A stretch of DNA of 41,602 nucleotides. It comes from a virus. Positions within the stretch are counted from its first letter, which is position 1. Each line of letters opens with the position of its first letter. The notes under the pieces are model-generated. The model ran no database searches. It saw only the letters and a program-made list of their open reading frames with translations, and was not told where the DNA came from. The translations under genes and the position numbers were made by a program. Positions 1 through 41,602 of this stretch are shown one piece after another. The stretch covers positions 1 to 41,602 of IMG/VR virus record IMGVR_UViG_3300020159_003031. One strand, written 5' to 3'.

Positions 1-339
1 ACTCTTGATTGGTCATGGGAGTCAAAATCTACTTTGAATACTAACTTCAGTGAGACTCCTGAGCATAAATGTGCTCATGTCTTTAAGATGGACAACGGAA
101 ACTTCTATGCATACCCTAACAATAAGATTTTATGGTACGATGATGCATGGACTAAGAACAGAATTGCCAAAAATCCAGGGTATGAAATTGATTTGACCGA
201 ATACTCAGTCGAAAATCGTCGCAAAATTGAGACTTCTGACGATTTTATGTACGAAGTAACAAATATTCGGGATAGCAACCCCGTAAAAAGTTCTGATTTT
301 AACGAATCAGGAGCACAAAATGGATCAAAAACTACTTAG
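1..339 (+). CDS. 3' end of an unrecognised protein (partial)
   Basis: The reading frame is open from the first base and ends at TAG 337-339. The gene therefore starts outside the window, and the in-frame TTG at 34 is not evidence for a start. The 112 visible residues are soluble, charged and rich in aromatic residues (KMDNGNFYAYPNNKILWYDD). I see no membrane segment or catalytic motif. Its position just before gp25 suggests a baseplate or tail-associated role, and I believe similar short conserved proteins occur beside gp25 in marine T4-like phages, but I cannot name a family. The coding sequence overlaps the next small gene by 20 bases, which suggests translational coupling. Coding status is well supported by the open frame and composition; function is unknown. 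Confidence 0.6.
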   Translation, partial: TLDWSWESKSTLNTNFSETPEHKCAHVFKMDNGNFYAYPNNKILWYDDAWTKNRIAKNPGYEIDLTEYSVENRRKIETSDDFMYEVTNIRDSNPVKSSDFNESGAQNGSKTT

Positions 340-481
340 AGAAATCGCAAACGATGATTTGAACCCCAAAAAACATGATTTTCATCACCAAAACGAAATT
401 CATTCAAAAATTCGCAATGATGAAGATTATGATGATTGGGAATATGGAACAGAACCACTTTATGAATCAAAAAATCCCTAA
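320..481 (+). CDS. Small acidic hypothetical protein, 53 aa
   Basis: This short gene starts at ATG 320, behind a good Shine-Dalgarno AGGAG at 309-313 (spacing 6), and ends at TAA 479-481. It overlaps the preceding gene by 20 bases in another frame. The product begins MDQKLLREIANDDLNPKKHD and has an acidic, aromatic middle (NDEDYDDWEYG). It has no cysteines, no signal peptide and no membrane segment. Its stop codon is part of the AATAAATA late-promoter motif that serves gp25. I do not recognise the family. The ribosome site, the tight overlap and the promoter placed exactly at its end argue that it is real. A minor tail or assembly factor is possible but is only a guess from context. Confidence 0.6.
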   Translation: MDQKLLREIANDDLNPKKHDFHHQNEIHSKIRNDEDYDDWEYGTEPLYESKNP

Positions 482-487
482 TAAATA
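480..487 (+). promoter_or_regulatory. Candidate T4-type late promoter for gp25
   Basis: AATAAATA fits the NATAAATA late-promoter -10 element used by T4-like phages. It lies 20 bases before the gp25 ATG and contains the stop codon of the 53-residue gene. No -35 element is expected, because gp55/gp33-directed late promoters lack one. Confidence 0.55.
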
Positions 488-507
488 AGATAGAATTAGC
501 ATAATCA

Positions 508-909
508 ATGCCTTTACAGAGGGTAAGTCAGGGATTTAAAGATATTAGTATGTCATTTCAGAGTAATCCTCTGACTAGTGACCTGATTGCCCTTAAAAAT
601 GAAAACGCAATTGCTCGTTCAATTCGTAATATTGTGTTTACTTTGCCAGGTGAAAAGTTTTTTAACGAAAACTTTGGTTCTAGAATCAGTCGTTCTCTCT
701 TTGAAAATTTAGATAGTTCTTCGGCTCTTGTTATACAGGAGGAAATTGAAAACTCAATTCGTAATTATGAACCAAGAGTTTCGTTAGTGGATGTTCAAGT
801 AGATCCAGACTTTGATAATAATTCTTTTGATGTAGTTATAGTTTATAGAATTGTTGGTATAGATGTTCCAGCGCAACAATTACAGTTCGTTCTGCAACCT
901 ACTAGGTAA
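508..909 (+). CDS. gp25: Baseplate wedge subunit gp25
   Basis: This is a homologue of T4 gp25, a small wedge protein of the gpW/gp25 family that binds gp6 at the edge of the baseplate and helps nucleate sheath polymerisation. The length (133 aa) matches T4 gp25 (132 aa). Family features are visible: an N-terminal segment, then the ALKNENAIARSIRNIVFTLP region (about residues 27-46), the PGEKFFNENFGSRISRSLFE core that carries the conserved PG..F...FGS pattern (46-65), and a C-terminal beta strand with VDVQVDPDFDNNSFDVVIVY (93-112). The stop codon TAA 907-909 abuts the ATG of gp6 with no gap, so the two are co-transcribed and probably coupled in translation. No clear Shine-Dalgarno precedes the ATG. 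Assignment is by sequence and by gene order. Confidence 0.93.
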   Translation: MPLQRVSQGFKDISMSFQSNPLTSDLIALKNENAIARSIRNIVFTLPGEKFFNENFGSRISRSLFENLDSSSALVIQEEIENSIRNYEPRVSLVDVQVDPDFDNNSFDVVIVYRIVGIDVPAQQLQFVLQPTR

Positions 910-2838
910 ATGCCGTTAGTAAATTTTTCAAATCTGGATTTTGATCAGATTAAATCCAGTCTTAGAGATTATCTAAGATCAAATTCAAATTTTACCGATT
1001 ATGATTTTGAAGGATCAAATCTTTCAACAATTCTTGATGTCTTGGCATATAATACCTACATCACTTCATATAATGCAAATATGGTTGCGAATGAAGTGTT
1101 TATTGATAGTGCAACACTTAGAGAAAATATTGTTGCACTTGCTAGAAATATTGGATATATCCCAAGGTCAAGAAAAGCAGCAACAGCAACAGTAAGTTTC
1201 TTTGTTGATACCTCAAACATCACCCCAGTTCCATCATCTCTAACTTTAAAGAGAGGACCAATAGCAGCGACATCAGGTTCCTTTGGAAATCAATCTTTTA
1301 TATTCTCAATATTAGATGATATTACTGTACCAGTAGTAGATAATATTGCATTATTTAATGATATTAAAATTTATGAGGGTGTTTTATTAAGCAGCAACTT
1401 CACATTCAATTCAAATAATCCAAATCAAAGGTTTATTCTTCCAAACTCTGGTATAGATACGGATTTAATATCTGTTCGCGTCAAAAATACTATAACTGCA
1501 ACAGCATCAACAAAGTATATAATTCAGGATAGTGTTTTTGGTGTGGACCAGAATTCTAGAGTATATTACCTACAAGAAATTGAAGATGAAAGATATGAAT
1601 TAATATTTGGTGACGGTGTTTTATTTGGAAAAAAGTTAGAAAATAATAATTACATCGAAACAAATTATATTGTTTCAAATGGAGATAGTGGGAATGGAAT
1701 AAGTCAGTTTAGTTTTTCTGGAAGAATTACATATACAAAAAATTCTATAGAATATACAGTTACTTCTGGAATATCTCTTCTAACAACTGGCGTCATCTCT
1801 CAAGGTGGAGAAAATATTGAGTCTGTTGAGTCAATCAAGAAATATGCCCCAAGAATTTATGCTTCTCAAAATAGAGCATTATCTGCAAATGACTATGAAG
1901 CACTAATTCCAGCAAAAATATATCCAGAAACTGAGTCTATTTCCGTTTTTGGTGGAGAAGAGTTAGTACCCCCACAATATGGAAAGGTTTTTATCAGCAT
2001 TAAGCCAAGAAATGGAGACTTTTTACCAAGTCTAATCAAAGAGAATATAAAAAGAGATCTAAAAAGGTATGCAGTTGCTGGAATTGTTCCTGAAATTTTA
2101 GATCTTAAATACCTTTACATAGAAGTAGATTCGAAAGTTTATTATAATACAAATCTTACTCCAAGTTCAGCATATGTTTCCACTTTGATTCAAGCAAATG
2201 CGAATAAGTATGCAGAATCAACGGAATTAAATAGATATGGAGCAAGATTTAAGTATAGTAAGTTTTTAAAAATAATTGACGATACTCACGAGTCAGTAAC
2301 TTCAAACATTACGCAACTCCAAATTAGGAGAGATTTAAGAGTTACTTTAAATGCCTTTGCAGAATATCAAATTGGATTTGGCAATGCTTTCCATATTAAG
2401 AGTATGGATGGATATAATATCAAGTCTTCCTCCTTCAGAGTAACTGATTTTCAGGAATCAGTATACTTATCGGATATTCCGGATACAAATAGAACGACGG
2501 GATCCATTTTCCTATTTACCGTCCCAAATCCAAATTCAACTAGCGCAACAATTGTTAAGAGAAATGTTGGAAAAATTGATTATGAAAAAGGTATTATAAC
2601 ACTAAATCCTATCAATGTTCTATCTGGAAAAATAAAAGATGGACAATCAATTATAGAAATATCCGCAATACCAAAATCAAATGATGCAATTGGATTGCAA
2701 GATTTGTATATTCAACTAGATATTAATAAGAGTGTTTTTGAAATGATTCCCGACGAAATATCTTCGGGTCTCGATCCTTCAGCATCTAACTATATTGTAT
2801 CTTCAAGCTACAGCAACGGGAACCTAGTAAGATTGTAA
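910..2838 (+). CDS. gp6: Baseplate wedge subunit gp6
   Basis: The 642-aa product is close in length to T4 gp6 (660 aa). gp6 is the wedge protein that dimerises into the inner ring of the baseplate; it has a core shared with the phage P2/Mu protein J family. The start MPLVNFSNLDFDQIKSSLRD and the following GSNLSTILDVLAYNTYITSY with NANMVANEVFIDSATLRENI (about residues 36-75) are typical of this family: a helical N-terminus, then a conserved YN..M..NE.F.DSA.LRE motif. A later YGKVFISIKPRNGDFLP block (about 356-372) belongs to the J-like core. The gene starts directly on the gp25 stop and is followed after four bases by the gp7-type gene, so the wedge genes form one operon. I see no truncation or frameshift. 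Confidence 0.93.
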   Translation: MPLVNFSNLDFDQIKSSLRDYLRSNSNFTDYDFEGSNLSTILDVLAYNTYITSYNANMVANEVFIDSATLRENIVALARNIGYIPRSRKAATATVSFFVDTSNITPVPSSLTLKRGPIAATSGSFGNQSFIFSILDDITVPVVDNIALFNDIKIYEGVLLSSNFTFNSNNPNQRFILPNSGIDTDLISVRVKNTITATASTKYIIQDSVFGVDQNSRVYYLQEIEDERYELIFGDGVLFGKKLENNNYIETNYIVSNGDSGNGISQFSFSGRITYTKNSIEYTVTSGISLLTTGVISQGGENIESVESIKKYAPRIYASQNRALSANDYEALIPAKIYPETESISVFGGEELVPPQYGKVFISIKPRNGDFLPSLIKENIKRDLKRYAVAGIVPEILDLKYLYIEVDSKVYYNTNLTPSSAYVSTLIQANANKYAESTELNRYGARFKYSKFLKIIDDTHESVTSNITQLQIRRDLRVTLNAFAEYQIGFGNAFHIKSMDGYNIKSSSFRVTDFQESVYLSDIPDTNRTTGSIFLFTVPNPNSTSATIVKRNVGKIDYEKGIITLNPINVLSGKIKDGQSIIEISAIPKSNDAIGLQDLYIQLDINKSVFEMIPDEISSGLDPSASNYIVSSSYSNGNLVRL

Positions 2839-2842
2839 TAAA

Positions 2843-5800
2843 ATGTCAGAAAAAAGAATTCAGTTTAATAACGTTATCCAAAATCAACTTCCTAGCTATG
2901 TTAGGGAGGAATTTCCATTAGTTGCTGAGTTTTTAAAACAGTATTATATTTCTCAGGAATTTCAGGGATCTGCGACAGACCTGATTCAAAATGTTGACCA
3001 ATATTTAAAATTAGACAATATAAAGTCTAATATTGAGTCAACTACTCTCACTGAGGATATTTCTTTTTCTGATGAAACGATATTAGTATCAAATACAATT
3101 GGATTCCCAGATTCATATGGACTGCTACAGATAAATGATGAGGTTATCACATATACAAACAAAACTTCAACTACTTTTACTGGTTGTATAAGAGGATTTA
3201 GTGGTGTTACATCATATGATAATCAAAATAAACCAGATGAATTAGTCTTTAATTCTACAGAATCCTCAGATCACGCTAAAAATGCAGAGGTAGTAAATTT
3301 AAGTTCTCTTTTCTTGAAGGAATTTTTCGATAAAATTAAGTATCAATTGACTCCTGGATTTGAAAATAGAGAGTTTTATAGTGGACTAGATAAGTATCTT
3401 TTCCTCAAACAATCAAAAGATTTTTATTCAACCAGAGGAACTGATCTATCATTTAAAATTTTATTCAAAGTTTTATACGGCGAAGATGTTAAGATTATCA
3501 AACCACAAGATTATCTTATAAAATCATCAGATTCTCTATACGAAATAACTAATAATTTGGTTGTCGAAAGTATTACGGGAAATCCCTATGATTTGGAAAG
3601 ATCTACTTTGAGACAAGACTCATACGGAAATATTCCTAATGGGTATGCTTCAATATCTAGAGTTGAAAAGATTTTTGCAAAGACAGATAAAACATATTAT
3701 AAACTAAGTTTTGATGCTGGTTATAATAAAGATATCAATGTTGAAGGATCTCTCTATGGTAATTTTTCAATTCATCCTAAAACAAAAATTATTGGAGAAT
3801 TTTTCGCAAATACAAATACTTTAGATGTAGATTCTACTGTAGGATTTCCACTTCAAGGAGAATTGTCAGTACTCTATAGTGATGGAACTGAAGGCATAAT
3901 TTCATATAGTTCTAAGAGCTTAAATCAATTTTTTGGTTGCCAAAATGTTTCAAAACCAATTTTAGATGGTACGGATATTTGGTTGAATGTTTATGCATAT
4001 GGATTATCAAACAAAAATACGAATGAAATTATTAAGGTAAGAGTTACATCTGTCTTAAAAAATGTAGATATTACTGATGACAGCTATTATTATAGCAATA
4101 AAGATACAGCTATAATTAAAACTCTTGGCATAAATCCGCAGGATGAAGTCATTTCAAATAATTGGGTCTTCAATATTTCTTCTGGTGTTGATATATTATC
4201 AGCATCATTAATTGATAATGCTTCTAACACATATAAATTAGTGACAAAGACCTCTCACAATCTCAAGATTGGAGATAATATAAAAATTTTATCCCGTGAT
4301 GGGACTTTTAAAATATCTGCTGTTGGTAATGTTCAATCCGATGATACAATTGAAATAAGCGGTCAAGGAAATTTAGATTTAAACTTAGTATACTCAATTC
4401 AAAGAAATTTACTTAAAGTTAATTCGGATAAATATTCACATTTAGTAAACGAAATTGCGAATATTCAAAATGTATACAAGGACAAAAATAATAAGACCAT
4501 TATAGCATCACCATCACTACCTTCATACAATAATCAACCACTAAATGCTTTTAATAGAACTATAGTTTTCTCCGGAACCTTTATTGGAGATACTTTCACT
4601 ATAACCTCAAATCAAGATCATGGTTTTTACACTGGAGACTCTGTTTACTATACTTCAGGGCAAGGATCTTTATTTGAAGAAGGATTATATTTTATAAAAA
4701 GAGTCAATTCGAGTAGTATAAAAGTTGCCAAAAGTAGATTAAACATCCATAGATCTGCTTTTATAAATCTTGAAGAAGAAATTACTGTCACTAATAGTAA
4801 ATTTGAAGATTCAGATTTTCATGCAAGACAATTAGAATCGCAAAAACTTTTACGAGAAATTAATACTCCAATAAATGATGGAGGAGAATACCCTACTTTA
4901 TCAGGTACTGTGGGAATTTTAATAAATGGGGTTGAGGTATTAAACTATAAATCAAAAGATAAAATCTATTATGGTTCCATCGAAAGTATTGACGTAGTAA
5001 ATACTGGTTCTGGTTATGATATAATCAACCCACCCAACGTAACAATTTCAGATTCAGTTGGATCCGAAGCAGCTGCTTATTGTTCAGTTAAAGGAACACT
5101 ACAAGAAATTAGAGTTATTGATCCCGGATTTGATTATCTAGAAGTACCAAAAATTAATATTACTGGAGGAAACGGGGTAGGGGCAAAGGCAAGTGCCTCA
5201 ATGAAATTGATTGATTATCAAGTTTCATTTAATACAGAATCAGAATCCGCATTTATCGATACTACAAATAGTACTATTGGATTTTCAACTTTCCATAAAT
5301 TTAGAAATACTGAAAAAGTAATATACAGAACTAATGCGCAAAAGGCAGTTGGTGGAATTACAACTAATTCTACTTATTATGTTTCTGTTCAAGATGCATA
5401 TACTGTCAAATTACATAGAACTTTTGACGATTCTTTGATTGGGATAAACACAATTTCTCTTACATCTTTTGGTATAGGAAATCATAACTTAGAATCTTAT
5501 GATAAAAAGTCAGTAATATCATCGATCAATATTGAAGATAATGGATCGAATTATGAAAATAAAAAAAGAAGTACAAGTTCCTCCGGAGTTAGTACTTCTT
5601 TGGGATGTATTAACATAAAAAACCATGATTATAAATCCGGCGAAATTGTTAGATATACAACAAATGGATCTTCAATTGGTGGATTGGTAAATGATACAAA
5701 TTATTATGTGACAAAAGTTGATGAAAATAATTTCAAACTCTCTGTAGTTGGAGTTGGAATAGATAATCAGGACTTTTATTATAAAACAAATCAATATATT

Positions 5801-8800
5801 GATTTAACTTCCATTGGGGTTGGCACACATATCTTCAATTATCCACAAATATCTGTTGAAGTTGTTGGTAACACTGGAGTATCTTCGGCATTTAAAGCGC
5901 AAGTACAACCTATTTTTAGGGGAGAAGTTACTTCAGTTCATTTGGAAAATAGTGGGGTTGGTTACGGATCTTCGGAAATAATTAATTTTAGCAGAGATCC
6001 AAATATAACACTTAATAGTGGTTCAGAATCTCAATTGATTCCCGTAATTAACGCAGGGAAAATTGTTGAAATTTTGATTAATAACCCAGGTAAAGATTAT
6101 AATTCTCCACCAAACCTGAGTATTTTGACAAATGGTAATGGAGTTGGTGCTGTTCTAACTCCAATTTTAGAAAATGGGCAAATTAAATCGGTTAGGATCA
6201 TTGAGGGTGGTGTAGGATATGATCAAAATAATACTTCTATTGTTGTTTCCTCTTCAGGTGTTGATGCAGAACTAAAACCTCAACTAAAATCTTGGACAAT
6301 AAATCTTTTTGCAAGATATATTGGCAAAATTAGTGATGATGATGGATTTGTTTTTTACAATCCAAATTCAAAATATGGACTAGAATATACGCATTTATAT
6401 GCACCAAGAAAACTAAGAGAGAGTTTATATGCAAAAGACTCCGGTGGAAAAATTCTTTATGGCAAAAATGATCTTGTAAAATTAAACAATGTAGAAGTTT
6501 CTTCAACAAATCATTCACCAATAATTGGATGGGCGTATGATGGAAACCCAATATATGGTCCATATGGATTTGCAAATAAAAATGGGGGAAATATAACCGG
6601 AATGAAATCTGGATATGTTCTCAATTTGTCTTCAGATAGGCCACCTTTCCCCTCTGGATTTTTTATTGAAGATTATGAATATAAAAATATTAATGATGAT
6701 ACTGTATTAGATGAGTGCAATGGGAGATTTTGCATAACTCCAGATTTTCCTAATGGCACGTATGCCTATTTTGCAACTATCGATACTGCACCTTCAAGTT
6801 CATTTGGTGGTTACAGATCGCCAGTTTTCCCTTATATTATAGGCAATAAATTCAAATCCTCTCCAAATGAGTTTAACTTCAACCGATTATCAAATCAAGA
6901 CGATATTGACTTAAACGAAACAAAGTGGGTTAGAAATACAACACCATATAATTTACTCAAGAATTCCACATTTTATTCATATTTACCATTACCCAATATT
7001 TTAGATCAAACTGTAGATGTTAAATATGCTTCTCTCGGTTCAATTGAAAATATTGGTATTGTAACTGGAGGATTTGATTATAAGGTAAATGACAAAGTAG
7101 TTTTTGACGAAGAAGGCACTGGTGGGTTTGGGTTTGCTGCAAAAGTTTCTAGAATTGGGGGGAAATCCGTAAATTCAATCAGTGTTGCAAGCACTACTAT
7201 TAATAATGTGGAGATTTACCCTCTTGAGGGTAGCAAGAACTCATTTATTATTCAATCCAATTTACCACATAATTTCCTAAACAAAGATATTATTTCTATT
7301 TCTGGAATTAATACGACATCATCTTTGATTGGTGGTTCATATACAATAGGAATTGCACAAAATACTATATCGATTTCTAATCCGTCTGGCATTTCATCGG
7401 TAACAATAACTGGTATTGTTACTTATATTTCTGTTTCTGGAAATATTTCCAACGTCAGAGAGAATGATGTTTTTAACATCGGATCAGAAACTATTAAAGT
7501 ATTAAACGTAGATAATAACTCATCTCGAATTAGAATCTTAAGATCTATTAACGGAACCGTTGGATCGACACATACACATACTGATGTTTTATACGAATCT
7601 CCCAGAAGATTTCTCATTAATGTTGGAAATACAACTTCTTACGGATATAAAGTAAATAAAGAGATTTATTTTGATCCCAAAGAGTCTCTTGGTATAGGAA
7701 CAATTTCTGGAGTTGGTATTGGGTCAACACTTTCATTCTCAAATCCAGGAGTTGGGATAACTGAAATTTTTATCCCGACAAGATCAATTTACATTCCAAA
7801 TCATAACTTACAGACTGGAGATTCTTTAGTATATTCAACAAACTCCGGATCTCCAGTTTCAATATCGACGAATGGTACAAATTCAATATCTCTTTTAGAC
7901 CAATCTGTAGTTTATGTTGCAAAAATTACTAATGATTTGATTGGAATATCAACCGTAAAAGTTGGTCTTGGGGCAACTGGAACTTTTGTTGGGATTGCAA
8001 CATCAACGAGTTCAATGGGTACTTTATATTTTACCGGAATTGGAACTGGGTCATATCATAGCTTCAAAACAAATTATCCAAAATTAACCGGCAAAGTATC
8101 TAAAAATGTTGTCACAGTTTCTACTGCACAAACACATGGACTGACCAATAATGACGATATTTTTGTGAATGTAAATCCCGGATTCTCTACTTCATTTATA
8201 GTTAAGTATGATGATTATAATAGAAAGATATTGATAAATCCAATATCTTTTACTTCTGGAGATATTAATATTATTTCTAATTCCATATCTATACCAAATC
8301 ATAATTTCCAAAATGGTCAAAAAGTTGTTTATACTTCAACATCCCCTTCTGGCGGATTAATCAATAATGCAATTTATTATATTGTAGTTTTTGACGCAAA
8401 TACAGTAAATCTGTCAAATTCTTATTATGGTGCAGTTGAATTAAATCCAGAAATAATTAATATAACTTCATCATCTAGTGGAACATTATCTCCAGTAAAT
8501 CCGCCAATTAAAGTCTATAAGGATTCTTTACTAACATTTGATTTATCAGATTCTTCTTTATCCTATCTAAATGGTTCAGTTCCATATTCTGCATTTGAAT
8601 TTAATTTTTATGTTGATTCAAATTATACGCAAATTTTTAATAAATCCGTATCAAGTAATACTTTTGAAGTTATCAAATTTGGTAGGGTTGGCATTGATAC
8701 TGGATCTAAGGTTACCCTATCAGTTACTGACAATTTGCCACAAAAATTATATTATGCTCTAGATCCAGTTTATAACAGTACTCTACCATCTGTTAAAGAA

Positions 8801-11800
8801 GAAGTAAATATAGATTCTTCTGTTCTTTCTAATAATGAATTGCAGGTTTCCTTTAGTGGGTACAACGGAAAGCATAGAGTAGCTTCTATATCTTCAACTT
8901 CATTCACATATAATATTGATAGTCTCCCGGAGTCAACATCTTATAATTCTTCTTCAAGATTATCCTACGAAACTACTTCACTATCTGCATACGGGTCGGT
9001 TTCTAAAGTTGATATAACGTCGAGAGGACAAAATTATACGTCTATTCCAAAGTTTTCTGAAATAATATCCACTCAAGGAACGGGATCTATTTTAGATGCA
9101 TCTAGTAAATCAATAGGAAAAATATCAAAAACGAAGATTAATAATATTGGATTTGATTTTTCTTGTGATTTTACTGTAAGGCCCAATTTAATTTTTCCAC
9201 AAATTTTAAAAATCGAACCTCTAAATTCTATTGATTATATTGGAATAACTTCTACGGGAAGGGGATACACTACTGCACCTAAACTTGTTATTTTGGACGG
9301 AAAAACTAACCAAGTTTTACCCGAAGTGGATATTTATTACTCTTTAGGAGATAACTATGCCACAATTTTAAATAATACGTATAGACTGAATGATATTTCT
9401 CCAATTATTATTCCAACTCAAAATTCCAATGGAATTGGAATTGGATCTATTTCATACAATCCAGCAAACAAAGATGTAACAGTAACATTATCTGTAGGTT
9501 TTAGTAGCTCAACTTCTTTCCCACTTGCAGTAAATGATAAGATCCTAATTGAAAATATTAGTGTAGGGATAAATTCCACTGCAAAAGGATTTAACTCAGA
9601 AAATTATAATTATCAACTCTTTACAATTACTAATGTTGATTCAAATATTGGGGGAATTGGAACAGTAACTTACAATTTAAGTGAGCATTTAATCTCCGAA
9701 GAAGTTCCAGGAAGATATGATTCGGTAAATTCTTCCGGAAGAATAATACCAGAAAAATATTTCCCCAAATTCAACACACAATTAAAACCAAATAATTTCT
9801 TTGAAAATGAATTAGTTAGATATCCCAATCAATCATCTCCTTTAGGATTTGTCGAAAGTTGGAACGAAAAAACAAAATATGTGAAAATTTCTTCAAGAGA
9901 AATTCTCAAAGAAGAAAATATTCTCGAAGGAGTATCATCAAAGACTCAGGGAAAAATTTCATCTATTATCAAAACTGAAGGATTTATTGATGTTGGATCG
10001 TATTCCAAGACAGAAAATGGGTGGATAACAGAAACAGGCATTTTAAATAATGAATTGCAAAAAATTCAGGATAATCTATATTATCAAAATTTCTCATATT
10101 CACTTAAATCAAAAGTTCCATATGATACTTGGGAAAATGCAGTTGGATCTTTGAATCATACATCTGGATTCAAAAAATTTAGTGATTATCAATTAGAATC
10201 TTTTGGATATTCTGGAATTAGTACTAACGTTACATCTAGTATTGACGTTACAACTGATATTGATGGATTTGCAAACCTCAACTGCGTATATGATTTTGAT
10301 CTTGTTAGAGAAAATGCATTAACTATTGATTCCAAAACCATTTCTGATGAAATAACTTTTTCTAGTAGAATATTAACAGATTATTTTGAATCAGTAGGAA
10401 ATAGAGTTTTATCAATTGATGATATAAGTGGGGAATTCAATAGCAATCCAAGATCATCGAAATTTTCTATCGCCCATAAATTTTTATTAACAGATGCTCG
10501 AGCTCAAAAGTATATTACTTATGTAAAAGATAGGAGATATATTTCGCAAAGACAATTGATGCTTTTTACATTATTGCATGACAATAACACTGGATATTTA
10601 AACCAATATGGTAGAGTAGAGTCAGTTTATGATCTTGGATCTTTTGATTTTATTGTTGACGGTCCCGAGGGTTTAATACTCTTCTATCCAACAAAATATA
10701 AGGTAAATGATTATGATGTGACCACATTATCATATAATTTAAAAGACAATTTCTCTGGAGTAGGAAATACTATTTTAGGGAATATCGTAAGTTTAAATAC
10801 AAATACCGCATATGTTTCATCAGGATCAACGTCAATTATTGAAATAGATTCTGTATATACTTCATCCAAAGTATTAATAGAAATTTCTGGAGATAATGGA
10901 CAATATCAATTTAATGAATTAAATTTGGTTCATGATGGAACAAATATTGAAATGCTTGATTATGGTCAATTGACTAGCCACTCTACAGATATATTCTCAA
11001 GTTCTGGACTTGGCACTTACTATCCTTATTTTTCAGGATCAAATTTAAAAATTGATTTTATTCCTAATGTTGGGATAGCAGCTTCCGTAAGTACAGTTCA
11101 AATTGCAATTGCAAATACCTCAATATCTGGAGTAGGTACTTTTGATATTAAATATGCCAGATTTGAGGCAGTCACCACCTCCATTGCTTCCACCACGTCA
11201 CCATCTGCAAATATAATTGCAGAATATCCAGATACCTATGATGCGGGATATTATATTATCCAAATTTCTGATACTACAAACAATAGACACCAATTATCTG
11301 AAGTGGTTCTTATTGACGATGAGTATGATGTTTATATTACTGAATTTGGAAATATTGAGACGCATTCTAGTCTAGGAACGGTTGATGCAATAAAAACTGC
11401 AAATTCAACCAGATTAACATTTACTCCTCTCCCAAATATTGATGTTCATGTAAAAGTATTCTTTAATTCTATCACAAACTTTGATGAGAATAATACGTCA
11501 GTTCAATATAATAATAATACCGCAACGACCGATTATAGTGTTTACTACGGCACAGAAAGAGACGTTAAGTTGTCCTTTGATCTTAAGCACCAAGGCAACC
11601 CAATTTTCCAAAAATATTTCGATGGAAGTAATCCTTCAATAGTAAGTGTAGCATCAAGCGTCATTACAATTAAGAATCACTTCTTTGTGACTGGGGAAAA
11701 TGTCACATATTCTGCAGGAATACCAACCGCAACGGCATCTCCTATCGGTATTGCTTTAACATATTTTGGTGTTGGTATTGGAACAACTGACAAACTTCCA

Positions 11801-14800
11801 TCATCAGTTTATATTATTAAAGTTGACGAAAATAACATCAAATTGGCAAGAAGTGCAGAAGATGCTTTAAAAATTGTCCCCAAAGCATTAAATATAACTT
11901 CAGTTGGAATTGGAAGCAGTCATGTATTTATTTCAACCAAACAAAATATAAAATCTCTAGTTTCCATTGATAATGTAATTCAATCTCCTATTGTATCTAC
12001 ATCGACTACAACATATCTATCAACAAATCTTCTTTCTGTCGAAGATTTAGTATACTTAGATTCCACTAAAAACATAATTACTGGAGATTTGTTACGTATC
12101 AATGATGAAATAATGAAGGTCGAATCTGTTGGTGTGGGAAGTACGAATGTAATTCGTGTGGCAAGACCTTGGTTGGGAACTGAAGTTATATCTCACTCCG
12201 TAGGAAGTTCAATTACAAAATTAAAAGGAAATTATAACATAGTTAAGAATAAAATTAATTTTGTTGAAGCTCCATATGGAAATATTCCTCTTGGAACATC
12301 AACAAATTCTCCAAGCGAGAGAGATTGGACAGGAATTACATCATCTTCATATTTCCATGGAAGAGTGTTTATGAGATCTGGAATTATAGATTCTCCTAAC
12401 GAATCATATTATAAAAATTATATTTTTGATGATATTTCCCCAGAATTTAATGGATCACAGAAAACTTTTACATTGTCTTCAAATGGTTCCAATATCACCG
12501 ATATTTTTCAAGACAATGCAATTATATTGGTGAATGATATTTTCCAGCAACCTGGATTGACAAAAAATTATAATTTATCCGAGTCCGTTGGGGTTACTTC
12601 AATTTCATTCGTAGGATCTGCAACGTCCCAAGTTTCTGATGTTAACACATCAAACCTACCAGCAGGTGGAATAATTGTCTCTGTTGGATCAACTAAAGGT
12701 TTTGGATATCAACCTCTAGTTTCTGCAGGCGGATCTGCAATCGTATCTGTTGCAGGAACTATTTCTGCGATTAGTATTGGAAATAGTGGATCTGGGTATA
12801 GGTCGGCAATTGAAACTTTAAGTGGAATTTTACCCGTTACAGTACGAGTTGGTGTATCAACATATTCTACAGGCACTCCTAATGTAGAATTTATTGGAAC
12901 TGCAACAGTTAGTAATGGAAATATTGTAAGTATTGCAGTGACTAATCCAGGAATTGGATATACATCATCTAATCCTCCATATGTTATTATTGATGCGCCC
13001 CTTTCTTACTCAGATATTCCTTTAATTTATAATTCTTCTTCGTTGGGTATTGGTACTAGAGCGACTGTGGATATTTTAGTTGGACAAGAATCCGGTGTAA
13101 TTGATTTTGAGTTTAAAAACACCGGATATAGATATAAATCAGGTGATATATTAACTGTTCCTGTTGGCGGAACAACTGGAATACCCACAACACCAAACTC
13201 CACTTTACAGGAATTTCAAATTACCGTAGAAAGTGTAGATAAAGATAAATTTTCGGGGTGGTCTTTAGGAGAATTGGAAGTTCTTGATAATATTCAAGAA
13301 TTATTTGATGGCGGTAGGATTATTTTCCCATTATTATATAATGGTGCCTCAATTTCAGTATACGCTAAGAAGGGATCTTTGATTGATGTCAAATATGTCC
13401 TTTTAGTTTTTATTAATGATATTCTTCAAATTCCAGATGAAGGTTATATTTTCAATGGAGGAAGTAAAATTCAATTTACCGAGTCTCCAAAACCAGAAGA
13501 TACATGTAAAATTCTGTTTTACAAAGGAAGTGGAGACAATATTGATGTAATATTCAGGGATATTATAGATACTGTCAAGATAGGCGATGATTTACAATTA
13601 ACTTACGATTCTTTTGTTGGACAGTCACCAAGTCTTTTGGAAAATGAAAGGAAAGTTGTAGATGTATTGTCAATTGAGACTGTAGAAACTAATCCTTATT
13701 TTGGTCCAGGAAATACCTCAAATACATCTCTTTCAAGACCAATAAATTGGTGTAGACAGACTGAAGATTTAATTATTAATGAAAAAGAAATTAGCAAAAA
13801 TAGAGAATTTTATGAACCACTTATATACCCATCCACTAATATAATTCAACCAGTTGGAATTGGTTCAACTATCGTTTATGTTGAAAATTTAAGACCATTT
13901 TTTAACCCATCTAACGAAAATATTGTTTCTTTAGATTTTCAAAATAATGTAACTTTAATCTCCCAAGATTCTAAGATATCTGCCACAGCGGCCGCTATTG
14001 TTTCCATATCAGGAACAATAACATCTATTGATATAGTAGATGGGGGATTTGGATATAATACTGCACCAAAGGTCACACTACAGAGTTCAACTGGAATTGG
14101 GTTATCATCGTCAGTATTAGTTTCATCAATAACATCAGGAATTGTTACTTCAATTTCTATAGTTGGTGTTCTAACTGGATATTCAATATCAAATCCACCC
14201 CTGGTTTTAATTGATCCACCAACCGCTGACGTAGAAAGTAATAGTGTTTTATCTTATTCAGGTGACTCCGGAATAATTGTTGGATTGGGAACAACAAATA
14301 TTGGAGCATCAACTCAAATTATTTTAGATCTGTTTATTCCACCAAATTCACCCAATAGAATTGCATCAATAGCTGGGACTGCAACTACACTAAGTTCATT
14401 GTCTTCAGGTGACTTTTTTGCAGTGAGTAATTCAAATGTTGGAATATCAACAACTTCTATTATTTCTAAGAGATTAGACGGATCAAATATTGGAATTGCA
14501 AATGAATTTTTGGATACAATATATCAAGTTTCGTCTGCAGAAACTGTTTTGACGAATGTTGTTGGAGTAGGAACAACATATATTCGAAGAATTTTCTCTC
14601 CCATTTCTGGTATAGGAACCATAAACTTCAGTTCATCATCAATTAACTTTGATTCTAATTCATATACATTTGATAATTTGGGTGTCAATACTTTGTATTC
14701 TGGAGATATATCCACTTCCAGATATTTTGGCGATTTTAGTTGGGGGAAAATCATACTAAAATCAAGAGTTAAAGATCTTGAGTTTAATTATTACGGCAAT

Positions 14801-14878
14801 AATGGTGTAATTGGAATCACGACATCAACTTTAGTGAAACGCACTTTACCTCTGAAGTATAGTAATTATATCATATAA
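2843..14878 (+). CDS. gp7: Giant baseplate wedge protein with gp7-type core
   Basis: A single uninterrupted frame of 4011 codons, about four times T4 gp7 (1032 aa). Residues about 185-222 (DFYSTRGTDLSFKILFKVLY, then GEDVKI) match the gp7 wedge-initiator segment DFYSTKGIEASYKFLFKVLY; the preceding FLKQYYISQ region also resembles gp7. In T4 this segment lies in the C-terminal third; here it is at the N-terminus, so nearly all the rest is an extension. Visible extension modules are about 13 GxGY beta repeats (tyrosines 725-3780), six or seven H(N/G)-x-GD-x-V-x-Y modules, a YHYH-like domain (about 1190-1315), a conserved block with YITYVKDRRYISQRQ (about 2539-2633), and two NDI-x-Q-x-P modules. 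No transmembrane segment was seen. The gene sits between gp6 and a fibre gene. The extension probably forms a large peripheral structure on the baseplate; that part is inference. Confidence 0.85.
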   Translation: MSEKRIQFNNVIQNQLPSYVREEFPLVAEFLKQYYISQEFQGSATDLIQNVDQYLKLDNIKSNIESTTLTEDISFSDETILVSNTIGFPDSYGLLQINDEVITYTNKTSTTFTGCIRGFSGVTSYDNQNKPDELVFNSTESSDHAKNAEVVNLSSLFLKEFFDKIKYQLTPGFENREFYSGLDKYLFLKQSKDFYSTRGTDLSFKILFKVLYGEDVKIIKPQDYLIKSSDSLYEITNNLVVESITGNPYDLERSTLRQDSYGNIPNGYASISRVEKIFAKTDKTYYKLSFDAGYNKDINVEGSLYGNFSIHPKTKIIGEFFANTNTLDVDSTVGFPLQGELSVLYSDGTEGIISYSSKSLNQFFGCQNVSKPILDGTDIWLNVYAYGLSNKNTNEIIKVRVTSVLKNVDITDDSYYYSNKDTAIIKTLGINPQDEVISNNWVFNISSGVDILSASLIDNASNTYKLVTKTSHNLKIGDNIKILSRDGTFKISAVGNVQSDDTIEISGQGNLDLNLVYSIQRNLLKVNSDKYSHLVNEIANIQNVYKDKNNKTIIASPSLPSYNNQPLNAFNRTIVFSGTFIGDTFTITSNQDHGFYTGDSVYYTSGQGSLFEEGLYFIKRVNSSSIKVAKSRLNIHRSAFINLEEEITVTNSKFEDSDFHARQLESQKLLREINTPINDGGEYPTLSGTVGILINGVEVLNYKSKDKIYYGSIESIDVVNTGSGYDIINPPNVTISDSVGSEAAAYCSVKGTLQEIRVIDPGFDYLEVPKINITGGNGVGAKASASMKLIDYQVSFNTESESAFIDTTNSTIGFSTFHKFRNTEKVIYRTNAQKAVGGITTNSTYYVSVQDAYTVKLHRTFDDSLIGINTISLTSFGIGNHNLESYDKKSVISSINIEDNGSNYENKKRSTSSSGVSTSLGCINIKNHDYKSGEIVRYTTNGSSIGGLVNDTNYYVTKVDENNFKLSVVGVGIDNQDFYYKTNQYIDLTSIGVGTHIFNYPQISVEVVGNTGVSSAFKAQVQPIFRGEVTSVHLENSGVGYGSSEIINFSRDPNITLNSGSESQLIPVINAGKIVEILINNPGKDYNSPPNLSILTNGNGVGAVLTPILENGQIKSVRIIEGGVGYDQNNTSIVVSSSGVDAELKPQLKSWTINLFARYIGKISDDDGFVFYNPNSKYGLEYTHLYAPRKLRESLYAKDSGGKILYGKNDLVKLNNVEVSSTNHSPIIGWAYDGNPIYGPYGFANKNGGNITGMKSGYVLNLSSDRPPFPSGFFIEDYEYKNINDDTVLDECNGRFCITPDFPNGTYAYFATIDTAPSSSFGGYRSPVFPYIIGNKFKSSPNEFNFNRLSNQDDIDLNETKWVRNTTPYNLLKNSTFYSYLPLPNILDQTVDVKYASLGSIENIGIVTGGFDYKVNDKVVFDEEGTGGFGFAAKVSRIGGKSVNSISVASTTINNVEIYPLEGSKNSFIIQSNLPHNFLNKDIISISGINTTSSLIGGSYTIGIAQNTISISNPSGISSVTITGIVTYISVSGNISNVRENDVFNIGSETIKVLNVDNNSSRIRILRSINGTVGSTHTHTDVLYESPRRFLINVGNTTSYGYKVNKEIYFDPKESLGIGTISGVGIGSTLSFSNPGVGITEIFIPTRSIYIPNHNLQTGDSLVYSTNSGSPVSISTNGTNSISLLDQSVVYVAKITNDLIGISTVKVGLGATGTFVGIATSTSSMGTLYFTGIGTGSYHSFKTNYPKLTGKVSKNVVTVSTAQTHGLTNNDDIFVNVNPGFSTSFIVKYDDYNRKILINPISFTSGDINIISNSISIPNHNFQNGQKVVYTSTSPSGGLINNAIYYIVVFDANTVNLSNSYYGAVELNPEIINITSSSSGTLSPVNPPIKVYKDSLLTFDLSDSSLSYLNGSVPYSAFEFNFYVDSNYTQIFNKSVSSNTFEVIKFGRVGIDTGSKVTLSVTDNLPQKLYYALDPVYNSTLPSVKEEVNIDSSVLSNNELQVSFSGYNGKHRVASISSTSFTYNIDSLPESTSYNSSSRLSYETTSLSAYGSVSKVDITSRGQNYTSIPKFSEIISTQGTGSILDASSKSIGKISKTKINNIGFDFSCDFTVRPNLIFPQILKIEPLNSIDYIGITSTGRGYTTAPKLVILDGKTNQVLPEVDIYYSLGDNYATILNNTYRLNDISPIIIPTQNSNGIGIGSISYNPANKDVTVTLSVGFSSSTSFPLAVNDKILIENISVGINSTAKGFNSENYNYQLFTITNVDSNIGGIGTVTYNLSEHLISEEVPGRYDSVNSSGRIIPEKYFPKFNTQLKPNNFFENELVRYPNQSSPLGFVESWNEKTKYVKISSREILKEENILEGVSSKTQGKISSIIKTEGFIDVGSYSKTENGWITETGILNNELQKIQDNLYYQNFSYSLKSKVPYDTWENAVGSLNHTSGFKKFSDYQLESFGYSGISTNVTSSIDVTTDIDGFANLNCVYDFDLVRENALTIDSKTISDEITFSSRILTDYFESVGNRVLSIDDISGEFNSNPRSSKFSIAHKFLLTDARAQKYITYVKDRRYISQRQLMLFTLLHDNNTGYLNQYGRVESVYDLGSFDFIVDGPEGLILFYPTKYKVNDYDVTTLSYNLKDNFSGVGNTILGNIVSLNTNTAYVSSGSTSIIEIDSVYTSSKVLIEISGDNGQYQFNELNLVHDGTNIEMLDYGQLTSHSTDIFSSSGLGTYYPYFSGSNLKIDFIPNVGIAASVSTVQIAIANTSISGVGTFDIKYARFEAVTTSIASTTSPSANIIAEYPDTYDAGYYIIQISDTTNNRHQLSEVVLIDDEYDVYITEFGNIETHSSLGTVDAIKTANSTRLTFTPLPNIDVHVKVFFNSITNFDENNTSVQYNNNTATTDYSVYYGTERDVKLSFDLKHQGNPIFQKYFDGSNPSIVSVASSVITIKNHFFVTGENVTYSAGIPTATASPIGIALTYFGVGIGTTDKLPSSVYIIKVDENNIKLARSAEDALKIVPKALNITSVGIGSSHVFISTKQNIKSLVSIDNVIQSPIVSTSTTTYLSTNLLSVEDLVYLDSTKNIITGDLLRINDEIMKVESVGVGSTNVIRVARPWLGTEVISHSVGSSITKLKGNYNIVKNKINFVEAPYGNIPLGTSTNSPSERDWTGITSSSYFHGRVFMRSGIIDSPNESYYKNYIFDDISPEFNGSQKTFTLSSNGSNITDIFQDNAIILVNDIFQQPGLTKNYNLSESVGVTSISFVGSATSQVSDVNTSNLPAGGIIVSVGSTKGFGYQPLVSAGGSAIVSVAGTISAISIGNSGSGYRSAIETLSGILPVTVRVGVSTYSTGTPNVEFIGTATVSNGNIVSIAVTNPGIGYTSSNPPYVIIDAPLSYSDIPLIYNSSSLGIGTRATVDILVGQESGVIDFEFKNTGYRYKSGDILTVPVGGTTGIPTTPNSTLQEFQITVESVDKDKFSGWSLGELEVLDNIQELFDGGRIIFPLLYNGASISVYAKKGSLIDVKYVLLVFINDILQIPDEGYIFNGGSKIQFTESPKPEDTCKILFYKGSGDNIDVIFRDIIDTVKIGDDLQLTYDSFVGQSPSLLENERKVVDVLSIETVETNPYFGPGNTSNTSLSRPINWCRQTEDLIINEKEISKNREFYEPLIYPSTNIIQPVGIGSTIVYVENLRPFFNPSNENIVSLDFQNNVTLISQDSKISATAAAIVSISGTITSIDIVDGGFGYNTAPKVTLQSSTGIGLSSSVLVSSITSGIVTSISIVGVLTGYSISNPPLVLIDPPTADVESNSVLSYSGDSGIIVGLGTTNIGASTQIILDLFIPPNSPNRIASIAGTATTLSSLSSGDFFAVSNSNVGISTTSIISKRLDGSNIGIANEFLDTIYQVSSAETVLTNVVGVGTTYIRRIFSPISGIGTINFSSSSINFDSNSYTFDNLGVNTLYSGDISTSRYFGDFSWGKIILKSRVKDLEFNYYGNNGVIGITTSTLVKRTLPLKYSNYII
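4984..6260 (+). repeat. GxGY beta-repeat cluster in gp7-type protein (first set)
   Basis: Protein-level repeats with the pattern V/I-x-N-x-G-x-GY-x(2-4)-P. Tyrosines fall at residues 725, 765, 904, 1041, 1086 and 1126, with the closest pairs 40 residues apart. Copies are diverged at DNA level, so they are old duplications. Further copies lie at residues 1413, 2065, 2142, 3319, 3373, 3738 and 3780. Confidence 0.7.
6410..6790 (+). other. YHYH-like domain inside gp7-type protein
   Basis: Residues about 1190-1315 contain NHSPIIGWAYDGNPIYGPYG followed about 50 residues later by LDECNGRFCITPDFPNGTYA. This is the hallmark layout of the YHYH family (GWA.DG.PI.GPYG ... LD.CNGR...TP..P.GTY.Y). The terminal motif that names the family is degenerate here: TYAYF instead of TYHYH. 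The domain's function is not established; it is found in secreted and phage proteins. Confidence 0.75.
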
Positions 14879-14885
14879 CTAAATA
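14879..14885 (+). promoter_or_regulatory. Candidate late promoter (CTAAATA) for the tail fibre
   Basis: CTAAATA directly follows the stop codon of the gp7-type gene and lies 21 bases before the fibre ATG. CTAAATA is a variant of the TATAAATA late element that I remember from cyanophages. Confidence 0.45.
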
Positions 14886-14906
14886 TTTTTAAACATATTA
14901 CATAAA

Positions 14907-17900
14907 ATGGCAAAGTTAGGGATAAGTACAGGGACTGTACCTAATGATGGAACAGGCGATAGCTTGTTAGTTGGTGCTATAAAGGTAAATAAAAACTTTG
15001 ATGAAATTTATAATTATTTTGGAGATGGTGCAAATTTAACATCAATTGGGGGGACATGGATTACAACATCGGTAGGAATCCACACTCTTAAGCGTGTCGG
15101 CATAGGAACAACAAATCCGCGATTTGCTTTAGAAGTTGGATCCGTTGGATCGTCAGGAACTTCCTTATGGGTAAATGGTGATGCAAGAATTATTGGCGTT
15201 TTGACCGTAGGAGCTTCATCAATTTCTCTCAATGGATCTTCAAATAGAATTACAGTAGGAACTGGTATAACTCTTGATGGCAATACTGGAATAATAAGTG
15301 CATCCTCTATTGTTTTAAATGGATCGAGAATTACTGGATCCGGAGTAACCTCAATTACTGCTGGTTCCGGAATTACGATAAGTCAAAGTACCGGTAATGT
15401 GACAATTACTGGATCCGGAGTAACCTCAATTACTGCCGGTTCTGGAATTACCATAAGTCAAAGTACTGGTAATGTAATAATTACTGGATCCGGAGTAACC
15501 TCAATTACTGCTGGTTCTGGAATTACCATAAGTCAAAGTACTGGTAATGTAACAATTAATGCATCACCTGGATCCGGAGTAGTAACCTCAATTACTGCTG
15601 GTTCTGGAATTACCATAAGTCAAAGTACCGGTAATGTAACAATTAATGCAGAAACATATTGGAATAAAACGGGATCTGGAATTCATACTCTCTCCAATGT
15701 TGGTATTGGCACAACAAATCCAGTATCAACCTTAACAGTTGATGGAAGTATTTCATCTAGTGATGTAACATCCACGGCAGTTTTGAATGTTGGATTGGGA
15801 GGAACTATAATTAAAACAACATATGCTGGTTTAGTTGGCATAAGTACATTAATTCCACGATTTGCTTTAGAAGTTGGATCCGTTGGATCGTCAGGAACTT
15901 CCTTATGGGTAAATGGTGATGCAAGAATTACTGGAGTTTTATCTGTTGGTCAGGGAACAATATCTATTGACGGAAATACAAATCAAGTAACAACTTCAAA
16001 TCTTGTTGTAACAAACAGTGCTTCTATTAAAGGTCATGTCGTTAGTGTTTTGAGTTTCAATCCAGTTGCAGATGGAGTTAAAAATGTTAGTACGGGAGTT
16101 ATTAGTGGAACAGATAACACCCAAGCTTTTAGAAATGCTTTAGATTATTTGGCAAATTTGGGAGGAGGGACACTCTATGTACCAACAGGAAAATACGCTT
16201 TTTATAATAATGCCGCAACAAGACTTGAAATAACAAGTAATATAAGAATTATTGGTGATGGTCCAAATAATACTATTTTATATTTTAATGATACATCTTC
16301 CTCATCTAGAAGAGACTTTTTAATATCAAATTCCGCAAATAAAATTGATGTAGTTTTAGAAGATTTATCTATTATTGGTGACTGGGGAGCAAATAATGAT
16401 TTCACGCAGAGATCTCACTTAACATCATTTGATTGTGGATCAGATTCAAATGTTAGTGTTTATAGATGTAGATTTGAATATAGTAGATTTTTTGGTCTTG
16501 TTGTTGGTTACACTAATTATGGAAATACAGTCTCCTGTGCAGACTCCTATTTTTACAGGATTGCTGGCGATGGATTTTCCGTTAGAAATAATAAACATTT
16601 AATAGCATCTAATAATTATTTTAAAGATGTTAACGATGATTCTATTGCATTTCATACTAGAGAACCACAGTCATCTCCAGTACAAACATCTGCAGTGATA
16701 ACGGGCAACAAGATAGTTGATTCTCAGGGAATATGTTTGCTGGGGTGTAAAGATACTACCATCACTAGCAATTCTCTTACACGAATCCACACAAGAGCGA
16801 TTCAAATAGGCGGTCCATGGTCTTCGGGAGAAACTGGAGAAGGAAAAACACCTAATATTGGAATTTTAATATCAAATAATATCATAGATACAGTATTTGA
16901 TGGAAATGCGTTTTCTGGTTCAACAGGAAGTGGTAATTATTATATTTACATTGATGGAATAGATCCAAATGCTCTTGCTGGTTATTATGTAGGAGGTCCA
17001 AATGGTTCGGGTGGAATATTGCAACCATATCCATATTTTTATAGGAATGATGTTTCAGATACTCCACCTTCAACAGGAAATTGGTTTGTAAACATAAGTA
17101 ATAATATTTGTGTACGTACATATCAACCCACCACAAACTATTCTGATTATGGGTATGGATCAAGATATGCTAGGACCGGAATAAGTAATCCACAAATAAC
17201 ATCAACAACTTTAGGATATAACCTTGGGGAAAGTAGTGCTTTAATACATTTGAAAACGAGAGCATTTAATGTTCTTATTTCAAATAATGTTCTAGATGGA
17301 CATGCGCGGGGAGTTAGGTTAGAAGGCACAAATTCCTCAAGTTTTAATGATTGGCAATCTGTTTTAATTTCAAATAATATAATTTCAAATTTCAGTGTTG
17401 CTGGAATACATGTTATTGGTTCTAGTATGGTTGAAATTATTTCCAATTTGGTAGATGGAGACCCACTATATCTTAGTTCTTATAGAGGATCAAATGGAAC
17501 TTGGACATTTGGTGGAGGATCAGATGTACTATTACCTGCAATTTTAAATGAAGGTAGATGCCTCATAAAAAATAACTCTTTTAAAAATGTCCAGTCTGTT
17601 TTAAATACGGCATCAAATACAAATCAATTATTTGAAAGAAATACTTATTATTTTGATCCAACTAGTGACGGATTTAACACATCAAATGTTGGAATTGGTT
17701 ATTATGGCAATTCTTATCCATTTGACATATCACCAAATGCAGTTATACATGACGGAAATCCAAATAGTTCTGGATATGGTGACGTTACCAATGTTTGCTT
17801 AAATTCATCATCCACAAAACCATCTAGCGGAAAATATATTAAAGGACATTTTGTATCTAATAGCAATCCAACTGTTCTGGGTTCATCTCCAAATAGGTAT

Positions 17901-17987
17901 ATTGTAACTGGTTGGAGAAGGGTCAGCACTGGTTCATCTCATACTAATATTACTGATTGGGTTGATGTTCTATCAAATATCGAATAA
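14907..17987 (+). CDS. Tail fibre/spike with beta-helix (pectate-lyase-like) domain
   Basis: The 1026-aa product is a modular receptor-binding protein. Residues 1-43 (GTVPNDGTGDSLLVGAIKVN, then NFDEIYNYFGDG) are an attachment domain common in cyanophage fibres. Next come two GVGIGTTNPRFALEVG-type blocks (about 65-95 and 310-340) on either side of four tandem copies of a 25-residue GVTSITAGSGITISQSTGNV unit. From about residue 380 (FNPVADGV ... NTQAFRNALDYLANLGGGTL YVPTGKY) a Pectate_lyase_3 right-handed beta-helix begins, with SNNI/SNNV turns to about residue 900. The end (KGHFVSNSNPTVLG ... GWRRVSTGSSHTNITDWVDV) resembles C-terminal caps of other beta-helix spikes. It sits between 7 and 8, where T4 has no fibre. 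The beta-helix could bind or cleave surface polysaccharide; I cannot identify catalytic residues. Trimeric assembly is assumed from the family. Confidence 0.82.
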   Translation: MAKLGISTGTVPNDGTGDSLLVGAIKVNKNFDEIYNYFGDGANLTSIGGTWITTSVGIHTLKRVGIGTTNPRFALEVGSVGSSGTSLWVNGDARIIGVLTVGASSISLNGSSNRITVGTGITLDGNTGIISASSIVLNGSRITGSGVTSITAGSGITISQSTGNVTITGSGVTSITAGSGITISQSTGNVIITGSGVTSITAGSGITISQSTGNVTINASPGSGVVTSITAGSGITISQSTGNVTINAETYWNKTGSGIHTLSNVGIGTTNPVSTLTVDGSISSSDVTSTAVLNVGLGGTIIKTTYAGLVGISTLIPRFALEVGSVGSSGTSLWVNGDARITGVLSVGQGTISIDGNTNQVTTSNLVVTNSASIKGHVVSVLSFNPVADGVKNVSTGVISGTDNTQAFRNALDYLANLGGGTLYVPTGKYAFYNNAATRLEITSNIRIIGDGPNNTILYFNDTSSSSRRDFLISNSANKIDVVLEDLSIIGDWGANNDFTQRSHLTSFDCGSDSNVSVYRCRFEYSRFFGLVVGYTNYGNTVSCADSYFYRIAGDGFSVRNNKHLIASNNYFKDVNDDSIAFHTREPQSSPVQTSAVITGNKIVDSQGICLLGCKDTTITSNSLTRIHTRAIQIGGPWSSGETGEGKTPNIGILISNNIIDTVFDGNAFSGSTGSGNYYIYIDGIDPNALAGYYVGGPNGSGGILQPYPYFYRNDVSDTPPSTGNWFVNISNNICVRTYQPTTNYSDYGYGSRYARTGISNPQITSTTLGYNLGESSALIHLKTRAFNVLISNNVLDGHARGVRLEGTNSSSFNDWQSVLISNNIISNFSVAGIHVIGSSMVEIISNLVDGDPLYLSSYRGSNGTWTFGGGSDVLLPAILNEGRCLIKNNSFKNVQSVLNTASNTNQLFERNTYYFDPTSDGFNTSNVGIGYYGNSYPFDISPNAVIHDGNPNSSGYGDVTNVCLNSSSTKPSSGKYIKGHFVSNSNPTVLGSSPNRYIVTGWRRVSTGSSHTNITDWVDVLSNIE
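15120..15192 (+). repeat. 73-bp exact direct repeat, copy 1
   Basis: These 73 bases are identical to 15858-15930 in the same frame and encode the RFALEVGSVGSSGTSLWVNG block of the fibre. Identity at third codon positions suggests a recent duplication or gene conversion. Confidence 0.9.
15336..15650 (+). repeat. Four tandem ~75-bp coding repeats in the fibre gene
   Basis: Units begin with GGATCCGGAGTA at 15336, 15411, 15486 and 15570. The spacing is 75, 75 and 84 bases; the third unit carries a 9-base addition. Each encodes about 25 residues (GVTSITAGSGITISQSTGNV plus linker). Copies are nearly identical at DNA level. Copy number could change by recombination or slippage without a frame change. 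Confidence 0.9.
15858..15930 (+). repeat. 73-bp exact direct repeat, copy 2
   Basis: Identical to 15120-15192. Together the two copies bracket the tandem 75-bp array, so recombination between them would remove or add about 738 bases in frame. Confidence 0.9.
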
Positions 17988-18010
17988 AAATATTTTTTTA
18001 TTCAATTTTT
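17982..18010 (+). terminator. Possible weak intrinsic terminator after the fibre gene
   Basis: GAATAAAAA (17982-17990), a 4-base loop and TTTTTATTC (17995-18003) form a perfect 9-bp inverted repeat that is followed by AATTTTT. It overlaps the fibre stop codon. The stem is almost all A-T, so strength is doubtful; it may only slow the polymerase or shape the mRNA end. Confidence 0.3.
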
Positions 18011-18026
18011 ATTCCAAAATACTTAC

Positions 18027-18034
18027 TATAAATA
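18027..18034 (+). promoter_or_regulatory. Late promoter (TATAAATA) for gp8
   Basis: This is an exact match to the T4 late consensus TATAAATA, 17 bases before the gp8 ATG and in an otherwise AT-rich 64-base gap. It is the best-matching late promoter in the window. Confidence 0.65.
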
Positions 18035-18051
18035 GATAAAAAACTCCGCAA

Positions 18052-19617
18052 ATGGCTGCAATTATAACTGATCAGATTAGAATATTAAATGCTAAAAACT
18101 TTGTTGCCGGAGTAACTACCTCTGCCAATTCTTATTATACTTTTGTTGGTCTTCCAAACCCAACAAATATTCAAAGTGATTGGGATACTACTCCACCGTC
18201 TCCTAGAGATAGTTTTGATGAAGAAAATAATTATTGGGATACAATGATTGCCCTGAAGAAAATAAATTCTTCAGATGTTCGTCAAGTAGTTCAAAAAAGA
18301 GTATGGTCTTCGGGAACTACTTATGATTATTATAGGCACGATTATAGTAGATCAAATGTTGCGCCAGTTTCTGGTGCAACAAGTTTATACTCTTCGTCAT
18401 ATTATGTCCTAAACAGTGATTATAGAGTTTATATTTGCCTACAAAATGGAACAGATCCTACTTATCCAAGTGGCAAACCTTCATTAGATGAACCAACATT
18501 TGTAGATTTAGAACCAAGAGCGGCTGGAGCAAGTGGGGATGGATACGTTTGGAAGTATTTGTATACGATTAAACCTAGCGATATTGTAAAATTCGAATCA
18601 ACAAACTTTATGCCAGTCCCATTAAATTGGGAAACAAATGCTGATAATGCTTCAGTGAGAAATAATGCAGTTGATGGGTCAATAAAAATAGTTACAATTA
18701 AAAATCGTGGTGTTGGTATAGGAACTGCAAACAGAACTTATACAAGAGTTCCAATTAAAGGTGATGGTACTGGTGCAGAATGCACTATTGTTGTCAATAA
18801 CGATCAACAAGTAGAATCAGTAGTAGTATCAAATCAAGGTTCTGGATATACTTATGGAAATGTTGATTTAGTTTCTGGTAGTGTTCCTACGGGATCTGTA
18901 AGACCAACATTTGATGTGATTGTTCCACCTAAGGGAGGACATGGAGCAGATGTTTATAGAGAGTTGGGTGCATATAATGTTCTTCTTTATTCTAGAATTG
19001 AAAATGACTCCCAAAATCCAGATTTTATAACTGGGAATCAAATTGCAAGAGTTGGTGTAGTTGAAAATCCAAAGCAGTTTGGTTCAACACAGTTATTAAA
19101 TACGGATAAGGCAAGTGCAGCATATGCAATAAGATTGTCTGGTGCAGGATATAGTTCCGCATCTTTCTCCCCAGATTCTTTAATTACCCAAACTGTAGGA
19201 ACTGGAATAACTGCTTCCGGTAGAGTAATCAGTTATGATCAAACAACTGGAGTTTTAAAATATTGGCAAGATAGAACTCTTGCCGGATTTAGTACAGGAA
19301 GTACTTCTGTTGGTATTGCCCAAACTAATCCACAGTATGGATTTGATTTGATTGAATTTACAAATAATCCATCATCGGGTGGAAGTCTAGTCATCAATGG
19401 AAATACTGGTGCTACATTATCAATCAGCACATCTTTTACAGGTATATCTACCGTAATAAATAGTAGGACCTACTATCTTGGTCAGTCTTTTGTAAACGGT
19501 CTAGCAAATCCAGAGGTCAAAAAATATTCTGGAAATATCATTTATGTTGATAATAGACCAGCAATTACTAGATCATCAAACCAAAAAGAAGATATCAAAG
19601 TCATTTTGCAGTTCTAA
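18052..19617 (+). CDS. gp8: Baseplate wedge subunit gp8, enlarged
   Basis: This is a homologue of T4 gp8, the dimeric wedge protein that links gp6/gp7 to gp10. Two T4 signatures are clear: the central GDGYVWKYLYTIKPSD (about residues 162-177; T4 has GDGYVWEYLFEIPPD) and the C-terminus GNIIYVDNRPAITRSSNQKE (about 495-514; T4 has GEMIYMENRPPIIMAMDQTE), ending in a short beta strand. The product is 521 aa against 334 in T4. The extra length lies between these two blocks (about 210-480) and contains GxGY material (VVSNQGSGYTYG, tyrosine 266) plus GIGT-rich segments like those of the gp7-type protein. A strong late promoter precedes it, and the next gene follows after six bases. Identity as gp8 is well supported; the role of the insert is unknown. 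Confidence 0.88.
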   Translation: MAAIITDQIRILNAKNFVAGVTTSANSYYTFVGLPNPTNIQSDWDTTPPSPRDSFDEENNYWDTMIALKKINSSDVRQVVQKRVWSSGTTYDYYRHDYSRSNVAPVSGATSLYSSSYYVLNSDYRVYICLQNGTDPTYPSGKPSLDEPTFVDLEPRAAGASGDGYVWKYLYTIKPSDIVKFESTNFMPVPLNWETNADNASVRNNAVDGSIKIVTIKNRGVGIGTANRTYTRVPIKGDGTGAECTIVVNNDQQVESVVVSNQGSGYTYGNVDLVSGSVPTGSVRPTFDVIVPPKGGHGADVYRELGAYNVLLYSRIENDSQNPDFITGNQIARVGVVENPKQFGSTQLLNTDKASAAYAIRLSGAGYSSASFSPDSLITQTVGTGITASGRVISYDQTTGVLKYWQDRTLAGFSTGSTSVGIAQTNPQYGFDLIEFTNNPSSGGSLVINGNTGATLSISTSFTGISTVINSRTYYLGQSFVNGLANPEVKKYSGNIIYVDNRPAITRSSNQKEDIKVILQF

Positions 19618-19623
19618 AGAATT

Positions 19624-22600
19624 ATGTCTCAAGTAACAAACCTCAATGTATCGCCATATTTTGACGATTTTGATGCAAATAATGACTATTATAAAGTTCT
19701 TTTTAAGCCTGGATATCCAATTCAAGCAAGAGAACTGACCACTCTACAGACTATTTTACAAAATCAAGTTGAAAAGTTTGGTCAACATTTTTTTAAAGAG
19801 GGTGCGAAAGTAATTCCGGGTAATATCTCATATAATCAGTTTTATTATGCAGTAGAACTGAATAATACCTACTTGGGTGTTCCCCTAGATGCATATGTAG
19901 AACAGCTTGTTGGGGTAAAGATTACTGGACAGACTTCTGGGATCACCGCAGTAGTGGAAAAAGTATTATTATCTACTGATTCTGAAAGAGGTAATGTTAC
20001 TTTATACGTAAATTATTTAAGTTCTAGCACACAAAACAATTCAACAGTTCAATTTTTGGATGGCGAAAGTCTTTCATCAAATGCTACTATCACCTCTGGA
20101 TTATTAGGAAATACTTCTATTTCTGCAGGGACTCCTTTTGGAATCACTATTGCAAGTAACGCAACTTCTATTGGATCTGCTTTTTCGATTACGGAAGGTG
20201 TTTACTTTATAAGAGGTTACTTTGTAACAGTAAACACAGAGACTTTAATTTTAGATCAATATTCAAACAATCCAAATTATAGAGTAGGATTGTTTATAAA
20301 TGAAGAAGTTATTAATTCAGATATTGATGAGGAATTAAATGACAATTCCCAGGGATTCAATAATTATGCTGCTCCAGGAGCAGATAGATTAAAAATTTCA
20401 GTATCCCTGTTTAAAAAAGATTTAACCGACTTTAACGACAATAATTTTATTGAGTTAGCAACTATCTTAGATGGTGTAATAAAAACTGTTAGGACACCCA
20501 AAGACTATAATTTAATTCAAGATGAGTTAGCGAGAAGAACTTATGCAGAATCTGGAGACTATTACGTAACTCCATTTGACCTGAGCATCAAAGAATCTTT
20601 AAATGATGGTTTGGGTAATAGGGGTGTATTTAATCAAGGACAATTTACCTATGGTGGATCTACCCCATCCGAAAATCTTGCAATTTACCAAGTTTCCCCC
20701 GGAAAGGCATTTGTAAGGGGATATGAAGTAGAAACCACTTCACCAGTGTTTTTGGATTCGGATAAACCAAGAGCAACATCCACACTTAAAGATTTATCGA
20801 TCAACTATAATACAGGTTCAACTTTAACACTAAACAGAGTATTTGGAACTCCCATTATTGGAATAGGGAATACTTATGTTTTAAGTTTAAGAGATTCTAG
20901 AGTTGGAACTGCATCAACAATTGCTACAGGAAAAGAAATTGGTGTAGCTAGAGTTTATGATTTTAGACTGGAATCTGGTTCTTACGACACAACCAATCCA
21001 AATTTAAATCAATGGAATATTTCATTATATGACGTTCAAACTACAACGGAAATAACTTTAAACGAACCCATCACACTTTCTGTCCCAACATTTGTAAAAG
21101 GGAAAAATAGTGGAGCGACGGCATTTTTAAAAAATTCTGTAACTAATAGCGCATCTATCGTTCTCTATCAAAAGAGTGGTGATTTTATACCAAATGAATC
21201 TTTTATAATCGATGGTATTGGAAATAACAGAGTTGCTATAGCAATTACTTCTTATGGTGTTTCTGATGTAAAATCTGTTTATGGTATTGTTGGAACTGCA
21301 AAAACATTTAATGCGGATACTTTGCAAGCAGATTCATATAATGTTGGCATTGCTACTATTAGTACTTCAAGTGGTGGTATTAGTACAATTACCAGCTCAA
21401 ATGAAAACTTCCCAGGTAAAATAGTTAAATCTGGGAATCTTGTTAGATTTAGTGATGGATCATCTTCTTTACCAGTATATGCAAGTGTAGTAAGTGTAGG
21501 AAAAACAACGATTTCAATTTCCGGTGTTGCTACGGTAACTGGTATTAATCAGGGTGGTTTACCAACATCACTTCTAAATGTTTCTGATTTGAAAATTTTA
21601 GGAACTAAATTATCTAAATCGATAGATGATACTTTATATACGGTTTTACCTAGACCAAATATATCTTCCGTAGACTTAACTAATGCATCTTTAACCATCA
21701 GAAAGACTTTTAATGTAACTATTGCCGATAATCAATTATCAACACCAGTTACTGCTGGAGAAAATGAAACTTTCTTACCTTTCGATGAAGAAAGATACAC
21801 TTTAATGAGATCTGATGGAAGCACAGAAGTTCTTACTTCAGACAAATTTGATTTTATTAATGGATCAACTCAAATTCAAGTTTACAATTTGGGTTCTAAC
21901 GGAAGCGCCACACTTGTTGCAACTTTAAGAAAAATTAAACCAAAATCAAAAATCAAGTTAAAAAATAGAGTTAATTCTATTCTTATTGATAAATCCAAGT
22001 ACGAAGCATCTGGAATTGGCGCAACTACTCTGAATGATGGACTTACTTATGGAAATTATCCATATGGAACAAGAGTTCAAGACGAAAGCATTTCACTCAA
22101 TGTTCCGGATATTGTTAATGTTTATGGCGTTTATGAATCAAGGACAACTGCAGATCCATCAGCACCTACTTTTGTTCTTTCTTCAATAAACGGTCCAACA
22201 ACTAAGACCACCGATTTAATCATTGGTGAGCAATTTGTTGGTCAGTTAAGTGGTGCAATTGGTGTATATGCAGAAAGATTGACAGATTCTCAGATTTCGT
22301 TTATTCCATTAAATGAAAATACCTTTAAGGAAGGGGAAACGATTACTTTCACAGAATCTAATATTCAAGCAATTATTACAACTATTGATGCCTCTAGTTC
22401 TAGTATTTCATCAAACTTTAAGTTTGATAATGGACAAAAAGGATCCTTCTATGGATATGGTGCAATCAATAGAGTACCTTCATCACCAGAACCATCTAAA
22501 AAAATAAAAGTATATTTCGCAAGTGGTTATTATCAAGGTTCAGACGATGGCGATATTACAACAGTAGATTCTTATCGTGGTTTTGATTATAAAAAAGACA

Positions 22601-25600
22601 TTCAAATTATAAACTCAGTAAGAAACTCTGATATGATTGATATCAGACCAAGAGTTTCTCCTTATACAGTAGCGGTAAATTCTAGATCGCCACTTGAATT
22701 TTATGGAAGACTTTTTAATGGATCAGGAAATTCATCGGCAAATATTTTAGCATCTGATGAGTCTATTGTTACCACATTTTCATATTATCTTGGAAGAATT
22801 GATAGAATCTATGTACGTAAAGATGGAACATTCCAGGTTAAGTATGGAGTTCCTTCTGAAAAACCAGAGAAACCTGTTAATGTTGAGGATGCACTAGAAA
22901 TTGCAACCATAACTTTACCTCCATATCTCTTTGATATATCTCAAGCTTCTGTTCAATTCCTTGAGCATAAGAGATACAGAATGGTTGATATCAAACAACT
23001 TGAAAATAGAATTAAAAATCTTGAGTATTATACTGCATTATCAACCCTCGAATCAAGCACTGCAAACTTATTTGTTCCAGATTCACGTGGATTAGATAGA
23101 TTTAAGTCCGGATTCTTTGTTGATAATTTTAGTTCATTAAATTCGCAAGAAAGCGGTGTACCATTTGAAAATAGTATTGATCCTAAAAACAAAGAACTAA
23201 GACCAAAACACTACACTACTGCTATTGATTTAATTGCAGGTCCAGTGGAAGGAGTAGATTCTCAAGCAGACCTTGCATTCGAAGCACCCGAAGGAAATAA
23301 CATAAGAAAAACTGGAGATCTGATCACTCTTGATTATGCAGAAGTCGAATGGTTGAAGCAAATTTTTGCAACTAGAACTGAAAGTGTGACCCCATTTATT
23401 ATTAGTTTCTGGCAAGGAACTGTTGAACTTACACCAGCAACAGATACTTGGGTTGATACTGTTCGTTTAGACGCCAAAGTTATTAATGTTGAGGGTAATT
23501 ATGCCCAAACAATGGCTCTTGCTCAACAACAATTCAATGTAGACCCCCAAACTGGTTATTCACCAACAGTTTGGGGTGCTTGGGAAACTAATTGGACGGG
23601 TAGGGAGGTAATTGAGACTGTTCAAATGAGATCCGATACCTCATACAATTATGGTTATTATGGTAATTGGTGGCATGGATATGGATATTGGGGTTATTAT
23701 GGATATTGGGGTTGGCATAGGGGATATGCCACAACTACAGTTACTCAAGATACTTATAGAGAAGTAAAAGAGACTGGTGTTAAATCAAGAACTGGCACAA
23801 CAACATTTGTTGCTGAACAATTTGATAGAAGTTCAATTGGAGATAAAGTCGTAAGTAGAGATCTGGTACAATATTTAAGATCTAGAAACATTCAATTTGT
23901 TGCTAAAAATGTAAAACCACTAACTCAAATTTATGCATTCTTTGATGGTGTAGATGTAACTAAGTATTGCACACCAAAACTATTAGAAATCACTATGGTT
24001 TCTGGAGTATTTGAGGTTGGTGAAACTGTTATTGGCACAATTCAAAAAACAGGTCTAAATGTAACCGTAATCGATGAAAGTGATCCAAGAATTACGTTTA
24101 GAGTTGCCCAACCAAATCACAAAGAGGGACCATATAATGTTCCATCATCAACATATCCTCTAAATCCATATACAAGTCAAACTCTCCCCGCAACATATTC
24201 TTCTACAAGCACTATTTTGAATGTAGACGCATTTTCACTGTGTGCTCAATATCAAGGAGAATTTAGTGGTTGGGTTCAATCGGGAATGACTCTAGTTGGA
24301 AAAACAAGTGGTGCTCGAGCAACTATTACTAATGTCAGATTGATTTCTGATGTTTATACATCATTGATTGGTAGTTTCTATATTCCAAATCCAAACATAT
24401 CCGTTAATCCAAGATTTGAAAATGGTTCAAAAACTTTTACGCTGATAAACAGTATCATCAATGATAGAAATCTTGCTTCTACAGTATCTGAAGAGAAATT
24501 TATTTCAAGTGGAACTATTGAAACTGTTCAAGAAAATATTATTTCCACTAGAAATGCAAGGATTGAACAAAAACAAGATCTTCAACAGGAAAATGTTTCC
24601 AGAACCACTGGATCTCAATTAGTAGGTAGTAATGTTATTTCAAAAACAACTAATTGGAATAGATGTCCTTGGTGGGATCCTCTTGCACAATCTTTCCTAG
24701 TTCAAGAAGAAAGTGGTATTTTCCTTACAAAGTGTGATATTTTCTTCAAAACAAAGGATGATGCAGAAGTTCCAGTATTGTTCCAAATAAGAACAATGCA
24801 GGGAGGATACCCCACACAGACTGTTCTTCCATTCTCTGAGATTACGTTAGAACCTGATCAAGTTAATATTTCTAACGATGGATCTGTTCCGACTTCGTTT
24901 GTATTTAAATCACCAGTTTATCTAGAAGGTGGAAAGGAATATTCAATTGTTATTGGATCAAATTCAAACAAATATAATGTCTTTATCTCCAGATCTGGTG
25001 AAGTTGATATTCTCACACAGTCATATGTAAACCAACCTTATCTTGGTTCATTATTTAAATCTCAAAATGCATCAACCTGGGAACCAAGTCAGTGGGAAGA
25101 TTTGAAGTTTACCCTTTATAGAGCAGATTTCTTAACTTCTGGTAGTGTAGAGTTCTATAGTCCAGAATTATCACCAGGAAATTCTCAAGTTCCAACATTA
25201 TTACCAAATTCTCTTAATCTTAATTCAAGAAAAGTTAGAATTGGATTATCAAGTGCATTAAGTGATAGTAATCTAACTTTAGGAAATACTGTTCTCCAAC
25301 AAGGGACTAATGCAACTGGCAATTATGTAGGAAATGCTGGAATCGCCACGGGAACACTTCAAGTTATTAATGCTGGTATCGGTTACACTCCATCCTCCGG
25401 CAGTTTAACATTTAGTGGAGTTAATTTAGTAACAGTTACTGGAAGTGGTAGAAATGCAAAAGCAGATATTACAATTTCAAACGGAGTTGCAATAGCAGCT
25501 ACAGTTTCCGTATCAGGAAATGGGTATCAAGTTGGCGATGTGCTTGGTATTTCTACTTTAGGAGCATCTCCTGTTGGTAGAGATGCTCTGTTCTCTCTTG

Positions 25601-27138
25601 TTTCTATTGCAAGTACAAATGAACTTGTTCTAGATAATATACAAGGTGATTTCTCAATTGCAGGAACTGGTAAGACAGTGCAATATATTAATAATTCGGG
25701 ATTGACAACCACTTTAAATTCAACTTCAGGTGGAAATGTACAAATTTCGGATATTAATGTAGAAAGCGATGGTTTACATATCGTTGTAAATCATAAGAAC
25801 CACGGAATGTATTTTAATGACAACTATGTAAGAATTTCTGGTGTAGAATCAGATGTACCACCAACTAAATTAACCGTAGATTTCTTATCGGAGAATACTA
25901 TAACTGTTGAGAATAGCTCTAATTTCTCAACCTTCGAAGGAGTTGGTGTAGGAACAACTAATCCAGGATATGCATTAATTGGCAATAGATTATTTGAATA
26001 TACTTCTGTCGGAAGCGGAGTTCTTAATGATGTAACTAATCTTGGATATATTGATCCAATCTTCACAAATATCTTGTTACCTCAAGTTATTAGACCTTAT
26101 CAAGCAGGAACTCCTGTTTATAAGTATGAATTGGGTGGAGTCTCTTTAAAAAGAATCAATGCTACGCATTATCTTGCAAATACAAGTGTTACTGATCCAA
26201 TATCATTTGATTCATACAACATTAAGGTTCAAATGGACTTGAATGGAATTGATCGATCTAATGGATCTAGTTTCCCCAAACTATACTTAAATCAAACTAA
26301 GTCTGCTGGTGGATTCAATACAAAAGCAACCCAAAATATACCATTTGAATTGATGACTCCTTCAGTGCAAAATATTACCTTACAGGGGACTACAATTAAT
26401 GCAGAGGTTAGAACAATTACTGGATCAAGTATTAGTGGCAACGAAATTCCTTTCGTTGATAGTGGATTTGAAGCAGTTACAATAAACAAGACTAACTATT
26501 TTGCAAATCCAAAGATTATTGCATCCAAGATAAATGAAGATGCTAAGTTGGGATCATTGATGGGTAAAAAGTCTATGAATTTAAGACTCTTCTTAAATTC
26601 AGTAGATTCGAGAGTAAGTCCAGTTATTGATACTCAAAGAGTTAATGTAGTATTAACTTCAAATAGAATCAATAAGGTAATTACTAATTATGCGACTGAT
26701 AATAGAGTGAATACAATTGGAACTGACCCATCATCATTCCAATATATCTCTAAAGAAATTGGTTTAGAAAATCCAGCTACTTCTATTAAAATTCTATTAG
26801 ATGCTCACATTAATAACTACTGTGATATAAGAGCATTTTACGCAATTGGCGAAAATCAAAACTTTATACCTATTTTTACACCTTATCCAGGATATAATAA
26901 TCTTGATGCTAGAAAACAAATCATAAACTTTGAGAAGAGTGATGGACTTCCTGATGCATTTGTTCAACCATCACTATCATTTGGATTTGAATCCAACAAC
27001 ATTGAATTTAGGGAGTATAGTTTTACTGCGGATCAACTTCCATCATTCCGCTTCTATAGAATTAAGTTGGTTCTTACATCAACAAGTCAAGTTTATCCAC
27101 CAAGAGTTAGAAATCTAAGAGTAATTGCACTTGCATAA
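19624..27138 (+). CDS. Large DUF4815-type virion structural protein, 2504 aa
   Basis: The N-terminus (NLNVSPYFDDFDANNDYYKV, then LFKPGYPIQARELTTLQTILQNQ) is the hallmark of the DUF4815 family of phage structural proteins. Around residue 1120 there is a short helical segment (IKQLENRIKNLEYYTALSTL) typical of the family. A glycine-tyrosine-tryptophan patch lies at about 1341-1369. The block WWDPLAQSFLVQEESGIFLT (about 1683-1702) begins a conserved beta domain that ends near EYSIVIGSNSNKYNVFISRS. Residues 1921 and 1968 are GxGY tyrosines, and a VGVGTTNPGYA segment resembles the fibre motif. The C-terminus (about 2320-2504, ending RVRNLRVIALA) is another conserved domain. It lies between 8 and 13, where T4 keeps 9, 10, 11, 12 and wac, so it may replace some of them as a baseplate or fibre connector; that is inference from position. 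Its TAA shares a base with the next ATG. Confidence 0.75.
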   Translation: MSQVTNLNVSPYFDDFDANNDYYKVLFKPGYPIQARELTTLQTILQNQVEKFGQHFFKEGAKVIPGNISYNQFYYAVELNNTYLGVPLDAYVEQLVGVKITGQTSGITAVVEKVLLSTDSERGNVTLYVNYLSSSTQNNSTVQFLDGESLSSNATITSGLLGNTSISAGTPFGITIASNATSIGSAFSITEGVYFIRGYFVTVNTETLILDQYSNNPNYRVGLFINEEVINSDIDEELNDNSQGFNNYAAPGADRLKISVSLFKKDLTDFNDNNFIELATILDGVIKTVRTPKDYNLIQDELARRTYAESGDYYVTPFDLSIKESLNDGLGNRGVFNQGQFTYGGSTPSENLAIYQVSPGKAFVRGYEVETTSPVFLDSDKPRATSTLKDLSINYNTGSTLTLNRVFGTPIIGIGNTYVLSLRDSRVGTASTIATGKEIGVARVYDFRLESGSYDTTNPNLNQWNISLYDVQTTTEITLNEPITLSVPTFVKGKNSGATAFLKNSVTNSASIVLYQKSGDFIPNESFIIDGIGNNRVAIAITSYGVSDVKSVYGIVGTAKTFNADTLQADSYNVGIATISTSSGGISTITSSNENFPGKIVKSGNLVRFSDGSSSLPVYASVVSVGKTTISISGVATVTGINQGGLPTSLLNVSDLKILGTKLSKSIDDTLYTVLPRPNISSVDLTNASLTIRKTFNVTIADNQLSTPVTAGENETFLPFDEERYTLMRSDGSTEVLTSDKFDFINGSTQIQVYNLGSNGSATLVATLRKIKPKSKIKLKNRVNSILIDKSKYEASGIGATTLNDGLTYGNYPYGTRVQDESISLNVPDIVNVYGVYESRTTADPSAPTFVLSSINGPTTKTTDLIIGEQFVGQLSGAIGVYAERLTDSQISFIPLNENTFKEGETITFTESNIQAIITTIDASSSSISSNFKFDNGQKGSFYGYGAINRVPSSPEPSKKIKVYFASGYYQGSDDGDITTVDSYRGFDYKKDIQIINSVRNSDMIDIRPRVSPYTVAVNSRSPLEFYGRLFNGSGNSSANILASDESIVTTFSYYLGRIDRIYVRKDGTFQVKYGVPSEKPEKPVNVEDALEIATITLPPYLFDISQASVQFLEHKRYRMVDIKQLENRIKNLEYYTALSTLESSTANLFVPDSRGLDRFKSGFFVDNFSSLNSQESGVPFENSIDPKNKELRPKHYTTAIDLIAGPVEGVDSQADLAFEAPEGNNIRKTGDLITLDYAEVEWLKQIFATRTESVTPFIISFWQGTVELTPATDTWVDTVRLDAKVINVEGNYAQTMALAQQQFNVDPQTGYSPTVWGAWETNWTGREVIETVQMRSDTSYNYGYYGNWWHGYGYWGYYGYWGWHRGYATTTVTQDTYREVKETGVKSRTGTTTFVAEQFDRSSIGDKVVSRDLVQYLRSRNIQFVAKNVKPLTQIYAFFDGVDVTKYCTPKLLEITMVSGVFEVGETVIGTIQKTGLNVTVIDESDPRITFRVAQPNHKEGPYNVPSSTYPLNPYTSQTLPATYSSTSTILNVDAFSLCAQYQGEFSGWVQSGMTLVGKTSGARATITNVRLISDVYTSLIGSFYIPNPNISVNPRFENGSKTFTLINSIINDRNLASTVSEEKFISSGTIETVQENIISTRNARIEQKQDLQQENVSRTTGSQLVGSNVISKTTNWNRCPWWDPLAQSFLVQEESGIFLTKCDIFFKTKDDAEVPVLFQIRTMQGGYPTQTVLPFSEITLEPDQVNISNDGSVPTSFVFKSPVYLEGGKEYSIVIGSNSNKYNVFISRSGEVDILTQSYVNQPYLGSLFKSQNASTWEPSQWEDLKFTLYRADFLTSGSVEFYSPELSPGNSQVPTLLPNSLNLNSRKVRIGLSSALSDSNLTLGNTVLQQGTNATGNYVGNAGIATGTLQVINAGIGYTPSSGSLTFSGVNLVTVTGSGRNAKADITISNGVAIAATVSVSGNGYQVGDVLGISTLGASPVGRDALFSLVSIASTNELVLDNIQGDFSIAGTGKTVQYINNSGLTTTLNSTSGGNVQISDINVESDGLHIVVNHKNHGMYFNDNYVRISGVESDVPPTKLTVDFLSENTITVENSSNFSTFEGVGVGTTNPGYALIGNRLFEYTSVGSGVLNDVTNLGYIDPIFTNILLPQVIRPYQAGTPVYKYELGGVSLKRINATHYLANTSVTDPISFDSYNIKVQMDLNGIDRSNGSSFPKLYLNQTKSAGGFNTKATQNIPFELMTPSVQNITLQGTTINAEVRTITGSSISGNEIPFVDSGFEAVTINKTNYFANPKIIASKINEDAKLGSLMGKKSMNLRLFLNSVDSRVSPVIDTQRVNVVLTSNRINKVITNYATDNRVNTIGTDPSSFQYISKEIGLENPATSIKILLDAHINNYCDIRAFYAIGENQNFIPIFTPYPGYNNLDARKQIINFEKSDGLPDAFVQPSLSFGFESNNIEFREYSFTADQLPSFRFYRIKLVLTSTSQVYPPRVRNLRVIALA
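23641..23732 (+). other. Gly-Tyr-Trp-rich patch coding sequence
   Basis: This encodes about 29 residues made almost only of G, Y, W, N and H (NYGYYGNWWHGYGYWGYYGY and following). The DNA is a diverged GGATATTGG/GGTTATTAT array, consistent with expansion of a short unit. It lies in the middle of the DUF4815-type protein. Confidence 0.85.
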
Positions 27139-27371
27139 TGGAAATGGAATATTTAAAAGTTGAAGGTCACAACAATCTCCTCAGGGATCCACATACAAAC
27201 TCAATTATCAATACCAATATGACAGAGTATCAGCAGTATCTTGCGAGACGTAACGTAAAGAATGATGAGAATCAAAAGTTACAGAATTTAGAGGAAGATG
27301 TGACTAATATGAGAAGTGACTTAGATGAAATTAAATCATTACTCAGGAGTTTAATTGATGGATCCCGATAA
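27138..27371 (+). CDS. Small protein with C-terminal coiled coil, 77 aa
   Basis: The ATG overlaps the stop of the DUF4815-type gene (TAATG), so translation is probably coupled. The product starts MEMEYLKVEGHNNLLRDPHT and ends in a charged heptad-like helix (LQNLEEDVTNMRSDLDEIKS, then LLRSLI). The N-terminal half, with its ...EGH..L.RD..T..IIN.N..EY..YL.RR pattern, looks like a conserved small protein that I remember from T4-like cyanophages beside the neck genes, but it has no functional name. It may be an assembly factor or a minor neck component; this is inferred only from location. There is no cysteine, signal peptide or membrane segment. Confidence 0.7.
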   Translation: MEMEYLKVEGHNNLLRDPHTNSIINTNMTEYQQYLARRNVKNDENQKLQNLEEDVTNMRSDLDEIKSLLRSLIDGSR

Positions 27372-27537
27372 AATAGAACTAGAAAATTTGAGCAAAAGTT
27401 TTGAATATTTTAAAGTAGCATCTGAAATTGATAATATCGATAATTTAGATGATGCAAAAAACATTGCAAAATGCTATTTTAAATTATATTTGAAACAACA
27501 GGAAGTTGTTTCCCAACTTATAACATCAAAACCATAA
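27358..27537 (+). CDS. Small helical hypothetical protein, 59 aa
   Basis: I chose ATG 27358 rather than the TTG three bases upstream because AGGAG at 27345-27349 is 8 bases from the ATG. It overlaps the previous gene by 14 bases in a different frame. The product (MDPDKIELENLSKSFEYFKV ... CYFKLYLKQQEVVSQLI) looks all-helical and acidic at the start. Its stop codon TAA 27535-27537 lies inside the CATAAATA late-promoter motif that precedes gp13. I do not recognise a family. The ribosome-binding site, the coupled overlap and the promoter at its end support a real gene; a neck or tail assembly role is a guess from position. Confidence 0.65.
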   Translation: MDPDKIELENLSKSFEYFKVASEIDNIDNLDDAKNIAKCYFKLYLKQQEVVSQLITSKP

Positions 27538-27540
27538 ATA
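27533..27540 (+). promoter_or_regulatory. Candidate late promoter (CATAAATA) for gp13
   Basis: CATAAATA overlaps the stop codon of the 59-residue gene and lies 20 bases before the gp13 ATG. It fits NATAAATA. Confidence 0.55.
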
Positions 27541-27560
27541 TTTTTAAAGAGTAGAAATAA

Positions 27561-28409
27561 ATGGCGCAACCATCTACTAGACAAGAATTAATAGATTATT
27601 GCAAAAGAAAACTGGGGGCGCCAGTTTTGGAAATTAACGTCGCGGATGAACAAATTGAAGATTTGGTTGATGATGCAGTTCAGTTTTTTCAAGAAAGACA
27701 TTTTGATGGCGTTTATCCCACATTTTATAAGTATAAGGTAACTGCAGATGATATTGCTCGCGGAAGAGCAAGAGGATTGAGTCAAAATAATGTTGGCATA
27801 GTAACTACATCAGTAACTACAAATATAGTAGGGACTGCAACAACTTTTTCATATTTTGAAAATAGCAATTACCTGCAAGTTCCACCAAACGTAATTGGAG
27901 TGAATAAAATTTTTACGTTTGATGGTGCCAATACAATTACTCACAATATGTTTAGTGTTAAGTATCAATTATTTTTAAATGATATTTACTATTGGGGTAC
28001 TACTGAACTGTTGAGTTATGCAATGGTTAAGACATACTTAGAAGACTTGGATTTTCTCTTAAATACTCAAAAACAAATTAGATTTAATAAGAGGCAAGAT
28101 AGATTATATCTTGATATTGATTGGGGATCAGTTACTGAAACTCAATATTTTATTATTGATTGCTATTCAACTTTAGATCCAAATGATTATTCAAGAGTTT
28201 GGAATGATTCATTCATAAAACCATATTTAACTTCGCTCATTAAAAAGCAATGGGGACAGAATATGATGAAATTTACTGGTGTCAAACTTCCAGGTGGAGT
28301 TGAGTTGAATGGTAGGCAAATGTATGATGATGCTCAAAGAGAAATAGACATTTTAATGGAGAAAATGTCTAATACTTATGAACTTCCTCCTTTCGACATG
28401 ATTGGTTGA
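27561..28409 (+). CDS. gp13: Neck protein gp13 (head completion)
   Basis: This is a homologue of T4 gp13, which with gp14 seals the portal after packaging and makes the site where the tail attaches. The product has 282 aa; T4 gp13 has 309. The N-terminal helical part RQELIDYCKRKLGAPVLEIN and the following DEQIEDLVDDAVQFFQERHF with DGVYPTFYKY (about residues 7-60) are the typical gp13 opening. The conserved C-terminal segment includes FIKPYLTSLIKKQWGQNMMK and FTGVKLPGGVELNGRQMYDD (about 213-256), then a helix that ends in PPFDMIG. gp14 follows after three bases. A CATAAATA element precedes the gene. No abnormality is seen. Confidence 0.9.
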   Translation: MAQPSTRQELIDYCKRKLGAPVLEINVADEQIEDLVDDAVQFFQERHFDGVYPTFYKYKVTADDIARGRARGLSQNNVGIVTTSVTTNIVGTATTFSYFENSNYLQVPPNVIGVNKIFTFDGANTITHNMFSVKYQLFLNDIYYWGTTELLSYAMVKTYLEDLDFLLNTQKQIRFNKRQDRLYLDIDWGSVTETQYFIIDCYSTLDPNDYSRVWNDSFIKPYLTSLIKKQWGQNMMKFTGVKLPGGVELNGRQMYDDAQREIDILMEKMSNTYELPPFDMIG

Positions 28410-28412
28410 TCT

Positions 28413-29822
28413 ATGTTAAATCCATTTTTCTTACAAGGATCAAAATCAGAACAAGGTCTCATTCAGGACTTGATTAATGAGCAACTGAGGATGTATGGTG
28501 TTGAAGTTTATTACCTACCAAGAAAGTATATTACGGAAAAAACTGTAATAAGAGAATTAATAGAATCAGAGTTTACGAATGCATATCCAATAGAAGCATA
28601 TGTTGACAATTTTGATGGGTATGGAGATAATCCAACAATATTATCAAAGTTTGGAATTCAAGCACTCAATGAAATAACACTTATAATTTCAAGAGAAAGA
28701 TTTAAAAATTATATTTCCCCACTAACTACCAATCAACCAAATATTAAATTATCCTCAAGGCCAAAAGAAGGTGATTTAGTTTATTTTCCTCTAGGCGATC
28801 GTTTATTTGAAATAAAATACGTAGAGCACGAAAAACCATTTTATCAACTTCAGGGACTTTATACCTATGAATTAAGATGCGAACTCTTTAGATATGAGGA
28901 TGAAATTATTGATACAAGCATCGAAGAAATTGATGATACAATTTCTGGATCTGGAGATTCAAATTCGGTTCCTGTTGGAAATACACAAAAACTCACAATG
29001 GTTGGGGTTGGAGTAACGGCAACTGCACTTACAGGAATAGTAAATGGTGGTATTAGGTTTATAACTGTAACTAATCGCGGTGGTGGTTATAAAAACGTTC
29101 CAACAGTTGGAGTTTCTTCTGCACCATCTGGAGGCAATACTGCATCTGCTATTGCCAAAATGATAGGTGGAATTGTGGTATGTAATGATAACACTAACCC
29201 CTCCGCACAATCAGTACAAAGTATAGAGATAGTCAATCCTGGATATGGGTACACCGTATCTCCTGGAGTTAGAATTATTGGTGGAGAAGGAAGCGGAGCA
29301 TCTGCAACTGCAACAATTGGAAATGGGATTGTTGGTATCATAACGGTCACCAATTCCGGTTCCGGATACGTAACACCACCGACAATTACATTTACGGGAA
29401 TTTCTTCAGTCTCAGCAGCAGCTACTGCTATAGTTTCTGCGGCGGGAACAATAACACAAATTAGGATCACAAACGCTGGACTTGGATATACTATTACACC
29501 AACTTTAACAATAGCACCTCCAAGTATTACTGGGGGAATAGGCACATTCATATTCAATGAGATAGTCACTGGATCTCAAAGTGGGGTTACTGCGAGAGTT
29601 AGATCTTGGAATTCTGTAACTAATATCTTAGAAGTTTCAAATGTTACTGGACAATTTACTGCAGGAGAAAACATTGTTGGAACTGCGTCAAGTGCATCTT
29701 ATAAACTAAAACTTAGCGATATGTTTGTATTAAAGGATGGATTTACTAATAATGAAGAAATTGAAGATGAAGCAGATGATATTATTGATTTTAACGAATC
29801 TAACCCCTTTGGAATGCCATAA
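28413..29822 (+). CDS. gp14: Neck protein gp14 with inserted GxGY repeats
   Basis: The start MLNPFFLQGSKSEQGLIQDL and INEQLRMYGVEVYYLPRKYI (about residues 1-40) and the segment QALNEITLIISRERF (about 85-100) identify the gp14 neck protein, which completes the head-tail junction with gp13. T4 gp14 has 256 aa; this one has 469. The difference is explained by residues about 195-395, inserted after the YELRCELFRYEDEIIDTSIE core. These hold four GxGY beta repeats with tyrosines at 226, 280, 319 and 359, of the same family as in the gp7-type protein. The original fold resumes near the C-terminus (YKLKLSDMFVLKDGFTNNEE, then an acidic tail ending GMP). No Shine-Dalgarno is obvious; the gene begins three bases after gp13 and is probably coupled to it. 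The repeats may decorate the neck; that is inference. Confidence 0.87.
   Translation: MLNPFFLQGSKSEQGLIQDLINEQLRMYGVEVYYLPRKYITEKTVIRELIESEFTNAYPIEAYVDNFDGYGDNPTILSKFGIQALNEITLIISRERFKNYISPLTTNQPNIKLSSRPKEGDLVYFPLGDRLFEIKYVEHEKPFYQLQGLYTYELRCELFRYEDEIIDTSIEEIDDTISGSGDSNSVPVGNTQKLTMVGVGVTATALTGIVNGGIRFITVTNRGGGYKNVPTVGVSSAPSGGNTASAIAKMIGGIVVCNDNTNPSAQSVQSIEIVNPGYGYTVSPGVRIIGGEGSGASATATIGNGIVGIITVTNSGSGYVTPPTITFTGISSVSAAATAIVSAAGTITQIRITNAGLGYTITPTLTIAPPSITGGIGTFIFNEIVTGSQSGVTARVRSWNSVTNILEVSNVTGQFTAGENIVGTASSASYKLKLSDMFVLKDGFTNNEEIEDEADDIIDFNESNPFGMP
29050..29520 (+). repeat. GxGY beta-repeat array inside gp14
   Basis: Four protein repeats of the form T-N-x-G-x-GY-x(3)-P-x-V/I, with spacing of 54, 39 and 40 residues. 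Two pairs in the gp7-type protein show the same 54- and 40-residue spacing. Copies are diverged at DNA level. Confidence 0.8.
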
Positions 29823-29825
29823 ATA
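29818..29825 (+). promoter_or_regulatory. Candidate late promoter (CATAAATA) for gp15
   Basis: CATAAATA overlaps the gp14 stop codon and lies 42 bases before the gp15 ATG. A hairpin sequence falls between the two. Confidence 0.5.
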
Positions 29826-29828
29826 AAA

Positions 29829-29850
29829 GTTATTATGTTTAAATAATAAC
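29829..29850 (+). other. Inverted repeat in the gp15 leader
   Basis: GTTATTAT (29829-29836), loop GTTTAA, ATAATAAC (29843-29850) form a perfect 8-bp stem. It lies directly after the promoter element and before the ribosome site AAAGG (29853-29857), so it would sit at the 5' end of the gp15 mRNA. It could stabilise the 5' end or mark an operator; it has no T-run for termination. Confidence 0.45.
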
Positions 29851-29867
29851 ATAAAGGTTTATAAGAT

Positions 29868-30869
29868 ATGTTTGAGTATTTTTATCACGAAATTCTAAGA
29901 AGAACTGTTATTTCTTTCGGTTCTTTATTTAATGAAATAAGTATTAAGCACACTAACAGCAGTGGTGCAGTTACTAACGTCATTAAAGTTCCACTTGCAT
30001 ATGGTCCAACACAAAAGTTTCTTGCAAGATTAGAGCAATCACCCGACTTAAATAAACCAGTTCAAATGACATTACCAAGAATGTCATTTGAGTTTACTGG
30101 GTTAAATTATGATCCATCAAGAAAATCAACAACTACTCAAACATTCACTGCAAAGTCAACAGAAGACGGAACGGAAACCAAAAAAACATATCTTCCGGTC
30201 CCATATAATATGCAATTCGAACTTAGCATTATGTCTAAGTTAAATGATGATGCTTTGCAAATCATCGAACAAATTTTACCTTACTTTCAACCAGCATATA
30301 CAATGAGTATTGAATTGGTTGACATTATTAATGAAAAGAGAGATATACCGATAATTCTCGAAAACATTACTATGCAAGATGATTATGAAGGTAACTTCAC
30401 AACGAGAAGAGTATTAATTTATACATTAAGATTCACCGCGAAAACATATCTTTTCGGCCCAGTTTCTTCTGCAACGAAAGATATTATCAAAAAGACTACT
30501 GTTGGATATATTGCTGGAGATACTACAAATACTCCATCCAGAGAAATTGTATATTCAGCAGAACCAAGAGCTATCAAAAACTATACAGGTACTATAGTTA
30601 CAAATCTAACTAAAGATATTAATACTGAAGATATACTCATCACAGTAAATAATGCAAGTTCTATTTCTACTAATACATACTTAGATCTTGAAGGTGAGGA
30701 GGTATACGTAAGGTCTAAGGCAGGTAATGTTCTCACCGTAGATAGGGGACGAGATGATACGGCGATAACTTCGCACTTGGCAGGATCTCCAGTCAAATCT
30801 ATTACAACTACGGATAATACATTAATTGAAGATGGCGATGATTTTGGATTCAGTGGCAGTAACTTATGA
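29868..30869 (+). CDS. gp15: Tail terminator / sheath stabiliser gp15
   Basis: This is a homologue of T4 gp15, the hexameric ring that ends the tail tube and sheath and joins the tail to the neck. The start MFEYFYHEILRRTVISFGSL is close to T4 MFGYFYNSSFRRYATLMGDL. The motif QIIEQILPYFQPAYTMSIEL (about residues 128-147) matches T4 QIVEQILPYFQPHF, and RDIPIILENITMQDDYEGNF follows as in the family. The product has 333 aa against 272 in T4. The extra C-terminal part (about 230-333) contains LDLEGEEVYVRSKAGNVLTV followed by DRGRDDTAITSHLAGSPV. This is a small beta module that also occurs in the gp7-type protein. The stop overlaps the gp16 ATG (ATGA), so the two are coupled. Confidence 0.92.
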   Translation: MFEYFYHEILRRTVISFGSLFNEISIKHTNSSGAVTNVIKVPLAYGPTQKFLARLEQSPDLNKPVQMTLPRMSFEFTGLNYDPSRKSTTTQTFTAKSTEDGTETKKTYLPVPYNMQFELSIMSKLNDDALQIIEQILPYFQPAYTMSIELVDIINEKRDIPIILENITMQDDYEGNFTTRRVLIYTLRFTAKTYLFGPVSSATKDIIKKTTVGYIAGDTTNTPSREIVYSAEPRAIKNYTGTIVTNLTKDINTEDILITVNNASSISTNTYLDLEGEEVYVRSKAGNVLTVDRGRDDTAITSHLAGSPVKSITTTDNTLIEDGDDFGFSGSNL

Positions 30870-31297
30870 AAATGACAAAGAAATTTGATAGTTTAAACGA
30901 TGCTTTCAATGTTGATGGAGAAATAGTTCCTATTGAGAGCAAGAGCGAAATTCAAAAAATAGAGGCAGTTGCTTCTGCAGTTGATGATATTAAAAAGGAT
31001 TATGATTATACAAGAGGAAATTTATATTCTCTTATAGAAAAAGGACAAGAAGCAATTAATGGTATTCTTGAACTTGCTCAAGAAAGTGAGATGCCTCGTG
31101 CATATGAAGTTGCTGGACAGTTGATTAAAAATGTGGCAGATGCTACAGATAAATTAATGGATCTCCAAAAGAAACTTAAAGATATTGAAGAAGAAAAGCA
31201 AAGAGGACCAACAACAGTTAATAATGCACTTTTTGTTGGGTCAACTGCAGATTTGGCAAAATTTTTAAAGCAACAAAATCAAGATAGTTTGGAATAA
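30866..31297 (+). CDS. gp16: Terminase small subunit gp16
   Basis: The 143-aa product is predicted to be mostly alpha-helical, as expected for T4 gp16 (164 aa). gp16 forms a ring, recognises DNA and regulates the gp17 packaging motor. The central region LIEKGQEAINGILELAQESE, MPRAYEVAGQLIKNVADATD and KLMDLQKKLKDIEEEKQRGP (about residues 51-112) is the conserved coiled-coil oligomerisation core of the family. The C-terminus NNALFVGSTADLAKFLK (about 117-133) is also typical. The start overlaps the gp15 stop (ATGA). A second ATG two codons later (30872) is an equally possible start. gp17 normally follows directly, but here a 570-residue gene is inserted between them. Confidence 0.9.
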   Translation: MKMTKKFDSLNDAFNVDGEIVPIESKSEIQKIEAVASAVDDIKKDYDYTRGNLYSLIEKGQEAINGILELAQESEMPRAYEVAGQLIKNVADATDKLMDLQKKLKDIEEEKQRGPTTVNNALFVGSTADLAKFLKQQNQDSLE

Positions 31298-31303
31298 TAA
31301 ATA
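31296..31303 (+). promoter_or_regulatory. Candidate late promoter (AATAAATA) before the mosaic gene
   Basis: AATAAATA overlaps the gp16 stop codon and lies 22 bases before the ATG of the mosaic gene. A Shine-Dalgarno-like AAAAGG follows it. The inserted gene therefore has its own late promoter. Confidence 0.5.
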
Positions 31304-31325
31304 TAAAAAGGTATTCTGCAATTAA

Positions 31326-33038
31326 ATGTCAAAATTGAAGTCTCATAAAACAGTTGAGCAGATTGCAAAGAAGCATCGTCTTGATGTTTCTTTCATACAG
31401 AAGCAACTTGATATGGGAGAACCTATTGAGCATGAGCATACAAAAGATCATGAACTTGCAATGGATATCGCCCTCCAGCATTTGGATGAAATTCCAGATT
31501 ATTATACTCGTTTGAAGAAGATGGAAGCGGATGCTAAAAAGCATCATAAAAAGTTTAAAGATGTGAAAGAAGAATCTAAATCTGGAGATGAAGGTTTACG
31601 CGATTGGTTTGGTAAATCAAAATCATCCGATGGTAAAGATGGATGGGTTCAACTTGGCGGAAAATGGGCAGGCAAACCATGCGCTCGCCAACCGGGACAA
31701 ACTTCTACTCCAAAATGCGGAAGTTCCAAAATGAAGAGAGAACTAAGTTCTAAAGAGGAAGAAGCAGCAAGACGTAGAAAAAATATTCAAGATCCAAATC
31801 AACCACAAAAAACTAGTGGAGCAAAACCAACCAACGTTAGAACTGAAGAGATGGACTTACAAGAAGTAAAAGACAAACCAAGCAAAGGTAGTGGTAAAAA
31901 AGACGCTTGTTACCAAAAAGTAAAGTCTAGATATGACGTATGGCCAAGTGCATATGCTTCTGGAGCACTAGTAAAGTGTCGTAAAGTTGGTGCTGCAAAT
32001 TGGGGAACAAAAACGGAGGCAACAATGCAAGAAGAAGAAAGATACTGTCCACTTTGTGACAAAAGAGAGTCAAGATCTCAGTGCTCCTATGGCGGGAAGG
32101 CATGGGATAAAGTTTCAATTAAAGATCACGAATATTCGATGGCAAGATCGGAATTGAAAACTATCACAAATGCAGTAAAAAGACTTCAGGCAAAAGTTGG
32201 TAGAGGTGAAGGAGATCTCGAAGCGTGGGTTCAATCCAAGATTACTAAAGCAGCGGATTATATTGACACTGCGGCAGATTATGTTGATAGTGGGGAAATG
32301 GAAGAAGCATGTTGGTCTGGATATAAGCAAGTTGGGATGAAAAAGAAAGGTAAAAAAATGGTTCCAAATTGTGTCCCAACATCGGAAGAAACAATTGAAG
32401 ATTTGAATGGAAATACTTTTGCTGAGGTTATTGACCTGATACAACCAGAACCAATTAAAGGATTCAAATCTCAAGTTAAAGAAGCAACAAGACTTCAAGC
32501 ACAGACGGGAAATGTGATTGCAGTAACTCTTTCTTGGAGAGCAAAGTATTACTCACTTAAGATGTTTTTCCCACAAACAAAACTTCCAACTCGTAAGGAA
32601 ATTAATGATGAGCTGCAAAAAGTTTATCCGGGATGCAACGTTCTTTATCATTCAGTATCAGAAATTCAACCAGGGCAACCGTTAATTCAACTATTTGGTC
32701 CACAGGGTGGAAGTTCTGCAAAACCAGGTCCAAGCAAAAATTATGTAAAAACTATGGGGGAAGAAGTTGAAATTGAGGAAGACTGGCAGAAAGTTAATCG
32801 TCAAGATAAAACAGCAGGATTAAGTTCTGCTGCAGTCAAGGCATATCGCAGAGAAAATCCAGGTTCAAAACTTCAAACTGCAGTTACTGAAAAAAATCCA
32901 GAAGGTAAAAGAGCAGACAGACGTAAATCATTTTGTCGCCGTATGTCTGGAATGAAGAAAAGATTAACTTCAGCAGAAACTGCAAGAGATCCAGATAGCA
33001 ACATTAACAAAGCACTCCGTCGTTGGAATTGTAACTAA
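31326..33038 (+). CDS. Mosaic cysteine/lysine-rich protein between gp16 and gp17
   Basis: The 570-aa product is a string of short modules. (1) Residues 1-75, helical, KTVEQIAKKHRLDVSFIQKQ then HDHELAMDIALQHLDE-type text, like DUF5661. (2) 90-140, GLRDWFGKSKSSDGKDGWVQ with LGGKWAGKPCARQPGQ...PKCGS. (3) 193-228, DACYQKVKSRYDVWPSAYAS with GALVKCRK. (4) 241-253, CPLC...C, a partial zinc-binding pattern. (5) 329-350, CWSGYKQVGMKKKGKKMVPN-CVP. (6) about 376-475, an alpha/beta segment with LSWRAKYYSLKMFFPQTKLP. (7) 498-569, GLSSAAVKAYRRENPGSKLQ ... RRKSFCRRMSGMKKRLTSAE ... LRRWNC, like DUF6321. I recall modules 2, 3 and 7 from marine phages and large algal viruses, without known function. The charge is strongly basic in places, which suggests contact with nucleic acid. 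Its place in the packaging operon suggests a head or packaging role. Domain names are from memory and need a profile search. Confidence 0.7.
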   Translation: MSKLKSHKTVEQIAKKHRLDVSFIQKQLDMGEPIEHEHTKDHELAMDIALQHLDEIPDYYTRLKKMEADAKKHHKKFKDVKEESKSGDEGLRDWFGKSKSSDGKDGWVQLGGKWAGKPCARQPGQTSTPKCGSSKMKRELSSKEEEAARRRKNIQDPNQPQKTSGAKPTNVRTEEMDLQEVKDKPSKGSGKKDACYQKVKSRYDVWPSAYASGALVKCRKVGAANWGTKTEATMQEEERYCPLCDKRESRSQCSYGGKAWDKVSIKDHEYSMARSELKTITNAVKRLQAKVGRGEGDLEAWVQSKITKAADYIDTAADYVDSGEMEEACWSGYKQVGMKKKGKKMVPNCVPTSEETIEDLNGNTFAEVIDLIQPEPIKGFKSQVKEATRLQAQTGNVIAVTLSWRAKYYSLKMFFPQTKLPTRKEINDELQKVYPGCNVLYHSVSEIQPGQPLIQLFGPQGGSSAKPGPSKNYVKTMGEEVEIEEDWQKVNRQDKTAGLSSAAVKAYRRENPGSKLQTAVTEKNPEGKRADRRKSFCRRMSGMKKRLTSAETARDPDSNINKALRRWNCN

Positions 33039-33053
33039 TAGTAGGTTTTTATT

Positions 33054-34700
33054 ATGTCAAATGATGTTTATCTTGGTAATCCTCTTCTAAAAAAAGCAAA
33101 TACACCTATTGAATTTACTCAAGAACAAATTCTTGAGTTTGTTAAATGCAAAGATGATCCAGTTTATTTTGCAAATAATTATGTAAAGATCGTAACGCTG
33201 GATCATGGTCTACAAACTTTTAAACCATATCATTTCCAAGAGAAGTTAATTAACAACTTCCACAATAATAGATTTAATATCTGTAAGATGCCACGGCAGA
33301 CTGGTAAGTCTACTACTGTGGTATCTTTTTTGCTTCATTATGCGGTTTTTAACGATAATGTAAATATTGGTATCCTTGCAAACAAAGCAGCAACCGCAAG
33401 AGAACTTCTAGACAGATTGCAAACCGCATATGAAAACTTACCAAAGTGGATGCAACAAGGAATCATATCTTGGAACAAAGGTTCTTTGGAATTGGAGAAT
33501 GGAAGTAAAATCTTGGCTGCTTCTACTTCTGCTTCTGCGGTTCGTGGTATGTCATTCAATATTCTATTTTTGGACGAATTTGCATTCGTTCCAAATCATA
33601 TTGCCGATTCATTCTTTGCGTCAGTTTATCCAACAATTACTTCAGGTAAACAAACCAAAGTTATAATCGTTTCTACGCCACATGGTATGAATCATTTCTA
33701 CCGAATGTGGCACGACGCAGAGAAAGGTAAAAATGAGTATGTCTTTACGGATGTCCATTGGAGTGAAGTTCCCGGAAGAGATGAGGAATGGAAAAAACAA
33801 ACTATTGCAAACACTTCTGATCAACAATTTAAAGTTGAGTTTGAATGTGAATTTTTAGGATCTGTTGATACCCTAATTGCACCATCCAAACTTAGAACGC
33901 TTGTCTACGATGCCCCCAAGACCCGTAGCGCGGGTCTAGATGTTTATGCGGATCCTGGAGAGAATCGCGATTATCTCATCACTGTAGACGTTGCTAGAGG
34001 CGTAGGAAACGATTACTCAGCATTCGCAGTTGTAGATATAACAGAATTTCCACATAAGGTTGTTGCGAAGTATAGAAATAATGAAATTAAACCAATGCTT
34101 TTTCCAAGCATTATTCACGAAACTGCAACAGCTTATAATAGTGCATATATTTTGTGCGAAGTAAATGATGTGGGAGATCAAGTAGCAAGTATCATACAAT
34201 ACGATTTAGAATACAGTAATCTTTTAATGTGTTCTATGAGGGGTAGGGCAGGACAAATTGTTGGTCAAGGATTTTCGGGAAAGAAAACTCAACTTGGAGT
34301 TAAGATGTCCAAAACTGTCAAAAAAGTTGGATGTCTAAATCTAAAGACAATGATTGAAGAAAGTAAATTGCTTTTGAATGATTATGAGATTATCAGCGAA
34401 CTTACGACTTTTATCCAAAAACATAACTCATTTGAAGCGGAAGAAGGATGTAATGATGACCTAGCAATGTGCCTCGTAATATACGCATGGTTGGTTGCTC
34501 AAGATTATTTTAAAGAACTTACTGACCAAGATGTTAGAAAAAGATTATATGAAGAGCAAAAAAATCAAATTGAGCAGGATATGGCACCCTTTGGGTTTGT
34601 TTCGGATGGTTTAGACAATAGTAGTTTTGTAGATGTTGATGGAGATAGATGGTATACAGATGAATATGGAGATCGTGCTTATATGTGGGAATATATGTAA
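33054..34700 (+). CDS. gp17: Terminase large subunit gp17
   Basis: This is the packaging ATPase and headful nuclease that docks on portal gp20. The product has 548 aa (T4 610). Walker A is MPRQTGKST at residues 79-87, and Walker B is ILFLDEF with D174 and catalytic E175. The C-terminal RNase H-like nuclease has the expected three acidic positions: D312 in ITVDVARGVGNDYSAF, E369 in CEVNDVGDQ and D468/D469 in CNDDLAMCLVIYAWL, matching T4 D401, E458 and D542. ATPase and nuclease domains are therefore both intact. The gene starts 15 bases after the mosaic gene, with only a weak ribosome site (TAGG) and no late-promoter motif of its own in the gap. The stop abuts the ATG of the zinc-ribbon gene. 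Confidence 0.96.
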   Translation: MSNDVYLGNPLLKKANTPIEFTQEQILEFVKCKDDPVYFANNYVKIVTLDHGLQTFKPYHFQEKLINNFHNNRFNICKMPRQTGKSTTVVSFLLHYAVFNDNVNIGILANKAATARELLDRLQTAYENLPKWMQQGIISWNKGSLELENGSKILAASTSASAVRGMSFNILFLDEFAFVPNHIADSFFASVYPTITSGKQTKVIIVSTPHGMNHFYRMWHDAEKGKNEYVFTDVHWSEVPGRDEEWKKQTIANTSDQQFKVEFECEFLGSVDTLIAPSKLRTLVYDAPKTRSAGLDVYADPGENRDYLITVDVARGVGNDYSAFAVVDITEFPHKVVAKYRNNEIKPMLFPSIIHETATAYNSAYILCEVNDVGDQVASIIQYDLEYSNLLMCSMRGRAGQIVGQGFSGKKTQLGVKMSKTVKKVGCLNLKTMIEESKLLLNDYEIISELTTFIQKHNSFEAEEGCNDDLAMCLVIYAWLVAQDYFKELTDQDVRKRLYEEQKNQIEQDMAPFGFVSDGLDNSSFVDVDGDRWYTDEYGDRAYMWEYM

Positions 34701-34931
34701 ATGGATTTAGATAAACAGATAAAACTTGGACATTTGTTATTGGCAGATAGAAGATGTAGAGTCTGTGGAGAGATGAAAAATTTGATAGATGGATTTTATA
34801 GAACAAGAAAAGATCGTGGACCAGTTGCATCTTCATATTCTTATGAATGCAAAGAATGTACAATAAAAAGAATAGTAGAAAGTAAGAAGACTCCATCTCT
34901 ACCCCAAAACTGGGAATATCCTGATTGGTAG
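34701..34931 (+). CDS. Small zinc-ribbon protein, 76 aa
   Basis: The ATG directly follows the gp17 stop with no gap. The product carries two CxxC pairs: CRVC at about residues 20-23 and CKEC at about 51-54. They are separated by GEMKNLIDGFYRTRKDRGPV and a YSYE strand, so a four-cysteine zinc ribbon is likely. The layout (C-x-x-C-G-x-x-K...FY...C-K-x-C...R) resembles the zinc-ribbon part of phage HNH/endonuclease VII-type proteins, but there is no HNH or other catalytic motif, so nuclease activity is not supported. The end, LPQNWEYPDW, is rich in aromatic residues. Close coupling to gp17 suggests a role in packaging or its control; that is inference. Confidence 0.75.
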   Translation: MDLDKQIKLGHLLLADRRCRVCGEMKNLIDGFYRTRKDRGPVASSYSYECKECTIKRIVESKKTPSLPQNWEYPDW

Positions 34932-34970
34932 ATATTCACGTCAAGTTTCCCCTGTGTAAAGTATCTTTTT

Positions 34971-34978
34971 AATAAATA
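34971..34978 (+). promoter_or_regulatory. Candidate late promoter (AATAAATA) for the tail sheath
   Basis: AATAAATA lies 35 bases before the gp18 ATG in an 82-base gap. A GGAG ribosome site (35004-35007) is 6 bases before the ATG. The rest of the gap (34932-34970) shows no other feature. Confidence 0.6.
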
Positions 34979-35013
34979 TTTTTTAGATAAACTGAGATTT
35001 CACGGAGAAAAAA

Positions 35014-37215
35014 ATGGCGACTCCTCAATTATCTCCAGGCGTACTCGTCAGGGAAGTTGATTTAACTGTAGGAAGAGCTGATAATGTTTTAGATAATATT
35101 GGCGCAATCGCTGGGCCCTTCCCAATTGGACCTGTTGATTTCCCAATTGATATTGCAACTGAACAGGATTTAATCAATACTTTCGGCAAACCAATTTCAA
35201 CAGACTCCCAGTATGAGTACTGGATGAGTGCCTCATCGTATCTTTCATACGGCGGTGTCCTTAAAGTCGTTAGAACTGGCGGTTCAACTTTAAACAACGC
35301 TAATGCCGGAGTTGGTGCTGCCGCAACATCTGCACTAAAAATTGACAACTATGATGATTATACAAATAATCATTCAGATGGAAATAACTTCACTTTTGCC
35401 GCAAAGAATCCAGGATCTTGGGCAAACAATCTAAAGGTATGCGTTATTGATGATTTGGCAGATCAAATCATCGGTGTTAGCACAACTAACGTTGGTTCTC
35501 TTGGTGCCCAGATTGGATATGGCGTAACTACGTCCATAACGACAACTCTGCCAGGAGCAGGATCTACTGCATCATTTACCGGATATCTTAAGGGTATTAT
35601 TACCGGCATCACTACTGATACAACTAACGGCAATAGCACTATCGCCGTGAAGATTACTTCAAGAGTTTCTTCTGCAGGAACAGAAACTCAAATTACTTAT
35701 GCAGAAGGTAGTAGCTTCTCTGCTTTTGCTGCTTCACAAACAGTAAACTTTATTAATTCTTCCGGAACTTCTTTAGGAACTGCTACTGCAGCATCAGTAT
35801 CTGATTGGTACAATGAACAGACTCTTGGGTTATCAAACTCTACCATTTATTGGAAGTCTATTGCACCAAAACCAACTACAAATAGACACTCTCTTGAGAG
35901 AAATGGTAAGAACGATGCAATTCACGTTGTAGTTGTTGATGATCTTGGAACCATTACTGGTAATCAAGGTACTCTTCTTGAAAAGCATGTTGGTCTATCC
36001 AAGGCACTAGATTCAGTTTCGGCTGTCAATTCTCCACAAAAGATTTGGTATGAGCAATATCTTGCAGATTTCTCATCTCAAGTATATGCTGGAGGAAATC
36101 CTTCAAGTGCTGCAGATGCTTATTGGGCAACTGCTCCCAGAGCAACTGGATTTACTACTTACTCTGGAGTTGCTTCTGCTTCATTCACGCCAATTTCTAC
36201 TGCAAATGGACTCTGGGGATTAACTGCTCAGGATGTAACATTTAGTGCAATTGGAAACAAAACATACACCTTAGGTGGTGGTGTTGATTATTCTGCTTCT
36301 GGTGGAATGAAGGCAACTCTTGGAGATCTAATTACTTCATACGACAAGTTCTCAAACAAAGATGAAGTTCAAGTCGATTACTTGATCATGGGTCCAGGTA
36401 TGGAGAATGTTTCAGATTCTCAAGCAAAGGCTAGTTACTTAATTTCTCTCGCAGAGCAGAGAAAGGATTGTGTAGCAACAGTTGGACCTCATAAATCTGA
36501 TTTGGTTGGAGTTACTAATACCACAACTCAAACAACAAACCTTGTTAAGTATTTCAGTTCACTATCATCCTCTTCATATGCAGTCTTTGATAGTGGATAT
36601 AAGTACACTTATGATAGATTTAACAACAAGTTTGTTTATGTTCCATGTAATGCCGATATTGCGGGTCTAATGTGCCGCACCAACATTGTTGCATATCCTT
36701 GGTTCTCTCCTGCTGGTCAGCAAAGAGGAATTATCAATAATGCAATCAAACTTGCATACAATCCAAATAAGGCACAGAGAGATCAACTTTATCCACAGAG
36801 AGTTAACGCTATTGTAACTCAACCCGGAATTGGAACTCTTCTCTTTGGCGACAAGACTGCTCTTGGATATGCATCAGCATTTGATAGAATCAACGTTCGC
36901 CGCCTGTTCCTCACAATCGAACAAGCACTTCAAAGAGCTGCTCAGGCACAATTGTTTGAATTGAACGACGAACTGACCAGAGCAAACTTTAAGAATATTG
37001 TTGAACCTTATCTCCGCGATGTTCAGGCAAAGAGAGGTCTCTATGGATTCTTGGTAGTCTGTGACACAACTAATAACACCCCTGATGTTATTGATAATAA
37101 TGAGTTTAGAGCGGACATTTACCTGAAGCCCGCCAAGTCTATTAACTATGTAACTCTTACCTTTGTTGCAACCCGCACAGGCGTAAGTTTTGAAGAAGTT
37201 GCAGGTACTGTTTGA
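35014..37215 (+). CDS. gp18: Tail sheath protein gp18
   Basis: This is the contractile sheath subunit, made in many copies per virion. The product has 733 aa (T4 659). The start PQLSPGVLVREVDLTVGRAD matches the conserved SPGV...E.D sheath opening. The C-terminal domain matches T4 closely: LFELNDELTRANFKNIVEPY, GLYGFLVVCDTTNNTPDVID, NNEFRADIYLKPAKSINYVT (about residues 648-721), then TFVATRTGVSFEEV. In between, DQIIGVSTTNV...GTATAASVSDWYNE (about 150-270) is a variable outer domain. The start has a good GGAG ribosome site. The third positions here look less A/T-extreme than in the gp7-type gene, as might be expected for a highly expressed gene. No frameshift or gap is seen. Confidence 0.96.
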   Translation: MATPQLSPGVLVREVDLTVGRADNVLDNIGAIAGPFPIGPVDFPIDIATEQDLINTFGKPISTDSQYEYWMSASSYLSYGGVLKVVRTGGSTLNNANAGVGAAATSALKIDNYDDYTNNHSDGNNFTFAAKNPGSWANNLKVCVIDDLADQIIGVSTTNVGSLGAQIGYGVTTSITTTLPGAGSTASFTGYLKGIITGITTDTTNGNSTIAVKITSRVSSAGTETQITYAEGSSFSAFAASQTVNFINSSGTSLGTATAASVSDWYNEQTLGLSNSTIYWKSIAPKPTTNRHSLERNGKNDAIHVVVVDDLGTITGNQGTLLEKHVGLSKALDSVSAVNSPQKIWYEQYLADFSSQVYAGGNPSSAADAYWATAPRATGFTTYSGVASASFTPISTANGLWGLTAQDVTFSAIGNKTYTLGGGVDYSASGGMKATLGDLITSYDKFSNKDEVQVDYLIMGPGMENVSDSQAKASYLISLAEQRKDCVATVGPHKSDLVGVTNTTTQTTNLVKYFSSLSSSSYAVFDSGYKYTYDRFNNKFVYVPCNADIAGLMCRTNIVAYPWFSPAGQQRGIINNAIKLAYNPNKAQRDQLYPQRVNAIVTQPGIGTLLFGDKTALGYASAFDRINVRRLFLTIEQALQRAAQAQLFELNDELTRANFKNIVEPYLRDVQAKRGLYGFLVVCDTTNNTPDVIDNNEFRADIYLKPAKSINYVTLTFVATRTGVSFEEVAGTV

Positions 37216-37224
37216 TCATTATTC

Positions 37225-37232
37225 AATAAATA
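37225..37232 (+). promoter_or_regulatory. Candidate late promoter (AATAAATA) for the tail tube
   Basis: AATAAATA lies 20 bases before the gp19 start, in the 37-base gap after gp18. Confidence 0.6.
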
Positions 37233-37236
37233 ACCT

Positions 37237-37244
37237 AAGGAGGT
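37237..37244 (+). promoter_or_regulatory. Full-length Shine-Dalgarno that fixes a GTG start
   Basis: AAGGAGGT is complementary to the 3' end of 16S rRNA over its full core and lies 8 bases before GTG 37253. It is the strongest ribosome site in the window and supports the GTG start of gp19. Confidence 0.85.
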
Positions 37245-37252
37245 AACGAACC

Positions 37253-37837
37253 GTGGCAAGACTCAAGACAATCTCTCAATTCAAGAGTGCCTTAAAGGGT
37301 GGTGGTGCTCGTCCCAATCTATTTGAAGTTGAACTAACAACTTTACCATCAGGAATTGGTTGGGATGCAGATATATTCAAGTATCTCTGCAAAGCAGCTG
37401 CTCTACCAGCATCGAACATTGCAAATATTGATGTTCCTTTTAGAGGAAGAATCTTCAAGGTTGCTGGAGACAGAACAATTGATACTTGGCAGGTAACTAT
37501 TATCAACGATGAAGATTTCAAACTGAGAAGAGCATTTGAAGCGTGGACTGAACTAATTGCAAAACTTGATAATAACTTAGGTGCCACAAATCCTGGGTCA
37601 TACATGAGCAATGCAACAGTTTATCAACTTGGAAGAGGTGCTCAAATAAACAGCACAACTAATGCTGGTTCGGATAGTTCTATCTTAGCAGCATACAAGT
37701 TTGTTGACATTTTCCCAACAAGCGTATCAAATATTGATCTCTCATATGATAGTGGTGATACGATTGAAGAATTCACTGTTGAATTCCAAGTTCAGTCTTA
37801 CGAAATCATCAGTGGAACTACGGCAGCTAAAGTCTAA
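37253..37837 (+). CDS. gp19: Tail tube protein gp19
   Basis: This subunit forms the inner tube through which DNA passes. The product has 194 aa (T4 163). The ARPNLFEVELTTLPSGIGWD segment (about residues 20-39) matches T4 ARPNLFQVEI. The KAAALPASNIANIDVPFRGR region (about 46-65) and VAGDRTIDTWQVTIINDEDF (about 68-87) match T4 KATALPAG, VAGDRTFDDWTVTVMNDE. The C-terminal DIFPTSVSNIDLSYDSGDTI with EEFTVEFQVQSYE matches T4 LWPTNVGELQLDWDS. The start codon is GTG, placed by a perfect AAGGAGGT eight bases upstream. Its own late promoter and its strong ribosome site fit the high copy number of tube protein. Confidence 0.95.
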   Translation: MARLKTISQFKSALKGGGARPNLFEVELTTLPSGIGWDADIFKYLCKAAALPASNIANIDVPFRGRIFKVAGDRTIDTWQVTIINDEDFKLRRAFEAWTELIAKLDNNLGATNPGSYMSNATVYQLGRGAQINSTTNAGSDSSILAAYKFVDIFPTSVSNIDLSYDSGDTIEEFTVEFQVQSYEIISGTTAAKV

Positions 37838-37843
37838 TAAATA
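37836..37843 (+). promoter_or_regulatory. Candidate late promoter (AATAAATA) for the portal
   Basis: AATAAATA overlaps the gp19 stop codon and lies 30 bases before the gp20 ATG. Confidence 0.55.
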
Positions 37844-37873
37844 GACAAAAGGCAAAAGAACAAAAAATAAATT

Positions 37874-39553
37874 ATGGCAAGATTGTTTGGATTTTCTATT
37901 GAAGATAGCGAACCATTATCTCCAGGTGCAGTCAGTCCCGTTCCTCAAAATAATGAGGACGGAACTGACCACTACCTGAGTAGTGGTTTTTTTGGTTCAT
38001 ATGTCGATATTGAAGGTGTTTATAGAACCGAATTCGATTTAATTAAAAGATATCGCGAAATGGCACTTCATCCGGAGTGTGATAGTGCCATTGAGGATAT
38101 TGTTAATGAAGCGATTGTATCAGATACAAATGATACTCCGGTAGAAATTGAACTTTCAAACTTAAATGCCAGTGATGGTATTAAAAAAAGGATTAGGCAA
38201 GAATTTAAATATATTCTTTCTCTTTTAGATTTTGATAAGAAGTCACACGAAATTTATAGAAATTGGTACGTTGATGGTAGATTATTTTATCACAAAGTAA
38301 TTGATCTAAAAAATCCACACGAAGGAATCCAAGAACTTCGTTATATAGATCCAATGAAAATGAGATATGTGAGACAACAAAAGAAGAGTGATAAAGACAA
38401 ATATAGATTGTCAAATATTAACTCAGACAACCCAATGGATTTTGAGTTTCCTGAAATTGAGGAATACTTCATTTACAATCCAAAAATGACATATCCAGCA
38501 AGCAATCCATCATCTCTTGGCGGAACTGCAGGAATTAAAATGTCAAGAGACTCTATCACATACTGTACTTCGGGGTTAGTAGATAGAAATAAAGGATCAA
38601 CTCTTTCATATCTCCATAAAGCAATCAAGTCACTCAATCAACTTCGCATGATTGAGGACTCTCTGGTTATCTATCGTCTGTCACGCGCACCAGAAAGAAG
38701 AATCTTCTACATTGACGTAGGTAATCTTCCTAAAGTAAAGGCAGAGCAATATCTGCGTGATGTAATGATGCGTTATAGAAACAAAATGGTCTATGACGCA
38801 AACACTGGAGAAATCCGTGATGATAAGAAGTTTATGGCAATGCTTGAGGACTTCTGGCTTCCAAGAAGAGAGGGTGGTAGAGGTACTGAAATCTCGACCC
38901 TTCCCGGAGGACAGAACCTTGGAGAAATTACAGATATTGAATATTTTAAGAAAAAACTTTTCCGCTCGCTGAATGTTCCACCCTCAAGAATGGATGGTGA
39001 AGGTGGATTCAATCTTGGTCGCTCATCAGAAATTCTTCGGGATGAGGTTAAGTTTAGCAAGTTTGTTTCACGTTTGAGAAAGAGATTTTCTTATATGTTC
39101 CATGATATGTTGAGAACTCAATTGATTCTCAAAAATATCATTACCCCAGAAGATTGGGGCATTATGGAAGAGCATATTCAATATGATTTCCTTTATGATA
39201 ATCATTTTGCAGAACTCAAGGATGCAGAACTTCTCAACGAAAGATTGAATATGGTTCAAATTGCCGAACCTTATGTTGGCAAGTATTTCTCACAAGATTA
39301 TTTGAGAAGAAAGATTCTTCGCCAAACTGATGAAGAGATTGTTGAGCAGGATAAGATTATGAAGAAAGAAATCAAAGATGGGATTATTCCAGATCCAAAT
39401 ATACCCGTAGATCCTATGACTGGTATGCCTTTAGACCAAACATCACAAATGGATCTTGGACAACCAGTAATGGAACCCAATATAGATGCTCAAGGGGCAG
39501 AAACTCAGGTAAATGGAAAAATTGCAGAAATGCCTAAGGGTGGTGAAATTTGA
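37874..39553 (+). CDS. gp20: Portal protein gp20
   Basis: This is the dodecameric portal at the special head vertex. It starts prohead assembly, conducts DNA and binds gp17 and the neck. The product has 559 aa (T4 524). Conserved text includes YREMALHPECDSAIEDIVNE (about residues 60-79), FWLPRREGGRGTEISTLPGG, then QNLGEITDIEYFKKKLFRSL and NVPPSRM (about 325-372). The last part matches the T4 portal pattern WLQRRDG...TLPGADN...W. The helical stem region SKFVSRLRKRFSYMFHDMLR follows, and the C-terminus is an acidic, methionine-rich tail. gp20 is the standard marker gene for cyanophage diversity. The start is ATG; I see no obvious Shine-Dalgarno close to it. The stop overlaps a GATAAATA element. 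Confidence 0.96.
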   Translation: MARLFGFSIEDSEPLSPGAVSPVPQNNEDGTDHYLSSGFFGSYVDIEGVYRTEFDLIKRYREMALHPECDSAIEDIVNEAIVSDTNDTPVEIELSNLNASDGIKKRIRQEFKYILSLLDFDKKSHEIYRNWYVDGRLFYHKVIDLKNPHEGIQELRYIDPMKMRYVRQQKKSDKDKYRLSNINSDNPMDFEFPEIEEYFIYNPKMTYPASNPSSLGGTAGIKMSRDSITYCTSGLVDRNKGSTLSYLHKAIKSLNQLRMIEDSLVIYRLSRAPERRIFYIDVGNLPKVKAEQYLRDVMMRYRNKMVYDANTGEIRDDKKFMAMLEDFWLPRREGGRGTEISTLPGGQNLGEITDIEYFKKKLFRSLNVPPSRMDGEGGFNLGRSSEILRDEVKFSKFVSRLRKRFSYMFHDMLRTQLILKNIITPEDWGIMEEHIQYDFLYDNHFAELKDAELLNERLNMVQIAEPYVGKYFSQDYLRRKILRQTDEEIVEQDKIMKKEIKDGIIPDPNIPVDPMTGMPLDQTSQMDLGQPVMEPNIDAQGAETQVNGKIAEMPKGGEI

Positions 39554-39559
39554 TAAATA
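39552..39559 (+). promoter_or_regulatory. Candidate late promoter (GATAAATA) after the portal gene
   Basis: GATAAATA overlaps the gp20 stop codon (TGA 39551-39553) and lies 24 bases before the next small gene. Confidence 0.5.
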
Positions 39560-39583
39560 ACAACGATTGCTCAATTTAAAACT

Positions 39584-39739
39584 ATGGATGATTTACTGGA
39601 TATGATTGCTACTGATGAGTCTCCCTCTCAGATTAGTGATAAAATTAAAGAACTTTTATTTACAAAGTCTGCTGAAAAAATCGACTCTGTTCGCCCAGAA
39701 GTAGCAGCATCAATGTTTAGTAATGAAGAAACAGAATAA
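39584..39739 (+). CDS. Small helical protein, possible gp67-like prohead core peptide
   Basis: This 51-codon gene runs from ATG 39584 to TAA 39737-39739. The product is MDDLLDMIATDESPSQISDK followed by a helix IKELLFTKSAEKIDSVRPEV and AASMFSNEETE. In T4 the gene right after 20 is 67, which encodes a small acidic scaffold (prohead core) protein cut by gp21. The position, the helical KSAEKIDSVRPEVAASMF stretch and the acidic end are consistent with a shortened gp67 (T4 80 aa), but identity is too low to be sure by eye. It has its own late promoter but no strong Shine-Dalgarno. The gene itself is likely real; the gp67 assignment is tentative. Confidence 0.65.
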   Translation: MDDLLDMIATDESPSQISDKIKELLFTKSAEKIDSVRPEVAASMFSNEETE

Positions 39740-39759
39740 TTTATATTTTTTTGTTTAAA

Positions 39760-39766
39760 CTAAATA
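39760..39766 (+). promoter_or_regulatory. Candidate late promoter (CTAAATA) for the coiled-coil gene
   Basis: CTAAATA lies 30 bases before GTG 39797. It abuts an 8-base palindrome GTTTAAAC (39753-39760). The rest of the 57-base gap shows only T-rich sequence. Confidence 0.45.
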
Positions 39767-39796
39767 TCTTCATAATGAATAGAACTAGGGATAAAA

Positions 39797-41602
39797 GTGA
39801 CACTTAAGAAACCATCAGATCTGTTTTCCAAAAAAGAACCCAACGGAATCTTCAATGCCGTAGAGGGTTCTACGGATATCACGGAAACTTATGATCGTTT
39901 CCGTGATAATCTGGATAGGGTAAATATTTTATCCGAAAAAGTAGAGCAACTCTCTCATCAGTTATCCGAGAAATTAGATAAAACTGATCTTGAGAACGCA
40001 ATGCTTTCTCAGTTGATGGTTCTTGATGAGAACTTTAAGTCACTTCAAAATCAAGTCAAAGGTCTAAACAAAGAAGACCTTAGAGACTTTAGAACAACTG
40101 TCGCAGACCTTACTGAAATCGTTGAAGGTCTCGTAGAAGAAGAATTGCCAAAATATAAAAAACAAGTAACTAGAGGTGAAGTTAATATTGGCGAAAAATT
40201 TAATAACTTAAAAGAAGTTGTTGAAGAGAATATTGTAGGCATTAGAGGAGAAATAGATACTCAAGTCAATAACATTGCAGAAGTTATTGATAATAACTTA
40301 GAGTATTTTAATAATCAACTTCAAGAAACAAAGAGCAAAGTTCAAAATACTTCAGAAACATATCAAAAACTTTCCAAATCTCTAGAAAAGAAAGTTGCTG
40401 AAGAAAATGAGAAGTTAGAAGAATATTCCCAAGTCATCAAGTCTCTTTATGAAGCATTTATAGAACTTGAGACATCACTTCAGGAAGAAACTTCTACACA
40501 ACTTCAAGTAATTAAAGAGAAGTTTGAAACTATTTCTTCCAATGTAAATACTAGAATTGATAGTATTGATGAAGAAGTAGACAATATTAAAGATAAAGTT
40601 TCTTCTGAGATTTCAAATATCAAAGCAGATATTGTTATTAATGAACAACATTTAAAAAATTTTGGTGAGACAATTAAAGAGTATGATATTCATCTAGAAG
40701 AAGTTGATAAGTATCTACAAGAACATCACCAAGAACTAGTCACTCTCAAAGAAGAAGTATTTGCTGAGATTGAACAAATTCCTGTCGGAAATCTTCAAGA
40801 GAACCTTGAGAGACTTGAGAGGAAGATTGATTTCATCAAAGAAACATATTCAAGAATTGAACCAGATGTTGTTGTACAAGAAGTTATCAAAGAAGGACTT
40901 CTGAATGAACCACCATCAACAAAGAATTCTGACCCACTTACACCACTTGACCAAAACTTTGTAACTCTAGACCAACTCCAACAACATTATCGTCTGTTTT
41001 TAAATCGCATTCAACAACAACTCTCCACAATCGGTGGTGGTGGTGAAACACAATTCAGATATCTAGATGATGTTGTAGGACTTGCAACTAATTCAAGTTT
41101 TTATGATGGTAAAGTTCTATCTTGGAATTCAACAACCAATAAAGCAGAATTTGTATTAGTTGGTGATTTGGATGCTGATACTCTAGATACAGTCACAACT
41201 CGTGGAAATACAACCAATAATGGTATTGGAGTTTCGTTTGTAAATCTTCCCGTTGGTTCTGTTATTTCTGGTGCATCTTCAATTACTGCTAATATTGGTA
41301 ACGAAAGTTTGAATGCAGTTCTTGAGTATGGAAATAGTGCAAATTTAAGTATTGGTGACTATGGATTACCTTTTGGTATTACTGGTGTTCCATATGTAGT
41401 TTATGAACTCAATAATGTTCCAACTCCTGCAATTCAAGTTGGTGATATTATTGGTGGTGCTGCAATTCCAGTAGAAAGTGCTATTCTTTATGTTGGTATT
41501 GGTACTTATAATAAAATTCTTATTGCTGATAAAAATTTCCCTGTAGGTGGAGTTCTTCCAGAAGAAGATACTGTACTCACTTTTGCTCGTCCAATTGTGA
41601 AT
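39797..41602 (+). CDS. Long coiled-coil protein with fibre-like C-terminal part (partial)
   Basis: The frame is open from GTG 39797 to the last base (602 codons, no stop), so the gene continues outside the window. The GTG start is supported by AGGG at 39787-39790, 6 bases upstream; the earlier ATG at 39775 stops after ten codons. Residues 1-40 are polar (MTLKKPSDLFSKKEPNGIFN). About 40-390 is long heptad-type helix (LSEKVEQLSHQLSEKLDKTD, VDNIKDKVSSEISNIKADIV). A GGGGE hinge near 412-416 leads to a beta-rich region with RYLDDVVGLATNSSFYDGKV and LSWNSTTNKAEFV, which I know from cyanophage fibre proteins. In T4, gp68 and gp21 stand here. The layout (rod, hinge, beta head) suggests a fibre or whisker, but a scaffold or head-decoration role is possible. 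Function unknown. Confidence 0.75.
   Translation, partial: MTLKKPSDLFSKKEPNGIFNAVEGSTDITETYDRFRDNLDRVNILSEKVEQLSHQLSEKLDKTDLENAMLSQLMVLDENFKSLQNQVKGLNKEDLRDFRTTVADLTEIVEGLVEEELPKYKKQVTRGEVNIGEKFNNLKEVVEENIVGIRGEIDTQVNNIAEVIDNNLEYFNNQLQETKSKVQNTSETYQKLSKSLEKKVAEENEKLEEYSQVIKSLYEAFIELETSLQEETSTQLQVIKEKFETISSNVNTRIDSIDEEVDNIKDKVSSEISNIKADIVINEQHLKNFGETIKEYDIHLEEVDKYLQEHHQELVTLKEEVFAEIEQIPVGNLQENLERLERKIDFIKETYSRIEPDVVVQEVIKEGLLNEPPSTKNSDPLTPLDQNFVTLDQLQQHYRLFLNRIQQQLSTIGGGGETQFRYLDDVVGLATNSSFYDGKVLSWNSTTNKAEFVLVGDLDADTLDTVTTRGNTTNNGIGVSFVNLPVGSVISGASSITANIGNESLNAVLEYGNSANLSIGDYGLPFGITGVPYVVYELNNVPTPAIQVGDIIGGAAIPVESAILYVGIGTYNKILIADKNFPVGGVLPEEDTVLTFARPIVN

Follow-up and report, generated by a model that had tools for sequence, protein, structure and literature searches.

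In phage T4 the two terminase genes, gp16 (TerS) and gp17 (TerL), are adjacent. T4-like cyanophages abound in both oceans and lakes. Proteins enter the T4 prohead by way of a capsid-targeting sequence made up of their first ten residues, of which 4 and 7 serve targeting and 8 and 10 processing by gp21 (PMC9026906), and in the giant phages phiKZ and SPN3US internal or ejection proteins are cleaved behind E as the head matures (PMC9026906). In cyanophages the gp16-gp17 interval is, as a rule, an insertion hot spot (Sullivan 2010, PMC3037559), for which PMC2984593 also cites Millard 2009. The present study examined a gene in this interval, hereafter the mosaic gene, whose family ranks among the 'hypothetical' genes most widely distributed in T4-like cyanophages. 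We propose that its product is probably an internal head protein, expressed late and built of modules, which would correspond in cyanophages to the internal proteins of T4 and be made as a precursor for gp21 to cut.

The window, by which we mean the whole stretch of 41,602 nucleotides that was analysed (IMG/VR record IMGVR_UViG_3300020159_003031), is a contig of an uncultured virus with a T4-like gene order: gp15, gp16, the mosaic gene, gp17, a small endonuclease VII-like gene, gp18, gp19 and gp20. An earlier, sequence-only reading had described a gene with its own late promoter between the terminase genes, and both the gene and the promoter are there (Table 1), as are the three peptides that it quoted from the protein. 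The promoter core ATAAATA occurs 13 times in the window against 25.7 expected by shuffling; 11 of the 13 sites are on the + strand, 9 of these 11 start 24-49 bp upstream of an ORF, and the window scan found none serving as an own promoter of gp16 or of gp17. The late promoter published for S-PM2 is NATAAATA (PMC2984593). Directly 3' of gp20 stands a small, acidic ORF of 51 aa (39584-39739) with its own late promoter (39553). Small prehead-core genes sit at this place in T4-like phages. A long coiled-coil-like open frame of 602 aa also follows gp20 (39797-41602), at the point where this gene order would call for gp21, and is ended by the contig edge. The endonuclease VII-like gene (34701-34931) lies directly 3' of gp17, and T4-GC282, an endonuclease family in a similar place, is mostly without catalytic residues (PMC3037559).

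Table 1. The mosaic gene, its flanks, its modules and its candidate gp21-type sites in window coordinates (a slash marks the candidate cut)
Feature	Position	Strand	Details
gp16 (TerS), 5' flank	30866..31297	+	phrog_445, E 3e-56
Late promoter core ATAAATA	31297..31303	+	29 bp upstream of mosaic gene ATG
Mosaic gene	31326..33038	+	T4-GC119 / phrog_727 family; 570 aa; net charge +26; 12 Cys
M1, residues 7-68	31344..31529	+	Pfam DUF5661, E 3e-13
M2, residues 88-171	31587..31838	+	two Cys; stand-alone relatives are Pfam DUF5872
Candidate gp21 site E180	31863..31865	+	MDLQE/VKDKP, just 5' of M3
M3, residues 189-227	31890..32006	+	DACYxKVKSRYxVWPSAYASGALVKCRK; two Cys
Z, residues 236-262	32031..32111	+	YCPxCxKxExRxxCxYG; three Cys; predicted strand-strand-helix
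H, residues 266-324	32121..32297	+	predicted helical hairpin; no Cys
C, residues 327-352	32304..32381	+	CWxGYKxxGMKKKxxxxVPNC; two Cys
Candidate site E327	within 32304..32381	+	EMEE327/ACW, at start of C
M5, residues 384-454	32475..32687	+	predicted beta-beta-alpha-beta
Candidate site E386	within 32475..32687	+	SQVKE386/ATR, at M5 start
Candidate gp21 site E485	32778..32780	+	VEIEE/DWQ, before M6; E485 and W487 at least 90% conserved
M6, residues 487-569	32784..33032	+	Pfam DUF6321, E 1.9e-13; two Cys; reaches C-terminus
gp17 (TerL), 3' flank	33054..34700	+	

The protein matches phrog_727 at E 5e-115, and tblastn recovered relatives from about 500 phage records, nearly all of them phages of Synechococcus, Prochlorococcus and Pelagibacter; in S-SM2 the gene is SSM2_109 (T4-LIKE GC 119), directly 5' of gp17. 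TerS or TerL stood on the expected side in 315 of 323 relatives, TerS being upstream in 178 of the 203 with at least 3 kb of upstream sequence and TerL downstream in 163 of the 172 with 3 kb downstream, and upstream in none. The sequence-only reading had taken gp16 and gp17 to be normally adjacent and the placement of the gene to be an oddity; adjacency is the rule in T4 but not in the cyanophages with their published hot spot, and because that hot spot is known the location is normal for cyanophages, unlike T4, the gene belonging to a conserved cluster there.

Iterated profiles on 344 loci resolved eight modules (M1, M2, M3, Z, H, C, M5 and M6) where seven, several of them with conserved Cys, had been described; the modular, Cys-bearing character was confirmed. 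Among non-redundant relatives exactly two Cys were found in M2 (56/56), M3 (56/56), C (60/60) and M6 (59/62) and three in Z (28/30), and with counts so fixed the module cysteines are not due to chance. Median net charge is +10 for M2, +7 for M3, +6 for C and +15 for M6, and the linkers are net acidic. The modules are shuffled, with 45 orders among 83 non-redundant relatives and H preceding M3 in 22 pairs and following it in 18; M6 is the terminal module in 76 of the 83 and ends at most one residue from the C-terminus in 75 of 77.

Two modules of the window protein pass the curated Pfam cut-offs, M1 for DUF5661 (50.3 bits; cut-off 27) and M6 for DUF6321 (51.3 bits; cut-off 28.5), and in the same Pfam profile search its M2 had no DUF5872 match. 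Bacterial DUF6321 matches were mostly on MAG contigs that are probably viral, and a partial literature search returned no paper naming DUF6321 or DUF5661. The AlphaFold model of the full protein shows small units in a row, at low confidence (pLDDT 61, pTM 0.30), and with this model a PDB fold search gave no match at E 0.001; a viral fold library returned DUF6321/DUF5872-type phage proteins only, with no significant giant-virus match. The full protein had no match in PDB sequences, and no enzyme family was matched in Pfam, NCBIfam or PDB sequences.

Candidate gp21-type sites, written phi-x-E with phi hydrophobic, lie near several module starts of the window protein (Table 1), and a further candidate is E367. 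Across mosaics, phi-x-E/[GASVD] precedes M5 in 43 of 46 cases, M6 in 53 of 76, M3 in 45 of 69 and M2 in 39 of 67, and is rare before Z (6/34) and H (6/49). The contrast between the M2/M3/M5/M6 and the Z/H boundaries (Fisher 2e-19) is to be read with the residue set after E having been picked after viewing the data, the Z/H internal control using the same set, and with p-values here being overstated because the relatives are not independent. Plain [LI]xE is not enriched in linkers (169 against 172 in the mirror), enrichment appearing only when sites are counted at module boundaries and by the residue that follows E. Cyanophage gp23 has a comparable phi-x-E site near residues 50-58.

The genes beside the mosaic offer a second line of evidence. 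Stand-alone M5 genes mostly start within about 15 bp of the mosaic stop, and 68 of 69 (37 of 38 non-redundant) open with M-K-x-[FYL]4-xx-F7-[hydrophobic]8-x-E10, for example MKSYKQFLSE, a putative leader in exact register with the T4 capsid-targeting sequence. Likewise SCREM1_179 of S-CREM1, 91 aa long and situated between TerS and TerL, begins MKTYNDFITE/VAAWQ and continues with M6 (DUF6321). Within mosaics the full motif stands directly 5' of M6 in 6 of 83 (e.g. KTYSQFMTE/VAAW), which looks like the fusion of an M6 protein that already had its targeting sequence, and all mosaic linkers together hold 7 full targeting motifs against 1.2 after shuffling and 0 in the mirror. All six annotated S-CREM2 genes with a near-N-terminal targeting motif encode virion proteins detected by mass spectrometry (MS) (hypergeometric p 1.3e-4, with 52 of 221 ORFs detected). 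The targeting sequence (residues 4, 7, 8 and 10) is absent from the N-terminus of the window protein and from the MS-detected relatives gp029, ORF137 and ORF160, so the mosaic proteins must be targeted by another route. No paper linking cyanophages to capsid-targeting sequences was among the matches listed in a search of partial literature coverage.

Several carriers of targeting-type starts are virion enzymes. The six S-CREM2 genes include a SAM hydrolase, an APH/ChoK-like kinase and a cytidylyltransferase (L537-L545), and in the same phage a protein annotated as Cas9 nuclease carries the motif at residue 19; the NMNAT of S-SCSM1 also has a T4-type start. A gene of about 140 aa directly 5' of the mosaic (S-SM2 L082:4276-4704, with matching ORFs in L102, L105, L141 and L148) begins in a capsid-targeting-like manner (MKTLKQFLKE, MKSFKQFLSE), and for this reason the gp16-gp17 hot spot may hold several internal-protein genes.

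Published work places relatives of the mosaic protein in virions. By homology, the modules of S-CREM2 are split between ORF137 (M5-M6) and ORF160 (M2 and M3), both found in CsCl-purified virions, by 4 unique peptides for ORF137 and 7 for ORF160 (PMC10665884 Table 3), low numbers from a kind of preparation that also holds non-structural proteins and from a method by which head and tail are not distinguished. The terminase subunits are absent from the same table (PMC10665884). Virions of S-SCSM1 were likewise analysed by MS, with 45 virion proteins detected (PMC9602691), and the relative gp029 is annotated 'virion protein' in its record. In the S-SM2 record the note 'similar to Synechococcus phage S-SM1 protein' accompanies GC119 as well as virion proteins and is lacking on gp16, gp17 and replication genes; the detection in S-SM1 virions that this suggests was not counted, the S-SM1 records saying hypothetical. 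Near a cytidylyltransferase gene, the module-bearing S-CREM2 ORF160 (L536:4843-5736) and S-B64 gp085 (L096:4815-5567) have an N-terminus that copies the gp23 N-arm right after its likely gp21 site (GFTGAAAPEGPVAGYDPLM vs GFTGAAAPGGPNAGFDPVM); this likeness may be why the S-B64 protein is labelled 'major head protein'.

Phages unrelated to these encode M3 and M2 individually, each in a small gene of its own, and in 22 of 36 loci with both, M2 begins right where M3 terminates (0 or -3 bp). At one locus (L484) the pair follows the portal gene, one placed as a scaffold gene would be, and the major head gene, and its M2 scores 61.2 bits against DUF5872. Stand-alone M3 or M6 always had TerL downstream, 0.2-2.1 kb off, in the 15 of 15 cases with TerL recognised nearby, and in these neighbour scans many neighbouring genes were without a family match. 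The T7-like cyanophage P-SCSP1q carries a stand-alone M6 directly after its capsid gene. The shell of the related P-SCSP1u was resolved by cryo-EM as major capsid protein alone (PMC10575957), so the small M6 protein, if packaged, is not an ordered part of the shell. A DUF5872 protein is among those listed for an algal giant virus (PMC12085832); the sequence-only reading had placed some of the modules in such viruses, which is partly supported through the DUF5872 assignment of stand-alone M2 genes. Its further expectations, of a packaged virion protein as opposed to an early enzyme, agree with the late promoter, the relatives in purified virions and the lack of any enzyme-family match, and its idea of processing by gp21 has gained indirect support from conserved boundary sites and the putative targeting sequences of sister genes, the cleavage itself being what we infer.

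Detection of relatives by MS would also suit an uncleaved head or neck structural protein whose modules are short adaptors binding the capsid, the portal or each other, as would the occurrence of H and M2/M3 in the gp23 N-arm-starting proteins ORF160 and gp085. Such a protein agrees poorly, however, with the beads on flexible linkers of the low-confidence prediction (pLDDT 61), modules that change places freely (45 orders among 83) and the cleavage-type sites at their boundaries, and we consider it unlikely. Because tail-fibre genes adjoin the mosaic in S-SM2 and S-SCSM1, a tail- or fibre-associated protein of the hot spot might be envisaged, but the capsid-targeting sequences of sister genes and the capsid genes beside stand-alone modules in other phage types make this very improbable. 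A packaging-cofactor role was among those suggested by the sequence-only reading; taken as that of a non-virion protein working with the terminase, it draws on the TerS-TerL position in most relatives and on the stand-alone M3 and M6 genes just 5' of TerL; yet relatives are in virions, where S-CREM2 has neither terminase subunit among its detected proteins, we found no evidence in support of the role itself, and its probability appears slight indeed.

Under the internal-head-protein reading that we prefer, the mosaic protein would be made alongside the head proteins, and the precursor would enter the prohead with the core, where the gp21 prohead protease would cut after phi-x-E in the linkers 5' of M3, M5 and M6. 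The basic peptides, whose cysteines might form disulfides or bind zinc, would stay behind with the DNA in the head, and their injection is conceivable; foremost among them would be a DUF6321 peptide of 85 residues (486-570, net +13). A more far-reaching version, which we regard as possible but doubtful, is a polyprotein of cyanophages and their relatives, made of interchangeable Cys/Lys modules and encoded beside the terminase, which would be diced by the prohead protease in the head, retained with the DNA and injected as a set whose make-up changes by shuffling, perhaps as part of a host-virus arms race, its modules being separate small genes in unrelated marine phages and in part in algal giant viruses. 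Judged by plain [LI]xE, the polyprotein idea failed against the mirror, and only the boundary-specific tests were positive.

The link to T4 capsid targeting and gp21 gives an abundant unknown gene and its neighbours a testable role, and suggests why NMNAT-like and other enzymes occur in cyanophage virions. A targeting-type start could also be used to predict from sequence the cyanophage proteins that are packaged in heads and reach the host.

Compared with the T4 proteins IPI, IPII, IPIII and Alt, the mosaic family is likewise basic and late, the window protein having a net charge of +26 and a late promoter, and relatives were detected in virions. The T4 proteins combine a targeting sequence with gp21 processing; the cyanophage sister genes match the register of the former, and the module starts carry gp21-type sites. 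The mosaic differs in its many modules per chain, in its Cys-bearing units and in being mostly without the N-terminal targeting sequence, and no similarity was found between the mature parts of the two groups; as its own targeting sequence is missing, we do not place the window protein in the internal-protein class of T4. The E-cleavage of phiKZ and SPN3US internal proteins parallels our proposal from a different class of phage, the likeness lying in the processing. DUF6321, DUF5661 and DUF5872 are domains of unknown function, the first two represented here by M6 and M1. T4-GC119 (Sullivan et al. 2010) / phrog_727 is the same family in the same place in cyanophages, recorded earlier as a hypothetical protein only, without a module map or internal-protein assignment, and its proposed link to the internal proteins is the new element here.
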